A stretch of DNA of 64,000 nt, taken from contig CALYQW010000002.1 of the NCBI GenBank assembly GCA_945290265.1, positions 175,159 to 239,158 of the forward strand, read 5' to 3'. This document shows positions 1 to 64,000 of the stretch, one piece after another. The position numbers and the translations under genes were made by a program. The notes beneath the pieces are model-generated. The model did not search any database. It saw only the letters and a program-made list of their open reading frames with translations, and was not told the DNA's origin. The stretch's first letter is position 1, and every line of letters starts with the position of its first letter. This DNA is from an uncultured Erwinia sp. GTDB taxonomy: Bacteria; Pseudomonadota; Gammaproteobacteria; Enterobacterales; Enterobacteriaceae.

Positions 1-71
1 ATGCGGCATTGGATAAAGTTAAGGCCGACGGAACTTATAAAACTATTTACGACAAGTGGTTTCAGCAGTAA
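1..71 (+). CDS. artI: 3' end of arginine-binding periplasmic protein ArtI (partial)
   Basis: The frame opens at the window edge and reads 22 residues to a TAA at 69-71. The tail (LDKVKADGTYKTIYDKWF) is the usual C-terminus of periplasmic polar amino-acid-binding proteins (SBP family 3). The gene sits 3 nt upstream of artQ, as artI does in the E. coli artPIQM operon, so this is the substrate-binding subunit that delivers arginine to ArtQM. Only the last helix is visible. The choice of artI over artJ rests on position, not on the residues themselves. Confidence 0.8.
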   Translation, partial: AALDKVKADGTYKTIYDKWFQQ

Positions 72-74
72 TTA

Positions 75-791
75 ATGAACGAACTCTATCCTCTGGCAAG
101 CGCCGCCGGGCTGACCGTCGGCCTTGCCCTGTGTGCGCTGGTGGTGGGGCTACTGCTGGCGATGATTTTCGCGGTGTGGGAAACCTCCCGCTGGCGGCTG
201 CTGGCGTGGAGTGGCACCACGCTGGTGGCACTGATCCGTGGCCTGCCGGAAATTCTGGTGGTGCTGTGTATCTACTTTGGCGCTTCCCAACTGCTGCTGC
301 TCCTCTCCGATGGCTTTAACGTTAATCTGGGAATAATCCGTATACCGGTGCAGGTCACGGTGGAAAATTTCGATGTCAGCCCGTTTTTATGCGGCACCCT
401 GGCGCTGGCGTTGCTGTATGCCTCCTATGCCTCACAAACCCTGCGCGGTGCACTGAAAGCGGTGCCCGCTGGCCAGTGGGAATCCGGTCAGGCGCTGGGC
501 ATGAAAAGCAGCGCGATTTTCATTCGGCTGATCGTACCGCAAATGTGGCGTCATGCGCTGCCGGGGCTGGGTAATCAGTGGCTGGTCCTGTTGAAAGATA
601 CCGCACTGGTTTCGCTGATTTCGGTCAACGAGCTGATGCTGCAAACCAAAAGTATTGCGATCCGCACTCAGCAGCCGTTTACCTGGTATCTGACAGCGGC
701 GGCGATCTATCTGGTGATTACCCTTATCAGCCAGCAGCTGCTGAAACGGATTGAGCATCGTGTGATGCACTTTGAACGTGGTGATGCCTGA
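75..791 (+). CDS. artQ: Arginine ABC transporter permease ArtQ
   Basis: This 238-residue inner-membrane permease pairs with ArtM to form the arginine channel energised by ArtP. Several hydrophobic segments are visible, and the EAA-type loop that docks on the ATPase lies near residues 131-157 ([10 protein letters not shown]). The start [12 protein letters not shown] and the whole length match E. coli ArtQ closely by eye. The start codon lies 3 nt after artI stops, and the TGA overlaps the artM ATG by one base, which implies translational coupling within the artPIQM operon. Confidence 0.96.
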
Positions 792-1456
792 TGCTGAGCT
801 ATTTTTCTGAATTGTTTAAAGGGTTGCATACCAGCCTGACACTAACAGCAGCCTCGCTGGTTCTCGCTCTGCTGCTGGCGCTGGTGTTTACCGTGATCCT
901 GACGCTGAAAGTTCCGCTGCTGAACCTGCTGACCCGCGGCTATATCACGCTGTTTACCGGTACGCCGCTGCTGGTACAAATCTTTCTGATTTACTACGGG
1001 CCAGGGCAGTTCCCCGCCATCAGGCATATTCCCTGGCTGTGGGAGCTGTTAAGTCAGCCCTGGCTGTGTGCTTTACTGGCGCTGTCTCTAAACAGTGCCG
1101 CATATACCACTCAGCTGTTTTACGGTGCGGTACGAGCTATCCCTGGCGGACAGTGGCAAAGTTGTGCGGCGCTGGGAATGGATCGGTACAGTACCCTGCG
1201 CGTCCTGCTGCCCTACGCACTGAAACGCGCGCTGTCGTCCTATTCCAACGAAGTGGTGCTGGTGTTTAAAAGCACCTCACTGGCGTACACCATCACCCTG
1301 ATGGATCTGATGGGACACGGTCAGCTGCTGTACGGTAATACCTATGATGTGACGGTGTTTGCCGCTGCGGGCGTGATCTATCTCTGCGTCAACGGACTGT
1401 TAACCCTGTTGATGCGCCTGATTGAACGCCGGGCGCTGGTATTCGAGCAGAGGTAA
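791..1456 (+). CDS. artM: Arginine ABC transporter permease ArtM
   Basis: This is the second inner-membrane permease of the arginine importer, 221 residues and the same length class as E. coli ArtM. The EAA loop (GGQWQSCAALGMD) is near residues 117-130, and the conserved block SYSNEVVLVFKSTSLAYTI follows. The reading frame starts inside the artQ stop codon (TGATG). It is the last gene of the operon. A short inverted repeat with flanking A and T runs follows at 1474-1522 and could terminate it. Confidence 0.96.
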   Translation: MLSYFSELFKGLHTSLTLTAASLVLALLLALVFTVILTLKVPLLNLLTRGYITLFTGTPLLVQIFLIYYGPGQFPAIRHIPWLWELLSQPWLCALLALSLNSAAYTTQLFYGAVRAIPGGQWQSCAALGMDRYSTLRVLLPYALKRALSSYSNEVVLVFKSTSLAYTITLMDLMGHGQLLYGNTYDVTVFAAAGVIYLCVNGLLTLLMRLIERRALVFEQR

Positions 1457-1477
1457 TCAGAATGGGAACAGGCAAAA

Positions 1478-1518
1478 CCTGCCCCGTCAGGCTTCATGGT
1501 TGAAGTGAAATGGACAGG
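1478..1518. repeat. 41-bp miniature copy of the CCTG...CAGG inverted-repeat element
   Basis: The segment begins CCTGCCCCGTCAGG, continues with a TTCATGGTTGAAGTGA-like block and ends TGGACAGG. Both ends and the TGTTGAAGTGA-like block are shared with the longer elements at 5388-5516 and 52158-52295, so this looks like an internally deleted copy. Flanking bases extend the palindrome to AAAACCTG (1474-1481) and CAGGTTTT (1515-1522). In either orientation that gives a stem followed by T residues, so it may also act as a two-way terminator between the convergent artM and ybjN. Confidence 0.6.
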
Positions 1519-1520
1519 TT

Positions 1521-2000
1521 TTAGTGCAGGTGGGGATAACTCATCACCGGGGCCACACACTCTTCATCTTCAGCGGGCATCAGCAGATTATTAGCCGCCG
1601 CTTCCATCACGATCATGGAAATCTGCTCTTCGCTCTGCTTCATAAAGTGGATGAACTGATTACAGGTCAAACCGGCACTGACGCTCACCGACTGGCAGAC
1701 AATCAGCTTCGGCAGATTATCGTCCTGAATATCAAGGAAGGCTTTTACCGTCAGGGAACTGGCATTGATCTGTGACAGATCGGCAGATACGGCAATCAGG
1801 GCACTGGGTTTGACCTCGGCGAGTGCCGAGAACAAAATCACGTTATCCACCAGATCAATTTTGGCATCAAATACGCCATCAAAATTCTGCATATGCGGCA
1901 GATGTAGCGCCAGGCAGGAGTCACATTCAAACCAGGTAATGCTGTTCTGATCCAGCCAACGTCGTAATACGTCGAAATCCGGAACGACGAGTGAATCCAT
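1521..2000 (-). CDS. ybjN: YbjN/AmyR family regulator
   Basis: This 159-residue cytoplasmic protein has the YbjN signature (ECDSCLALHLPHMQNFDGVFDAKIDL near the N-terminus, LPKLIVCQSVSVSAG centrally, QSEEQISMIV toward the end). YbjN has a type III secretion chaperone-like fold. In E. coli it affects motility, biofilm and stress traits, and in Erwinia amylovora the orthologue AmyR modulates amylovoran exopolysaccharide and virulence. The ATG at 2000 is preferred over an upstream in-frame ATG at 2021 because AAGAGAG sits just upstream and E. coli YbjN begins at this position. The usual neighbours rimK and potF are not adjacent. Confidence 0.93.
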   Translation of the reverse strand: MDSLVVPDFDVLRRWLDQNSITWFECDSCLALHLPHMQNFDGVFDAKIDLVDNVILFSALAEVKPSALIAVSADLSQINASSLTVKAFLDIQDDNLPKLIVCQSVSVSAGLTCNQFIHFMKQSEEQISMIVMEAAANNLLMPAEDEECVAPVMSYPHLH

Positions 2001-2119
2001 AGTAATACTCTCTTGCCACAATAAAATTGCGCCCTAGCTTACGTAAAAACGCCATAAAAAACTACGTTTTCAGCGTAAAATATAGCCAGAGCGACGCTTA
2101 ACGCAGTGAGGTAACGGGT

Positions 2120-2842
2120 TTAGCGGGTTGCCCATCCCTGCTGATGCAAATAATCGAGAATAAATGGGCGATTCTCTTTAATAATGTTTTTCTTAATCTG
2201 CTCGCTCCAGTTTTCGCTACGCTGATGACTGCCACGATGCTGATAGTAGTCTTCCAGCTGGCGATCGTACTGCGCCAGCAACTGCGGATTAAGCGGCTGA
2301 TAGCTATTTTCATGCACCAGCATTGCTGCAGGCATGCGAGGTTTTCGGTCAGGATCCTGCGCAGGCTCTCCCAGACAGAGGCCAAACAGTGGCAGCACAT
2401 ACTGTGGCAGCGCCAGCAGTTCGGTCACCTTAGCAATATGGTTACGGATACCGCCAATATACACCCCACCCAGCCCCATTGACTCCGCCGCCACTATCGC
2501 ATTCTGCGCCATCATCGCTGTATCGACGCAGCCCAGAAGTAATTGCTCTGCCAGCCCCAGTTCGGCCTGCGGGCAAATCTGTAAGTGACGGTTAAAATCG
2601 GCGCAAAACACCCAAAATTCCGCTGCGGTTGCCACATATTTCTGACCACCGCTTAGGGTAACCAGTGCCTGACGTTTATCCTGGTCAGTAATACGGATAA
2701 TCGAGCTACACTGCAAAAAACTGGAGGTTGATGCTGACTGGGCTGCAGAGATAATTGCTGTACGCTGCGCTTCGGTAACCGGATTATCGCTAAACGCGCG
2801 GATGGAACGGTGGGAACAGAGTAATTCAATCGTTGGTGTCAT
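2120..2842 (-). CDS. nfsA: Oxygen-insensitive NADPH nitroreductase NfsA
   Basis: This 240-residue FMN-dependent flavoprotein reduces nitroaromatics and quinones by two-electron steps using NADPH, in the cytosol. The N-terminal MTPTIELLCSHRSIRAF, the central HLQICPQAELGLAEQLLLG and the C-terminal RPFILDYLHQQGWATR match E. coli NfsA with the same length. In E. coli, ybjC and grxA lie upstream and rimK lies downstream. Here ybjM is directly upstream and ybjN downstream, so those genes are missing from this locus. Confidence 0.96.
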   Translation of the reverse strand: MTPTIELLCSHRSIRAFSDNPVTEAQRTAIISAAQSASTSSFLQCSSIIRITDQDKRQALVTLSGGQKYVATAAEFWVFCADFNRHLQICPQAELGLAEQLLLGCVDTAMMAQNAIVAAESMGLGGVYIGGIRNHIAKVTELLALPQYVLPLFGLCLGEPAQDPDRKPRMPAAMLVHENSYQPLNPQLLAQYDRQLEDYYQHRGSHQRSENWSEQIKKNIIKENRPFILDYLHQQGWATR

Positions 2843-2913
2843 CAGACTCTCCTGGCTATAACATTCCGTGCCTTATTAAAGCACAGTTTCAGCCCACCCG
2901 ACGCCGCAACCCG

Positions 2914-3282
2914 TCAATGGCCTTTTGCACTGGCAAGCATTGAGCGCCACAGCATGACAATCATGGTGCCCAAGCCACACCAGAACACTGCGCTACTGAT
3001 TAACGCGATTTCCTGCCACAGGCCAACGCTTTTGAACACCGTAAACTGCATCAGAATGAGACAGGGCGGCGAAGCAAACAGCATGGCCAATAGCATCACG
3101 GTTAGCGGGTTATTTTTTGACATTTGCGCAGCCAGCGCACCGGGCACTAAAAACAGCAGTAAGCCATACTGTGCATGGGGTGAGTGGCCGGCGACCAGCT
3201 GATAACGCACCACCATAAAAATTATTCCGTGGAGCAAACTGCAACAGAGTAGTCCGGGCCAGTTGATACCTTTGCTGCTCAT
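2914..3282 (-). CDS. ybjM: YbjM-like inner-membrane protein
   Basis: This 122-residue, very hydrophobic protein has about four predicted membrane segments. The GLLLFLVPGALAA and SSAVFWCGLGTM blocks resemble E. coli YbjM, and the position divergent from ybjL is the same as in E. coli. Its function is unknown. Divergence from E. coli is greater than for neighbouring genes, so the name rests partly on synteny. It is transcribed toward nfsA with a 71-nt gap. Confidence 0.8.
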   Translation of the reverse strand: MSSKGINWPGLLCCSLLHGIIFMVVRYQLVAGHSPHAQYGLLLFLVPGALAAQMSKNNPLTVMLLAMLFASPPCLILMQFTVFKSVGLWQEIALISSAVFWCGLGTMIVMLWRSMLASAKGH

Positions 3283-3514
3283 AGAATCTTCCTTTGACTT
3301 CCGGAATGCACCCGCAGGGGTTAATTATCTTCGACAGAAATAAATTCTGCTGCTACTGGTCGTTAAGTAACAGAGCGACTAAAATGGCGCAGACTTTAAT
3401 CAGCCGGAAATACTGGCTGACGGCACTCAGGCCGTGCAAATGTGGCTGGCGCTAAAAATTTAGCGTACAAACACAAGTTAATCAACAGCTTACTGGTAAA
3501 AAAGAAGTTAAATC

Positions 3515-5200
3515 GTGAATATAAACGTCGCAGATTTGTTAAGTGGTAATTACATTCTGTTGTTATTTGTGGTGCTCGCTCTGGGATTATGTCTGGGCAA
3601 ACTACGTCTTGGCTCAATACAACTGGGTAATTCTATTGGCGTTTTAGTGGTCTCGCTGATTCTGGGCCAGCAACATTTTTCTATCAATACTGAAGCGCTA
3701 AATCTGGGCTTTATGTTGTTTATTTTTTGCGTAGGTGTGGAAGCCGGCCCCAACTTTTTCTCTATTTTCTTTCGTGACGGAAAAAACTATCTGTTACTGG
3801 CAGTGGTGCTGGTCAGCAGCGCCATGGTGATTGCCCTTGGCCTGGGCAAACTGCTGGGCTGGGATATCGGCCTGACTGCCGGGATGCTGGCAGGGTCGAT
3901 GACCTCAACACCGGTGCTGGTGGGTGCCGGTGACACGTTGCGACAGCGCATGACCGATGGCAGCAGCTTGAGCCTTGCTCAGGATCACCTCAGTCTCGGC
4001 TATGCCCTGACCTACCTGATTGGCCTGGTCAGCTTGATTGTTGCCGCACGCTATCTGCCGAAACTGCAGCATCAGGATCTCTCCACCAGTGCCCAGCAAA
4101 TTGCCCGTGAGCGTGGGTTGGATCCCGACAGCAAACGTAAAGTCTATCTGCCGGTGATCCGCGCCTATCGCGTTGGCCCTGAACTGGTGGCCTGGACCGA
4201 TGGCAAAAATCTTCGCGAACTGGGCATTTACCGCCAGACCGGTTGTTATATCGAGCGTATCCGGCGCAATGGCATTCTGGCTAACCCTGATGGCGATGCC
4301 ATTCTGCAGCCTGGTGATGAAATCTCTCTGGTGGGCTACCCGGATGCGCACTCACGCCTTGATCCCAGCTTTCGTAACGGGAAAGAGGTGTTTGACCGCG
4401 ATCTGCTGGATATGCGCATCGTTAATGAAGAGATCGTGGTTAAAAACAACAATGCGGTCAACAGACGCCTCAGCCATTTGAAACTGACCGACCACGGCTG
4501 CTTCCTGAATCGGGTGATCCGCAACCAGATTGAAATGCCGATTGATGACAACGTTATTCTGAATAAAGGCGATGTGCTGCATATCAGCGGTGAAGCCCGC
4601 CGGGTGAAAACCGTTGCTGACCGCATTGGCTTTATTTCTATCCACAGCCAGGTGACCGACCTGCTGGCATTTTGCGCCTTTTTCATTATCGGGCTAATGA
4701 CTGGTATGGTGACGTTCCAGTTCAGCAGCTTTAATTTCAGCATTGGTAACGCAGCCGGATTGCTGTTCTCCGGCATTATGCTCGGCTTCCTGCGCGCCAA
4801 CCACCCTACCTTTGGTTATATCCCGCAGGGGGCATTAACCATGGTCAAAGAGTTCGGGCTGATGGTCTTTATGGCCGGGGTGGGCCTGAGTGCAGGTAGC
4901 GGGATCAATAATGGCCTGGGAGGCACCGGTCTGCTGATGCTGGGTGCCGGTCTGATTGTCAGCCTGCTGCCGGTGGTGATTTGCTTCCTGTTTGGTGTCT
5001 GGGTGCTGAAAATGAACCGCGCCCTGCTATTTGGTGCCATTATGGGCGCGCGCACCTGTGCGCCGGCCATGGAAATTATCAGCGATACCGCCCGCAGTAA
5101 TATCCCGGCACTCGGTTATGCCGGCACCTACGCAATTGCCAACGTTCTGCTGACGCTGGCCGGTACGCTGATCGTGATTATCTGGCCGGGGAGCGGCTGA
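3515..5200 (+). CDS. ybjL: YbjL, aspartate:alanine exchanger-family transporter
   Basis: This 561-residue inner-membrane protein has the AAE architecture: five or so N-terminal membrane segments, two cytosolic RCK_C/TrkA-C domains (about residues 200-375), then a second membrane half with [14 protein letters not shown]. Sequence and length match E. coli YbjL. The physiological substrate is not established, although homologues exchange dicarboxylates or amino acids. The start is GTG at 3515, preceded by AAAGAAG, and gives the MNINVADLL start of the family. A strong terminator follows at 5290. Confidence 0.95.
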
Positions 5201-5289
5201 TAAAATATTTCTCATCTGCGGCGAACTTTCTGCACTGACAGAAGTCTGAATTAGTGCCACTGCTTTTCTTTGAAACCCGAAATTGAGGT

Positions 5290-5325
5290 ACCCGTTGAAC
5301 CTGTGTTCAGCGGGTTTTTTTCGTT
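5290..5325 (+). terminator. Rho-independent terminator after ybjL
   Basis: An ACCCGTTGAAC / GTTCAGCGGGT stem of 11 pairs (one G-T) around a CTGT loop is followed directly by a run of T residues. It lies 90 nt after the ybjL stop and reads in the same direction. Confidence 0.9.
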
Positions 5326-5387
5326 TTATACCGCTACTCCCGCATCTGATAACCACTTTTTAAATTTTGTTGAGGAATAATTAAGAG

Positions 5388-5516
5388 CCTGTCCCATCAG
5401 GTGCCATTGTTGAAGTGAGTTTGAACACAGACAGCGTTCAGCAACCGCAGCGTACGTGAGGATTCTGAGCACTGCCCGGGTTCAAAATAACTAATAAAAT
5501 AACTAATGGGCCAGGC
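5388..5516. mobile_element. MITE-like inverted-repeat element, copy 1 (129 bp)
   Basis: The element starts CCTGTCCCATCAG and ends CTAATGGGCCAGGC, which are imperfect terminal inverted repeats. Inside is a second inverted pair, TTTGAAC (5420-5426) and GTTCAAA (5480-5486). The 8-bp sequence ATTAAGAG lies on both sides (5380-5387 and 5517-5524), consistent with a target-site duplication. A second copy with the same internal blocks (AACCGCAGCGTAC, GGATTCTGAGCACTGCCC, GGTTCAAAATAAC) is at 52158-52295. No coding capacity is visible. It sits between the ybjL terminator and ybjG. Confidence 0.75.
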
Positions 5517-5672
5517 ATTAAGAGTGCTTACCTTTACCTCTCTCTGATCCCCTTCTATGATGAACAATTCGTGCTTTTCACAGGTCGGATCCCAGGAGAT
5601 ATCTGCAGAGCGACCGTAAGCGCACCCGTTGCACAGCATCTGTTTGTTTATCCCTCTGAGGAAGCGAAAACT

Positions 5673-6281
5673 ATGGTTGAAGCGTTAAACCGCACCCTGT
5701 TTCTCTGGATTAATGCCAGCAATAATTCCCCTGAATGGCTAATCGATTTGGCCATGTTTTTTGCCCGTGATTTAATTGCTATCGTTCCGCTGTTAATCGT
5801 CGCTCTGTGGCTGTGGGCACCGCGCGATCAGGTTAACTCACAGCGGGTGCTGGTGTTGAAAAGTGGTATGGCACTGCTGTATGGCCTGATGATTTCCTGG
5901 TGTCTGGCGCAGCTGTACCCACATCCGCGCCCGTTTGCCATTGGTCTGGGCCATCAGTATCTGTCACATGCGCCTGATGGCTCCTACCCCAGCGATCATG
6001 GTACGGTGATTTTCACCTTTGCCCTGGCGTTTATCTGCTGGCATCGCCTGTGGTCGGGGATAGTGTTACTGCTGACGGGTGCAGCCATTGCCTGGTCACG
6101 GGTTTACCTCGGAGTACACTGGCCGATTGATATGTTGGGCGGTCTGCTGACCGGTTCTCTGGCCTGCCTGTTATCACAGGGTAGCTGGCGCTGGTATGGC
6201 GAAGCATTATTGCCGCGCCTATCCTCCTGCTATCGCATTCTGTTTGCTTTTCCTATCACTAAGGGCTGGGTGCGCGGATAA
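5673..6281 (+). CDS. ybjG: Undecaprenyl-diphosphatase, PAP2 family (YbjG)
   Basis: This 202-residue inner-membrane PAP2 phosphatase is expected to dephosphorylate undecaprenyl diphosphate on the periplasmic side and so recycle the cell-wall lipid carrier. The PAP2 motifs are present in order: the PHPRPF block, SYPSDHGT (PSxxH) and SRVYLGVHWPIDML (SR-x5-H-x3-D). The ATG at 5673 with GAGGAAG upstream gives an E. coli-like MxExLNxxLF start. The frame is open further upstream into the mobile element, but that extension has no ribosome site and no family similarity. Confidence 0.93.
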   Translation: MVEALNRTLFLWINASNNSPEWLIDLAMFFARDLIAIVPLLIVALWLWAPRDQVNSQRVLVLKSGMALLYGLMISWCLAQLYPHPRPFAIGLGHQYLSHAPDGSYPSDHGTVIFTFALAFICWHRLWSGIVLLLTGAAIAWSRVYLGVHWPIDMLGGLLTGSLACLLSQGSWRWYGEALLPRLSSCYRILFAFPITKGWVRG

Positions 6282-6796
6282 TCCGCTGCCGGGGCTGTTA
6301 CTGGCAGCGCGGCCCCGCTTTAGCCTGCAGCACTTTGTATTTTTTGACAGTTACCTGTAACACTGTTTAGCAGGTAATTATCTTCCCGGCTGTGATAAAC
6401 CGTTCAAGTGCCTGTAATACTCACCACCCCCCCGCTGAAAAAAGATAACCACCTGATTTTAATACAGATAGAAAACCAGACTGTTGATAGAAAATGCAAG
6501 AAATTTATCTTCATCAGGAAATACCCCATCAATCTTTATTGTAAAAAAAATGCATTATCAGGAGTAAATACCTTTCCCGACGCTAAAAATAATTTATTTA
6601 CCCGCATTGTTATCTGAAAAGGTAAAAAAATGTGATTCCCGTCACCCGTTGTGGCTTAATCAATGCTTTCATCTGGCCGTTCTGATGTTAGAGTGTGCGC
6701 CAATAAATTCAGAATAATTACTTTGCGCGTCAGCGACGCTGCGGCTGGCGCGATAACAGCAGATTTGCATAATTAATTTTCGACCTGGAGAAAGTA
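6282..6796. other. 515-bp intergenic region, ybjG to sdaC
   Basis: No gene is supported here. The left end has a CGCTGCC/GGCAGCG hairpin soon after ybjG. The middle (about 6400-6620) is AT-rich with homopolymer runs. A 69-codon frame there (6408-6617) has no ribosome site and no recognisable motif. The right end holds a CRP-like site and the sdaC leader. Confidence 0.6.
6631..6646. promoter_or_regulatory. Candidate CRP binding site upstream of sdaC
   Basis: TGTGA-TTCCCG-TCACC matches the CRP consensus TGTGA-N6-TCACA at 9 of 10 half-site positions. It lies about 150 nt upstream of sdaC. CRP activation of sdaC is known in E. coli. No -35/-10 pair was assigned with certainty. Confidence 0.65.
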
Positions 6797-8080
6797 ATGG
6801 AAACATCCCAAACGGCGGTGCTAACCCCCGAGGCGGCCGATAAGGCCAGTGCCTGGAATAAAAGCGACACTATGTGGATGCTGGGGTTATACGGGACGGC
6901 AATTGGTGCCGGGGTCCTGTTCCTGCCAATCAACGCCGGTATCGGTGGTCTGATCCCGCTGATCATTATGGCCGTACTGGCTTTTCCGATGACTTTCTTT
7001 GCTCACCGAGGCCTGTGCCGCTTTGTACTGTCAGGCAGTAAACCCGGCGAAGATATTACCGAAGTGGTAGAAGAACACTTTGGCGTCGGTGCCGGTAAAC
7101 TAATCACCCTGCTCTATTTCTTTGCCATTTATCCGATTCTGCTGGTGTACAGCGTGGCGATCACCAATACCGTTGAAAGTTTCATCACTCATCAGCTGCA
7201 AATGCAGGCTCCGCCGCGTGCCATGCTGGCCCTGGTTCTGATTGCCGGTCTGATGACGATTGTGCGTTTCGGCAAGGAGATGATCGTGAAAACCATGAGC
7301 ATCCTGGTGTATCCGTTCGTCATGGTGCTGATCGCACTGGCCATTTATTTGATCCCTCACTGGAGCACCGCAATTTTCCGGCAGGCCAGCCTGAGCGGCA
7401 GCGGCCAGGGATTACTGATGACCCTGTGGTTGGCGATCCCGGTGATGGTCTTTTCCTTCAACCATTCGCCGATTATTTCCGCCTTTGCGGTTTCGCGCCG
7501 TAATGAATATGGTGATATGGCCGAGCAGAAGTGCTCTAAAATTCTGTCACGCAGCCATATTATGATGGTGGTGACGGTGATGTTCTTCGTCTTCAGCTGC
7601 GTACTGAGCCTGTCACCGGAGCACCTTGCGGAAGCCAAAGCGCAGAATATTACAATTCTGTCGTACCTGGCTAACCATTTTAATACCCCGCTGATCGCCT
7701 GGATGGCACCGATCGTTGCGATGGTGGCGATTACAAAATCTTTCCTCGGTCACTACCTGGGGGCGCGTGAAGGCTTCAACGGCACGGTCAATAAAATGCT
7801 GCGCAGCCGTGGCAAATCCATCGCTGAACACAAGCTTAATCGCTTTACCGCGCTGTTTATGCTGGTGACGGCCTGGGCAGTAGCGACCCTGGACCCAAGT
7901 ATTCTTGGCCTGATTGAAAGCCTGGGCGGCCCAATTATCGCCGTACTGCTGTTCCTGATGCCAATGTACGCGATTAATAAGGTTCCGGCGATGCGTCAGT
8001 ATAGCGGTAAGCTGAGCAACGTCTTTGTAGTGGCGATTGGTCTGGTGGCCATTTCCGCCGTAGCATACGAACTGATTTAA
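6797..8080 (+). CDS. sdaC: Serine/H+ symporter SdaC
   Basis: This 427-residue inner-membrane transporter of the STP (HAAAP) family has about eleven hydrophobic segments. METSQTA, the block WMLGLYGTAIGAGVLFLPINAG and the long conserved core read as E. coli SdaC throughout. It imports L-serine with protons. In E. coli sdaC is followed by the serine deaminase gene sdaB. Here the next gene is the convergent dacC, so sdaC is monocistronic and the deaminase must come from elsewhere. The RBS GGAGAAAG precedes the ATG. Confidence 0.95.
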   Translation: METSQTAVLTPEAADKASAWNKSDTMWMLGLYGTAIGAGVLFLPINAGIGGLIPLIIMAVLAFPMTFFAHRGLCRFVLSGSKPGEDITEVVEEHFGVGAGKLITLLYFFAIYPILLVYSVAITNTVESFITHQLQMQAPPRAMLALVLIAGLMTIVRFGKEMIVKTMSILVYPFVMVLIALAIYLIPHWSTAIFRQASLSGSGQGLLMTLWLAIPVMVFSFNHSPIISAFAVSRRNEYGDMAEQKCSKILSRSHIMMVVTVMFFVFSCVLSLSPEHLAEAKAQNITILSYLANHFNTPLIAWMAPIVAMVAITKSFLGHYLGAREGFNGTVNKMLRSRGKSIAEHKLNRFTALFMLVTAWAVATLDPSILGLIESLGGPIIAVLLFLMPMYAINKVPAMRQYSGKLSNVFVVAIGLVAISAVAYELI

Positions 8081-8098
8081 CTACTCCGCTTTGCCGGC

Positions 8099-8118
8099 AG
8101 CCCGTCAAATGACGGGCT
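8099..8118. terminator. Hairpin between convergent sdaC and dacC
   Basis: AGCCCGTCA-AA-TGACGGGCT forms a 9-bp perfect stem 19 nt after sdaC. The following tract (ACCGTTTCTC) is only weakly T-rich, so termination efficiency is uncertain. Confidence 0.55.
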
Positions 8119-8130
8119 ACCGTTTCTCGC

Positions 8131-9325
8131 TCAGTTAAGCCACTTGCCAAACCATTGATGGAACTGCAGCAACACATGCTCCCAGGTCCGGCGGAAAAAG
8201 CCTGCCTGCTTAACCTCTTCCAATACTACCAGCGGTTTACTGGCTACGACTTTGCCATCCAGCTCAAAGTTGATGGTGCCGACCACCTGATCTTTGGCCA
8301 GCGGTGCCAGCAGCTGCTGGCGAATTAAGAATAAAACGGGTTTGCAAATTTTTAGCCTGACCGCGCACCACGGTTATCGCTGTATCCTGCGCCACGCCCA
8401 GCCCCACCTCTTTATCATCCCCCAGCCACACCCGCTGGCGAATCACTTCTGCCTGCGGTTTAAACGGCGTCAGGGTTTCAAAAGAATGGAAGCCCCAGGT
8501 CAGTAATTTTTCGCTCTCACGGGTGCGCAGTGCATCCGTTGCCGCTCCCAGCACCACCGAGATAAGGCGCATATTGCCATTGACCGCAGAGGCCACCAGG
8601 TTATTCCCGGCTCCACTGGTATGCCCGGTTTTAATGCCATCGACCTGCAGGTGAGAACTCCACAGCAGACGATTACGGTTGTACTGGCGAATATTATTAA
8701 AGGTGAACTCTTTCTCTTTATGCAGCGCGTACTCAGCCGGAACATCGCGGATTAACGCCTGACCAATCAGCGCCATATCCCGCGCCGTGCTGTACTGTCC
8801 CTCTGAATCCAGCCCGTGCACCGTCTTAAAGTGGGTATTTTTCAGCCCCAGTTTCTGCACGTAGCCATTCATGAGATCCACAAAGGCACCCTGACTGCCG
8901 GCGACAAAATCGGCGAGCGCAATACTGGCATCGTTACCCGACTGGATGACAATTCCCTTATTCAGCTCCGACACCGGAATACGGTCACCGGGTTTCAGAA
9001 ACATCAGCGACGATCCCTGCAACAACGGATTACCGGTCGCCCAGGCATCACTGCCCACAATCACCATATCATCGTTACGGATCCTGCCGGATTTGATTGC
9101 CTGCCCGATAACATAGCTGGCCATCATTTTTGTCAGGCTGGCCGGATCAAGGCGTGCGTCTGCGTCAGATTCCGCCAGCACCTGACCACTGTTATAGTCC
9201 ATCAGGATCCAGGCTTTTGCCGCCAGCTGAGGCGCGCCGGGAGCAAGTTCAGCCCGGGCAGACATCAGCAGCAGCGCACAGCCGCTCAGGGCATAAACAG
9301 CAGCAGAGAAAGCGGTTTTATTCAT
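8131..9325 (-). pseudogene. dacC: D-Ala-D-Ala carboxypeptidase DacC/PBP6-like, frameshifted near the 3' end
   Basis: From the ATG at 9325 (GGAG upstream) the frame has a signal peptide and the three penicillin-binding motifs: SLTK (S63), SGN (S129) and KTG (K232). This makes it a periplasmic DD-carboxypeptidase that trims peptidoglycan pentapeptides. After about residue 335 (LNSP) the frame runs into unrelated residues and stops at 8264. One base out of frame, the expected C-terminal domain ([19 protein letters not shown]) and terminal amphipathic anchor (HVLLQFHQWFGKWLN) continue to a TGA at 8131. An extra base around 8311-8322 in a GCAGCAGCTGCTGG tract explains this. The catalytic domain is intact. 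The defect removes the membrane anchor unless it is a sequence error. Confidence 0.88.
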
Positions 9326-9568
9326 GGCAGGCTCCGGTATCCATTTGAATGACAAAAATCCAGGCATCATCGCAAGTCAGCACCTTACACTACAAGGCTG
9401 ACGGCTGGAAAAAAAACCCTTAAAGGTAAAGTTTTGCGCACTCATTAAGATTATGGTCAGCCTTTTGTCAGATATCCTCGGGGGTAAATCCTAATTTTTT
9501 TTCCCGACTGTTAACGGTGACCTGGCAAATATGGCAGGCTGATAAAAACTCGTCTCGGAGAAACCCTC

Positions 9569-10225
9569 ATGGATTTGGCTCTGTTTGATCTGGATGAAAC
9601 GCTGATTTGTGAAGACAGCACCGGACTGTGGCTGCGCTGGCTAATTTCACAGGGTTTTGCCCCGCCCAGCCTGCTCGCCAGGGAAGAGGCGTTAATGGCG
9701 CAGTATCATCAGGGCACGCTGTCAATTAGCGATTATATGGCACTGACGCTTTCCCCACTGGAAGGGCTGCATACTGTCACCGTTGCCGGCTGGATACGCC
9801 GCTTTATCCAGCGTGATATCCTGCCACGGGTCTACCCGGCCGCCCGCGAACGCCCTGGCTGGCACCAGCAGCGCGGTGACCGGATAGTGGTGATTTCTGC
9901 CAGCGGTGAGCATCTGGTTAAACCGATTGCGCGTCTGCTGGGTGCCGATGATGCTCTGGCGATTGGCGTGGAAATTATTGATAACCGCTACAGCGGTAAC
10001 ACTCACGGCGTGATGAGCTACCGTGAGGGTAAGGTCGCGCGCCTGCAGCACTGGATAAATGAGCAGGCGCCATTCGCCTTTGAGCACAGCTGGGCCTACA
10101 GTGATTCCCTTAACAACCTGCCGTTGCTGGAATATGTCAGCCATGCGGCGGTGATCAATCCCGGCGACGAATTACGTCAACTGGCACAGCAGCGCAACTG
10201 GTCCATCTGCCACTGGCAACGTTAA
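9569..10225 (+). CDS. HAD-superfamily phosphatase (SerB-like IB subfamily)
   Basis: This 218-residue cytosolic hydrolase has HAD motif I at the extreme N-terminus (FDLDET, nucleophile D7 and acid D9), motif II in VVISASGE, and motif IV in AYSDSLNNLPLL. This pattern is typical of the IB subfamily, which hydrolyses phosphomonoesters including phosphoserine-like substrates. The true substrate cannot be read from the sequence. It has its own leader (CGGAGAAACCCTC before the ATG) and converges on gsiD with a 9-nt gap. Confidence 0.85.
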   Translation: MDLALFDLDETLICEDSTGLWLRWLISQGFAPPSLLAREEALMAQYHQGTLSISDYMALTLSPLEGLHTVTVAGWIRRFIQRDILPRVYPAARERPGWHQQRGDRIVVISASGEHLVKPIARLLGADDALAIGVEIIDNRYSGNTHGVMSYREGKVARLQHWINEQAPFAFEHSWAYSDSLNNLPLLEYVSHAAVINPGDELRQLAQQRNWSICHWQR

Positions 10226-10234
10226 TCGCCACCG

Positions 10235-11146
10235 TTAAGAGGGTAATTTAGGATCGAGCGCATCACGCAGGCCGTCTCCCAACAGGTTAAACGCCAGCAC
10301 GGTAAGGAAAATCGCCAGTACCGGAAACAGCGCCACATGGGGTGACAACACCATATCCGCCCGGGCTTCATTCAGCATCGCACCCCATTCCGGGGTGGGC
10401 GGCTGCGCCCCGAGACCAAGAAACGACAGGCTGGCGGCCGAGATAATCGCCGTGCCAATGCGCATGGTAAAATAGACCACAATTGATGACAGCGTGCCTG
10501 GCAGAATATGACGTAAAATAATCGTCGCATCGCTGGCACCAATACTGCGGGCAGATTCAATATAAGGCAGCTGCTTTAAAACCAGGGTATTGCCGCGCAC
10601 CAGGCGGGCAAACGCCGGCACGGTAAATATCGCCACGGCAACAATCACATTGGCCATGCCGCTACCCATAATCGCCACGATGGCAATAGCCAGTAAAATT
10701 CCGGGAAAGGCAAACAGCAGATCGCACAGCCGCATAATCAGACGATCCCACCATCCCTGATAATATCCCGCTACCAGGCCCAGCAGGGTGCCGATGACCG
10801 CCCCCACCGCCACTGAAACAAATCCGGCAATCAGCGACAGCCGGGTGCCGAGAATAATACGGCTGAAAATATCCCGTCCCAGGGCATCCACACCAAACCA
10901 GTGAAGCGCGGATGGCCCCTCATTCAGCCGGTCATAGTCAAAATAATTCTCTGCATCAAAGGGAGCCAGCTGAGGCGCAAACAGTGCTACCAGAATCAGC
11001 AAAAGCACAAAAATGCCGGCCACCAGCGCCAGATGCTGCTGACGAAAACGGCGACAAAACGCACGCCATGGGGTACGCCGGTGGGGATGTTGCAGGCCGG
11101 GCAGTGCAGAAAGCGCCGCCTGACGTCGCCAGTTGATCATTACCAC
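10235..11146 (-). CDS. gsiD: Glutathione ABC transporter permease GsiD
   Basis: This 303-residue inner-membrane permease of the DppC type is the last gene of gsiABCD. The N-terminal INWRRQA, the [14 protein letters not shown] block and the C-terminal [16 protein letters not shown] match E. coli GsiD. The EAA loop ([21 protein letters not shown]) is near residues 190-215. With GsiC it forms the channel through which GsiB-bound glutathione enters, powered by GsiA. The start lies 3 nt after the gsiC stop. Confidence 0.95.
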
Positions 11147-11149
11147 TCC

Positions 11150-12070
11150 TTACTGATAACGAATAGCCGGATTGATCGCTGCGTACAGCACATCCACCAG
11201 GAGGTTAATCAGGATAAATTCCAGCGAAAACAGCAGCACTTCAGCCTGGATCACCGGATAGTCACGCATTTCCACCGCATCAACCAGCAGCCTGCCCAAC
11301 CCCGGCCAGTTAAATACCACTTCCACCACGATTGAACCGCCCAGCAAAAAGCCAAATTGCAGCCCCATCATGGTCACCACCGGGATCAGCGCATTACGCA
11401 GTCCGTGGCGGGTGATCACCCGAAACTCATTGACCCCTTTCGCGCGCGCAGTACGCATATAATCTTCCTGCATCACCTCAATAAAAGAGGCGCGGGTAAA
11501 GCGAGCCATGACCGCCGCCACCGCGGATCCCAGCGTCAGCGAGGGCAGAATATAGTGCTGCCAGCTTTCCGCGCCCACGCTGGGCAGCCAGCCGAGGCTG
11601 ACGGAGAAAATCTGCATCAACAGGATCCCCAGCGCAAACGCCGGAAATGAGATACCTGAGACCGCGAGGGTCATTGTCAGCCGGTCAGGCCAGCGGTTAC
11701 GCCAGACGGCGGAGATAATGCCCATCGCCATGCCGGCAATCACCGCCCAGGCCATACTGCATAGCGTAAGAGTCAGCGTCGGCATAAAGCGCTGGGCGAT
11801 CTCCTGCGATACCGGCCGCTTTGACACCATCGACTGACCAAAATCGCCCTGCACAATATGCGTCAGGTAATGCCAAAACTGCTGTGGTAATGGTAAATCC
11901 AGCCCCAGTTGCTGCCGCACCAGCGCCACCACCGTAGCGTCAGCATCACGCCCGGCAATCAGTCGTGCCGGATCGCCCGGTAACAGATGTACGAACATAA
12001 AAACCAGGATCGCCACCAGCAGCAGCGTTGGCAGCAGACCCAGCAAACGTTTTAAAAAATAGTTAAGCAT
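11150..12070 (-). CDS. gsiC: Glutathione ABC transporter permease GsiC
   Basis: This 306-residue DppB-type inner-membrane permease has six predicted segments, a [14 protein letters not shown] motif after the first one, and an EAA loop with [25 protein letters not shown]. The length and start [17 protein letters not shown] match E. coli GsiC. It is partner of GsiD. It is separated from gsiB by a strong 13-bp hairpin (12082-12113), which may lower permease expression relative to the binding protein. Confidence 0.95.
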
Positions 12071-12081
12071 GATTATCCTGA

Positions 12082-12113
12082 CCGCCTTTTCTGACCGGGA
12101 TCAGAAAAGGCGG
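12082..12113. terminator. Intercistronic 13-bp perfect hairpin between gsiB and gsiC
   Basis: CCGCCTTTTCTGA pairs perfectly with TCAGAAAAGGCGG around a 6-nt loop. On the transcribed minus strand no long T run follows, so it resembles an RNA-stabilising or attenuating stem more than a full terminator. This is a typical arrangement after a binding-protein gene in ABC operons. Confidence 0.7.
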
Positions 12114-12121
12114 ATGCCCGG

Positions 12122-13657
12122 TTATTTCAAATCGGCATCGTCAAAACTGAACGAAGTATCCGGCATCACGTAAAAACCGGTAAGATTTTTGGTATTGGCT
12201 GACACCAGTTTTTCCACCACCAGCGGTGCCCACGGCTGATCGAGCCAGATACGGGTCTGCGCATCTTTATACAGTGCCGCTTTACGGGCACTGTCACTGG
12301 TCAGCAGCGCATCGTTTAAATCTTTATCCACCGCCGGATTGCTGTAGAACGCGGTATTGAAAATCGCCGGTGGCCAGGACTGGGTGGCAAACAGCGGCGT
12401 CAGCGCCCAGTTGGCTTCACCGGTAGAGGCGGTCCAGCCGGTATAAAACAATCTGACGTTGCTCTCTTTCTGCCCTTTTTCTTCCACCTGCGCGGCCCGT
12501 TGGCCGGCATCCATCGCGGTCACCTGAACTTTAATTCCCACCTGCGCCAGCTGCTGCTGAGTGAACTGCAGCACTTTTTGCGCGGTACTGTGGTTATGTG
12601 ATGACCATAAGGTGGTGGTGAAACCGTTGGGATACCCCGCCTCTTTCAGCAGTTCACGCGCCTTTGCCGGATTATATTCCACTGCCGGGAAGCTTGCGGC
12701 GTACTGAATGGTCGGCGGTACAATACCGGTGGCCGGCACGGCATAACCGGCAAACGCCACTTTCACCAGCGCCTGACGGTTAATGGCGTAATTGATGGCC
12801 GCCCGGACTTTCGGGTTATCGAACGGTTTCTGCGTCACGTTAAAGCTGATGTAACGCTGCATAATCGATGGTGAGGCCACCAGATCCAGCTTACTGTCTT
12901 TTTCCAGCAGCTTTGCCTGTTCAAACGGAATCGGGTAAGCGAAATTGGCTTCACCGGTTTGCAGCATGGCGGAACGGGTATTGTTATCCGCTACCGGACG
13001 CCAGGTAATGGTATCCAGTTTCGGATAACCCGGCTGCCAGTAACCGGCAAATTTCTTCACCTTAACGAAATCGGTCTGATTCCACTGTTCCAGCTGATAC
13101 GGCCCGGTGCCCATCGGATGAAAGGCGATGTCTTTACCGTATTTCTTCAGAGCTGCAGGGGAAATCATCACCGCCGCCGGGCTGGCCAGGGTGTCAATAA
13201 ACGCCGAGAAAGGCTGCTTCAGAATAATTTTCACCGTTAGCGGATCAACCACTTCCGTACCGGCGATATTTTTAAACAGATTGTAGCGTTTCAGATGGTT
13301 ATCCGGATTGCTGGCACGGTCAAAGTTCACTTTCACCGCCTCGGCGTCAAACGCCGTCCCATCCTGAAACTTCACGCCGGGACGCAGCTTAACGGTATAG
13401 TTCAGGCCGTCGGCGCTGACCTGATAACTTTCTGCCAGCACATTGACCCGTTTCAGGTTGCGGTCAAAGCCAAACAGCCCCTGATAGAAGGATTTCGCCA
13501 CGGCCTGCGACAGCGTATCGTTGGCGTCATACGGGTCCAGCGTCGTGAAATTCGAGCCCACCGCCACGGTGACATCTTTGGTCGCCCTGGCAGGAACCGC
13601 CGCTACTGCGGACAGCAGGCTGGCAGTTAACAGCAGCTTTGATCCGGATACCATCAT
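12122..13657 (-). CDS. gsiB: Glutathione-binding periplasmic protein GsiB
   Basis: This 511-residue solute-binding protein (SBP family 5, DppA/OppA type) has an N-terminal signal peptide ending near PARA-T. The characteristic [35 protein letters not shown] and [11 protein letters not shown] blocks are present. It captures glutathione in the periplasm and hands it to GsiCD. Length matches the family. A second ATG one codon downstream is an equally possible start. Confidence 0.94.
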
Positions 13658-13687
13658 CTTTGTGTTCCCCTGTTGTGAGAAGCGCTA

Positions 13688-15544
13688 TTACAGTTGATAA
13701 GTGGCGTGCTGTGCCACAAAGTGTCCGGGGGCAACCTCCACCAGCGCGTTGACCTGGGGTTCATCACCAGGCCTGCGCACCGGGTTTGGCAGCTCTCCGG
13801 TTAATAAAGGTCGTCGGGTGTGACGCGACGGTGCTGCCGCCACCGGAACCGCCGCCATCAGTCGCCGGGTATAAGGGTGCACAGGCTGTTCAAATACCGC
13901 CTGGCGCGGCCCCATTTCAACAATCTGCCCCAGATACATTACCGCTACCCGGTGGCTGATACGTTCAACCACCGCCATATCATGAGAAATAAACAGCAGT
14001 GCAATGCCGTATTCGCGTTGCAAATCAAGCAGCAGATTAATGATTTGCGCCTGCACGGAGACGTCCAGTACCGATACCGCTTCATCCGCAATAATCGCTT
14101 TCGGTTTCAGCGCCAGCGCGCGCGCGATGCAAATCCGCTGACGCTGACCGCCGGAAAACTCATGGGGAAAGCGCCCGGCATGTTCCGGTTGCAACCCGAC
14201 CCGGGTTAACAACGCCGCCGCCTGCGCTTCGGCCTCTTCCCGGCTGGCCAGCTTATGCACCAGCAGCGGCTGCATAATGGAGTAGCCCACCGTCAGGCGC
14301 GGATCGAGCGACGCGTACGGATCCTGAAACACGCACTGAATATCCCGGCGCAGCGCGTTAAGCGTTTTTCCCTGACTGCGCTCAATACGCTGACCATTAA
14401 AGGTGATGGTACCGCTCTGACTGTCGAGCAGTCTCAGCAGCGCCCGCCCGGTGGTAGATTTTCCACTGCCGGACTCCCCCACCAGCCCCAGGGTTTCCCC
14501 GGCACGCAGGTCAAAACTGATCTTCTCCACCGCATGCACTCGTTGAGTAACGCGATTAAGTAAACCACCACGGCGCTCAAAGCGCACCACCAGATCGCGC
14601 ACCTGCAGCAACGGTGGCGCTGCGCGATCGACGGTATCCTGCACCTGCTGCGCGTCATCAGCCTGCTGAGGGTGCTCATCTGGTCGGGGAAATTTCTGGG
14701 GGAATGGACGCCCGCGCATGGCACCGAGACGGGGAACCGCCGCCAGCAGCGCACGGGTATAAGCCTGAGCAGGCTGACGGAACAGCTGTTCGGTGCTGCC
14801 GGTTTCAATCACTTCACCGCGATACATCACCTGTACCCGATCGGCCATTTCGGCCACCACCCCCATATCGTGAGTGATAAAGATTACCGCCATCTGCATT
14901 TCCGCCTGTAATTCGCGGATCAGTTGCAGGATCTGGGCCTGAATAGTGACATCCAGCGCGGTGGTGGGCTCGTCTGCGATTAACAGCGCCGGGCGGCAGG
15001 AGAGCGCCATGGCAATCATTACCCGCTGGCGCATACCTCCCGACAACTGATGCGGATAGAGTTTCAGTGCATTTGCGGCATCGGCAATGCGCACACGCTC
15101 CAGCATGCGCTGCACTTCCTGACGGGCTTCAGCGTGGCTTTTGCCCTGATGCAGGCGCACAGACTCGGCAATCTGCTCACCCACGGTAAACACCGGATTC
15201 AGTGAAGTCATCGGTTCCTGGAAAATCATCGCCATATCGGCACCGCGAATGCGGCCGACCCCGGGCTGGGTCAGCGTTGCCAGGTTTACCTGCTGACCAT
15301 TGCGCTGCTGCAGCCAGATTTCACCGCTGTCGATGCGGCCACGACTTTGCTCTATCAGGCGCATAATCGCCAGCGAGGTGACCGATTTACCGGAACCTGA
15401 CTCCCCCACCAGCGCCAGAGTTTCGCCGCGCGCCACGCTCAGGGAAAGGTTTTTGACTACCTGAATCCGCTGGCCGGATTGCGGAAAACTGATGCTCAAA
15501 TTACTTACCGTCAGCACCTGCTGACGATTTTTTTCCTGGTTCAT
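13688..15544 (-). CDS. gsiA: Glutathione ABC transporter dual ATPase GsiA
   Basis: This 618-residue cytosolic protein has two fused ABC ATPase domains. The first has Walker A GESGSGKS near residue 47, signature LSGGMRQR and Walker [13 protein letters not shown]. The second has Walker A GESGSGKS near residue 350, signature FSGGQRQR and [11 protein letters not shown]. Each half ends in an OppD/F-type C-terminal region. It powers GsiCD. It is the first gene of the operon, with GGAAG before the ATG. In E. coli iaaA lies just upstream in this cluster. Here that gene is absent and 290 nt of apparently non-coding DNA separate gsiA from the divergent moeA. Confidence 0.95.
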
Positions 15545-15834
15545 CCGGCTTCCTTATAATTAATTAACCAGCGTCTCAGGATCTAAATTTCTCCGCGGCT
15601 GTCAGCCGGAATAATCGGGATCGCCGGCATCAGTACCTGATTTTAAGCGGTGAATAATGATGAAAAACACCGTGTTAGATACCTCTGCTACCTTCGGGAA
15701 CCTTTGAATATAGGTAGGCTGTATAAATATGTAAAGCACAAACCTGATAACCGACTTATAACATATTTTTCTATCTTTAGATTTCCCCGCCCGCCATACT
15801 TAACCGGACAGAATAAACATAGCCTGGAGACACT

Positions 15835-17070
15835 ATGGAAGCCTTTACAAACGGGCTAATCTCTCTTGAAGACGCTCTGCGTACTATGCTGGCTCGCATC
15901 CAGCCGGTTGCAGAAAGCGAAACGCTGCCGCTCCCAAAAGCCGCAGGGCGCATCTGCGCCGAAGACATTACCTCGCCGGTGGATGTTCCACCCTTTGCCA
16001 ATTCCGCGATGGATGGCTACGCCGTCAGGCTGAGCGATCTGGCTGCCGGTCAGCCCTTAGCGGTTGCCGGTAAAGCATTTGCCGGTAATCCGTTTAGCGG
16101 CGCATGGCCGGCGGGGAGCTGCATCCGCATTATGACCGGTGCGCCGGTGCCCACAGGCTGTGATGCGGTGGTGATGCAGGAACAGTGTCAGCCGGAAAAC
16201 GGCGCAGTACGCATTAATGCTGAGGTCACTGCCGGACAAAATATTCGCCTGGCGGGTGAAGATATCAGCCGCGGCAGCGCGGTTTTGTCAGCCGGAACCC
16301 GTACCGGTACTGCGGCACTGCCTCTGCTGGCCTCACTGGGGATCGATCGTATTAGCGTGCGCCGCCAGCTGCGGGTGGCGGTGTTTTCCACTGGCGATGA
16401 ACTGCAAACCCCCGGCCAGCCGCTGGCACCGGGTCAGATTTACGATACCAACCGCTTTGCCGTCACCCTGATGTTGAACAAACTCGGCTGTCAGGTAATC
16501 GATTTGGGAATTATCCCCGACGATCCCGAGGCGCTACGCGCTGCCTTTATTCAGGCAGATAACAGTGCCGATGTGGTGATCAGCAGCGGCGGCGTGTCGG
16601 TAGGCGAAGCGGATTACACCAAAACCATTCTCGATGAACTGGGGGAAATCGGCTTCTGGAAACTGGCGATAAAGCCCGGCAAGCCTTTTGCCTTTGGCCG
16701 TCTGGCAAACAGCTGGTTCTGTGGCCTGCCCGGTAATCCGGTTTCTGCGCTGGTGACCTTCTATCAGCTGGTACAGCCGCTGCTGGCAAAACTGAGCGGT
16801 CAGCAGCATCCGGCGCTGCCTCCGCGCCAGCGGGTGCGCACGGCCACCGCGTTAAAAAAATCACCGGGGCGTCTCGATTTTCAGCGCGGTATTCTGACCC
16901 GCAACGACAGTGGTGAACTCAGCGTCAGCACTACCGGCCATCAGGGATCGCATATCTTCAGCTCTTTTCAGCAGGCTAACTGCTTTATTGTGCTGGAAGC
17001 CGATCGCGGCCATGTACAAGCCGGTGAATGGGTGGTAGTTGAACCCTTTAACCCACTGCTGGAGGAATAA
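15835..17070 (+). CDS. moeA: Molybdopterin molybdotransferase MoeA
   Basis: This 411-residue cytosolic enzyme inserts molybdate into adenylylated molybdopterin to make the molybdenum cofactor. Family landmarks are present in order: [54 protein letters not shown], and [11 protein letters not shown] with GLPGNPVSA. Length equals that of E. coli MoeA. The start follows GGAGACACT. The stop overlaps the moeB ATG by one base, so the two genes are coupled. Confidence 0.96.
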
Positions 17071-17828
17071 TGTCCGCACCGCTCAGTGACAGTGAACAGC
17101 TGCGCTATCATCGCCAGATCGCGCTGCGCGGCTTTGATTTTGAAGGCCAGGAAAAGCTGAAAGCCGCCCGGGTGCTGATCATTGGCCTGGGTGGGCTGGG
17201 TTGTGCCGCCAGCCAGTATCTGGCAGCCGCCGGCGTTGGACACCTGACGTTGGTGGATTTTGATCGGGTGGAACTGAGCAATCTGCACCGCCAGGTTTTG
17301 CACGGTGAAGATCAGCTGGGGGGCGCTAAAGTAGAGTCAGCCCGTCAGCGTCTGCAGACACTTAACTCGCTAACCAGCATTGCCACGCTTAATGCCCGTC
17401 CGGACGATGCGGAAATGGCCGCACTGGTGACGCAGCATCAGCTGGTGGTGGACTGCTGCGATAATCTGGCAACCCGTGAACAGCTCAACCGGCTGTGCTT
17501 TGCCAGCAGAACGCCGCTGGTTTCCGCGGCAGCGATCAGGATGGAAGCCCAGCTCAGCGTCTTCCGCTGGGGGGCAGATGAACCCTGTTACCACTGTATC
17601 AGTCGACTGACCGGCAACGCGAATCTGAGTTGTGCCGAAACCGGCGTGATGAGTCCGCTGGTGGGGGTTACCGGCGCATTACAGGCGATGGAAGCGATTC
17701 GCTGTCTGAGCGGGTATGGCGCGCCACAGCCGGGTAAACTGCTGCTGTATGACGCCATGACGCTGGAATTCCGAACCCTGAAGGTGGCGAAGGATGCCCG
17801 CTGTGAGGTGTGTGGCGGCAAATCCTGA
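17070..17828 (+). CDS. moeB: Molybdopterin-synthase adenylyltransferase MoeB
   Basis: This 252-residue E1-like enzyme adenylylates the C-terminal glycine of MoaD so that it can be thiocarboxylated. It shows the nucleotide-binding GLGGLGCAASQYLAAAG near residues 34-50, the LSNLHRQVL block, and the zinc cysteine pairs CYHC and CEVC. It is translationally coupled to moeA. It ends at a 10-bp hairpin shared with the convergent ybiT. Confidence 0.96.
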   Translation: MSAPLSDSEQLRYHRQIALRGFDFEGQEKLKAARVLIIGLGGLGCAASQYLAAAGVGHLTLVDFDRVELSNLHRQVLHGEDQLGGAKVESARQRLQTLNSLTSIATLNARPDDAEMAALVTQHQLVVDCCDNLATREQLNRLCFASRTPLVSAAAIRMEAQLSVFRWGADEPCYHCISRLTGNANLSCAETGVMSPLVGVTGALQAMEAIRCLSGYGAPQPGKLLLYDAMTLEFRTLKVAKDARCEVCGGKS

Positions 17829-17830
17829 AT

Positions 17831-17853
17831 CCGGGCCGCCGCTGGCGACCCGG
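17831..17853. terminator. Hairpin between convergent moeB and ybiT
   Basis: CCGGGCCGCC (17831-17840) pairs with GGCGACCCGG (17844-17853) with one wobble pair and a 3-nt loop. It lies between two convergent stops. There is no clear T run on either side. Confidence 0.55.
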
Positions 17854-17860
17854 CTTATCA

Positions 17861-19453
17861 TCAGAAAATGCCTTTACTGCGCAGATAATCTTCGTAGTTA
17901 CCGCTGAAGTCGTTCACTTTGCCTGGGGTCATTTCAATCACCCGGGTGGCCAGCGAGCTGACGAACTCACGGTCGTGGGAAACAAAGATCAGGGTGCCCT
18001 GATACATTTCCAGCGCCATATTCAGCGCTTCAATGGATTCCATATCCAGATGGTTGGTCGGCTCATCCATAATCAGGATATTCGGTTTCTGCATCATCAG
18101 CTTACCGAACAGCATCCGCCCTTTCTCACCGCCGGAGAGCACTTTCGCCGGCTTTTTGATATCGTCCTGACTGAACAGTAAACGCCCGAGGATGCTGCGT
18201 ACCGCCTGCTCATCATCACCCTGCTGTTTCCACTGGCTCATCCAGTCAAACACCGTCAGATCCTCAGTGAAGTCTGCCGCATGATCCTGCGCATAATAGC
18301 CAATCGCGGCATTTTCTGACCACTTCACCGTACCGCTGTCCGGGGTCAAATCGCCCACCAGGGTTTTCAGCAGCGTGGTTTTGCCGATACCGTTAGGACC
18401 GATAATCGCCAGCTTTTCTCCTACTTCCAGCAGCAGGTTCAGTTTGTTAAACAGTATCCCCTGATCAAACCCTTTGGACACATCTTCCAGCGCCAGCGCA
18501 TTACGGAACAGCTTTTTATCCTGCTCAAAGCGGATAAACGGGTTCTGCCGGCTGGAGGCTTTTACCTCTTCCAGCTTGATTTTATCAATCTGCTTCGCGC
18601 GTGAGGTAGCCTGACGGGATTTTGAGGCGTTAGCGCTGAAGCGGCTGACAAAGGATTGCAGTTCGTTAATCTGCGCTTTCTTCTTGGCGTTATCCGCCAG
18701 CAGACGCTCGCGTGCCTGGGTAGCCGCCGTCATATACTCATCGTAGTTACCCGGATAAACCCGCAGCTCACCGTAATCCAGATCGGCCATATGGGTGCAG
18801 ACCATATTCAGGAAGTGACGGTCATGGGAGATGATGATCATGGTGCTGTTACGTTCATTCAGCACCTGCTCCAGCCAGCGAATAGTATCAATATCGAGGT
18901 TGTTGGTCGGTTCATCCAGCAGCAGAATATCGGGATCGGAGAACAGCGCCTGCGCCAGCAGAACACGCAGCTTCCAGCCGGGTGCCACTTCGCTCATCGG
19001 GCCATAATGCTGCTCCAGCGGAATACCCACGCCAAGCAGCAGTTCACCGGCACGAGCTTCGGCGGTATAACCGTCCATCTCACCGTATTTAACTTCCAGA
19101 TCGGCCACGCGGTAACCATCTTTTTCGCTCATTTCCGGCAGTGCATAGATGCGGTCACGCTCCTCTTTCACCTGCCACAGCTCAACGTGCCCCATGATCA
19201 CGGTATCCAACACGGAATACTGCTCAAAGGCGAACTGATCCTGACGTAGCTTACCGATACGTTCATTGGGATCCAGCGACACGTTACCGGCGCTGGGCAC
19301 CAGATCGCCTCCCAGGATCTTCATAAACGTGGATTTACCGCTGCCGTTGGCACCGATCAGACCGTAGCGGTTGCCACCGCCGAATTTGACAGAGATATTT
19401 TCAAACAGCGGCTTGCTGCCAAACTGCATGGTGACGTTGCTGGAAACTAGCAC
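17861..19453 (-). CDS. ybiT: ABC-F ribosome-associated ATPase YbiT
   Basis: This 530-residue soluble protein has two ABC ATPase domains joined by a basic linker and no membrane domain. Walker A motifs are GANGSGKS (about residue 35) and GPNGIGKT (about residue 350). The Walker B regions are [11 protein letters not shown] and [11 protein letters not shown], which is the ABC-F hallmark. The length matches E. coli YbiT. ABC-F proteins act on the ribosome E site. YbiT's precise role is less clear than that of EttA. Confidence 0.94.
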
Positions 19454-19555
19454 AGGATAGCCTTTAATTAACGATGTGGTTGTGTGAGTCAGTGCGCATT
19501 ATGCCAAAAAAAAGGAGCAGCGAATACAGCCCCGACCGCCGGGTGGCTAAGGTAG

Positions 19556-20008
19556 TTAATTTTCGCCTTCATAAAACTGTTTGAATACTTTGAGCGTTTC
19601 CTCACTGACATGATGCTCGATGCCTTCGGCATCACGTCGCGCAGTGTCAGGACTGATGCCCAGCGCCAGCAAAAAGCGCTCAACAACGTGATGCCGCTCG
19701 CGGCTCTCTTCCGCCAGCTGTTCACCTTCCGCGGTCAGAAATACGCCGCGATACGGTACCTGTTCAACCAGACCCGCCGTCGCCAAACGTTTCAACATCT
19801 TGGCCACCGTGGGCTGAGATACCCCAAGACGCGCGGCCATATCCACCTGACGGGCTTCACCAAACTCACGGATAAGATCGGAAATCAGCTCAACATAGTC
19901 ATCAATCAGCTCACGACGATGGGCTTCGCGTACCTGACGAAAGCCTTCTACATGCTCTTCAATCTCTTTCAGTGGCGCGGGCACTGTACTACTGATACGA
20001 CGACTCAT
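19556..20008 (-). CDS. mntR: Manganese-responsive transcriptional regulator MntR
   Basis: This 150-residue DtxR-family repressor has a winged helix over residues 35-95 ([24 protein letters not shown]) and a metal-binding dimerisation domain with [15 protein letters not shown]. With Mn(II) it represses mntH and mntS. The ATG at 20008 is chosen over an upstream frame extension because GAGGAAG precedes it and MSRRxxx is the E. coli start. It is divergent from mntS, with an MntR box between them. Confidence 0.95.
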
Positions 20009-20120
20009 TCCGCTTCCTCTAATTATTAGCCGGTGACTAAACGCTTCACCGGTCTGAAGATGACACAGTGTAAACGAAGCCGAAAAAAGCACAAAATACT
20101 GCGCTTTAGCACTGGCTAAT

Positions 20121-20142
20121 AAGTATAGCTCATGCTATAAAT
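20121..20142. promoter_or_regulatory. MntR operator between mntR and mntS
   Basis: TATAGC-TCAT-GCTATA (20124-20139) is a perfect 6+6 palindrome inside AAGTATAGCTCATGCTATAA. It has the ATAGC-N4-GCTAT core of known enterobacterial MntR boxes. It lies 49 nt upstream of the mntS ATG, the expected position for Mn-dependent repression. Confidence 0.82.
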
Positions 20143-20187
20143 AAGGTTAAATCGTACACAAATTATATTTTGCGGGAGGCGTTACAG

Positions 20188-20292
20188 ATGAAAGCACCCT
20201 TACTGTTCAGGCTGTTCTGCCGTTCGCCTTTCAGCCTGCGGCTAATGCTGCTGGAAATGCTGACGGCACCTAAGCCCGGTTCCCGGGCTTAA
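20188..20292 (+). CDS. mntS: Small manganese-homeostasis protein MntS
   Basis: This is a 34-codon reading frame starting at ATG 20188 with GGGAGGCG upstream. The encoded FCRSPFSLRLMLLEML segment aligns with the conserved SPFKVRLMLLSML core of E. coli MntS (42 residues). The gene is divergent from mntR and preceded by an MntR box, exactly as in E. coli. MntS is a MntR-repressed small protein that raises the usable intracellular Mn pool, apparently by limiting the exporter MntP. The C-terminal part is shorter than in E. coli and unlike it. The stop codon lies within a TAAGCCCGG/CCGGGCTTA hairpin. Confidence 0.85.
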   Translation: MKAPLLFRLFCRSPFSLRLMLLEMLTAPKPGSRA

Positions 20293-20420
20293 CCTGCGTA
20301 CCATACTCACGCCGTGCCCCCTCTGTCGCAGTTAATAAAATAACTTACATCAGATGTCCCCACTGGTCTGATAGATTTGGCTGATGCCATGTCTGCGTAT
20401 TCTGCCGGTTTAAAGAAAAA

Positions 20421-20442
20421 AAAATCCGCCCGGTGGGCGGAT
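20421..20442 (-). terminator. Rho-independent terminator of ompX
   Basis: On the minus strand ATCCGCCC-ACC-GGGCGGAT forms an 8-bp stem followed by a long T run (A run at 20416-20424 on the plus strand). It lies 43 nt after the ompX stop. Confidence 0.9.
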
Positions 20443-20484
20443 TACAGACTGTTGGCTCACAGAAGGAGCAGCAGCGGGTGAAAC

Positions 20485-20997
20485 TTAGAAGCTGTAGCCT
20501 ACGCCAGCAGTCCAGGTTCCAACGTCTATGCTGCGGATACGGTTCTGTTCGTAACCCACATCCAGCGCGATGTTTTCGTACGGATTGAACTGCAGGCCAG
20601 CACCGTAAGCGAAACCTACGTCACTCTTGTGCTCATAACCTTCACGGTCCGCTCCACGCGCAGTGAATTTACCGTAACCGATACCAACCATACCGTAGAT
20701 GCTTGCCCAGTCGTTCAGACGGTAAGCAGGGCCACCGGTAACACCGTAGTATTGACCTTTATTGTAGGCGCCAGACTCAGTACGGTCTTTCTCAGTATAG
20801 GTAAATGAACCAATCCAGCTCAGCGGATCGTTGCCGTTTTCATAACGATATTTAAGGTTAAAGCCATTTGCTTTGTTAGCGAAGCCCTGGAAATCGCTCT
20901 GAGCATAACCCGCGCTAACGGTGCTTTTTGCCATTGCGGAACCGGCAGATACGGCCAGAATACAAGCCAGTGCTGAAAGACATGCAATTTTTTTCAT
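20485..20997 (-). CDS. ompX: Outer-membrane beta-barrel protein OmpX
   Basis: This 170-residue precursor has a signal peptide MKKIACLSALACILAVSAGSAMA, then an eight-stranded barrel typical of the Ail/OmpX family (STVSAGYAQSDFQG at the start, C-terminal GVGYSF with terminal Phe for Bam recognition). E. coli OmpX is 171 residues. It acts in the outer membrane in adhesion and stress contexts. The ATG at 20997 is preferred over an upstream in-frame ATG because it gives the signal peptide directly. Confidence 0.95.
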   Translation of the reverse strand: MKKIACLSALACILAVSAGSAMAKSTVSAGYAQSDFQGFANKANGFNLKYRYENGNDPLSWIGSFTYTEKDRTESGAYNKGQYYGVTGGPAYRLNDWASIYGMVGIGYGKFTARGADREGYEHKSDVGFAYGAGLQFNPYENIALDVGYEQNRIRSIDVGTWTAGVGYSF

Positions 20998-21357
20998 AAC
21001 CACCTCAAATGTGAAAATACTTATCTCCTGACAACAATAAAAATATAACAAAAATCAGGCAGAAACTCTGCCCCGATTTTGTTGTCTAACAGAGAGTTCG
21101 TGTAACAGAAAGTTAATGAAAAAACCTATCTCTCTGTTTTTCTTAGTAATAAACCTGCCGAAACAGGTGATTTATCTTTGTAAAAAAAGGTTCATTAAGA
21201 TAAATCCTAATTGAAATTGACAATTCTTTACTCAGATTAGCTACTTTTACCGCTCAAAACGATTTTTTTTTCACCGCCCTGATGGGTTCAGTACGCTCTT
21301 ACAGTAGACTATAAAGACATAAAATGCGTAAACGGAATTAAAAGGCTGAGTATTCGG
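20998..21357. other. 360-bp divergent promoter region, ompX / rhtA
   Basis: This is an AT-rich stretch between two divergent genes. Poly-A/T runs are present (for example at 21256-21270), but I could not assign a specific promoter or operator with confidence. No coding frame is supported. Confidence 0.5.
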
Positions 21358-22269
21358 ATGTCTTTTGTAAATGTAAAACACGCCCGCTGGTTACCGATTC
21401 TGGTTCTGATCATTTCCATGACTTCCATTCAGAGCGGTGCGGCACTGGCAAAAACCATCTTCCCGCAAATTGGTGCCCCCGGCATTACCGCACTGCGTCT
21501 GACCCTGGGGACGCTGATCCTTGCACTTATCTTTAAGCCCTGGCGGTTGCGCTTCCAGCCCAGCGAGCGCGTCCCACTGATCCTCTACGGATTGGCGCTG
21601 GGGGGGATGAACTACCTGTTTTATCTTTCACTGCGTACCGTACCTTTAGGTGTTGCTGTTGCCCTGGAATTTACCGGTCCGCTGGTACTGGCGCTAATTG
21701 GCTCGCGGCGACCTATGGATTTTGTCTGGGTGGTGCTGGCGGTAGCCGGCCTGTTCTTTCTGTTACCGTTACGCACCGGGCTGACGGATGTTGATCCCCT
21801 GGGTGCCTGTCTGGCACTGGGTGCCGGCGCACTGTGGGCGCTGTATATTCTTACCGGCCAGCGCGCGGGCAGCCAGCATGGCCCGGCTACCGTAGCCATG
21901 GGGTCACTGATTGGTGCACTGGTGTTTGTTCCACTGGGCGTAGCCTTCACTGACAGCAGTGCCTGGAGCCTGTCGTTAATTCCGGTCGGTCTGGCGATTG
22001 CGGTGCTCTCTACCGCGCTGCCCTATTCACTGGAAATGATTGCCTTAACCCGCCTGCCTGCGCGCACCTTCGGCACGCTGATGAGCCTGGAACCTGCGGC
22101 GGCGGCCATTTCGGGAATGTTATTTCTTGGGGAAGTGCTCTCGCTGGAGCAGACGCTGGCGCTGCTGGCCATCATTATCGCCTCTGCCGGTTCAACCCTG
22201 ACCATGCGCCCGAAAAAAAATACCCTGACCCGCATTAAAAAGACGAAAAAGAAGCGCGTTCGGGCGTAA
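21358..22269 (+). CDS. rhtA: Threonine/homoserine exporter RhtA
   Basis: This 303-residue EamA/DMT-family inner-membrane protein has ten hydrophobic segments in two repeats. The blocks GAPGITALRLTLGTLIL, MNYLFYLSLRTVPLGVAVALEFTGPL and STALPYSLEMIALTRLPARTFGTLMSLEP match E. coli RhtA (YbiF). It exports threonine and homoserine. The gene order ompX-rhtA-dps is as in E. coli. The C-terminal tail is unusually basic (KKNTLTRIKKTKKKR). Confidence 0.94.
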   Translation: MSFVNVKHARWLPILVLIISMTSIQSGAALAKTIFPQIGAPGITALRLTLGTLILALIFKPWRLRFQPSERVPLILYGLALGGMNYLFYLSLRTVPLGVAVALEFTGPLVLALIGSRRPMDFVWVVLAVAGLFFLLPLRTGLTDVDPLGACLALGAGALWALYILTGQRAGSQHGPATVAMGSLIGALVFVPLGVAFTDSSAWSLSLIPVGLAIAVLSTALPYSLEMIALTRLPARTFGTLMSLEPAAAAISGMLFLGEVLSLEQTLALLAIIIASAGSTLTMRPKKNTLTRIKKTKKKRVRA

Positions 22270-22340
22270 TCTGCGGATCAGCAACAGACTGTCGCTATAC
22301 GACTGATAGGTGTTGCCTTCCCTGCAAACTCAGAATCAAG

Positions 22341-22349
22341 TGCTATAAT
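22341..22349 (+). promoter_or_regulatory. Extended -10 promoter element upstream of dps
   Basis: TGCTATAAT is a perfect extended -10 (TGnTATAAT) 45 nt before the dps start. No good -35 is seen at 17 bp, which fits a stationary-phase or activator-dependent promoter. This is inferred from sequence only. Confidence 0.55.
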
Positions 22350-22393
22350 TTGCGTTATCGTTTTCAGGACAACTAAAGACAAAGAGGACAGTA

Positions 22394-22900
22394 ATGATGA
22401 GCACCGCTAAACTGGTTAAAACCAATGCTTCTGATCTTATTTATACACGCAATGACGTATCAGATGGGGACAAGAAAGCAACTATCGAAGTCCTCAATCG
22501 TTCAGTCATTCAATTTATTGACCTGTCTTTGATCACCAAACAGGCCCACTGGAATATGCGTGGCGCTAACTTTATTGGCGTTCATGAAATGCTGGACGGT
22601 TTCCGCACTACTATCACCGATCACCTTGATACCATTGCAGAGCGTGCGGTACAGCTGGGCGGCGTTGCACTGGGTACCACGCAGACCGTGCATGCCGGTA
22701 CACCGCTGAAGAGTTATCCGCTGAATATTCACAGCGTGCAGGATCACCTGAAAGCGCTGGCTGAGCGTTATGCCATCGTGGCAAATGAAACCCGTAAGGC
22801 AATCAGCGAAGTGCCTGACGAAGATACCGCCGATATTTTTACCGCGGCTTCGCGCGACCTGGATAAATTCCTGTGGTTTATCGAATCTAATATCGAATGA
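22394..22900 (+). CDS. dps: DNA-protecting ferritin-like protein Dps
   Basis: This 168-residue protein forms dodecamers that bind DNA, store iron and consume peroxide in starved or oxidatively stressed cells. The ferroxidase residues are visible in [35 protein letters not shown]. The lysine-bearing N-terminal tail ([11 protein letters not shown]) that binds DNA is present, and the C-terminus [16 protein letters not shown] equals that of E. coli. Start may be 22394 or the next ATG at 22397. A strong terminator follows. Confidence 0.96.
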
Positions 22901-22945
22901 CCGGCTTATGGCAACCACTAATGTGGGTGCCATCGCGTTTACCGG

Positions 22946-22978
22946 GCAGCAGATAGCACAATTATCTGCTGCTTTTTT
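22946..22978 (+). terminator. Rho-independent terminator of dps
   Basis: GCAGCAGATA pairs perfectly with TATCTGCTGC around a 7-nt loop and is followed by six T residues. It lies just upstream of the ybiI ribosome site. Confidence 0.9.
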
Positions 22979-22992
22979 ATGGGGAAATAATT

Positions 22993-23256
22993 ATGGCCAG
23001 TGGCTGGGCACATGACGATGCCGTGCAGGAACAGATTGATTCCACCGTTGATGACGCCGTCGCGCGCGCCAGGCGTGGACTGTATCAGGGTGAAAGCGCT
23101 GAATACTGTGAAGAATGTGGCGACCCAATACCTCAGGGTCGCCGTGACGCGTTGCCTGGCGTTAAATACTGCCTGGCCTGCCAGCAGCAGCATGATGAGC
23201 AGCAATCTGCCGCACTGTATAACCGCCGGGGGAGTAAAGACAGCCAGCTACGCTAA
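22993..23256 (+). CDS. ybiI: DksA/TraR-type zinc-finger protein YbiI
   Basis: This 87-residue protein has the C4 zinc finger CEECGDPIPQGRRDALPGVKYCLAC (two CxxC pairs) at about residues 37-62, preceded by a short helical region. It is close to E. coli YbiI (88 residues). Short DksA/TraR-type proteins may contact RNA polymerase, but YbiI has no established role. It follows the dps terminator, so it needs its own promoter or read-through. In E. coli ybiI is several genes away from dps, so this adjacency is a rearrangement. Confidence 0.88.
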   Translation: MASGWAHDDAVQEQIDSTVDDAVARARRGLYQGESAEYCEECGDPIPQGRRDALPGVKYCLACQQQHDEQQSAALYNRRGSKDSQLR

Positions 23257-23285
23257 CTGTCGGTTATCCACGCACTGCTTCCTGC

Positions 23286-23960
23286 TTATCCTGCCAACCC
23301 GGCAACCCTGGCCGCACTGGTAAGGAAGAAGCTGATTAGCGCGTTATCGGGGGTGGTTTGCTCCGCTGATCTTGTACGGTGCTGATTAGGATTATAATAA
23401 CCGGTCAGCGTATCAAACCGTCTTTTCAACGCCATATCCCTGATGTAGAAACTGAACGTATCGGCATTATGTAACATCATATTAATTTGCAGCACCAGAT
23501 CGTTACGCAACATATCCATGGCAACATCAATAGTTAAACGCCCTCTCCTGCCAATATACTTATATGCACGTCGCAGGAACTGTTTTGCATACGGTCGGTA
23601 AACGATTTCCCCCTTATGCACTTTTTTATAGAAGGTGCGTAACAGTTTGTTGGCATTGATATAACGGTCATTCAACTCGCGGCGGTAATAGAAATCTTCC
23701 GTGTCAGCCACCAGATGCGAAGCTTCATATAGAAAAGTGTCAGTCGCATCGCGAAAATAGCCGCTGGAATCAGACTTACCGGGAAGATTGTTGGCGCCTC
23801 TCAGGGAATATACATCACTAAAAATCATGATGCGCTTTAACGGATCGCCTTTGGCGACAAAGGCAATTGGAATGCGTGGCCGGTTAGCATCACTTATTGT
23901 GTTTCCAATATTGGGTAAACCTTCAAAAAAAGAATAAAAAAAAACCCTCAGAAATGTATT
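23286..23960 (-). pseudogene. Decayed M35-like metallopeptidase fragment
   Basis: The translatable part is 180 residues from an ATG at 23828, but the frame stays open upstream to 23960 and encodes plausible protein (GLPNIGNTIS, RPRIPIAFVAKGDPLKRI) without any start codon. The beginning of the gene is therefore lost. The segment YEASHLVADTEDFYY followed by NANKLL resembles the aspzincin (M35) pattern HExxH...TxDxxYG...NADxY. The first zinc-binding His is replaced by Tyr (TAT, one transition from CAT). I infer a degenerate metalloprotease, possibly a secreted toxin or effector. The family call is by eye and uncertain. The surrounding DNA is AT-rich compared with its neighbours and absent from this place in E. 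coli. Confidence 0.45.
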
Positions 23961-24004
23961 TTACTTACTCACTATTATTGAGTGATATTATTCCGTGCAG
24001 GGAT

Positions 24005-24136
24005 AAAAAACCCCGGGACGCTTCCCGGGCCCCCTGTATTTAATAAGTTTTATTTCTTTTTGCGCTTTCAGACTCCATTTACCGGGGGGAATGTCAGCGC
24101 GGTTTATCGCATCACACATCCTTCTGCTAATACTTG
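24005..24136 (-). ncRNA. Candidate small RNA upstream of glnH (minus strand)
   Basis: On the minus strand, CCCGGGA-AGCG-TCCCGGG followed by G and six T residues (plus-strand 24005-24029) is a strong intrinsic terminator. No minus-strand gene precedes it. About 115 nt upstream is a perfect TATAAT (plus-strand ATTATA at 24144-24149), which would place a start near 24136 and give a transcript of about 130 nt. No good -35 was found. No known sRNA family was recognised. The region between ybiI and glnH is accessory. Confidence 0.35.
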
Positions 24137-24289
24137 TCTGCCTATTATATAAGCATCACCAATTTTTTTTGGAGTCACCGTCTTGCAGACCATAATTTCA
24201 TCATAACCTGTGATAACGATCGCTGTGACATTGGCAAAACCAGTGTTTTGTCACTGTTTCTCCTGACCGCCATTTGCTACAACATCTTC

Positions 24290-24307
24290 TGCACCATTTT
24301 GGCGTCA
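24290..24307 (+). promoter_or_regulatory. Candidate NtrC site upstream of glnH
   Basis: TGCACC-ATTTT-GGCGTC has one perfect half of the NtrC consensus TGCACC-N5-GGTGCA and a partial second half. NtrC control of glnHPQ is known in E. coli. The site lies about 140 nt before the candidate sigma-54 promoter at 24431. Confidence 0.4.
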
Positions 24308-24430
24308 CGCCCCATGATGGCGCCCCAAAATAAGGCATTCCATCCCAATCCGCGTCCGCTGCGGTTTATCCCTCACCGATAAACGGGCCGGGTCACGCTT
24401 TCGAACGTTTTTTGATGATTAATGCCATCC

Positions 24431-24446
24431 TGGCATAAATCTTTCA
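24431..24446 (+). promoter_or_regulatory. Candidate sigma-54 promoter of glnHPQ
   Basis: TGGCATAAATCTTTCA resembles the -24/-12 consensus TGGCAC-N5-TTGCA. The GG is correct and spacing to the -12 dinucleotide is 10 bp, but that dinucleotide is TC in place of GC. It lies 58 nt upstream of glnH, the position of glnHp2 in E. coli. Confidence 0.45.
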
Positions 24447-24503
24447 TCTGTTAGCGGGCATTGATTTGGGAAACCCGTTTCCGATAAGCAATAAGGATAA
24501 ATA

Positions 24504-25250
24504 ATGAAATCAATTTTCAGGTGTTCACTTGCCGCACTCACCCTGGCGTTTGCCGTGACGGCCAGCGCAGCAGACAAAAAGCTGGTGGTCGCCACCGATA
24601 CCGCGTTTGTGCCATTTGAGTTTAAACAGGGGGATAAATATGTCGGTTTTGATGTGGATTTATGGGATGCCATCGCCCGGCAACTGCATCTTGATTACAC
24701 CCTGAAACCGATGGATTTCAGCGGCATTATTCCGGCACTGCAAACCCATAACGTCGATTTGGCGCTGGCCGGTATCACCATTACCGATGAACGTAAAAAA
24801 GCTATCGAGTTCTCTGACGGTTATTACACCAGCGGACTACTGGTAATGGTGAAGTCCGGTAATGACAGCATTCACAGCGTCAGTGATTTGAATGGCAAAG
24901 TGCTGGCAGTGAAGAGCGGCACCGGCTCAGTAAACTATGCCAAAGCGCATATTAAAACCAAAGATCTGCGCCAGTTCCCGAATATCGATAACGCCTATAT
25001 GGAGTTGGCTACCGGCCGCGCCGATGCGGTACTGCACGATACGCCAAATATTCTGTATTTCATCAAAACTGCAGGACAAGGAAAGTTTAAAGCCGTAGGA
25101 GACTCCGTTGAAGGTCAGCAGTACGGTGTTGCCTTCCCGAAAGGCAGCGATGCGCTGCGTGAAAAGGTCAATGCTGCGCTGAAAACCCTGCGTGAAAACG
25201 GTACCTACAATCAGCTGTACAAAAAATGGTTCGGCACTGAACCGAAATAA
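24504..25250 (+). CDS. glnH: Glutamine-binding periplasmic protein GlnH
   Basis: This 248-residue SBP family 3 protein has a signal peptide cleaved near ASA-ADKK. The mature start [28 protein letters not shown] and the C-terminal [15 protein letters not shown] match E. coli GlnH, also 248 residues. It binds L-glutamine in the periplasm for GlnPQ. The RBS is AAGGATAA. It is the first gene of glnHPQ. Confidence 0.96.
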
Positions 25251-25335
25251 TTCCGTGACAGCATTGCTATTCCGGGGGTGCGCTGGCATCCCCGTTTTGC
25301 GTTGTTAACAGCGCTATTTTTACCGGAGACAGAAC

Positions 25336-25995
25336 ATGCAGTTTGACTGGAGCGCCATCTGGCCTGCTATTCCTCTTTTGCTTGAAGGTGCCAGACTGAC
25401 CCTGTGGATTTCGATTCTCGGTCTGTTAGGTGGCGTAGTAATTGGCCTGGTGGCCGGTTTTGCCCGTGCTTATGGTGGTTGGCTGGCGCGCAATATTGCG
25501 TTGGTATTTATTGAGCTTATCCGCGGCACCCCGATTGTGGTGCAGGTGATGTTTATCTACTTTGCCCTGCCGCTGATGTTTACCGATTTGCGTATTGAGC
25601 CGCTTACCGCCGCCGTGGTGACCATTATGATCAATTCCGGGGCCTATATTGCGGAAATTACCCGTGGCGCGGTGCTGTCGGTTAATCGTGGCTTTCGTGA
25701 AGCCGGGCTGGCGCTGGGGCTTTCACGCCGTGCCACCCTGCGTTATGTGATTATGCCGCTGGCGCTGCGCCGCATGCTGCCGGCACTGGGTAACCAGTGG
25801 ATTGTCAGCATTAAGGATACCTCGCTGTTTATTGTCATTGGCGTGGCAGAACTGACCCGTCAGGGGCAGGAAATTATTGCCGGTAACTTTCGCGCGCTGG
25901 AAATCTGGAGCGCGGTGGCGGTTATCTATCTGATTATTACCCTGGCGTTAAGCTTTGTGCTGCGTCATCTGGAAAGAAGGATGAAAATCCTGTGA
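25336..25995 (+). CDS. glnP: Glutamine ABC transporter permease GlnP
   Basis: This 219-residue inner-membrane permease, the homodimeric channel for glutamine, shows an EAA loop in [28 protein letters not shown] near residues 120-150 and [14 protein letters not shown] after it. Length equals E. coli GlnP. Its last four bases overlap the GTG start of glnQ. Confidence 0.96.
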
Positions 25996-26714
25996 TTGAA
26001 TTTAAAAATGTCTCCAAGCACTTCGGTGCCACCCAGGTGCTGCATAATATCGACCTGAAAATCGCGGCGGGTGAAGTGGTGGTGATTATCGGCCCGTCCG
26101 GCTCCGGCAAATCTACCCTGCTGCGCTGCATTAACAAGCTGGAAGAGATCACCAGCGGTGAGCTGATTGTTGACGGACTGAAAGTCAATGATGCGAAAAC
26201 CGACGAGCGGCTGATCCGTCAGGAAGCCGGGATGGTATTTCAGCAGTTTCATCTGTTCCCACAAATGAGTGCGCTGGAAAACGTGGCCTTTGGGCCGGTA
26301 CGGGTGCGTGGAGCCAGTAAACCAGCAGCACATCAGCTGGCACGTGAACTGCTGGGCAAAGTAGGCCTGGCGGAAAGAGCTGACCATTATCCGTATGAGC
26401 TGTCCGGCGGCCAGCAGCAGCGCGTTGCCATCGCCCGTGCGCTGGCGGTAAAGCCTAAAATGATGCTGTTTGATGAGCCGACCTCGGCACTGGATCCTGA
26501 ACTGCGCCATGAGGTGCTAAAAGTGATGCAGGATCTGGCAGAAGAAGGCATGACCATGGTGATTGTCACCCATGAGATTGGCTTTGCTCACAAGGTGGCA
26601 TCACGACTGATCTTTATTGATAAAGGGCGAATTGCCGCCGATGGTCATCCCGATGAATTGATCACCAGGCCACCGGATGCCCGCCTGCAGGAATTTTTAC
26701 AACACGTATCCTGA
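25992..26714 (+). CDS. glnQ: Glutamine ABC transporter ATPase GlnQ
   Basis: This 240-residue cytosolic ATPase shows Walker [10 protein letters not shown] (about residues 34-42), Q-loop QQFHLFPQ, signature LSGGQQQR and Walker [14 protein letters not shown]. It powers GlnP. The start is GTG at 25992 (GTGATTGAATTT), overlapping the glnP stop by 4 nt. That start gives the [13 protein letters not shown]-terminus of the family. Confidence 0.96.
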
Positions 26715-26723
26715 CCGACTGAC

Positions 26724-26749
26724 GCGGGGCAGGTGCCAGCCTGCCCCGC
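26724..26749. terminator. Hairpin between convergent glnQ and rlmF
   Basis: GCGGGGCAGG pairs perfectly with CCTGCCCCGC around a 6-nt loop, 9 nt after glnQ and 6 nt before the rlmF stop. T runs are short. It probably ends both transcripts. Confidence 0.7.
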
Positions 26750-26755
26750 TACTCA

Positions 26756-27688
26756 TTACACACTCAGCAGCTTTGCGCGCTGAGCCGCGGGCATAAAGCT
26801 CCAGGCGATAAACCGGCTCTGTTTCTGCCCCTGAGCCATATCAATGGTACGCACCACCAGCGCCCCGGCCTGCTCCAGCGCACGCCACAGGTGCGGCAGA
26901 TTTTCCTTACGTGATACCAGAGAGGTAAACCAGACGCACTGACGGGCATAGCGGGTACTTTCATCAATCATCCGGCTGACAAAGGCCAACTCGCCCCCTT
27001 CACACCACAATTCATCCTGCTGACCGCCAAAATTAAGCGGAGACTGTTTATCCAACCCCAGATTTTTCAATTTCCGTTCGCTGCCCTGACGGGCGGCCTC
27101 CGCAGAGGCATGGAATGGCGGATTACAGAGCGTGGCATGATACAGCTCATTTTTATGGATAATGCCATTAAAGATCGCCTGGCTATGCTTCTGACGGCGC
27201 AGGCGGATGGCGCGACTTAACTGCGGGTTGGCGCGGATAATCTCCCCGGCGGCAGTCATTGCCTGTGGATTAACCTCACTGCCGGTAAACCGCCACTGGT
27301 ATTCACTGTGACCAATCAGCGGATAAATCAGATTGGCCCCGCAGCCGATATCCAGCAGGTTAATATTACGCGGTACGCGCTGCTGATGATCTCCCGCCAG
27401 CAGGTCAGCCAGGTGATGAATGTAGTCTGCCCGTCCCGGCACCGGCGGGCAGAGAAAGCCCTGCGGAATATCCCAGTGCTCCACCTGATAAAAATGACGC
27501 AGCAGCGCCTGATTCAGGGTTTTCACCGCCAGCGGATCCGAGAAGTCAATGGAGGCATTCCCCCACTGATTCAGCGCAACAAAAGCGGCCAGGGGCGTGT
27601 GACTGGCAACCAGCGCATCAAGATCATAACGTCCGTGGTGGCGATTTCGCGGGTGCAGCAGCATTTTTTCAGCAGGGATGGTTTTCAT
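26756..27688 (-). CDS. rlmF: 23S rRNA (adenine-1618-N6)-methyltransferase RlmF
   Basis: This 310-residue cytosolic SAM-dependent methyltransferase has [11 protein letters not shown] at the start, the SAM-binding [18 protein letters not shown] near residues 108-125 and the N6-adenine catalytic motif NPPF (CNPPFHAS). This matches E. coli RlmF (YbiN). It modifies A1618 in 23S rRNA. In E. coli ybiO lies between glnQ and rlmF, whereas here they are adjacent and convergent. Confidence 0.94.
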
Positions 27689-27815
27689 CAGTTACTCTCT
27701 TGTCAGCAGGCGCGTAAGATACCTGCTGTAATAATAATGGTAAACCTCCGGCAGGCGATTTCCTGCTATCAGCACAGCCTGACGGGTCAGGCACGTCATA
27801 TAAGGAGTTTTCCCG

Positions 27816-28430
27816 GTGCAGGCACGCTACTCTTATCAGCCACAGCAGGGGCACGGTTTGCCCCACGATCCGCTTAACGCCATTATTGGCCCACGCCCCA
27901 TCGGCTGGATCAGTTCTCAAAATACCGACGGTCAGCGTAACCTGGCTCCCTATAGCTTCTTTAACTGCTTCAGCTATCAGCCGCCGATCATTGGCTTTGC
28001 CAGCAGCGGCTGGAAAGACAGCGTGGCCAATATCAGCGCCACCGGCGAGTTTGTCTGGAATCTGGCCACCCGCCCGCTGGCGCAGGCCATGAATCAAAGT
28101 TCCGCCGCCCTGGCACCGCATGAGGATGAGTTTAACTTTGCCGGGCTGACGCCGCTGGCAGCTGAGCATATTAATGTCAGTATGGTGGCGGAAAGCCCGG
28201 TAAATTTTGAATGCCGCTTAACCCAGTGCATACGCTTACATAATGCCGCCGGAGAGCAGCTGTCCAGCTGGCTGGTTCTGGGCGAAGTGATCGCGGTACA
28301 TATTGCTCCGACGCTGCTGGAGGAGGGGATTTACCAGACCGCGCGCGCCGAGCCGATCCTGCGTGCCGGTGGTCCGTCAGCGTACTACGGTATCAGTGAA
28401 GAGCAGCGCTTTGATCTGCTGCGGCCGTAA
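27816..28430 (+). CDS. Flavin reductase-like FMN-binding split-barrel protein
   Basis: This 204-residue protein of the flavin reductase domain family shows PLNAIIGPRPIGWISSQNTDGQRNLAPYSFFNCFSYQPPIIGF at residues 18-60, which is the FMN-binding N-terminal strand block. FEFVWNLAT and SPVNFECRL follow. Such proteins are NAD(P)H:FMN oxidoreductases or reductase partners. The partner and substrate are not apparent. The GTG start at 27816 has AAGGAG 8 nt upstream and the next ATG is far inside. Confidence 0.82.
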   Translation: MQARYSYQPQQGHGLPHDPLNAIIGPRPIGWISSQNTDGQRNLAPYSFFNCFSYQPPIIGFASSGWKDSVANISATGEFVWNLATRPLAQAMNQSSAALAPHEDEFNFAGLTPLAAEHINVSMVAESPVNFECRLTQCIRLHNAAGEQLSSWLVLGEVIAVHIAPTLLEEGIYQTARAEPILRAGGPSAYYGISEEQRFDLLRP

Positions 28431-28508
28431 GGCTGCCAGGCTTCCCCCGTCCGCTGGCGCTTTTTTTGTTATCATCGCCCAACCGTTAACTATTATCACG
28501 GAGTGATT

Positions 28509-29030
28509 GTGAAACGTATTGCAATTGATATGGATGAAGTCATTGCTGACTTTCACCCAAAACTGGTGGAGTTGTGGAATCAGCATTTTGCTGAGCAACT
28601 GACTACGGAAGAGCTAAACCTGTTTGATCTGCAGCAGCACGATCCTAAAAAGCTGGCCGATATTTTCCGGCTGGTTGATGAAATCGACTTTTTTGCCGAT
28701 CTGCCGGTGATAGCCGACAGCCAGCAGGTAATTGCGCGTCTGAGTGAGCATTACGAAATTTTCATCACCACTGCGGCCATGCTGCTGCCCAGTTCCTTCC
28801 ACGCCAAATATAACTGGATGCGCCGCCATTTTCCCACCATCCAGCCCGATCATATCGTGTTTTGCGGCAATAAAAGCATTATTAATGCCGACTATATGAT
28901 TGATGATAATGCGGTTAATTTTGTTAATTTCTGCGGCGAAGGTCTGCTGTTCACTGCGCCGCATAATCGCCATGTTACCGGCTATCGTCGGGTGAACAGC
29001 TGGCAGGATGTCGCTACTCTGCTGCTGTAA
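28509..29030 (+). CDS. 5'(3')-deoxyribonucleotidase-like HAD phosphatase (NT5C family)
   Basis: This is a 173-residue HAD-fold protein. AIDMDEVIADF near the N-terminus supplies the nucleophile and acid aspartates, FITTAAML the second motif, and IDDNAVNF the acidic metal-binding motif. This arrangement fits the NT5C/YorS-type 5'-nucleotidases, which dephosphorylate deoxynucleoside monophosphates. The GTG at 28509 is preferred over the in-frame GTG at 28503 because GGAG ends at 28503, giving a 5-nt spacing. It lies at the left border of the hut island. Confidence 0.8.
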   Translation: MKRIAIDMDEVIADFHPKLVELWNQHFAEQLTTEELNLFDLQQHDPKKLADIFRLVDEIDFFADLPVIADSQQVIARLSEHYEIFITTAAMLLPSSFHAKYNWMRRHFPTIQPDHIVFCGNKSIINADYMIDDNAVNFVNFCGEGLLFTAPHNRHVTGYRRVNSWQDVATLLL

Positions 29031-29063
29031 TTGCCCTTGACGGACGGAGCCGTCGCTGGGTCA

Positions 29064-30410
29064 CTACAACACCATTGCCGCCGCCCAGCCAAACAGCAGC
29101 AGCGGCAGATTAAAGTGAATAAAGGTTGGCACTACCGTCTGCCAGATATGATCATGCTGACCGTCAATATTCAGCCCGGCAGTTGGCCCCAGGGTAGAAT
29201 CCGACACCGGTGACCCGGCATCCCCCAGCGCGGCCGCGGTACCTACCAGCGCAATAATCGCCAGCGTGGAAAAGCCAAAGCTGACCGCCATAGGCACATA
29301 AATTGCTGCCAGAATCGGCACCGTTGAGAATGACGACCCAATTCCCAGGGTGATCAGTAACCCGACCACCAGCATTACCAGCGCCGCCAGCGCGCGGTTA
29401 TCGCCAATCAGCTCCAGCGAGGCGGCCACCAGGCTGTCGATCTGCCCGGTGGCTTTCATCACGGCAGCGAAGCCGGAGGCGGAGATCATAATGAAACCCA
29501 CCATCGCCATCATACGCATCCCCTGCACAAAAACCGTATCCTGCTCGCGCCAGTTAATCACACCGCTCAGCGACACCAGCGAGAACCCCATCAGGCCACC
29601 AAACACCATCGAGCCGGTCATCAGCTGCACAGTCAGTGCGAGGATCAGCGCCAGCACAATCATCAGCTGCTGACGGCGTGTCAGCCTGGCCGCAACCTGT
29701 CCACTTTCCTGCGCATCCTGCGCCTCATCGCTGGCATAGTGCCGTTTTTTGCGATAGCTGATTAACAGCGCAATCACCAGGCCAGCCACCATCCCCAGCG
29801 CCGGGATCAGCATCGCTTTCGACGTCATCTCGCGCGTCAGCGGCTCTGCCCCCTCACCCAGCGCCAGGTTGATATTCACCAGCAAAATATCGTTAAGAAA
29901 CACTGCGCCAAAGCCGAGCGGCACCGCCATATAGGTAACGGTTATCGAGAAGGTGATGGCACAGGCAACGGCGCGGCGGTCAAGCTGCAGCCGGTTCATC
30001 ACCTGCACCAGCGGCGGCACCAGCACCGGAATAAAGGCGATATGCACCGGGATCAGCGTTTGTGACGCCAGCCCGGACAGGATCAATGCCGCCAACAGCG
30101 ACCATTTCACCAGCCGCAGCTGACCGCTGCCGCTGGCATCATGCCGGATATACTCGACAATTCGCCCCGACAGGCGCTGGGAAATCCCGGTGCGTGACAG
30201 TGCCACCGCAAACGCCCCCAGCGTAGCGTAAGCCAGGGCCACCGGTGCCCCGCCGCCGAGGCCATCGTTAAACACTTTAATCACTACCGTCACCGGTAAA
30301 CCAGCGTACAGGCCACCAACGATGGCAGAAACAATCAGCGCAAACACCACGGCGACCCGCAGGGTACTCAGTACCATCATCACGATTACGGCCAGAACCA
30401 CTGCGTTCAT
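29064..30410 (-). CDS. YuiF-family histidine/Na+ transporter (hut-linked permease)
   Basis: This 448-residue inner-membrane protein has about eleven hydrophobic segments of the NhaC/YuiF type (Na_H_antiport_N domain at the start, GIGSSFSTVPILAAIYVP and ALGDAGSPVSDSTLGPTAGL near the end). YuiF-type proteins recur in hut clusters and are predicted histidine permeases. Here the gene is third in hutI-hutG-permease, 44 nt after hutG, so histidine uptake is the best inference. Substrate is not proved by sequence. Confidence 0.82.
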   Translation of the reverse strand: MNAVVLAVIVMMVLSTLRVAVVFALIVSAIVGGLYAGLPVTVVIKVFNDGLGGGAPVALAYATLGAFAVALSRTGISQRLSGRIVEYIRHDASGSGQLRLVKWSLLAALILSGLASQTLIPVHIAFIPVLVPPLVQVMNRLQLDRRAVACAITFSITVTYMAVPLGFGAVFLNDILLVNINLALGEGAEPLTREMTSKAMLIPALGMVAGLVIALLISYRKKRHYASDEAQDAQESGQVAARLTRRQQLMIVLALILALTVQLMTGSMVFGGLMGFSLVSLSGVINWREQDTVFVQGMRMMAMVGFIMISASGFAAVMKATGQIDSLVAASLELIGDNRALAALVMLVVGLLITLGIGSSFSTVPILAAIYVPMAVSFGFSTLAIIALVGTAAALGDAGSPVSDSTLGPTAGLNIDGQHDHIWQTVVPTFIHFNLPLLLFGWAAAMVL

Positions 30411-30454
30411 AACAATCTCCTTCTGTTGATGACGATCCCTCGACGCAAACCTGA

Positions 30455-31246
30455 TTACGCGCCTGCCCCGGCAGCGAGCAGCGTGCTAATCACCTGTTTC
30501 AACACCGCCTGAAGCTTTACAGCCCGATCCTGACGCCAGTGAAACGGCGGCAGCTGTTGCATATAGTTATGCTGTGCCAGCTCAAGCTGGACAGCATGCT
30601 GATTTTCCGCAGGATTGCCGTAAGCTCGGGTGATATAACCGCCCTTAAAGCGGCCATTCAACACCCAGCTGTAGCTGTGCTGCCCCGCGCTGAGCGCACA
30701 CAGCCGTTGGCTAATCGCCGCACTGCAGCTGGCACCATTAAACGTGCCCCAGTTGAAATCCGGTAGCGGGCCATTAAACAGACGCGGTACGCGGGTGGCG
30801 ATGGAGTGCGCATCAAGCAGTAACGCATAACCAAACTGCGCTTTAATTCGCGCCAGTTCCTGTCCCAGCTGCCGGTGCCACGGGTGCCAGATGGTGCGCA
30901 TATAATGCTGGCGTTGCGCATTGGTGGGTGTCTTGCCCGGCAAAAAGGTCGGGCTGCCGTCAAACAGCGTCTCCGGAAACAGGCCGGTAGTGGCGCTGGA
31001 ATAGAGTGCCTGGTTGTCAGCCGGACGGTTTAAATCCACCACCAGCCGCGAATAGTTACCCACCAGTACGCTGACACCCAGTGCGCTGACAAATTGATAC
31101 AACTGCGGCAGATGCCAGTCAGTATCAGCCAGCAGGCGCGCGCGCGGCGTCAGGCCGGCTTCGACTTCCGCCGTCAGCCGGGTACTGGCGTGAGGTATGG
31201 TGACCAGCAGCGGCAGCGTACCGCGCTGAAAGGTGAACGCGTTCAT
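30455..31246 (-). CDS. hutG: N-formylglutamate deformylase HutG
   Basis: This 263-residue hydrolase of the N-formylglutamate amidohydrolase family has the conserved TIPHASTRL, DTDWHLPQLY, LVVDLNRPAD and LLDAHSI blocks, which supply metal ligands. It is not the arginase-like formimidoylglutamase. It performs the last step of the five-step histidine pathway, N-formylglutamate to glutamate plus formate, and so requires HutF, which is present. Its ATG overlaps the hutI stop by 4 nt. Confidence 0.9.
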   Translation of the reverse strand: MNAFTFQRGTLPLLVTIPHASTRLTAEVEAGLTPRARLLADTDWHLPQLYQFVSALGVSVLVGNYSRLVVDLNRPADNQALYSSATTGLFPETLFDGSPTFLPGKTPTNAQRQHYMRTIWHPWHRQLGQELARIKAQFGYALLLDAHSIATRVPRLFNGPLPDFNWGTFNGASCSAAISQRLCALSAGQHSYSWVLNGRFKGGYITRAYGNPAENQHAVQLELAQHNYMQQLPPFHWRQDRAVKLQAVLKQVISTLLAAGAGA

Positions 31247-32460
31247 CGTTCTGTCCCCCGGAAAATGACCCGGCAGGGCAACTGCCCCCCCAGCCAGTAC
31301 GCCAGCTCAGCCGGACGCGCCAGCGGCCAGTGTACAAAATCCGCCAGTTTGCCCGCCTCCAGCGATCCCAGACTGTCAGCCAGCCCCAGCGCGCACGCCG
31401 CGTGCAGCGTCACGCCCGCCAGCGCTTCTTCCGGCGTCAGCCGCAACAGCGTACAGGCCATATTCAGCATCAGACGCAGAGAAAGTACCGGCGAGGTGCC
31501 AGGATTGGCATCGCTGGCGACAGCCATCGGCACGCCATAGCGACGAAAAAGATCGACCGGTGGACGTTGTTTTTCATTCAGCAGATAAAAAGCACCGGGT
31601 AGTAATACCGCCACGGTGCCGTGCCGGGCCATCTCTGCCACATCACTTTCCGTGGCATATTCCAGATGGTCGGCAGATAACGCCTTAAACTGCGCGGCCA
31701 GCGCACTGCCGCCGAGGGAAGAAAGCTGCTCCGCATGGATTTTCACCGGCAGGCCGAGGCGCTGAGCGCTGCGAAACAGCTGTGCCACCTGCATCGGGGT
31801 AAACGCCAGGTGCTCGCAGAAGGCGTCCACCGCATCTGCCAGCTGGCGATCGACTACCCGCGGCAGCAGGCGATGGCAGACAATATCGATCCAGTCATCG
31901 GCACACTTACTGAACTCCGGCGGCACCGCATGAGCAGCCAGGCAGGTAGCTTCGATTTGCGCCGGAACCTCGCCCCCCAACTGGCGGATCGCCTGTAACA
32001 GGCGGATTTCGCTGTCGAGATCCAGCCCGTAACCTGATTTGATTTCAAGGGTAGTGACCCCTTCTGCCAGCAGTGGCTGCAGACGCTGGCGCGCGCTGCT
32101 TACCAGCTCATCCTGCGAAGCCTGGCGCGTGGCGCGCACCGTGGAAAGAATGCCCCCCCCCTGTGCGGCGATTTGCTGATAGCTGGCTCCCACCAGTCGC
32201 TGTTCATATTCATCGCTGCGGTCGCCGGCAAACATCAGATGGGTATGACAGTCCACCAGGCCGGGGGTGACAATGCCACCGCCAAGATCAGTGCGCTGCC
32301 CGGCCTGAATCGCACTGGCCTCACGGCGGCTGCCAATCCAGGCAATACGCCGATTGGATACTGCAATTGCCCCCTGTTTAATCAGGTTGTAACGTCCGTT
32401 TTGCATCGTGACCAGATCGGCTCCGTACCATAAATGATCGTAGTAAAGTTGCTGTTGCAT
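31243..32460 (-). CDS. hutI: Imidazolonepropionase HutI
   Basis: This 405-residue cytosolic metal-dependent amidohydrolase opens the imidazolone ring of 4-imidazolone-5-propionate to give N-formimino-glutamate. It has the N-terminal zinc motif VDCHTHLMFAGDR, the Lys/His region KIHAEQLS, DHLEY and the DANPGTSPV region. The start at 32460 (MQQQLYYDHLW) with GGGGGAAAC upstream is preferred over a longer frame reaching 32526, which would run through the operator. It is first in a three-gene transcript divergent from hutF. Confidence 0.93.
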   Translation of the reverse strand: MQQQLYYDHLWYGADLVTMQNGRYNLIKQGAIAVSNRRIAWIGSRREASAIQAGQRTDLGGGIVTPGLVDCHTHLMFAGDRSDEYEQRLVGASYQQIAAQGGGILSTVRATRQASQDELVSSARQRLQPLLAEGVTTLEIKSGYGLDLDSEIRLLQAIRQLGGEVPAQIEATCLAAHAVPPEFSKCADDWIDIVCHRLLPRVVDRQLADAVDAFCEHLAFTPMQVAQLFRSAQRLGLPVKIHAEQLSSLGGSALAAQFKALSADHLEYATESDVAEMARHGTVAVLLPGAFYLLNEKQRPPVDLFRRYGVPMAVASDANPGTSPVLSLRLMLNMACTLLRLTPEEALAGVTLHAACALGLADSLGSLEAGKLADFVHWPLARPAELAYWLGGQLPCRVIFRGTER

Positions 32461-32509
32461 CCTGTTTCCCCCGTATCCACGCTTTACGGCTAACGATGAA
32501 GTATGTATA

Positions 32510-32519
32510 TGTATATACA
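32510..32519. promoter_or_regulatory. Candidate HutC operator between hutI and hutF
   Basis: TGTATATACA is a perfect 10-bp palindrome (within TATGTATATGTATATACAA) in the 83-nt divergent promoter region. It resembles the two TGTATAGACA sites upstream of hutH and the palindromic TTGTATnnACAA-type operators described for HutC. A second overlapping half-site, TATGTATA, lies just to its left. Confidence 0.65.
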
Positions 32520-32543
32520 ACCACACTATGCAGGAAGCAATCC

Positions 32544-33899
32544 ATGACTCGCTATTTTGCGCCCCGTGCCCTGCTGGCCGATGGCTGGCAGCATAACGTT
32601 GTGATAGAAATCGATCGCTATGGTTTTATCGCCTCAATACGCGCCGGTACCGATGCCGGTGACGCCCTGGCGCTGACAGGCAGCGTCATCCCCTCACAGG
32701 CCAACCTTCACTCACATGCCTTTCAGCGCGCCATGGCGGGTCTGACGGAAGTGGCGCAGCATCCGCAGGACAGCTTCTGGAGCTGGCGCGAGCAGATGTA
32801 CCGCATGGTGCAGCAACTCACGCCAGCACAGCTGAAGGCCATCGCCAGCGCACTCTACATCGAGATGCTGAAAGGTGGCTATACCCAGGTGGCGGAGTTT
32901 CACTATCTGCATCATCAACCGAACGGTGAACCTTACTCAGATGATGACATGCTGCTGGCGCTGATCGACGCCGCTGAAATCAGCGGCATTGGTCAAACCC
33001 TGTTGCCGGTGCTGTACAGTTACAGCAGCTTTGGCAGCCAGCCCGCCGGGCCACTGCAGCGGCGCTTTATTCAGGACAGCAGCGGTTATCTGGCGCAGCA
33101 ACAGCGTCTGACGCAGCTAACTGCCGGACGCCCGCTGCTGAATCAGGGACTGTGCTTTCACTCCCTGCGCGCGGTCAGCCCGCAGCAAATACAGCAGGTG
33201 CTGGATAACAGCCCGACGCATCTGCCGGTGCATATCCACATAGCCGAACAGCAGCAGGAAGTGAATGACTGTCTGGCCTGGAGCGGTGAAAGACCGGTCA
33301 GCTGGCTGCTCAATCATTTCCGGCTGGATCGTCGCTGGTGCCTGGTACATGCCACTCATCTCGATCCATCAGAGATCGTTCGTCTGGCCGCCAGCCAGGT
33401 AGTGGTCGGGCTTTGCCCCAGTACCGAAGCCAATCTGGGGGACGGGATTTTCCCGACCGCGGCGTTTGTCGCCCGGGGCGGACGCCTCGGAATTGGCTCA
33501 GACAGCCAGGTATCGCTGGATGTGGTGGAGGAACTGCGCTGGCTGGAATATGCCCAGCGCTTACAGCAGCAGCGGCGCAACCGGATTGTTACCCCGACAG
33601 AACCTGCGCCGGGGTCGCTGCTGTACCAGCTGGCACTGGCGGGAGGCGCTCAGGCCTGCGGCGTGAAAACCGGTTCACTGCAGCCCGGCTATCGCGCCGA
33701 CTGGCTGGTGCTGGCGGACGATGCGCTGCTGGGCAGCACGCCCGACCATGCCCTGTTAAATCGCTGGCTGTTTGCCGGAAACCGCGAGCACATCCGCCAG
33801 GTGTTCGTTGCCGGGCAGGCGCGCATCCGTGACGGTCGCCATGCCCGTCAGCAGGAAGTGGATCAGGCATTTCGTCAGGCGCTGGAGGCACTCAAATGA
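32544..33899 (+). CDS. hutF: Formimidoylglutamate deiminase HutF
   Basis: This 451-residue amidohydrolase-fold enzyme converts N-formimino-L-glutamate to N-formyl-L-glutamate and ammonia. The zinc motif appears as NLHSHAFQRAMAG, with VHIHIAEQQQEV, LVHATHLD and GIGSDSQVS later, as in Pseudomonas HutF. The ATG at 32544 has AGGAAG upstream. An ATG at 32496 in frame would start inside the operator region and is not favoured. Its stop overlaps the hutD ATG by 4 nt. Confidence 0.92.
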   Translation: MTRYFAPRALLADGWQHNVVIEIDRYGFIASIRAGTDAGDALALTGSVIPSQANLHSHAFQRAMAGLTEVAQHPQDSFWSWREQMYRMVQQLTPAQLKAIASALYIEMLKGGYTQVAEFHYLHHQPNGEPYSDDDMLLALIDAAEISGIGQTLLPVLYSYSSFGSQPAGPLQRRFIQDSSGYLAQQQRLTQLTAGRPLLNQGLCFHSLRAVSPQQIQQVLDNSPTHLPVHIHIAEQQQEVNDCLAWSGERPVSWLLNHFRLDRRWCLVHATHLDPSEIVRLAASQVVVGLCPSTEANLGDGIFPTAAFVARGGRLGIGSDSQVSLDVVEELRWLEYAQRLQQQRRNRIVTPTEPAPGSLLYQLALAGGAQACGVKTGSLQPGYRADWLVLADDALLGSTPDHALLNRWLFAGNREHIRQVFVAGQARIRDGRHARQQEVDQAFRQALEALK

Positions 33900-34447
33900 T
33901 CTGTTTTTATCAGGCTGCCAGCCTGGCTCCCACCCGCTGGCACAACGGTGGCGGGATCACCCGGGAAATTATCAGCTTCCCGCCGCATCAGGCGGCATTT
34001 GATTTTCGTTTCAGCATTGCCACGCTCAGTGGCGACGGGGATTTTTCCCGCTTTCCCGGGGTGGATCGCACCATTACGTTATTACGCGGCGATGGCGTGA
34101 CGCTGCATCTTAACCGTCACACCTTAAAGACCTTGCAACCTGGCATTCCCTTTTACTTTCCCGGCGAGCAGGCAGTGCGGGTAACGCTGAGTGAATCCGA
34201 CAGCGACGATTTTAATATTATGGTACGCCGCGACCGTTACCGCGCCACTGCCGGCACCAGCCAGAGCGCACACTGCCTGAAAAACAGCCTGGCGGGCGTG
34301 GTGTATGTACTCAGCGGTCAGTGGCACGATGGCCGCCAGGCACTGAACCCCGGCGAGGGAGTCTGGTGGCATCAGCAGGTGGGTAATGTTATTCCGCTGA
34401 CCTCCGATGCCCACCTGCTGTGGGGAAGCGTCAACCGTAATTTTTAA
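33896..34447 (+). CDS. hutD: HutD family protein
   Basis: This 183-residue HutD/DUF886 protein is cupin-like. RWHNGGGITREI at residues 14-25 and FRFSIATLSGDGDFSRFPGVDRTITLLRG are the family signature. HutD is thought to modulate hut expression or flux and has no established catalytic activity. It overlaps hutF by 4 nt upstream. Its last 17 nt overlap the convergent 3' end of hutC. Confidence 0.9.
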   Translation: MICFYQAASLAPTRWHNGGGITREIISFPPHQAAFDFRFSIATLSGDGDFSRFPGVDRTITLLRGDGVTLHLNRHTLKTLQPGIPFYFPGEQAVRVTLSESDSDDFNIMVRRDRYRATAGTSQSAHCLKNSLAGVVYVLSGQWHDGRQALNPGEGVWWHQQVGNVIPLTSDAHLLWGSVNRNF

Positions 34448-35186
34448 AATGTCCTAACAGTTTATAGCGCGATCCCGGATACAGCAGGCGGGCGTAGGTG
34501 ACAATATTGCTGTCACTCCAGGTCTGGCGGCGGATCAGCAGGCAGGGCTCCTCGGGATAAATCGCCAGATGGCGACACTGCTGTGCATCCGGCAGTACCG
34601 CTTCAACAATATGCTCACCCGCCGTTAACGGTGCCACACGCATCAGATAGGTGTAGGGTGTTTGTTGCAGGTAGTCCTGATTCAGATAATCCGGCGCCAG
34701 TTGCGGATTCACCAGCCGGTCTTCCAGCTGTACCGGCAGATCATTTTCATAATGAACCAGCAGCGAACGATACAGCGGTTGTCCGCTGGATATGCCTAAC
34801 ATCGCCGCCTGCTCGAGATCGGCCCGGCTCTCCTTTAGTAGCAGGATCTTACAGCTGTGATGGTGGCCGCGTTGGGCAATTTCGTCCGCAATATTATGGA
34901 CTTCCAACATCGCCGTATAGCCTTTCACTTCTGCAACAAAAGTGCCCACCCCCTGCATTCTGACCAGAAAACCTTCGCTGGTCAGCTCACGCAGCGCGCG
35001 GTTAATGGTCATGCGGCTGACGCCCAGTTCCTTAACCAGTTCACTTTCGGAGGGAACGCGCTGATTCGCCAGCCAAATACCTTCACGGATCTGGCGGATA
35101 ATCGCCTGCTTAACCCGTTGATAAATCGGCGCGGGACGCTCACTAATCGCCGCGGAAAGTTGAGAAATGGCTGTCTGCTCCGCCAT
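34431..35186 (-). CDS. hutC: Histidine-utilisation repressor HutC
   Basis: This 251-residue GntR-family repressor of the HutC/FadR type has an N-terminal winged helix (residues 20-85: YQRVKQAIIRQIREGIW, PSESELVKELGVSRMTINRALREL) and a C-terminal UTRA ligand domain. Urocanate is the known inducer. It is divergent from hutHU with operator-like sites between them, and convergent with hutD with overlapping ends. Confidence 0.93.
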   Translation of the reverse strand: MAEQTAISQLSAAISERPAPIYQRVKQAIIRQIREGIWLANQRVPSESELVKELGVSRMTINRALRELTSEGFLVRMQGVGTFVAEVKGYTAMLEVHNIADEIAQRGHHHSCKILLLKESRADLEQAAMLGISSGQPLYRSLLVHYENDLPVQLEDRLVNPQLAPDYLNQDYLQQTPYTYLMRVAPLTAGEHIVEAVLPDAQQCRHLAIYPEEPCLLIRRQTWSDSNIVTYARLLYPGSRYKLLGHFKNYG

Positions 35187-35260
35187 ACAGGATCCTTAGC
35201 GCCTGGCCCGATAGCGGCGCAATAACAGTAAATTTTATAGTTTAGCGTCCGCAATCTTAT

Positions 35261-35272
35261 CTGTATAGACAG
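35261..35272. promoter_or_regulatory. HutC operator 1 in the hutC-hutH intergenic region
   Basis: CTGTATAGACAG is a near-perfect palindrome 75 nt upstream of the hutC start. It shares TGTATAGACA with operator 2 at 35385-35397. Its placement suggests autoregulation of hutC. Confidence 0.75.
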
Positions 35273-35384
35273 GAAATGTGTACTGAGCTGCCCTCCTCTA
35301 ATCAAGTCTCAACTGGCGTAATGCTCCCGGATTTAATTTACCCACTGCCGGATTGTGTGATCGTTACTGCATATTAAAATATAC

Positions 35385-35397
35385 CTGTATAGACAAG
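35385..35397. promoter_or_regulatory. HutC operator 2 in the hutC-hutH intergenic region
   Basis: CTGTATAGACAAG contains the same TGTATAGACA palindrome as operator 1. It lies 110 nt upstream of hutH, close to an AT-rich tract (ATTAAAATATA) likely to belong to the hutHU promoter. The 321-bp region has no gene. Confidence 0.75.
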
Positions 35398-35507
35398 TAT
35401 CAGACCAGCATGATTCACTCAGCGCTGATGCTTGGTGCTGCCGGGCATCCTCACGGTTAACGACCCGCTGATGCGGTTTATTCACGCTGTCGCTACAGGA
35501 GCGCACT

Positions 35508-37055
35508 ATGACTGTCTGCATACTGACACCCGGCCAGGTCAGATTAAATACCCTGAAAATCCTCTGCTACCAGCCCGTAGAGCTGGCGCTGGATCCCGCC
35601 GCGTATACCGCCATCCGTGCGGCTCAGAAAACAGTGGCTACCCTGGTCAGCCAGGGCGAGGTGGCCTATGGCATTAACACCGGCTTTGGCAGGCTGGCAC
35701 AAACTCTGATCCCCGCTGACCGGCTGGCCGAACTGCAACGAAATCTGGTGTTGTCGCACAGCGTTGGCGTGGGTGACTGGCTGCCGGATACGGTGGTACG
35801 CCTGATTATGGTGACCAAAATCACCAGTCTGGCACGCGGCCATTCCGGCATTCGCCCTGAACTGATTAATGCGCTGATTGCGCTGTTTAATGCGGGCGTG
35901 ATGCCCTGCATTCCGGCCAAAGGCTCGGTGGGTGCATCGGGCGACCTGGCTCCGCTGGCACATCTGTCGCTGATGCTGATTGGCGAAGGCCAGGTGCGGC
36001 TTGACGGACAGCTGGTGGCTGCGAGGGAAGGCCTGGCGCGGGCCGGATTACAGCCACTGGCACTGGGGCCAAAAGAGGGGCTGGCGCTGCTGAACGGCAC
36101 CCAGGTTTCTACCGCGCTGGCGCTGTTCGGACTGTTTGAAGCGGAAAAGGTATTTGCCGCAGCCACCGTCGCCGGAGCGCTGTCGCTTGAGGCGATCAAA
36201 GGCTCGCGTAAACCTTTTGATGCAAGGATCCATCAGGCCCGGGGTCAGCACGGACAAATCGCTGTCGCCGCAGCAATGACTACGCTGCTGGCGGACAGTG
36301 GCATTATCGATTCTCACACTCACTGCCAGCGGGTGCAGGATCCCTACTCCATCCGCTGCATTCCTCAGGTGATGGGCGCCTGCCTGGATAACCTCCACCA
36401 TGCGGCCAGAGTTCTGCAAACAGAAGCCAATGCCGCCTCGGATAATCCGCTGGTGTTTGCCGACAGCCACGAAGTGATCTCCGGCGGCAATTTCCATGCC
36501 GAACCGGTAGCCTTTGCCGCCGATATTATCGCGCTGGCGCTGGCAGAAATCGGAGCGATAGCAGAACGTCGCCTGGCTCTGCTGCTGGACAGCAGCCTGT
36601 CGGCCCTGCCGCCCTTCCTGGTGGCCGATGGCGGCATTAACTCAGGCTTTATGATTGCTCAGGTTACCGCCGCCGCGCTGGCATCGGAGAACAAATCGCT
36701 GGCTCATCCCGCCAGCGTTGACAGCTTGCCCACTTCAGCCAACCAGGAAGATCACGTCTCGATGGCCGCCTGGGCCGGGCGACGGCTGACAGAAATGAGT
36801 TTTAACAGCGCGGTCATTGTCGGCATTGAGGCGATGGCTGCCGCTCAGGGGATTGATTTTCATCGTCCACTCACCAGCTCTGTGCTGCTGGAACAGGCGC
36901 TGGGCGCTATCCGTCAGCATGTGGCCTTTCTCAGTAGAGACCGCCTGCTGGCACCGGATATTGCACAGATGCGTCAGTGGGTCAGTGAACACCACTGGCC
37001 ACAGGCGGTGACGGATCTTCTGCCTTCTTTCACAACCTGCGGGGAAACCTTATGA
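35508..37055 (+). CDS. hutH: Histidine ammonia-lyase HutH
   Basis: This 515-residue homotetrameric cytosolic enzyme converts L-histidine to urocanate and ammonia. The MIO cofactor triad Ala-Ser-Gly is at residues 143-145 in [20 protein letters not shown], the NGTQVSTAL region and [14 protein letters not shown] are also present. The ATG at 35508 has AGGAG upstream. The length is close to the typical 510. Its stop overlaps the hutU start by 4 nt. Confidence 0.96.
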
Positions 37056-38737
37056 CTGAGACGCAAAATACCACAGCAGGCCAGCCGATCCGCGCTCCCC
37101 GTGGCAACAGGTTGCACTGCGTAAACTGGCTGACCGAAGCCGCCTGGCGCATGATCCAGAACAATCTGGATCCTGAGGTGGCGGAACATCCGCAACAGCT
37201 GGTGGTTTACGGCGGTATTGGTAAAGCCGCGCGTAACTGGGAATGTTATCAGCAGATACTGCGTTCATTGCAGCAACTGCAGGCCGATGAAACTCTGCTG
37301 GTCCAGTCCGGAAAACCGGTGGGCGTTTTTCGTACCCACAGCGATGCACCACGGGTGCTGATTGCCAACTCGAACCTGGTGCCGCACTGGGCTACCTGGG
37401 ATCAGTTCCATCAGTTGGATCAGGCCGGTCTGATGATGTACGGCCAGATGACGGCAGGCTCATGGATCTATATCGGTGCCCAGGGCATTGTGCAGGGCAC
37501 CTATGAAACCTTTGCTGAGGCCGGACGCCAGCATTATGACGGCGATCTGAGCGGCAAATGGATCCTTACCGCCGGGCTGGGAGGAATGGGCGGCGCGCAG
37601 CCGCTGGCGGGCGTGCTGGCCGGTGCCAGCGTTCTGGTGATTGAATGCCAGGCTTCGCGCATTGATTTCCGTTTGCAAACCCGTTATCTGGACTATAAAG
37701 CCACCTCACTGGATGAGGCCCTGGCATTGATAGAACAGGCCTGCAACGATAAACGCGCGATCTCCGTGGGTCTGCTGGGCAACGCCGCTGAAATTCTGCC
37801 GGAACTGGCACGGCGGGTGAAGAAAGGCGCAATCAGACCGGCGATTGTCACCGACCAGACTTCCGCTCACGATCCCATCAACGGTTACCTGCCACACAGC
37901 TGGTCGGTGGAGCGCTGGCAGCGGGAGCGGATCAGCACGCCACAGGCGGTAGAACACGCTGCGCGTCAGTCAATGGCACAGCACGTCAGGGCAATGCTCG
38001 ATTTCCATCAGATGGGAATACCGGTGGTGGATTACGGCAATAATATTCGTCAGGTGGCGCTGGAGGAAGGGGTGGACAATGCCTTTGCATTCCCTGGCTT
38101 CGTGCCGGCCTATATCCGGCCACTGTTCTGTGAAGGCAAAGGGCCATTCCGCTGGGTGGCGCTGTCCGGCGATCCGGCGGATATTTATAAAACCGATGCC
38201 CGCTTAAAGCAGCTGTTCCCGGATAACGGCAATCTCCACCGCTGGCTGGATATGGCACAGCAGCGCATTGCTTTCCAGGGACTGCCGGCACGGATCTGCT
38301 GGCTGGGTATGGGCGAACGTCATCTCGCGGCGCTGGCGTTTAATGAGATGGTACGCAACGGCGAGCTGGCGGCACCGGTGGTGATTGGCCGCGATCATCT
38401 TGACTGCGGATCAGTGGCATCCCCGAATCGTGAAACGGAAGCGATGGCGGACGGTTCTGATGCGGTTTCAGACTGGCCGCTGCTGAATGCGCTGCTGAAC
38501 ACGGCCAGCGGTGCCAGCTGGGTCAGCCTTCACCACGGTGGCGGCGTGGGGATGGGTTTTTCCCAGCATGCGGGAATGGTGATTGTCTGCGATGGCAGTC
38601 GCGAAGCGGACGCGCGCCTGCAGCGGGTACTGTGGAACGATCCGGCTACCGGAGTCATGCGCCATGCAGATGCCGGCTACCCGCTGGCCAAAGCCTGTGC
38701 CACAAACTATCAACTTAACTTACCGATGTTAAAATAA
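37052..38737 (+). CDS. hutU: Urocanate hydratase HutU
   Basis: This 561-residue cytosolic enzyme uses tightly bound NAD+ as electrophile to hydrate urocanate to imidazolonepropionate. It shows [13 protein letters not shown] at residues 51-63, [14 protein letters not shown] (NAD site) near 173-186, [14 protein letters not shown] and [19 protein letters not shown]. It is translationally coupled to hutH. A short hairpin follows. Confidence 0.96.
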
Positions 38738-38745
38738 CGCCATAC

Positions 38746-38764
38746 GGAGCCGCCCCACGGCTCC
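38746..38764 (+). terminator. Hairpin after hutHU
   Basis: GGAGCCG pairs with CGGCTCC around a 5-nt loop, 8 nt after the hutU stop. The following sequence (ATTCCCCCTTG) is poor in T, so it is a weak terminator candidate. Confidence 0.5.
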
Positions 38765-38868
38765 ATTCCCCCTTGAGCAAAAATGGCGACCACAGCAGCC
38801 AACGCCTCAAAATGTTAATCTTTTGTGTTACTTTGTACAGGCCCCACAGCCCACAGGAGAAGTAACCG

Positions 38869-40035
38869 ATGACGATTCCTCACTCACTGATCGCCAAAGC
38901 CAGCGACTGGCGCAGAACGCTACATAGCCATCCTGAGCTGGGCTATCAGGAGCATCAAACCAGTGCTTTTATTGTTAGCCATCTGCAAACCCTGGGCCTT
39001 GAAATTCATCAGGGGCTGGCGGAAACCGGGATTGTTGCCACCCTCAGTACCGGCGCAGGCCCGACCATTGGACTACGCGCCGATATGGATGCGCTGCCGA
39101 TAGGAGAAATCAGCGATATTCCCCACCGCTCGCGGCGACCGGGGGTAATGCATGCCTGCGGTCACGATGGCCACAGCGCCATCCTGCTGGCCACTGCTGA
39201 ACATCTGACTGCCACCCGCCGCTTTCAGGGAACCGTTCACTTTATCTTCCAGCCGGCGGAAGAAAGCCTGGGCGGCGCGCGGCGCATGATTGCCGAAGGA
39301 TTATTCGAGCGCTTTCCGATGGACGCAGTGTACGGCATGCATAACTGGCCAGGGCTGCCGCTGGGCGAGCTGGCGGTTAAGGCTGGCGTGGTGATGGCCT
39401 CGCTGGATACGTTTGAAATTACCCTGCACGGTCAGGGCTGCCATGCGGCAAAACCGGAAGAAGGTGCCGATCCGGTGGTGGCCGCAGCGCAGCTGATTCT
39501 GGCGTTACAAACCATTCCATCCCGCCGCCTCTCGCCGCTGGATTCAGCGGTGGTGAGCATTACCCAACTGAATGGCGGCAAAGCGATTAACGCCATCCCG
39601 GAAAAAGTAGTGTTACGCGGCACGTTGCGCTGTCTACAGCCCGATGTGCGCCTGCGGGTAAAAGCAATGATTGAGAGCTTTGTCACCAACTTAACTGCCC
39701 CACTGGGCATCCGTGGCTGCATCAGCTGGCTGGGGGATTATCCGGTCACCGTCAATCATCCCGACCATGCGGCGCTGGTGAAAAAATGCGCGCAACACTT
39801 ACTGCCAGCTGAGCGGGTGCATGACAATCTGAACCCGTCAATGGCCTCCGAGGATTTTGCCTGCATGCTGGAAGTCTGCCCCGGTGCCTATTTCTGGCTG
39901 GGGGTTGATGGTGATGAGCAGCCCTCGCTGCCACTACACAATCCCGGTTATGATTTCAATGACGGATTAATCGGCCCGGCGATTGCAATGTGGACTGCAC
40001 TGGTGGAACAGCAGCTGCCCACCAGCAAAGGATAA
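38869..40035 (+). CDS. M20-family amidohydrolase (hippurate hydrolase-like)
   Basis: This 388-residue metallohydrolase of the M20D/amidohydrolase type has GLRADMDALPI and HACGHDGHSAILLATAEHL as metal-binding motifs, QPAEES with the catalytic Glu, and an internal dimerisation domain (about 180-290). HNPGYDFND sits near the end. Relatives deacylate N-acyl amino acids (hippurate, N-acetyl amino acids, IAA conjugates). The actual substrate is unknown. It sits just right of hutU with its own RBS (AGGAG), and might feed amino acids into the hut region, but that is speculation. Confidence 0.85.
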   Translation: MTIPHSLIAKASDWRRTLHSHPELGYQEHQTSAFIVSHLQTLGLEIHQGLAETGIVATLSTGAGPTIGLRADMDALPIGEISDIPHRSRRPGVMHACGHDGHSAILLATAEHLTATRRFQGTVHFIFQPAEESLGGARRMIAEGLFERFPMDAVYGMHNWPGLPLGELAVKAGVVMASLDTFEITLHGQGCHAAKPEEGADPVVAAAQLILALQTIPSRRLSPLDSAVVSITQLNGGKAINAIPEKVVLRGTLRCLQPDVRLRVKAMIESFVTNLTAPLGIRGCISWLGDYPVTVNHPDHAALVKKCAQHLLPAERVHDNLNPSMASEDFACMLEVCPGAYFWLGVDGDEQPSLPLHNPGYDFNDGLIGPAIAMWTALVEQQLPTSKG

Positions 40036-41007
40036 TCAGTAACCCGCCCGGGCGATATGCGCCAGCCCGTCGTCCAGGCTGCCAGCCCGGCCGCTGGCCA
40101 GATAACAGCAGGCGATTTGCAGCCGCAGCGACTGCGGTACCGGCAGCTCATGCGCCAGACAGCGGGCAATCCAGGCTGCGGTGGTGGCGGCATCTTTTGC
40201 CTGCGGCAGGGCGTCCGCGCTGAGCACCCGCTCCGGCTGACGCGGCAGCAGCTCCTGCGGCTGTTCACCGGCAATCAGGCTGATGGACGGACAGCGTAAC
40301 GGGCTGGCGTACACTTCCCCTTCCGTACCGTTCAGCAACAGTGCCCGCCCGCCGGTGGCGCTGAAAAACTGCGCCACGCGCCCGACATATTCCGGGTGTG
40401 AAACGCTGGAGAGACGCAGCGCCGCCTGGTCGGCAAACGGCGTAGCCAGTTTAGCCAGGCTGTGCGCACTGTTACGAACGCCCATACGCCAGCGCAGCGC
40501 CAGTTGCTGCGCCAGCGGTGCACACAGGCGGTCAATGGTGATAAACGCCAGCTGCCCCTGGTTTATCCGCTGCTGTACCGCCGCCGCCGAATCCTGAGCG
40601 GCGATCCCCAGCGCACTGAATACCGCCTCACTGGTCACCCGGGTGGGATCCTGACTGATACCGTGCACCACTACCGGAAAGCCCAGTTTTTCCAGCAGCA
40701 GCGCCAGCAGTGGTGTCAGATTGGCCTGACGCCTGGCACCGTTGTAACTGGGGATCACTACCGGCATCGGCCGCCCGGCTGGCACCTCCAGACGCGGCAT
40801 CATCCCCTGCATCGCCCGGTAAAAGCCCGCCATCTCCGCTTCCGACTCGCCCTTGATACGCAGGGCAATCAGAATGCCGCCCAGCTCCAGTTCCGGCACC
40901 TCACCACTCAGTATCCGCTGATACAGCATTTCAGCGGTCTCAGTGTCCAGATCGCGGGCGTGCAGCTTTCCGCGTCCGATCTCTTTGATAACTTTGGTGT
41001 ATTCCAT
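40036..41007 (-). CDS. ybiB: YbiB, TrpD2-type nucleic-acid-binding protein
   Basis: This 323-residue protein has the fold of anthranilate phosphoribosyltransferase (GIAHARDL start, VPELELGGILIALRIKGES, IPSYNGARRQANLTPLLALLLEKLGFPVVVHG). Known YbiB (TrpD2) binds nucleic acids and lacks anthranilate transferase activity. It lies directly behind dinG as in E. coli, where both respond to LexA. The ATG at 41007 gives the E. coli-like MEYTKVIKEIGRG. A GTG at 41019 immediately after the dinG stop is an alternative. Confidence 0.92.
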   Translation of the reverse strand: MEYTKVIKEIGRGKLHARDLDTETAEMLYQRILSGEVPELELGGILIALRIKGESEAEMAGFYRAMQGMMPRLEVPAGRPMPVVIPSYNGARRQANLTPLLALLLEKLGFPVVVHGISQDPTRVTSEAVFSALGIAAQDSAAAVQQRINQGQLAFITIDRLCAPLAQQLALRWRMGVRNSAHSLAKLATPFADQAALRLSSVSHPEYVGRVAQFFSATGGRALLLNGTEGEVYASPLRCPSISLIAGEQPQELLPRQPERVLSADALPQAKDAATTAAWIARCLAHELPVPQSLRLQIACCYLASGRAGSLDDGLAHIARAGY

Positions 41008-41019
41008 GCGGTTACTCAC

Positions 41020-43176
41020 TCAGTGCTTACGCCGGCGTGGCGGACGTTTTTTTACCGCAGGCGCAACCGGTGTGGGGAGTTCCCCTTCCGGCATCGGCGG
41101 TTGTTCAATGGGAAAAACCGGCAGCGCCCCCAGCAGGCGCGCGCCATAACGTTTACTCAGCAGGCGGCCATCATAAATCACAATTTCACCAAAGCACTGA
41201 TGACTGCGGATCAGACGCCCCACCTGCTGAATCAGATTAAACGAAGCGCTGGGCAGGCTCTGTACCTCAAACGGATAGCGTTTCAGGCTTTTCAGCCACT
41301 CACCCTCGGTTAAAATAACCGGACTGTCCACCGGCGGAAAGGCAATTTTATGAATATGCACCTGCGACAGCAGATCGCCTTTTAGATCCAGCCCTTCGGC
41401 AAATGACTGTAATCCCACCAGAATACTTTGTTCACCCTGCGTCACCCGCTTGCGGTGCAGCGCCACCAGCACCGGACGCGGCTTGTCCCCCTGCACCAGC
41501 ATCGACAGACGTAACTCCGGCAGGCAGGCAATAAACTGCTGCATGGCGCGTCCGCTGGCAAACAGCACCAGAATGCCTTTATGGTCGCCAATACGCTGAC
41601 GGAAAAAGTGCGCCATCTCCGACAGATGGGGCGCTTCGGTTGCCAGCTGCGGCTCATAGCGCATGCGCGGGATCACCAGTTTGCCCTGGGTGATATGGTT
41701 GAACGGCGAATCCAGCGCCACAAAGCGATCGCCCGCTTTTTCACTCAACCCGGCCATTTCCTGCAGGCGCTGGAAACTGTTCAGAGAACGCAGGGTGGCG
41801 GAAGTCAGCACCACATGCGGAATTTTGCGCCACAGCAGCTTCTCCAGCTGTTCGCTGACGCGGATCCCGGCACAGTGCAGCAGCAGATGCGCACTGCCTT
41901 CGCGCAGCTCGCGCGTTACCCATTTTGATACCGGTGCGCCGGAAGCCTGCTCCATCGACGCCAGCCGCCATAATTTGCTGCCAGCTTCAAACCAGTGTAA
42001 GGCGCGGTTAAGCTGCAGCAGGGTGCGGTACAGGCGGGCAACGTCGAACTGACCACTTTTTTCACTCAGATCGTTGACCAGGGCTTCGGCCAGGCCGCGC
42101 AGCCCGTCAAACAGCTTAAACAGGCGGCCACACAGGGCCAGAATTTCATCCGGTAAGCGTCCCATTTCAAAGCGGTACTCGCCTTCCTGCGCGGCGGGTG
42201 GCAGGTATACGTTCAGGATCTGCGCCAGCATCTGCAGCTGCTCGCGTACCTCCTCACAGTGGGCTTTCAGTCGCTCAGCCTGGCTGAGTGGCGGCGGACG
42301 CTTAGGCCGGAACTGTGCCATGCACTGCTCCACCAGGCGGCCAAACAGATCCAGTTGCAGCGTATTCCAGCCGGGAGTGATTTCACCGCTGACTTCCAGC
42401 GCATCGCGCGCCACCTCCGGCAGATGATGGCCTTCATCCACCACCAGCAGCAGATTTTTCGCCGCCGGCAGCACCGAGTCACTTTCCAGCGCCGCCATTA
42501 CCAGCGCGTGATTGGCCACTACCACGTCAGCATGCTCAATTTCACGACGCGCCAGATAAAACGGGCATTCGCGGAACCAGTGGCAGTTGCTGCCAAGGCA
42601 GTTCGCCTTATCGGTACTCAGGCGCTGCCACAACGAATCTTCAATATTTTCCGCACTGTGATCGCGCAGCCCATCCCATTGCCCGCGCTTCAGCTGCTTT
42701 TCCAGCTGACTGCAGATGGCGCGCTCATCTTTGCTGGCGGTCATGGCATCATCTAGAAACAGCAGCAAATCGCCCTGCTGCTGATTATCGTCGGATAACG
42801 CGGACAGATTGCGCGGGCACACGTAACGGCCACGGCCAAAGGCGGCGGTAAACTTCAGATCGGGAATAATTTTGCCCAGCAGCGGTAAATCTTTGCTGTA
42901 GATCTGATCCTGCAACGCCACATTGGCGGTACTGATCACCAGCGGCTTTTCTTCTGCACGGCTAACGGCAATACCGGGGATCAGATACGAAAGCGTTTTC
43001 CCCACGCCGGTCGGTGCTTCAATCGCCAGATGACGGCCATCATCGCCTGCCAGGATTTTAGCTACCTCGGCAATCATCTGGCGCTGAGGAGCGCGCGGAA
43101 TAAAATCAGGAACTTGCTGTTGCAGAGCTTTATACCACCCGGCAATTTGCGTTTTTAACGCGGCAGTTAACGCCAT
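41020..43176 (-). CDS. dinG: ATP-dependent DNA helicase DinG
   Basis: This 718-residue SF2 (XPD-like) 5'-3' helicase resolves R-loops and structured DNA. Walker A is APTGVGKT near residue 52, the DEAH-type box is DEGHH, and QVGRLIRS is motif VI. Four cysteines in CPRNLS...CLGSNCHWFRECPF form the 4Fe-4S cluster region. The ATG at 43176 (MALTAALKTQIAGWYKAL) is the family start. A perfect LexA box lies 27 nt upstream, so SOS induction is expected. ybiB follows without a gap. Confidence 0.95.
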   Translation of the reverse strand: MALTAALKTQIAGWYKALQQQVPDFIPRAPQRQMIAEVAKILAGDDGRHLAIEAPTGVGKTLSYLIPGIAVSRAEEKPLVISTANVALQDQIYSKDLPLLGKIIPDLKFTAAFGRGRYVCPRNLSALSDDNQQQGDLLLFLDDAMTASKDERAICSQLEKQLKRGQWDGLRDHSAENIEDSLWQRLSTDKANCLGSNCHWFRECPFYLARREIEHADVVVANHALVMAALESDSVLPAAKNLLLVVDEGHHLPEVARDALEVSGEITPGWNTLQLDLFGRLVEQCMAQFRPKRPPPLSQAERLKAHCEEVREQLQMLAQILNVYLPPAAQEGEYRFEMGRLPDEILALCGRLFKLFDGLRGLAEALVNDLSEKSGQFDVARLYRTLLQLNRALHWFEAGSKLWRLASMEQASGAPVSKWVTRELREGSAHLLLHCAGIRVSEQLEKLLWRKIPHVVLTSATLRSLNSFQRLQEMAGLSEKAGDRFVALDSPFNHITQGKLVIPRMRYEPQLATEAPHLSEMAHFFRQRIGDHKGILVLFASGRAMQQFIACLPELRLSMLVQGDKPRPVLVALHRKRVTQGEQSILVGLQSFAEGLDLKGDLLSQVHIHKIAFPPVDSPVILTEGEWLKSLKRYPFEVQSLPSASFNLIQQVGRLIRSHQCFGEIVIYDGRLLSKRYGARLLGALPVFPIEQPPMPEGELPTPVAPAVKKRPPRRRKH

Positions 43177-43202
43177 ACCAACCACTTTATTATCAGACAG
43201 GG

Positions 43203-43218
43203 CTGTATTTTTACACAG
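43203..43218. promoter_or_regulatory. LexA box (SOS operator) of dinG
   Basis: CTGTATTTTTACACAG matches CTGT-N8-ACAG exactly and is followed by TA as in the extended consensus. It is 27 nt upstream of the dinG ATG. dinG is a known SOS gene in E. coli. Confidence 0.88.
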
Positions 43219-43348
43219 TATCGCTGTGGCGTCAGCCTTAACATGTTTCTTCGGGAATGCGCATTGCAGAAGCGATGATAAAAAGCCGCCTTATCGCGCG
43301 TAAAGTGCTCAGATGCAACCTGTACACGAATAAATAAATTGTACAACC

Positions 43349-43357
43349 TGCTATAAT
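43349..43357 (+). promoter_or_regulatory. Extended -10 promoter element of mlrA
   Basis: TGCTATAAT is a perfect extended -10 motif 44 nt before the mlrA start. Just upstream TGTACA occurs twice (43321-43326 and 43340-43345), 13 bp apart. These repeats could be a regulator site, but I have no specific evidence. Confidence 0.5.
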
Positions 43358-43400
43358 TGATTACGGTATGTCAGTGTAGCAGCCAGCACGGAGATAACTT

Positions 43401-44132
43401 ATGGCTTTTTACAGCATCGGCGATGTTGCCGAACGCTCCGGGATCAATCCAGTCACACTGCGCGCTTGGCAGCGCCGCTATGATCTGCTTAAGCCTCAGC
43501 GGTCTGAGGGCGGCCATCGTCAGTTTGATGAAAATGATATTTTGCGTATCCAGGAAATTAAACGCTGGGTAGACAGCGGAGTGCCGGTAGGGAAAGTCAA
43601 AGCTCTGCTGGATGCGGAAAGTGCCAGTGCCGATGACGGCTGGACCGAACAGCAGGATCAACTGATGCACAGCCTGCGCCCGGTGCAGATTGACAAACTG
43701 CGTAGCCAGTTGACGGAGCTGGCCGCGAAGTATCCGGCGGACATACTGATTGATCGGGTACTGGTGCCCCTGAGACAGCGGCTGAATCTTAATCAACATA
43801 CTGCACGCACCCTGTGCAGCCTGCTGGATGGGATTTTAATAGAACAGGTCAGCTGTACCTTACACCAGACCAACACCACACATCCGACCGATGCCCTGTT
43901 GATGGGCTGGGGAACTGAGGATCGCCCGCGTCTGTGGCTGGAAGCCTGGCGACTAAGCCAGCAGCAGAGCTACTGTAACGTACTGGCGGAACCACTGGAG
44001 GCACTGCGCCCTGAACTGTTTCCGCAGCAGCGAATTTTCATTTATACCGGTAAAGAACCGACCCGACGTCAGCTGGAGTTGTTAGCAGAGTGGCAACAGC
44101 AGGGTTTAACCATACAATTCCACTGTCCGTAG
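43401..44132 (+). CDS. mlrA: MerR-like transcriptional regulator MlrA
   Basis: This 243-residue regulator has an N-terminal MerR-type winged helix (residues 1-70: YSIGDVAERSGINPVTLRAWQRRYDLLKPQRSEGGHRQF) and a C-terminal B12-binding-like domain that lacks the cobalamin motif. In E. coli MlrA (YehV) activates csgD and thus curli and cellulose biofilm under RpoS and c-di-GMP control. Length equals the E. coli protein. It marks the switch to the E. coli 47-min gene order. Confidence 0.94.
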   Translation: MAFYSIGDVAERSGINPVTLRAWQRRYDLLKPQRSEGGHRQFDENDILRIQEIKRWVDSGVPVGKVKALLDAESASADDGWTEQQDQLMHSLRPVQIDKLRSQLTELAAKYPADILIDRVLVPLRQRLNLNQHTARTLCSLLDGILIEQVSCTLHQTNTTHPTDALLMGWGTEDRPRLWLEAWRLSQQQSYCNVLAEPLEALRPELFPQQRIFIYTGKEPTRRQLELLAEWQQQGLTIQFHCP

Positions 44133-44234
44133 TCTAGTTACCTGCCGCTGGTAAGCTGCGCCAGCAGGATAAAACTTAATTCGCGTCGGCGAAAGCGTTA
44201 TACTCGTCGCTCTTTTGACTGGACGGGTAACCTG

Positions 44235-44339
44235 ATGAACTGGCGAAAAGTCTGCGTGATTTCTATTTTTCTGATAATGGCGATTGGTGGTATCAGTGGC
44301 GTGATGCTGACTGGCTACGCCTTTATCATTCGTTCCTGA
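44235..44339 (+). CDS. yohO: Small membrane protein YohO
   Basis: This is a 34-codon gene from ATG 44235. The product is one hydrophobic helix, with IFLIMAIGGISGVMLTGYAFI aligning to the E. coli YohO pattern [21 protein letters not shown] (35 residues). Position right after mlrA is the same as in E. coli. Function is unknown, and a single-pass inner-membrane protein is expected. The RBS region is ACGGGTAACCTG, with only weak complementarity. The stop codon abuts a 12-bp palindrome shared with idi. Confidence 0.85.
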   Translation: MNWRKVCVISIFLIMAIGGISGVMLTGYAFIIRS

Positions 44340-44366
44340 CAGGCGGATCCCTCAGGGATCCGCCTG
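44340..44366. terminator. Perfect 12-bp palindrome spanning the idi stop codon
   Basis: CAGGCGGATCCC and GGGATCCGCCTG pair perfectly around TCA, which is the idi stop codon read on the minus strand. The stem begins immediately after the yohO stop, so it can end yohO transcripts and folds over the last codons of idi mRNA. No T run is present on either side. Confidence 0.65.
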
Positions 44367-44888
44367 CAGAAACTGACTGAATTGCGCCGGAATTCGACTA
44401 AACGTATGCAAAAACCACGGCGTAAACCGCTGCGGATAGTCCGCCATCTCGCGCGCAATTTCCGCTAACGATGCGTAACGCCAACCCTCCGCTTCCTGCG
44501 GATCCGGCTGCGGTAACCGATCGTCAATCGCAAAGAAAACGTGCCCGTACTCATGCTCTGTCATACCATTGCTCAGCGGCAGGTTGTAACTTAACTCAAA
44601 TACCGGCGTCAGCGTAGTGCGTATCCCCATCTCTTCAAACAGGCGACGGTGCGCCGCATCCAAACTCGATTCATCAGGATAGGGATGACCACATGTGGTA
44701 TTACTCCACAAGCTACCACAATGGTACTTATCACTGGCGCGCTGTTGCAGCAGCAGCTGGTGCTGTGAATTAAACAGATAAATGGTAACCGCACGATGCA
44801 GCAATCCCTTCTGATGAACTTCCAGCTTCTCCATGCTGCCGACAGGCCGATCCTGCTGATCAACCAGGATAACCTCTATGGCTGGCAT
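44352..44888 (-). CDS. idi: Isopentenyl-diphosphate delta-isomerase, type I
   Basis: This 178-residue Nudix-fold enzyme interconverts IPP and DMAPP in isoprenoid synthesis. Landmarks are HRAVTIYLFNSQHQLLLQQRASDKYHCGSLWSNTTCGHP with the active-site cysteine, the Nudix-like AAHRRLFEEMGI and the glutamates of MTEHEYGHVFF. The ATG at 44888 with GAGGGGGA upstream is chosen over a 19-codon extension. It occupies the place of yehWXYZ in E. coli. Confidence 0.93.
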   Translation of the reverse strand: MPAIEVILVDQQDRPVGSMEKLEVHQKGLLHRAVTIYLFNSQHQLLLQQRASDKYHCGSLWSNTTCGHPYPDESSLDAAHRRLFEEMGIRTTLTPVFELSYNLPLSNGMTEHEYGHVFFAIDDRLPQPDPQEAEGWRYASLAEIAREMADYPQRFTPWFLHTFSRIPAQFSQFLQADP

Positions 44889-45042
44889 ATTATCCCCCTC
44901 AAAACCATTGGCACTATTCTGGCATATTCTGAGATAAGAACGCATGTTTTACCGTTTGATAATCGGTCAAATGATGGCCTGAAGCTAATGTTTTGCGCGC
45001 AACGAGAAGGTAACTGGCGGGGCTGAACGCCCCGCCGCAGGC

Positions 45043-47346
45043 TTACTGCCAGTTAAACTGTGCCTTCTGGGTATGAACGGAATCCAGTCCGATCATCAGA
45101 TTGAACTGGCCAGGCTCCACGACCTGCTGCATGGCCGCATTCCAGAAGGTCAGCATCTTTTTATCCACGGCAAAACTGACCTCTTTTGACTCCCCGGCTT
45201 TCAGCATAATGCGCTGAAAACCTTTTAATTCCTGCACCGGGCGGCTGATACTGGCGACAGGATCGTTCAGGTACAGCTGCACCACCGTGGCACCATCGCG
45301 TTTCCCGCTGTTTTTCACTGTCACACTGGCAGTCAGGGTGCCCTGCGCACTCAGCGTGGTGGCAGAAAGCCTGACCGGTGACACGCTGAAATCGGTATAA
45401 CTCAGACCATAACCAAACGGATAAAGTGGCCCGTTTGCGTCATCGTAATAATGCGAGTTGTATTTGGCCGGGTGGGTAAAGTCATACGGCCTGCCGGTAT
45501 TCAGATGGTTGTAATAAATTGGCAGCTGCCCCACCGAACGTGGGAAAGAGACCGGCAGTTTGCCCGATGGGTTATAGTCGCCGAACAGCACATCGGCAAT
45601 CGCATTGCCCCCTTCGGTGCCACTGTACCAGGTTTCCAGCAGCGCATCCGCCTGCTGGCTCTCGGAAGGAATTGCCAGCGCACGCCCGTTCATCAGCACC
45701 ACTACCAGCGGTTTACCGGTCGCTTTTATCGCCCGGATTAACGCCTGCTGGCTGGCTGGTAAGGTCAGATCGCTACGGCTGGACGCCTCATGCGCCATAC
45801 CACGCGCCTCACCCAGCGCCAGTACTACCACATCAGCCCGTTTTGCCGTGGCTACCGCCTCTTCCAGCAGCTGTTGTGGGGTATGACTGTCGGGAATAAA
45901 CGCTTTTTCATACAGGTTAAGAAACGCCTGAATTCCCGGATGATCGGTGACATTAGCCCCTTTGGCGTACAGCAGCGTGGCTTTACCGGCGGTGGCCGTT
46001 TTCATCCCCTGCAACAGCGTCACCGCCTGCTGCGCCACGCCGGAGGCTGACCAGCTGCCCATAATATCCTTCTGGCTGTCGGCCAGCGGGCCGATCAGCG
46101 CAATGGTGCCGCTGTTTTTTAACGGTAACAGCTGCAGGCGATTTTTCAGCAGCACCATACTTTTACGCGCCACATCACGCGCTTCTGCACGGTGCAGACG
46201 GCTTTCGGCATTGGTATCCTTTGGATCGTCTACCGCTGCGCCAAGATGGCTGTAAGGATCGTTAAACAGCCCCATATCATATTTCACATTTAAAACGTGA
46301 CGCGCAGCGTCATCCAGGGTCTGTTCGCTGACCGCACCACTCTTTAGCAACTGTGGCAGATAGCGACTGTAGAACTCATCGTTCATACTCATATCCACCC
46401 CGGCATTCACTGCCAGCCGTACCGCATCGCTGGGATCGCTGGCCACCCCGTGCTGAATTAACTCTTTGATCGCACCATGATCGCTGATGGTAATGCCTTT
46501 AAACTGCCAACGGTCACGTAATACTGTCTTCAACAGCCAGCTGTCGGCGGTGGCCGGGACGCCATTCAGGGAATTCAGCGCTACCATCATCCCGCCGCTG
46601 CCGGCATCCAGCGCAGCCTTATACGGCGGCAGATAGTCCTGGAACAGGCGCTGCGGGCTCATATCAACGGTATTGTAGTCACGCCCGCCTTCCACCGCCC
46701 CGTAAGCGGCAAAGTGTTTCACGCTGGTCATCACCGAGTAGCGATCCGCCGGGCTTTTGCCCTGCATGGCATGAACCATCACCTCGCCCATCCGGGCCGT
46801 CAGATACGTATCTTCGCCAAAACCTTCCGAACTTCTGCCCCAGCGCGGTTCGCGCGTCATATCCACCATCGGTGCCCAAGTCATATTCAGACCGTCATCA
46901 GCGGCTTCATACGCGGCGATACGCCCGACTTCGCTGACGGCATCGGTATCCCAGCTGGAAGCCAGCCCAAGTGGGATCGGAAACTGCGTGCGCTGGCCGT
47001 GGATCACATCATAGGCAAAAAACAGCGGGATCTTCAGGCGGCTCAGCTGCATCACCTGGTCCTGCATCTGACGAATATCCTGACGGGTGACGGTGTTAAA
47101 GATGCCCCCCACCTGCCCGTTGCGGATTTGCTCACGAATCGACTCTTTCGGGTTATCCGGCCCAACGGTAATCAGCCTCAGCTGACCGACTTTTTCATCC
47201 AGCGTCATCCTGGACAGTAAATCGCTGACAAAAGCATCCCGCGCCTTTTCCGTCAGCGGATGCTGACCAAAAGGAGAAGATGACGCGCAAAAAGCAGGCT
47301 GAATAAACAGCGTGGTGGCAATACTAAGGGTGCAAAACCATTTCAT
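45043..47346 (-). CDS. bglX: Periplasmic beta-glucosidase BglX (GH3)
   Basis: This 767-residue precursor has a signal peptide MKWFCTLSIATTLFIQPAFCA, then a GH3 N-terminal barrel with the nucleophile aspartate in GITISDHGAIKEL. A GH3 C-terminal domain and a fibronectin type III-like domain (about residues 660-755) follow. It hydrolyses beta-glucosides in the periplasm. Length matches E. coli BglX (765). It is divergent from dld, as in E. coli, with a 185-nt shared promoter region. Confidence 0.95.
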   Translation of the reverse strand: MKWFCTLSIATTLFIQPAFCASSSPFGQHPLTEKARDAFVSDLLSRMTLDEKVGQLRLITVGPDNPKESIREQIRNGQVGGIFNTVTRQDIRQMQDQVMQLSRLKIPLFFAYDVIHGQRTQFPIPLGLASSWDTDAVSEVGRIAAYEAADDGLNMTWAPMVDMTREPRWGRSSEGFGEDTYLTARMGEVMVHAMQGKSPADRYSVMTSVKHFAAYGAVEGGRDYNTVDMSPQRLFQDYLPPYKAALDAGSGGMMVALNSLNGVPATADSWLLKTVLRDRWQFKGITISDHGAIKELIQHGVASDPSDAVRLAVNAGVDMSMNDEFYSRYLPQLLKSGAVSEQTLDDAARHVLNVKYDMGLFNDPYSHLGAAVDDPKDTNAESRLHRAEARDVARKSMVLLKNRLQLLPLKNSGTIALIGPLADSQKDIMGSWSASGVAQQAVTLLQGMKTATAGKATLLYAKGANVTDHPGIQAFLNLYEKAFIPDSHTPQQLLEEAVATAKRADVVVLALGEARGMAHEASSRSDLTLPASQQALIRAIKATGKPLVVVLMNGRALAIPSESQQADALLETWYSGTEGGNAIADVLFGDYNPSGKLPVSFPRSVGQLPIYYNHLNTGRPYDFTHPAKYNSHYYDDANGPLYPFGYGLSYTDFSVSPVRLSATTLSAQGTLTASVTVKNSGKRDGATVVQLYLNDPVASISRPVQELKGFQRIMLKAGESKEVSFAVDKKMLTFWNAAMQQVVEPGQFNLMIGLDSVHTQKAQFNWQ

Positions 47347-47531
47347 CAGACGCTATCTCACCAGAAATAAAAACTAATAATAGACAAGTTTTTCAACCAA
47401 CGGATATGAAAAAAATGACAGATTGCCAGGCTGTGTCATACCTTAATTAACAGTAAGACGTTTTGATGGCTGAAATTCGCCCGGTTGCGCCTTTTTTTAG
47501 CCGATGATTACTGATGCCATAAGGATATAAA

Positions 47532-49253
47532 ATGACGACCTCTTCCCCTGGCGGGCAAACCCTGCTCGCAGAACTGTCCCGCATCGTAGGCCATAGCCAT
47601 CTGCTTACCGATCCACAGCAAACCGAGCGCTATCGCAAAGGATTCAGGTCCGGGGAAGGTGATGCGCTGGGCGTGGTTTTTCCCGGTTCTCTGCTGGAAC
47701 AGTGGCGGGTATTACAGGCCTGCGTAGCCGCGGATGTGATTATCCTGATGCAGGCGGCAAATACCGGATTGACCGAAGGCTCAACCCCTAACGGCAACGA
47801 CTATCCGCGCAATATTGTGATTATCAGCACCCGGCGTATGGATAAAATCGCCCTGCTGGATGAGGGCAAACAGGTACTGGCCTTCCCCGGCAGTACCCTG
47901 TATCAGCTGGAGAAAGTGCTTAAACCGCTGGGACGCGAGCCGCATTCGGTGATCGGATCATCGTGCATTGGCGCATCGGTGCTGGGGGGGATCTGTAATA
48001 ATTCCGGTGGTTCGCTGGTGAAACGCGGCCCGGCCTACAGCGAAATGGCGCTGTACGCGCAGATCACGGCCGGGGGAAAACTGGTGCTGGTTAACCATCT
48101 GGGGATCAACCTGGGCAGCAGCCCGGAGCAGATCCTGAGCCGGCTGGATGATGATAGCTGGCGGCCGGAAGATGTATTGCACGATGAGCGCCACGCCTCC
48201 GATCATGAATATGCCGATCGGGTACGGGATATCGAGGCCGATACCCCTTCACGTTATAACGCGGATGCGCGGCGTCTGTTTGAAGCTTCCGGCTGCGCGG
48301 GCAAGCTGGCGCTGTTCGCCGTAAGGCTGGATACCTTTGTCAGCGAAAGTGCGCAGCAGGTATTTTATATTGGCACTAATGATACCGGGGTACTTGACCG
48401 TCTGCGCCGTCATCTGCTGGCTGACTTCACCAACCTGCCGGTAGCCGGTGAATATATGCACCGCGATATTTTCGATATTGCTGAAACTTATGGCAAAGAT
48501 ACCTTTGTGATGATCGATAAGTTTGGCACCGATAAAATGCCGCTGTTTTTCAGCCTTAAAGGGCGGGCAGATGCGCTGTTGTCACGTTTGAAGTGGGTTA
48601 AACCGCATTTTACCGATCGTCTGCTGCAGAAACTCTCTGCCCTGCTGCCCTCCCACCTGCCGCCACGGATGAAGCAGTACCGCGATCGCTTTCAGCATCA
48701 CCTGCTGTTAAAAATGTCCGGTGAGGGCGTGGCAGAAGCCCGCGATCGTCTGCAGCAGTTTTTCCGTGAGGAAGAAGGCGAATTCTTCGAATGTGAAGGC
48801 AAAGAAGGGGCGCATGCTTTCCTGCATCGTTTCGCCGCCGCCGGTGCTGCGGTGCGCTATCATGCGGTGCATTATGATGAAGTAGAAGATATCCTGGCGC
48901 TGGATATTGCGCTCAGACGCAACGACCGTCAGTGGTTTGAACAACTGCCGGCGGAATTTGATGATGCGCTGATCCACCGCCTGTATTACGGCCACTTTCT
49001 CTGTCATGTTTTTCATCAGGACTACATCGTGAAAAAAGGCGTGGACACCCATGCCCTGAAAGAGAAGATGCTGGCGTTGCTGAATGAGCGCGGAGCGGAA
49101 TATCCGGCAGAACACAATGTCGGCCACCTTTACCATGCCAAACCGCAGTTAACAGCGTTTTACAAGCAGCTGGATCCAACCAACAGCTTTAACCCTGGCA
49201 TCGGCAAAACCACGCGGGAAAAACACTGGGGCAACTGCCATTGCGATAAATAA
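47532..49253 (+). CDS. dld: Quinone-dependent D-lactate dehydrogenase Dld
   Basis: This 573-residue peripheral membrane FAD flavoprotein oxidises D-lactate to pyruvate and passes electrons to ubiquinone. The PCMH-type FAD domain is N-terminal (MQAANTGLTEGSTPNG, SVIGSSCIGASVLGGICNNSGGSLV), followed by the membrane-binding domain and the C-terminal NVGHLYHAKPQLTAFYKQLDPTNSFNPGIGKT. It matches E. coli Dld. A structured repeat starts 9 nt after its stop. Confidence 0.95.
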   Translation: MTTSSPGGQTLLAELSRIVGHSHLLTDPQQTERYRKGFRSGEGDALGVVFPGSLLEQWRVLQACVAADVIILMQAANTGLTEGSTPNGNDYPRNIVIISTRRMDKIALLDEGKQVLAFPGSTLYQLEKVLKPLGREPHSVIGSSCIGASVLGGICNNSGGSLVKRGPAYSEMALYAQITAGGKLVLVNHLGINLGSSPEQILSRLDDDSWRPEDVLHDERHASDHEYADRVRDIEADTPSRYNADARRLFEASGCAGKLALFAVRLDTFVSESAQQVFYIGTNDTGVLDRLRRHLLADFTNLPVAGEYMHRDIFDIAETYGKDTFVMIDKFGTDKMPLFFSLKGRADALLSRLKWVKPHFTDRLLQKLSALLPSHLPPRMKQYRDRFQHHLLLKMSGEGVAEARDRLQQFFREEEGEFFECEGKEGAHAFLHRFAAAGAAVRYHAVHYDEVEDILALDIALRRNDRQWFEQLPAEFDDALIHRLYYGHFLCHVFHQDYIVKKGVDTHALKEKMLALLNERGAEYPAEHNVGHLYHAKPQLTAFYKQLDPTNSFNPGIGKTTREKHWGNCHCDK

Positions 49254-49261
49254 CCCACACC

Positions 49262-49562
49262 TTTGCCTGTGATGTTGACCTGGCTTTTGACTTTGATGTT
49301 GCCCTGGTTTTTGACTTTGACCTTTGGGCGGCATCAGTAACAGAGCCGAGGTTGCGCCGGTTTCAAGGAAGAGCCGCCAGGACGGCGGCGAAAGGCGTGT
49401 TGAGACAGGATGTCGAATCGCGCCGGTCCGCCAGAAAGCGGCGTGGCCGAGGGAACCCGCGCCAGCGGGCGACGTGACGCCGCAAGCCCGGGTGCAGGGC
49501 GGCGGCGACTGGCCGCCCTGCTCGCCAGTCCGCGCAGCGGAATGGTGAAACGTCGTTGACCT
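49262..49562 (+). repeat. Hexamer-led structured repeat, copy A
   Basis: The left part (49262-49325) is an array of degenerate 6-bp units (GTTGAC, TTTGAC, GTTGCC, CTGGTT). It leads into CTTTGGGCGGCATCAG and then about 240 bp rich in inverted repeats. A copy in the opposite orientation lies at 56345-56648 and shares long blocks such as CGCCGGTCCGCCAGAAAG and GTGACGCCGCAAGC. Stems differ by paired changes: CCCGC/GCGGG (49456-49469) here replaces CCCAC/GTGGG there, and GGGCGGC/GCCGCCC (49497-49518) replaces GGGGCGAT/ATCGCCCC. Reading frames are not conserved between copies, so it is not a gene. A direct repeat CTGGGTTTTA follows at 49561-49584. Confidence 0.8.
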
Positions 49563-49610
49563 GGGTTTTAAGCCCTGGGTTTTAGAAAACAGATAAGCGC
49601 AGCACTCCAG

Positions 49611-52043
49611 CTACTCCGCGGATTTCGGCGCATTGCGTCCCACCCCATGACGCTCAATCACCATCGTCTGCGGTGCCGACAGCGCCACGCCCTCTTTACG
49701 CAGCCGCGTCAAAATATCAAACAGCAAATCGCTCTTCACACTGCTGATCTGGCGCGGACTGGCCACATTACCGGTCACCGCCAGCACAATACCGCCAGAG
49801 GTCAAATCTTTAAACGTCACTGACGGCTCCGGGGTTTCCAGAATCCGCTCATTTTCCGTATACACATCCAGCAGCAGCTGCCGTACCTGAGTTGGATCGA
49901 TATCCAGCGGGAAGGTCAGAGTAATCGTCGCCACCCCCTGGGCATTCCCCATGGTAGCGTTACGCACATTCTGCGAAATCAGCTGCGAGTTAGGCACAAT
50001 CACCGTCGATTTATCCGACAGCTGAATTTCCGTTGCACGCACGTTAATCCGGCGAATATCCCCTTCAATGCCGCTGATACTGACCAGATCGCCCACTTTA
50101 ACCGGGCGCTCCGTCAGCAGGATCAGGCCGGAGATAAAGTTCTTCACAATTTCCTGTAAACCAAAACCGATCCCTACCGACAGCGCGCTGACAATCCACG
50201 CCAGCCGGTTCCACTGCAGCCCCATAATCGACAGCGCCAGCAGAATAATCAGCACAAAACCAATATTGCTGAACAGGGTGAGCAGCGATACGCGCATCCC
50301 CTTGTCCATGGTGGTTTTCGGTAAAAAATCGTGCTCCAGCCAGCGCCTCACCACGCGCAGGATCCACAGCCCCAGCCCCAGACAAAACAGTGCGGTCATC
50401 ACATGAGCCGGCACAATATTCAGCGCTTCCAGCCCTTTACCACCCCAGAATTCCACCGCTTTCTGCACCAGCTCTATCGGCGTGGCACTGCCAAAGGTGC
50501 CGTTGATCAGTGCCATTGCCGCCAGGATCACCAGCAGGGTTTTCCCCGTCGCCCCCAGCAGCAGCGCCACCTGCGACAGATGGCGCTCATCAATATTCAA
50601 TGAGGCCTGCAGCCGCCGGCCCGAGGCGCTGTTAACCGAAAACAGGCTTTCGCAGGTGTCGGTCAGCAGCTGGCTGAGGAGATAAAACAACCCCAGCACG
50701 ATCCCCATCCAGATCAGCTCGTAACTGAGGAAACGCGCCAGGGTGACGTAGCCAATCACCAGGGTGGTAATAATCGCCAGACCGGCCAGGGTCAGCGCCA
50801 TCTGAATCAGTCCCACCAGGGTGGAACGCGCTTCCGGCTGCTTGCCCTGCTGGATCATGCGCCGCCGCACCCGGTTGGTGCGCATACTGATTGACAATGA
50901 CGTGGCACCAATTAACAGCGCGGTCATCCCATTGGCGATAATGGTGGTGCCCACGCTGGTACTGGCACCGCTGTTAAAAAACTCCACCGTCTGAAACAAA
51001 AACACCAGTCCCGCCGTCAGCGGCGGATAAGGCTTCAGCGCCAGGGCAACATCATCAGATATCGCCGGCAGACGCCATGACGGACGGCGGGTGGAGAGAA
51101 AGGCCCGCCCCAGACCGGCGATCAGCCCGCAGATCACACTCAGCCCGGCCAGGCGATCGGCAAAGGTACGCACTTCGTCAGAAACCTGGTCGTGGCGGGT
51201 AAAGGCTTGATCGATAAAATTAAAGGCCAGCACTACCGCCAGCACGGTAGCCAGTGCAGTGGTAGCGGCCAGAAAACTGCGGCGCAAACGCCCTTCCGGC
51301 AAACGATGGACCCCCACCCAGGCGAACATCTCTTCCAGATAACGCCGTCCCAGGGTGACCATCAGCGCGGCTGCCAGCAGCCAGAGCAACGTGCCGGTAC
51401 GCCAGCCCGGCTGAAAGGAAAGCCCGGACGTTGCCAGCAACTCATCAACAAAATCGCTGATTTTGCTGCTGTCATCCTGGGGAGCATTAAACATCGGCGC
51501 CCAGAAATGGGGGCCAAAGATACTGCCGGCATTCAGCGCCAGCTGGGTTTTCAGCGCATCACGGCGCAGATTGACAATCTGCGCGGACAAATTAATCGCG
51601 CCGCTTTTGATCGCCTCGGCCTGTTTAATCTGATCTTCAGTGCGGGTTTTTTTGCTTTCCAGCTGGTGACGTTTGCTGGTGACATCAGCAGTTTCTTTGA
51701 CTCCGCTGTCTGCTTTCGGTGCCGGCCCCAGCACATCCAGCTGCGACTGCAGCTGAGCGCGCTGCGGGATAATCGATTGCATCAGGGTATCGGCATCATT
51801 GGACAGCTCCAGCGCCATTCCATTCAGCTCAGCCAGCCGGTCGTTGTTGGTTTCGCCGGAAACCTGCTGCTTAATTTTATCCAGCACCTTCTGCATATTC
51901 TGCAGTTCCACCACCGCATTGACTTTGGGGGTCACCGCCCCCGGCGTGGGCGCTGAAGGCGTCTCATCTGCCTGCCCGACCAGCGGGAACAGCACAACAA
52001 TAACCAGCAAACAGAGGCGTAAAAAAGCTAACCAGCCAGACAT
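49611..52043 (-). CDS. MscS-family mechanosensitive channel with DUF3772 domain
   Basis: This 810-residue protein has a signal peptide (cleaved near GQA-DET) and a periplasmic coiled-coil region (about 40-190, DUF3772-like). About ten hydrophobic segments follow, then a C-terminal MscS core: IVSALSVGIGFGLQEIVKNFISGLILLTERPVKVGDLV is the pore helix and beta-domain entry. It should gate under membrane tension and protect from osmotic downshock. It is not the MscK or YbiO type by its N-terminal region. In E. coli dld is followed directly by pbpG, so this gene is an insertion. Confidence 0.88.
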   Translation of the reverse strand: MSGWLAFLRLCLLVIVVLFPLVGQADETPSAPTPGAVTPKVNAVVELQNMQKVLDKIKQQVSGETNNDRLAELNGMALELSNDADTLMQSIIPQRAQLQSQLDVLGPAPKADSGVKETADVTSKRHQLESKKTRTEDQIKQAEAIKSGAINLSAQIVNLRRDALKTQLALNAGSIFGPHFWAPMFNAPQDDSSKISDFVDELLATSGLSFQPGWRTGTLLWLLAAALMVTLGRRYLEEMFAWVGVHRLPEGRLRRSFLAATTALATVLAVVLAFNFIDQAFTRHDQVSDEVRTFADRLAGLSVICGLIAGLGRAFLSTRRPSWRLPAISDDVALALKPYPPLTAGLVFLFQTVEFFNSGASTSVGTTIIANGMTALLIGATSLSISMRTNRVRRRMIQQGKQPEARSTLVGLIQMALTLAGLAIITTLVIGYVTLARFLSYELIWMGIVLGLFYLLSQLLTDTCESLFSVNSASGRRLQASLNIDERHLSQVALLLGATGKTLLVILAAMALINGTFGSATPIELVQKAVEFWGGKGLEALNIVPAHVMTALFCLGLGLWILRVVRRWLEHDFLPKTTMDKGMRVSLLTLFSNIGFVLIILLALSIMGLQWNRLAWIVSALSVGIGFGLQEIVKNFISGLILLTERPVKVGDLVSISGIEGDIRRINVRATEIQLSDKSTVIVPNSQLISQNVRNATMGNAQGVATITLTFPLDIDPTQVRQLLLDVYTENERILETPEPSVTFKDLTSGGIVLAVTGNVASPRQISSVKSDLLFDILTRLRKEGVALSAPQTMVIERHGVGRNAPKSAE

Positions 52044-52157
52044 ATCCGCTTCCTGAAACAGTGAAAACGCCCAATGGCGTCTGAAATTATGGCGGCCAGT
52101 TTACGAAGCTGGCCGGTATGCGACTATAGGATTTATGCTGTAAAGCGTAGCGTAAAT

Positions 52158-52295
52158 CCTGCCCAGTCAGGTGTCAGTGTTGAGGTTAGTTTGAACACCG
52201 ACAGCGCGCAGGAACCGCAGCGTACACCAGGTACGTAAGGATTCTGAGCACTGCCCTGGTTCAAAATAACGAATAAACCAGCCTGATGGACCAGG
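52158..52295. mobile_element. MITE-like inverted-repeat element, copy 2 (138 bp)
   Basis: The ends are CCTGCCCAGTCAGG and CCTGATGGACCAGG, imperfect terminal inverted repeats extended outward by AAAT/ATTTT. The inner inverted pair TTTGAAC (52190-52196) and GTTCAAA (52259-52265) and blocks AACCGCAGCGTAC and ATTCTGAGCACTGCCC are shared with copy 1 at 5388-5516. An extra CGTAC-N5-GTACG hairpin in the middle is deleted from copy 1. It ends 3 nt before the pbpG stop codon. No target duplication is visible here. Confidence 0.75.
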
Positions 52296-52298
52296 ATT

Positions 52299-53243
52299 TT
52301 ACTCTATCGCGTTTTCATCCACCGTCACCGCCTTCGCCAGGCCGGCTTTTTGCTTGCGATAGCTGAGTGCCGCTGCCGGTATAGCCGAGACCTGCCCGGT
52401 TTCCACCCAGTTACGCAGGCGGTTAGCATCAGCAAAATGGGTATATTTACCAAAGGCATCCAGCACCACCAGGCTTACCGGGCGATGGTTGATCACCGTG
52501 CGCATTGCCAGGCAGTGCCCGGCTTCATCGGTATAACCGGTTTTGGTCAGCTGGATTTGCCAGTCCGGACGGTAGATCAGGTGGTTGGTGTTTCTGAACG
52601 GCAGAGCGTAGCTGGGATGGCTGAAGGTGGCAGTATCTTCACGCATGGTGCTCAACTGCCCCATCAGCGGATAGCGCTTGGTTGCCATCAGCAGCGTGGT
52701 CAGGTCACGGGCGGTTGAAACGTTTTCAATAGAGAGTCCGGTTGGCTCGACGTAGCGGGTATTTTTCATCCCCAGCGCACGTGCCTTGGCGTTCATTGCG
52801 CGAATAAATGCGCCATATCCCCCCGGATAGTGATAAGCCAGGCTGGCTGCAGCACGGTTTTCTGACGACATCAGCGCCAGCAGCATCATATTTTTGCGGC
52901 TTATTTCACTGTTCAAACGCACCCGCGAATATACGCCGCGCATTTCCGGTGTCTGGCTGATATTCACGCTCAGCATCTCATCCAGCGGTTGGTGAGCATC
53001 CAGCGCGACCATTACCGTCATCAGCTTGGTCAGCGAGGCAATCGGCCTGACGCGGTCCGGATGGCTGGCATAAATGAGTTTATTGGTGTTCAAATCGACC
53101 AGCATCGCACTGCCGGAGGCTATCTGCGGCTGGGAGGCGTTAACCTGATGAGCGGGAGTGGCAGCAACGGCCTGAGTCGTCATGCCCTGAGCAGAGAACA
53201 GTAAAACCAGACTTAACAGTGATAAACGAATTTTTCCAGGCAT
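52299..53243 (-). CDS. pbpG: D-alanyl-D-alanine endopeptidase PbpG (PBP7)
   Basis: This 314-residue precursor has a signal peptide ending near VAA-TPAH and the S11 penicillin-binding motifs SLTK (S70), SEN (S127) and KTG (K234). In the periplasm it cleaves D-Ala-mDAP cross-bridges of peptidoglycan. Length is close to E. coli PBP7. Gene order pbpG-yohC-yohD is as in E. coli. A MITE-like element abuts its 3' end. Confidence 0.95.
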
Positions 53244-53422
53244 GGGCTAAAACTTAACGGCTGATGATTAAGGTGTGAATATTCACACACTGCTATCGGT
53301 AGTGTCTTTCCGGGGTCCGGGCATCGCGAATCCATTTGACATACAGATAGCTGGCTGGCGCATAATACGCTGCCGCTGAAGCTTTTTTCCATTATTTATT
53401 CGTTTCCGGGCATGTCAAAAAT

Positions 53423-53444
53423 CGCCGTCGCCAGAGCGACGGCG
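53423..53444 (-). terminator. Rho-independent terminator of yohC
   Basis: CGCCGTCGC pairs perfectly with GCGACGGCG around a 4-nt loop. On the minus strand it is followed by ATTTTTG. It lies 7 nt after the yohC stop. Confidence 0.8.
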
Positions 53445-53450
53445 AGAGTA

Positions 53451-54038
53451 TCAGAACAGGCTTAAGCCATAGCCCCACAGCAGCACGGTTAGTGCCAGCA
53501 GCGCTTCCAGCACCAGGACACCAATCGCCAGTGTGGTACTGGTAAAACGCAGCCCCTCTTCACGATCGATATTCAGGAATGGCGGAATGCCGCGATACAG
53601 CAGGTAGCCGGTATATAACAGCGCCATCGCCCCAGCCAGCACACAAAGCCAGACCAGTGGATAAAGAGCCACCAGGCCGCTGATAAATATCGGTGTGGCA
53701 ACATAGCCGGCAAATACCCGGCAGCGGTTTAACGATGGGCGATGCGGATAATCACGCGCCATCCACCAGATAATCCGCCCCATGACTGCCACTCCGACCA
53801 GCATTAATGCGTAAAACAGCACCGCCAGGCCAAGCGCAACAGACAGGGTCAGCGGCTCTGGCTGACTGTCACCAATGCGCCAGCCAATTTGCGTGGTGCC
53901 AATAAAAGCCGAAATAACCGGGATCAACGCCATCAGCAGCACATGATGGACATAGTGATGAGACAGCGTTTCGTTTTCCTGGCTGATATCGCGCATCTCG
54001 CGTTCAGGATGCGCAAGAAGTCCCCATACATGGTTCAT
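53451..54038 (-). CDS. yohC: Yip1-family inner-membrane protein YohC
   Basis: This 195-residue protein has five hydrophobic segments and the Yip1-domain pattern MNHVWGLLAHPEREMRDI...HHYVHHVLLMALIPV. Length and sequence match E. coli YohC (195). Function is unknown. The ATG at 54038 with AGGAGTGAAG upstream is selected. A much longer frame to 54161 has no supporting ribosome site. Confidence 0.93.
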   Translation of the reverse strand: MNHVWGLLAHPEREMRDISQENETLSHHYVHHVLLMALIPVISAFIGTTQIGWRIGDSQPEPLTLSVALGLAVLFYALMLVGVAVMGRIIWWMARDYPHRPSLNRCRVFAGYVATPIFISGLVALYPLVWLCVLAGAMALLYTGYLLYRGIPPFLNIDREEGLRFTSTTLAIGVLVLEALLALTVLLWGYGLSLF

Positions 54039-54238
54039 ATCTTCACTCCTCAGAACAGTTAACCGCCAGCTGGCGTCGTCCCCGGGCGGCATCACTTTAA
54101 GTATATATTCCGCACGGAATATCGCGCTGTTCTGCCAGTCGCCAACTGGTAAGCACTTCATTCACGGGCTAAAATTGTTTTTTTAATATTATGGTTTTGC
54201 CTGCGGATCGGCAGTCAGTCTCAGTATAAGGGGATCTT

Positions 54239-54808
54239 TTGCATATCGATATTAGCAGTCTGATTACTCAGTACGGCTACGGGGCACTGTTTATCGGCTG
54301 TCTGGCGGAGGGAGAAACCGTCACGCTGCTGGGAGGAATGGCTGCGCATCAGGGGCTGCTGCACTACGGCTGGGTGGTGCTGGTGGCCATGGCTGGCGGT
54401 TTTATCGGTGATACCACTCTGTTTTTTATTGGCCGTCATTACGGGCAGAGTCTGTTGGACCGTTTTACCCGCTTCCAGCCACAGATTGAGCGCGCCAGGC
54501 GACTGATCCGCCGTTATCCGGTTTTGTTTGTGATTGGCGTACGCTTTATGTACGGCCTGCGCATTGTTGGTCCTCTGATTATTGGTGCCAGCCGCCTGAA
54601 CCCGGTGCGTTTTATGGTGTTTAATCTGTGCGGTGCGGCATTGTGGGCGCTGATTTTTGTTTCGCTGGGCTATGCTGGCGGCAAAGCGATCGCTCCCTGG
54701 TTACAAACGCTGGATCATCATCTGAAACAGCTGTTCTGGCTGCTACTGGTGGTGGCACTGGTCTGGGGAGTGCGTTTCTGGCTCGCCTGCCGCCGGCGAT
54801 CGCGTTAG
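54239..54808 (+). CDS. yohD: DedA-family membrane protein YohD
   Basis: This 189-residue inner-membrane DedA/VTT protein has GYGALFIGCLAEGETVTLLGG at the start, the GGFIGDTTLFFIGRHYG motif and the RFMYGLRIVGPLIIGASRLNPVRF motif. DedA proteins support undecaprenyl phosphate and lipid flipping and membrane energisation. YohD's own role is unclear. The start is TTG at 54239 after AAGGGGATC. The 290 nt after this gene hold nothing I can identify. Confidence 0.92.
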   Translation: MHIDISSLITQYGYGALFIGCLAEGETVTLLGGMAAHQGLLHYGWVVLVAMAGGFIGDTTLFFIGRHYGQSLLDRFTRFQPQIERARRLIRRYPVLFVIGVRFMYGLRIVGPLIIGASRLNPVRFMVFNLCGAALWALIFVSLGYAGGKAIAPWLQTLDHHLKQLFWLLLVVALVWGVRFWLACRRRSR

Positions 54809-55098
54809 CGGCTAAATGAGCGCGAGTAATTCGGCGTAATCTGAAGGCCAGGTATGGTTTCCGTATCACGACGGTTTTTTGCCGCTGTCTGACGCGATCC
54901 CTCATCGCGGCAAATACGCTGACAGCAGATTGCTGGCTTTGCAGACAATAAAAGTTAACGTATAGTTCAGCGGCACAAGACCACAATCTATTCTGTAAAG
55001 GTTATCCCGGTGATATCCCGTAATATGCAGCGGCCCGCTTTACCCATGAGTAACAGGCCGTTTATCAATAGTTTATATGGCGCTTTAACTGAAATACC

Positions 55099-56259
55099 AT
55101 GAAAAAAAGTATCCATGCGTTTGTCACTCTGTTTCTGGCTGCGGCGGCTTTAAGTCAGTCTGCTTTTGCCGTGGTTTACCCGCTTCCGGCTGCCAACAGC
55201 CGCCTGACGGGGGAAAATCTGGAAATTACTCTGCCGCAGGATAGCAAACTGCCGCTGGAGGCCTTTGCTGCGCAATATCAGATGGGGCTGAGTAATGTTC
55301 TGGAAGCCAACCCCGGTGTGGATGTGTATTTACCTAAAGCCGGCAGCAAGCTGATTATTCCTCAACAGCTGATCCTGCCGGATGCCCCACGGGAAGGTAT
55401 TGTGATTAACAGTGCGGAAATGCGCCTGTATTACTATCCGAAAGGCACTAAAACGGTGGTGGTGCTGCCGATTGGCATCGGTGAACTGGGTAAAGACACG
55501 CCGATTAACTGGACCACCACCGTCCAGCGCAAAAAGGATGGCCCTACCTGGACGCCAACCAAAAAAATGCATGAAGAGTACGCGGCACGCGGTGATTCAC
55601 TGCCTGCAGTGTTCCCGGCAGGCCCGGATAACCCGATGGGACTGTATGCGCTTTATATTGGCCGTTTGTATGCCATTCACGGCACCAACGCCAACTTTGG
55701 TATAGGCCTGCGCGTCAGCCATGGCTGTGTACGTCTGCGCGCCGACGATATTAAGTGGCTGTTTGACAATGTGCCGGTTGGCACCCGGGTGCAGTTTATC
55801 GACCAGCCGGTGAAAGCATCGGCAGAGCCGGACGGTTCACGCTATATCGAAGTTCATAATCCGCTGTCACAGACGGAAGAGCAGTTTACTTCCCGTAAGC
55901 CGGTGCCACTGACGCTGAGTGCGGCAGTGAATAAGGTGCTGAGTGATGCCAGCGTGGACAGCGACAGCGTTCAGAAAGCGCTGAAAGCCCGTTCCGGGAT
56001 GCCAGTTAAGGTGAACGGTCCGGCCAGTGCTGAAGTGACTGCGCCGGTGGCGGTGCAGGAGCAGGAAGGTGCTCAGCCTAAGGAAGAGCCGAACACCCCG
56101 CTGGATTTACAGCATTCTGAGACACCCGCCAGTGACAATGGCGGTGCTGACGCCACGGATGCCGGCAGCAGTGATGCTGCATCAGCCAGCGATAATAGCG
56201 AAGACAGCGGTCAGGCAGCACCTGCATTGACGCAGCCAGGTCCGGTTTATAATCAGTAG
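55099..56259 (+). CDS. erfK: L,D-transpeptidase ErfK (LdtA-like) with acidic C-terminal extension
   Basis: This 386-residue precursor has a signal peptide ending near AFA-VVYP, a LysM-like region (about 45-90), and a YkuD domain with HGT (H194) and SHGCVRL (C210). Such enzymes anchor Braun lipoprotein to peptidoglycan or make 3-3 cross-links in the periplasm. Among the E. coli paralogues ErfK is closest (FAAQYxxGLSNxLEANPGxDVxLPK). Family members are about 310 residues. The extra C-terminal 70 or so are low-complexity, acidic and Ser/Ala-rich ([11 protein letters not shown]). Confidence 0.9.
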
Positions 56260-56344
56260 CAGGTAGCAGGCCAGGCGAATCCCTGGCAGATTCCGCTGAG
56301 CGCGGGGCCAGGTAACGTCCAGGGCACTCCGCTTCGCGGAGCTA

Positions 56345-56648
56345 AGGTCAACGACGTATCTCCATCCCACTTTGTGGGCTGGTGACAAGGGGCGATCAGT
56401 CGCAATCGCCCCCTGACCCCGTGCTTGCGGCGTCACATCGCCCACTTCGTGGGTTCCCTCGGCCACGCCGCTTTCTGGCGGACCGGCGTGATTCGCCGTC
56501 CAGGCGAAGCACGCCTTTCGCGACCCTCTCTGGCCGCTCTTCCTGGAAATCAGCGTAACCTCGACGACGTTCCTGATGCCGCCCAAAGGTCAACTGCAAA
56601 GGCAAGGTCAACGGCAACGGCAACGGCAACGGCAACGTCAATGGCATC
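56345..56648 (-). repeat. Hexamer-led structured repeat, copy B (inverted relative to copy A)
   Basis: Read on the minus strand, an array of GTTGCC/GTTGAC units (56584-56648, four identical GTTGCC in a row) leads into TTTGGGCGGCATCAG and a structured core ending at CGTCGTTGACCT (56345). Stems include CCCAC/GTGGG (56441-56453) and GGGGCGAT/ATCGCCCC (56389-56412), both with compensatory changes against copy A. A further hairpin (CTCCGC/GCGGAG, around 56326-56341) and sequence to about 56281 extend beyond the shared part. On the right, degenerate hexamer-like sequence runs up to the eda ribosome site. Confidence 0.8.
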
Positions 56649-56690
56649 CTTGTTAGCAACGACCAAGACAACACTTGCAAAAGGTGAACG

Positions 56691-57329
56691 ATGAGTCAGC
56701 AGCCGACATTACTTCAACGTTTTCAGCAGGCGCGCGTGGTGCCGGTGATTGTGGTAGAAGACGCGCAGGATATTATCCCACTCGGTCATGCGCTGGCCGA
56801 CAACGGTTTGCCACTGGCGGAGATCACTCTGCGCAGTGGGTGTGCCGTGGAGGCCATTCGCTTACTGCGCCAGGCGCGACCGGATATGCTGGTCGGTGCC
56901 GGCACGCTGCAAACAACGCAGCAGATTACCCAGGCCATCGACGCCGGCGCGATGTTTGGCGTGTCTGCCGGACTGAACCCCAAGAATGCCCGGTTCTGCC
57001 AGCAGCAGGGATTGCCGCTGATCCCCGGCGTCAATAACCCGATGGCGATTGAGTGTGCGCTGGAACTGGACATTGATTTTGTGAAGTTTTTCCCGGCGGA
57101 AGCCTCCGGCGGCGTGAAAATGCTTAAGGCCTTACAGGGCCCCTATGCGCAGCTGAAAATCATGCCTACCGGCGGCATTAATTTAAGCAATATCCACCAC
57201 TATTTAGCCTTGCCCCAGGTAGTGGCCTGTGGCGGCTCCTGGATGGTGGATCCGGCGCTGATTAAAGCAAAAGACTGGCAGCAGATTAGCCGCCTGGTGC
57301 AACAGACGGTGGCGCAGGTGGCCAGATAA
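56691..57329 (+). CDS. eda: KDPG/KHG aldolase (Eda-like)
   Basis: This 212-residue cytosolic class I aldolase cleaves 2-keto-3-deoxy-6-phosphogluconate to pyruvate and glyceraldehyde 3-phosphate. The Schiff-base lysine is K132 in FVKFFPAEASGG, and the acid/base glutamate is E44 in AEITLRS. No edd or sugar-acid gene is adjacent, so this may be an orphan or second copy. The RBS is AAGGTG. Upstream DNA is the hexamer repeat, so its promoter is unclear. Confidence 0.88.
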   Translation: MSQQPTLLQRFQQARVVPVIVVEDAQDIIPLGHALADNGLPLAEITLRSGCAVEAIRLLRQARPDMLVGAGTLQTTQQITQAIDAGAMFGVSAGLNPKNARFCQQQGLPLIPGVNNPMAIECALELDIDFVKFFPAEASGGVKMLKALQGPYAQLKIMPTGGINLSNIHHYLALPQVVACGGSWMVDPALIKAKDWQQISRLVQQTVAQVAR

Positions 57330-57631
57330 TAAAACAACGTCAGAATTCTGTCAGTGACAGCCAGCGGTCTGCGTAGTGAACAACAGGAAATACTGGTGAA
57401 AATATTTACCAGTACCTGCCTGAAACTAAATTTTCAGATAATCTCAATTATGCCAGCACTGCTTTTATTGGAGCAATATAAAAAAATAATAAACTATTAC
57501 CTACAGACCCCCCGGTTTTTTGTTGAAAAATAGTTGGCACAAAAAGTATCTCTGCGAATTATTTATTGTTTGATTTTTATAAAACCCCATGATAAAAAAC
57601 ATTTTTCACCAAATGGTGATTGGGAATTAAA
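57330..57631. other. 302-bp AT-rich intergenic region
   Basis: This stretch between eda and the peptidase gene is clearly richer in A and T than the flanking core DNA, with several A/T runs (57475-57495, 57575-57605). I see no gene, strong hairpin or repeat. It marks the left edge of an accessory insertion reaching to about 58.7 kb. Confidence 0.5.
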
Positions 57632-58193
57632 ATGCCGAGATTAAGTGGTAGCACATGGGTCAATGAATATCGGGGAAGTTCTTCTACTGATGATTTAACA
57701 ATGCCTTTCCGCGCAAATGTTAATGATTTTATTAATGCCTTAAATCGTGCCGGATCGAGAGTTACTATCTCTGCGACACGACGCCCCCCACAAAGAGCAT
57801 AACCTTATGCACTGGGCCTGGAAGATCGCTAAGCGCAGAGCCTCACCAGAATCGGTCCCTTCCTTCTCCGGCGTTGAAATTCAATGGGTGCATGATACAG
57901 CAGAAAAAAGCTTACGAGCAGCACAGGATATGGTCAATGCATTTGGTATGCAGAATCTGGGTATTGCGCCTGCGCTACGCAGCCGACATACAGAAGGTAA
58001 CGCGATTGATATGAATATATCATGGCCAGGGACATTAGTTATTAACAACGCGCGTGGTGAATCCATTGAAATAAAAACTGTACCCAGAACAGGCATGAAT
58101 ATGGAACTGCAAAGGGTTGGACAAAGCTACGGCATTAATCATTTCAGAGGAGGTAATGCTGATGCACCTCACTGGTCAAACGATGGCAGGTAA
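57632..58193 (+). pseudogene. M15-like peptidoglycan peptidase, frameshifted (toxin/effector candidate)
   Basis: From ATG 57632 the frame encodes MPRLSGSTWVNEYRGSSSTD and runs to TAA at 57800-57802 after RPPQRA. Removing one A there restores a continuous frame (RA-YLMHWAWKIAKR) to the TAA at 58191, giving about 186 residues. The second part contains SRHTEGNAIDM, which matches the zinc motif SxHxxGxAxD of M15 DD/LD-carboxypeptidases, and a C-terminal PHWS with the likely third ligand. There is no signal peptide, as in secretion-system-delivered cell-wall toxins. The lipoprotein gene directly downstream fits an immunity role. The frameshift may be real decay or a sequence error. Confidence 0.65.
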
Positions 58194-58194
58194 A

Positions 58195-58485
58195 ATGCGC
58201 TTAGTTAACTGTTTTATTCTGCTGTGCTTTGCAGTCAGCGGATGTGCTTTTTCAAAATCAAATATGACATCTGAGGCAGAAGTCAAAGCTTTTACAGATA
58301 ACGCTGAGAACTGCCAACATTTTGCCGGAGAGTGGGGCAATAATCTGCCTCAGGCACGCCAGGTTGAAATAGAGAAATCCCTGAATAAGTACTGCGGTAA
58401 AGCCAAAAAGCAGAAAAAGGAATTGAGTATTAAATACAAAGATGATTATGACGTTGAAAAAATACTTAATGAGTATGATTTTTAG
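58195..58485 (+). CDS. Small lipoprotein, likely immunity protein of the upstream peptidase
   Basis: This 96-residue product starts at MRLVNCFILLCFAVSGCAFSK, a signal peptide with lipobox VSGC. The rest is a compact helical, charged domain with two cysteines (ENCQHFAGEW, NKYCGKAKKQKKEL). A periplasm-facing lipoprotein right behind a cell-wall peptidase suggests protection from it. The frame is open upstream, and ATGs at 58156, 58162 and 58183 overlap the peptidase gene; an AGAGGAGG at 58146 could serve 58162. I chose 58195 because it begins the signal peptide. Function is inferred from context only. Confidence 0.65.
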   Translation: MRLVNCFILLCFAVSGCAFSKSNMTSEAEVKAFTDNAENCQHFAGEWGNNLPQARQVEIEKSLNKYCGKAKKQKKELSIKYKDDYDVEKILNEYDF

Positions 58486-58514
58486 AAATTAAAATTTTTT
58501 CAGCCAGAAGCTGG

Positions 58515-58536
58515 CCTGACGCTACTGTGCGTCAGG
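58515..58536 (+). terminator. Hairpin after the lipoprotein gene
   Basis: CCTGACGC pairs perfectly with GCGTCAGG around a 6-nt loop, 29 nt after the stop. TCATAATTAG follows, with no real T run. No gene is seen between here and 58716. Confidence 0.5.
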
Positions 58537-58715
58537 TCATAATTAGCTATTGAGTCGCGTCAGGGCAATACATCGCAGGCCAGATGCAGCGCAGTCAGGC
58601 AGATTAAATAGCGTCCATAATCTTATCCAGCAAGGCCTGGACAAGAGTAGAGCGCTATTCGACGCAGCTGGTTACACATCCTGTTCCACCCTGCCCCCCC
58701 AGCCTACACCACTGT

Positions 58716-59297
58716 TTATTGTGCTATTTCGCTTCTTTTACTCACCAGCTCCCGTCCGCTAAATCTGCTGATCATAGCCTCACCCGCCAGCCACTCACCA
58801 TGCCCGGATTCGGTATTAATATGGCCGCCATTGCTAATCATCCTGATATCACTGCCCCAGTTCGCAGCTAACTGGCAGGCGCGGGCACTGGAAAGATGGT
58901 TATCGTTATCACTGTAAATAAGTAACGTAGGAAGCGGCAGTCGCCCATCAGGCAACGGTCCCTGCTGGCGGATCGCACCTAGCGCCAGTTCAGCATCCAC
59001 GTCAGCCGGTGCCACCAGGATCGCTGCGACCACCTGCGGGCGGTGATGTGCAGCCGCCCACTGCGCCACGGCAACCGCGCCACAACTGTGCCCCACCAGC
59101 ACAATATCGTGCTGAATCGATCGGATGGTGTCGTCAAGGCGCGTCAGCCAGGTCTGACGGTGCGGATTATGCCAGTCATCCTGGGCCACGCGCACCACAT
59201 TGTGGTATTTCCTTTCCATCCAGGACTGCCAGTGCTCAGCACCGGAATTGGTATAACCGGGTACAATCAAAAAAGTGGTTGTCACAGCAGACCTCAC
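58716..59297 (-). CDS. RBBP9/YdeN-family alpha/beta hydrolase
   Basis: This 193-residue serine hydrolase has an N-terminal FLIVPGYTNSGAEHWQSW typical of the RBBP9/YdeN family, nucleophile S71 in GHSCG, an aspartate in YSDNDNHLS and histidine in GGHINTESGHGEW. The substrate is unknown. It lies between the accessory patch and fliR and is not part of the flagellar operon, although it reads in the same direction 108 nt after fliR. Confidence 0.85.
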   Translation of the reverse strand: MRSAVTTTFLIVPGYTNSGAEHWQSWMERKYHNVVRVAQDDWHNPHRQTWLTRLDDTIRSIQHDIVLVGHSCGAVAVAQWAAAHHRPQVVAAILVAPADVDAELALGAIRQQGPLPDGRLPLPTLLIYSDNDNHLSSARACQLAANWGSDIRMISNGGHINTESGHGEWLAGEAMISRFSGRELVSKRSEIAQ

Positions 59298-59405
59298 AGG
59301 AACGTTTTTGGATTTAACGCGGTATTAAGATGCAATGTGCGTCTCTGCGAGCATAAAGCATTTGCCGGAGGGAGAGGCAGTATTTTTTACGGCACGCGCC
59401 GCCGT

Positions 59406-60185
59406 TCAGGGATGCAGGCCGGGTATCAGTATTTGCAGACGTTCAAACGCACTGCCCATCATGCCATCGAAGAAAGGTGCCAGGGTATAAAACGTCAGGC
59501 AAAGCGTTAACATCCCCAGGGTTAAGGTCAGCGGAAAACCTATTACAAACACTGACAGTTGCGGCGTCAGGCGGTTAAGTACGCCCAGCGTCAGGTTAAT
59601 GCACAACAGCAAAATAATCACCGGCAGGCTCAGCATCAGGCTGCTGGTAAATATTACCCCGGCGCTGTGACATAGCCAGAGAAATACCTGCCCGGAAAGC
59701 GGACTGGCATTCAGCGGCAGCTGCGCAAAGCTGTGATACAGCATTTGCAACAGCCACAGATGACCGTCAGCCGCTAAAAACAGCAGCAGTACCAGCATGT
59801 TCAGCAGACGCGAGATCACCGACAGGCTGCCGCCACTGGAGGGATCGTAGAAGGTGGCGAAAGAAAGCCCCATCTGCGCGGCAATTAGCTCCCCGGCCAT
59901 GCGCACCGCCGCAAAGATAAACTGCATGCTGAGTCCCATTGCAGTGCCAATCAGCAGCTGTTTCAGCCCCATCCACAGTCCTTCATAGCTGAAAATAGCG
60001 ATCTCCTGCGGCGGTAACTGTCCTGCCAGCAGCAGGGGGATAACCAGCGCCAGGCCAATTTTGGTTTTGCGATCTATCCCTTTCTCGCTGAACAGCGGCG
60101 CAACGTGCAGCAATGCCAGCAGGCGCAGAAATGGCCAGAAATAGTGGCTGACGGCCAGGGAGATCGCTTCAGTGGTCAGCGTCAA
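59406..60185 (-). CDS. fliR: Flagellar export apparatus protein FliR
   Basis: This 259-residue, very hydrophobic protein is one FliR subunit of the FliP5Q4R1 export gate in the basal body. The blocks RLLALLHVAPLFSEKGIDRKTKIGLAL, AQMGLSFATFYDPSSGG and NRLTPQLSVFVIGFPLTL are family hallmarks. It is the last gene of fliLMNOPQR, 5 nt after fliQ. Confidence 0.95.
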   Translation of the reverse strand: MTLTTEAISLAVSHYFWPFLRLLALLHVAPLFSEKGIDRKTKIGLALVIPLLLAGQLPPQEIAIFSYEGLWMGLKQLLIGTAMGLSMQFIFAAVRMAGELIAAQMGLSFATFYDPSSGGSLSVISRLLNMLVLLLFLAADGHLWLLQMLYHSFAQLPLNASPLSGQVFLWLCHSAGVIFTSSLMLSLPVIILLLCINLTLGVLNRLTPQLSVFVIGFPLTLTLGMLTLCLTFYTLAPFFDGMMGSAFERLQILIPGLHP

Positions 60186-60190
60186 CGGCG

Positions 60191-60460
60191 TTACCCGATA
60201 ATCTCTGGCAGGCTGATAAATAACCCGCGGGTATAGTCAAGGAAAGTGCCGATCATCCACGGCCCCAGCGCAATGCCGGTGATGACGATCGCCAGGATTT
60301 TCGGGATAAACGACAGCGTCATTTCGTTGATTTGGGTGGCAGCCTGAAAAATGCTGACCAGCAGACCGGTCAACAGCGCCACCATCAGCAGTGGAGCGGA
60401 CATCATCAGGCCAACTTTTATTGCCTGATAGCCCATAGTCATAATGCTTTCGGGTGTCAT
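60191..60460 (-). CDS. fliQ: Flagellar export apparatus protein FliQ
   Basis: This 89-residue protein has two membrane helices (LMMSAPLLMVALLTGLLVSIFQAATQINEMTLSFIPK and the second half), matching the family length of 89. It is four-copy gate subunit with FliP and FliR. It is separated from fliP by 7 nt. Confidence 0.95.
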   Translation of the reverse strand: MTPESIMTMGYQAIKVGLMMSAPLLMVALLTGLLVSIFQAATQINEMTLSFIPKILAIVITGIALGPWMIGTFLDYTRGLFISLPEIIG

Positions 60461-60467
60461 TGTGTTT

Positions 60468-61193
60468 TCAACTGTAAAAACTTTGGGCCAGCGATCCCAT
60501 CAGCAGCTGCCAGCCATCTACCAGAACAAACAGCATCAGCTTAAACGGCAGCGCGACGGTGGCCGGAGGCAGCATCATCATCCCCAGCGCCATCAGGACG
60601 CTGGCAACCACCAGATCGATTATCAAAAACGGAATAAAAATAGTGAAACCGATTTGAAATGCGGTTTTCAGTTCACTGGTCACGAAAGCGGGCAACAGAA
60701 TGCGCAGCGGCACCTCGTCTTTAGTGGCAAAACTCTCCTGCTTTGCCATCCCGGCATACAGCGCCAGATCGGTTTGCCGCGTCTGTTGCAGCATAAATTC
60801 GCGCAGCGGCGCGATACCTTTTTCCAGAGCCGTTTCCATGCTGATGGTATTTTCAGACAGTGGTTTCCACGCCTGCTGATAAATTTTTTCACCAACCGGA
60901 GACATCACATAGAATGTCAAAAAAAGCGCCAGCCCCAGCAATACCTGATTAGGGGGCGCTGAAGGCGTCCCCAGCGCATTACGCAGCAAGCCAAGAACGA
61001 TAATGATGCGGGTAAACCCGGTCATCATCAGTAGTATTGCCGGTAAAAAGGTGAGCGACGTCAGCATCACCAGCGTTTGTACCGGCAGTGACCAGCTTTC
61101 GCCGTTATTTCCCTGACTGATGGTCAGATCGGCGTTGCCTGCCAAGACGACAGACGGTAGCAACAGGCCACAGACCAGCAGCGCGCTTCTCAT
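60468..61193 (-). CDS. fliP: Flagellar export apparatus protein FliP
   Basis: This 241-residue protein has a cleavable signal-like N-terminus and the FliP pattern [78 protein letters not shown] follows. Five copies form the core of the export gate. Its ATG overlaps the fliO stop by 4 nt. Confidence 0.95.
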
Positions 61194-61588
61194 GACTTAC
61201 GTCCCTTCAGCATCCCCGCCAGCAGCGTGCGAAAGTCCGTGGTCGCCACCCCGGACTCAGGCACATTTTCCTGCTGTGGCTTCTCCAGGCTGGCCAGATG
61301 GGTAATCTGACTGGCGGTTACCCCCAGCAGCAGCCGCTGGTCGGCAATCTCCACCAGCAGCAGACGCTCCCGTCCTCCCAGTGAATGACTCTCTTTAATC
61401 GTCAGGCGCGTTTGTTTCTGCAGCCCGCGCAGCTGGAAGCCACTGCGCCGGAACAGCCAGGCCCCCGCGACAATCAGCAGCAGCACCAGAACCAGCGCAC
61501 CGCCAACGTTGAGCAGCATCGCTCCGGGAGTGATGGCACTTTCTGCTGCCACAGTCAGGGGCGTAGCCCCTTCGGTTAAGGTAGTCAT
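61190..61588 (-). CDS. fliO: Flagellar export assembly protein FliO
   Basis: This 132-residue protein has one membrane helix (about residues 25-46) followed by a cytosolic domain with [23 protein letters not shown]. FliO helps assemble or stabilise the FliP ring and is not in the final structure. It lies 2 nt after fliN and overlaps fliP. Confidence 0.92.
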
Positions 61589-61590
61589 AA

Positions 61591-61953
61591 TTAGCTCAGA
61601 CGGCTGATACGTTCAGAAGGCGTAATGATTTCGGTAATACGGATGCCAAAGTTATCCGATACCACCACCACTTCGCCCTGCGCCACCAGATAGCCGTTAA
61701 TCATAATATCCAGCGGTTCACCGGCCAGGCCATCCAGCGTCACCACCGACCCCTGCCCCAGACGCAGCAACTGTTTGATGGTCATTTTGGTTCGACCCAG
61801 TTCCACGGTCATTTTTACCGGAATATCGTGGATCAGGTGGAGTTCATCTGCAAACTGCGTGCCTGGTGCCACCTGTTCAGCTTCACCGTCAGTCAGCGTT
61901 TGCTCCTGCATTGCTGCGGCCCACAAATCGTCAACGGGCTGATTGTCATTCAT
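61591..61953 (-). CDS. fliN: Flagellar motor switch protein FliN
   Basis: This 120-residue SpoA-fold protein of the C-ring has a variable acidic N-terminus, then HDIPVKMTVELGRTKMTIKQLLRLGQGSVVTLDGLAGEPLDIMINGYLVAQGEVVVV. With FliM and FliG it forms the switch that sets rotation direction and binds the export ATPase complex. It lies 8 nt after fliM. Confidence 0.95.
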   Translation of the reverse strand: MNDNQPVDDLWAAAMQEQTLTDGEAEQVAPGTQFADELHLIHDIPVKMTVELGRTKMTIKQLLRLGQGSVVTLDGLAGEPLDIMINGYLVAQGEVVVVSDNFGIRITEIITPSERISRLS

Positions 61954-61961
61954 GAGGTTAA

Positions 61962-62957
61962 TTATCCTTGGTTCAGTGAAGACAAGCCCGGCTGATTCAC
62001 CTGCTCGACCTTCAACGCGTATTGCTGATTAACAGAGCCATATCTGGCAGACAGGACGGGAACGTTATTGATGCAGACGTCAATGATCTGCTGGATTTCC
62101 ATCGGAATAACATCGCCCCGCTCCATTTTCATCACCTGGGATAAACGGCTGGAGATATCGGCGAACTTTGCTACCAGTTCCACCTCGGTATCCGTCACCT
62201 GCCCGGCGAGGTTATTGCGCCATTGACGGTTTTCCTGCAGCGAGTTTTCCAGCGGCGGATTGGTCAGCAGTTCACGCAGCGGTTCAATCAGGCTGAAAGG
62301 AATACAGATATCGAACTCCCCCAGATGTGAACCAATTTCCACCTGGAACGGCGTAGTGACCACAATGTCATTAGGCGAGTTGGTGATATTGGTAAACCTG
62401 ACCTGCATCTCAGCACGCACATATTCGGTTTTAATCGCAAACAGCGTGCTCCAGGCCGTATCATAGGCATCCAGCGCCATATTCAGCAGACGGGTGATAA
62501 CACGCTGCTCGGTTGGCGTAAATTCACGCCCGTCGGCTTTAGTGGGAAAACGTCCATCTCCGCCAAATAAATTGTCCACCGCCATAAACACCAGGTTGGG
62601 GGAAAAGGCAAACAGCGCCATACCGCGCAGTGGATGCAGGTTGATCAGATTCAGGTTGGTTGGCACCGGTAAATTTCGGGCAAATTGATGATAGGGCTGA
62701 ATAGTAATTGGCCCGGCGGTAATATCCAGACTACGGCGGAAAAGATTAAATAATTCCGTTCTGAACTGGCGGGCAAAACGCTCGTTAATAATTTCCAGCG
62801 ACTGTAACCGTTCACGAATGACCCTGCGCTGTTTATTCGGATCATAAGGCTTGATATTATCGTCACTGACGATAGTTTCAGGCGTTGCCTCACTCTCCTG
62901 GCCGCCACCATTTAATAACCGATCAATTTCGGCCTGAGATAATATGCTGTCAGACAT
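61962..62957 (-). CDS. fliM: Flagellar motor switch protein FliM
   Basis: This 331-residue switch protein starts with the CheY-P-binding segment (SDSILSQAEIDRLLNGG), followed by a CheC-like middle domain (about 50-230) and a C-terminal SpoA domain that pairs with FliN. It is in the C-ring. It lies 3 nt after fliL. Confidence 0.95.
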   Translation of the reverse strand: MSDSILSQAEIDRLLNGGGQESEATPETIVSDDNIKPYDPNKQRRVIRERLQSLEIINERFARQFRTELFNLFRRSLDITAGPITIQPYHQFARNLPVPTNLNLINLHPLRGMALFAFSPNLVFMAVDNLFGGDGRFPTKADGREFTPTEQRVITRLLNMALDAYDTAWSTLFAIKTEYVRAEMQVRFTNITNSPNDIVVTTPFQVEIGSHLGEFDICIPFSLIEPLRELLTNPPLENSLQENRQWRNNLAGQVTDTEVELVAKFADISSRLSQVMKMERGDVIPMEIQQIIDVCINNVPVLSARYGSVNQQYALKVEQVNQPGLSSLNQG

Positions 62958-62960
62958 GAG

Positions 62961-63467
62961 TTATCGCAAAATAAATTCGTTAATCAAAACATCTTCCACC
63001 GGCAGCTTCTGCCCGGCTGAAAAGGGTGTGGACAACTCTTGTTTAATATTATCAATCAGATTTTTTTTGCCTTCCGGCGAAGCCAGTTGATCGACGGAGT
63101 AACTCGCCAGCAGCAAAAATACGCGGCTGCGCAGTTCCGGCAGGAATTTTTGCGCCAGCTTTTGCGCATTGTCATCGATCAGGCGCAACGTCAGGCCGAT
63201 ATACACTACCGGATTCTGCCACTGCGCACCCGGTAACAGGGTGGCGGTGAAGGTATCCAGAGAAATATAAACCGGCTCAACGGCAACAGAGGCACTGGTG
63301 TCGGCAATTTTTTCACCGTTATCTGCTAAATCAGATTTCAGGTTTTTCATTTCATAAAACATATAACCGGCAGCAGCACAGGCAGCCAGAGAAATAAACA
63401 GTACCAGCATTATTAACAGGGAGGATCTGTTTTTACTCGGTCCCTTGTTGTTATCTATTCGTGCCAT
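62961..63467 (-). CDS. fliL: Flagellar basal-body-associated protein FliL
   Basis: This 168-residue protein has a short cytosolic tail (MARIDNNKGPSKNR), one membrane helix and a periplasmic stomatin/SPFH-like domain ending PVEDVLINEFILR. FliL surrounds stators and boosts motor torque. The start at 63467 is preferred over a longer frame reaching 63677, which would run into the neighbouring gene and shows no family similarity. It is the first gene of fliLMNOPQR. Confidence 0.92.
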   Translation of the reverse strand: MARIDNNKGPSKNRSSLLIMLVLFISLAACAAAGYMFYEMKNLKSDLADNGEKIADTSASVAVEPVYISLDTFTATLLPGAQWQNPVVYIGLTLRLIDDNAQKLAQKFLPELRSRVFLLLASYSVDQLASPEGKKNLIDNIKQELSTPFSAGQKLPVEDVLINEFILR

Positions 63468-63619
63468 TAGTTCCACAACCCACATTGATATAACCGGTAT
63501 CCTGCAACGAAATAAACAGGATCGGCGTACTGTTTTAACCGGCGGATATTGTATTACAGTCTGATGGCGGGACAATATTGTGATAAGCCGCCACTTGTGA
63601 CGGCAATTGATCGGCTGAA

Positions 63620-63639
63620 AGCCAGCCGCCTGGCTGGCT
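63620..63639 (-). terminator. Hairpin after the GH1 gene
   Basis: AGCCAGCC pairs perfectly with GGCTGGCT around a 4-nt loop, 6 nt after the stop of the minus-strand gene. It is followed on that strand by TTTCAG, a weak T run. Confidence 0.5.
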
Positions 63640-63645
63640 GTTCTG

Positions 63646-64000
<355 letters not shown>

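Follow-up and report, generated by a model that had tools for sequence, protein, structure and literature searches.

The closest described relative of the element reported here is the TwoAYGGAY RNA (Rfam RF01731), which a 2010 table, in the part available, lists as probably an RNA and probably not cis-regulatory, from the human gut, gammaproteobacteria and Clostridiales (PMC2864571), and which, in the available passages of a 2014 motif study, was predicted to bind CsrA and was still an RNA of unknown function (PMC4333381). Our element has the same two adjacent AYGGAY-type hairpins and many of its copies score over the curated cut-off. It differs in that the Rfam model has 168 positions whereas here these hairpins are the core of a fold of ~250 nt with further conserved hairpins, in its hexamer leader, high copy number and head-to-head pairing, and in that the Rfam type is Cis-reg whereas nothing here indicates a fixed regulated gene. 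The CsrB, CsrC and RsmX/Y/Z sponges share with it the GGA-loop hairpins and CsrA as the expected partner, but here the hairpins are in dispersed repeats with about two each, csrB is a separate gene, and no sigma-70-like promoter was found at either copy in the window (the 64,000-nucleotide stretch of DNA that was analysed), so that expression would need read-through. REP, BIME and REPIN sequences are, like the present element, interspersed, extragenic and palindromic, occur in inverted pairs and avoid divergent spacers. Unlike those that go with a RAYT, the unit here is much longer and has a multi-hairpin fold, and the assembly is without a Y1_Tnp match. The Bordetella BRE repeat, found through an sRNA, also has numerous copies, several of them at one locus, but in the available part of its description it is ~90 bp long and betaproteobacterial, and it is likened to our element by that description only (PMC3110155). 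The literature found, at the level of titles, abstract openings and some passages, neither describes the present repeat nor reports TwoAYGGAY to be an interspersed one. As far as the searches reach, it is new that TwoAYGGAY forms the centre of an interspersed, hexamer-led repeat that is partly head-to-head and mostly faces gene 3' ends, that hairpins are shuffled between copies, and that this genome has three csrB matches against one in each of 36 congeners. What we describe is a real, high-copy, RNA-folded repeat, in which a known but unexplained RNA is extended and multiplied.

The repeat and its fold

Two copies lie on opposite strands of the window, at 49262-49562 (+) and 56345-56642 (-). 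Reading and alignment confirmed at both places the pair of inverted, hexamer-led structured repeats described in the first-pass annotation; in each copy a hexamer tract leads to the joint CTTTGGGCGGCATCAG and then to a block of hairpins, and the two cores are 81% identical. Copy 1 (+ strand throughout) begins with a degenerate tract of ten NT[T/G]GNN units, one of them imperfect (49262..49321), followed by the joint, which is the first conserved block of the core (49322..49337). Its structured core, ending GTTGACCT, spans 49310..49562 and scores 269.7 bits with R1, a covariance model that we built from 36 copies. Within it are hairpin H5 (49373..49389), whose loop AGGAC is the first GGA loop and corresponds to hairpin 1 of TwoAYGGAY; hairpin H7 (49404..49414), GAC-AGGAT-GTC, which contains ACAGGAUGU, the second GGA loop; the hairpin CCCGC/GCGGG (49456..49469); H11, GGGCGGC/GCCGCCC (49497..49518); and H12, which starts TCGCCAGTCCGC (49522..49548). 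Copy 2 (- strand throughout) has nine hexamer units by eye count (56589..56642), the same joint (56573..56588) and a structured core at 56345..56600 with an R1 score of 287.4 bits. Its H5 (56520..56537) has the loop AGAGAG and has lost the GGA, as have only 2 of 66 full-length copies including this one; its H7 (56492..56508), TTCGCC-TGGAC-GGCGAA, retains the GGA loop; and opposite the quoted stems of copy 1 it has, as had been noted, CCCAC/GTGGG (56441..56453) and, in H11, GGGGCGAT/ATCGCCCC (56389..56412). An Rfam scan of the whole window at gathering cut-offs gave only the RybB sRNA (5259-5323) and a Peptidase-S11 leader RNA (53252-53369).

The hexamer tracts are not a product of chance. Among the 66 full-length copies they are 1-21 units long (median 6), whereas of 1320 letter shuffles 1266 had no unit and none had more than 3. 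The unit is N-T-(T/G)-G-N-N, with T at 0.98 in position 2 and G at 0.99 in position 4, bases that the rule itself selects. In the related genome G014 the 3' side of the copies likewise runs into hexamers. The suggestion that similar hexamer-led repeats occur in other gammaproteobacteria held for the core, which is present in Pseudomonas, Stutzerimonas and others. In 110 Pseudomonas-type pattern matches the hexamer tract did not exceed shuffles. Fifty of these 110 matches contained a rough 3' motif, and hexamers are visible by eye upstream of a few distant elements (L137, L144).

The consensus of the 36 copies has 59 pairs, and standard pairs occupy 98.2% of its cells compared to 91.8% in shuffles, a measure biased towards this structure, which comes from that very alignment. 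Changes on both sides of a pair were seen in 124 cells against 31.3 in shuffles, while further standard pair types were not above shuffles (44 against 44.3). The folding energy of copy 1 is modestly low, with z-scores of -1.92 and -2.03 for two overlapping pieces; thus the case for structure rests on the covariation and the energy alone is unremarkable. With the 36-copy and 66-copy alignments, and with no reading frame conserved, the proposal that a folded nucleic acid and not a protein is maintained is supported, and on this genome neither a lack of excess paired change nor a conserved frame was found.

GGA loops, RNA strand and the Csr system

Judged by its covariance-model matches, the core of the repeat is Rfam TwoAYGGAY. 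The curated gathering cut-off of RF01731 is 43 bits, and in a permissive Rfam scan copy 1 (34.6 bits) and a copy in G015 (L065, 34.9 bits) are below it. Over the cut-off are matches within copies of the genome itself and of G048, G014 and G008; in the permissive scan these scores were obtained at L061 (54.8 and 43.2 bits), L005 (54.6 and 45.1), L034 (51.7 and 49.7) and L060 (44.6 and 44.1). The genome as a whole has 44 RF01731 matches at E <= 1e-3, at least 22 of them over the cut-off among the matches listed. A survey of 369 sampled genomes of the class, in which filters were strict and no more than 7 candidates were scored in each genome, gave a match at E <= 1e-3 in at least 24 and one over the cut-off in at least 16; when more candidates were scored in G014 and in ten genomes chosen from the survey matches, each gave 6-40 matches.

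The GGA is kept in the H5 loop of 64 and in the H7 loop of 65 of the 66 full-length copies, while the stems vary by paired changes (mean stem identity 0.876 for H5 and 0.860 for H7). Part of the copies have the exact AYGGAY hexaloop and the others have AGGAC, AGGAT or TGGAC; one H7 allele, ACAGGATGT, we take to be the core of the CsrA selection consensus. When GGA-loop hairpins were counted by a rule asking for a loop of 4-8 closed by at least 5 contiguous pairs, the 66 cores had 1.64 per core in the sense direction, 0.45 in antisense and 0.52 in dinucleotide shuffles, and 35 cores from elsewhere in the genus had 2.14, 0.26 and 0.53, respectively. By the same rule a single such hairpin was present in 29 of the 66 cores here and in 7 of the 35 elsewhere. 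The GGA is not the sole constrained loop, since in the 66 copies the GCG and the last G of the H11 loop are conserved equally. At L126, L129, L130 and L131, in distant genomes of three families, the loop of hairpin 2 is ACACGACGT instead of ACAGGACGT and its GGA is lost.

The strand in which the fold is read was examined by comparing G-U with A-C cells in stems that came from a fold computed with G-U pairs disallowed, which gives neither strand an advantage. G-U exceeded A-C by 121 to 47 in the 66 copies and by 20 to 10 in 16 copies of G014, the cells not being independent of each other; a 37-row alignment from other genomes, made to fit the R1 structure, had equal numbers (59 and 61). Changes towards G-U against the opposite numbered 92 and 112 in paired columns, compared to 21 and 84 in unpaired columns. 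The consensus energy in sense and antisense was -170.1 and -154.3 in this genome, and -181.4 and -182.3 in G014. The G-U asymmetry gives moderate support to an RNA read in the sense direction.

The genome has a single csrA gene. It has three csrB matches over cut-off, all on the minus strand (two on contig C15 at 34423-34709 and 34991-35274, and one on contig C53 at 10418-10749), whereas each of the 36 other genus genomes has exactly one. The three differ in sequence and contain 14, 16 and 23 GGA. These over-cut-off matches lie outside the window, in which the CsrB model (RF00018) had no match. Three csrB would fit a genome under pressure to titrate CsrA, although this is one case and the link between csrB and the repeat rests on one genome.

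We propose, with a probability of roughly one half, that the copies are dispersed 3'-end RNAs that titrate CsrA; this is the best reading of the sequence evidence, and transcription, CsrA binding and titration are all parts of it that we infer. The unit is the degenerate hexamer tract together with a ~240-nt RNA fold, in which the two adjacent TwoAYGGAY hairpins present loop GGA, the shape and sequence bound by CsrA/RsmA dimers. Transcription leaving a gene would place the sense element in its 3' UTR or in a processed 3' fragment, where it could offer candidate CsrA sites. The summed copies and the three csrB genes would then reduce the pool of free CsrA, and any single copy could in addition link the transcript that carries it to CsrA.

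Copy number, exchange and head-to-head pairs

Both window copies are part of an interspersed repeat family, of which their own genome has about 75 copies. A search of this 3.44-Mb genome with R1 found at least 96 places at E <= 0.01, a lower bound because 150 of 1419 first-look candidates were scored; at least 72 places score 195 bits or more and at least 75 score above 110 bits. A blastn-type search gave at least 49 places with 40 of 93 candidates scored. The median pairwise identity between copies is 0.81. Copies or fragments are at or near the ends of contigs C3, C5, C7, C16, C42, C47, C57 and C60; the assembly therefore probably breaks at the repeats, and the copy number may be underestimated. 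Among 37 genomes of the genus, this one included and with 55 candidates scored in each, 15 had an R1 match and 22 did not; G014 had at least 31 places and 13 further matching genomes had 1-11, many of them weak. In G008 tandem copies stand beside a gene that is lptG-like (L060, L075 and L087) and more are at the start of contig C6, so that the contig break is probably inside an array. An element beside the lptG-like gene was found in four low-copy relatives (G008, G015, G016 and G020). In G016 two small overlapping genes adjoin the element (L062:1834-2399), a pair that we take to resemble a ParE-type toxin and its antitoxin. Here and below, dld-like, lptG-like and mechanosensitive channel are gene names that we presume from the sequences. 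No plasmid homologue was found by blastn with one window copy, no phage homologue by blastn with the other, and an exact 33-base pattern had no match in a named genome collection.

This distribution, with at least 96 places here and at least 31 in G014 but 0-11 in each of the remaining 35 genus genomes, favours the strongest alternative to CsrA titration, which is that the repeat is a mobile element whose fold serves its own copying through a single-stranded or structured DNA or RNA intermediate, with GGA loops to which a copying factor, either its own or one of the host, binds, and with no regulatory role. The site of copy 1 points the same way. The tract of copy 1 starts 9 bases beyond the stop of the dld-like gene, a spacer of which both flanks were matched in eight relatives. 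The element is absent from this spacer in G008, G007, G002, G004 and G003, the five relatives examined, at a divergence too high to show the junction, and the spacers of G001, G005 and G006, of about 1.7 kb, were outside the comparison. Copy 1 was therefore either gained in this lineage or lost in the others. At the second window site the relatives matched too poorly to compare.

Exchange between copies is also in keeping with a mobile element. When four hairpins were typed by short strings, the 66 copies made up 49 combinations. For the major subtype (57 copies), r2 averaged 0.909 in paired columns and 0.230 within a hairpin; across hairpins it was 0.086 within 15 bases, fell to 0.041 at 31-60 bases and was 0.021 beyond 120 bases, and the permuted mean was 0.017. 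By permutation close neighbours keep some association (H5-H7, p 0.006; H11-H12, p 0.0005) and the other 8 of 10 hairpin pairs have none (p 0.09 or more). That identical multi-base alleles stand on many backgrounds points to exchange rather than to parallel mutation: copies appear to trade entire hairpins almost freely, and beyond about 60 bases the copies are near linkage equilibrium. This bears on the compensatory stem changes first seen between the two window copies. Pairing is indeed maintained, but the differences between the two copies should not be taken for independent mutations since whole hairpins have apparently been swapped, and because a few self-complementary hairpin alleles have been recombined there were fewer independent compensatory events than the cell counts suggest. 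Gene-conversion tracts are usually longer than about 60 bases. With linkage gone within about 60 bases, the exchange raises the question of its mechanism.

Head-to-head pairs, seven in this genome and twelve read in other genus genomes, are a further point in favour of mobility. In most of them an AT-rich, partly palindromic centre separates the two arrays, which face each other, and the pair forms a long imperfect inverted repeat whose outer ends frequently pass into hexamers. The flanking ORFs converge on the pair in 6 of 7 cases in this genome and in 9 of 12 in the other genus genomes; a pair in a convergent spacer would present a sense element to transcription from either side. The same minus-then-plus arrangement was seen by eye, among the matches listed, in G138, G209, G319, G413 and G292, and with R1 in 15 of 26 named loci of Pseudomonas, Stutzerimonas and gammaproteobacterial MAGs, these 26 being drawn from 80 listed by name out of 120. 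In Pseudomonas-type loci R1 mostly matches at positions 58-121 only, which is the TwoAYGGAY part, and the pairs there have no convergent bias (4 of 14 classified among 15, with crude ORFs).

What is against the mobile-element explanation is that no candidate mobiliser of the families searched was found, that no element ends can be defined and that the strand-asymmetric G-U excess points to RNA. In the assembly, which is rated 98% complete, Y1_Tnp had 0 matches with 2 candidates scored, and RVT_1 had 0 candidates; these are the transposase and reverse transcriptase families that were sought. The co-occurrence with a RAYT that had been raised was thus not borne out; with no Y1_Tnp match in this assembly membership in the RAYT/REPIN class is not supported, nor, with no RVT_1 match, is a retroelement (group II intron or retron). 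G014 has one Y1_Tnp match of 29.6 bits and one RVT_1 match of 40.7 bits. G052 has 64 Y1_Tnp matches yet no R1 match. A MITE would be expected to have terminal inverted repeats and target-site duplications; no target duplication was seen by eye at the copies, and neither a target duplication nor a fixed end is definable because hexamers flank both sides in many copies. On balance we consider a purely mobile element without a regulatory role somewhat unlikely.

Placement at gene 3' ends and coding potential

The genes beside 75 copies, members of pairs being counted singly, were identified by a crude ORF caller with a minimum of 70 aa. In 59 of 71 cases the gene downstream is directed towards the element, and where both neighbours were called (62 copies) 32 copies are between convergent genes, 19 are antisense in tandem, 10 are sense in tandem and 1 is in a divergent spacer. 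Thus the copies mostly have their 3' side facing the 3' end of a gene and half are between convergent genes. Together with the many strong hairpins, this placement would suit elements that terminate or protect mRNA at its 3' end, like REP/BIME stabilisers, the GGA loops being incidental. However, for such a function stems would suffice, and the retention of the GGA in 64 and 65 of 66 loops is left unexplained. In addition, no terminator-like site was found on either strand at copy 2, and copy 1 has one sense site, of 5 pairs and just past the core, and three on the opposite strand. We regard this explanation as improbable.

Some copies are crossed by ORFs of about 100-150 aa. The six frames are open through the core in 0, 1, 0, 20, 7 and 18 of the 66 copies, so that no frame is conserved, which agrees with the original remark that the open frames of the two window copies are not shared, and the core lengths are spread over the three phases (18, 25 and 23 copies). 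The longest ORF across copy 2, of 134 aa, had no Pfam match and two partial matches at E <= 0.001 among 5.8 billion proteins. A protein-coding reading was rejected, there being no shared frame, no length phase and no family for the ORFs tested. That coding, or the recent duplication of a block, has produced the covariation as an artefact, as the ORFs crossing some copies might suggest, is hardly credible when no frame or length phase is conserved, the ORFs tested have no family or broad homologue, moving the partner by 1-3 columns in the 36 copies leaves 29.9-49.8% of cells paired instead of 98.2%, and the median pairwise identity is 0.81.

Titration of CsrA by dispersed 3'-end RNAs is the reading that we prefer. 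A broader proposal, which we put forward as doubtful, is that TwoAYGGAY is not cis-regulatory and would be the core of self-spreading, RNA-structured repeats of gammaproteobacteria, often head-to-head 3'-end cassettes, which reach tens of copies with neither a RAYT nor a reverse transcriptase and exchange single hairpins, and that these may act as a dispersed CsrA sponge reshaping the Csr network of the host, in this genome together with a threefold csrB. Placed at the heart of a high-copy repeat, TwoAYGGAY comes with dozens of natural variants per genome, many of them with swapped hairpins. If the copies bind CsrA, then a repeat family, beyond the dedicated sRNA genes, would set the free level of a global regulator, and the genome may be dotted with spare candidate binding sites for its master regulator CsrA.
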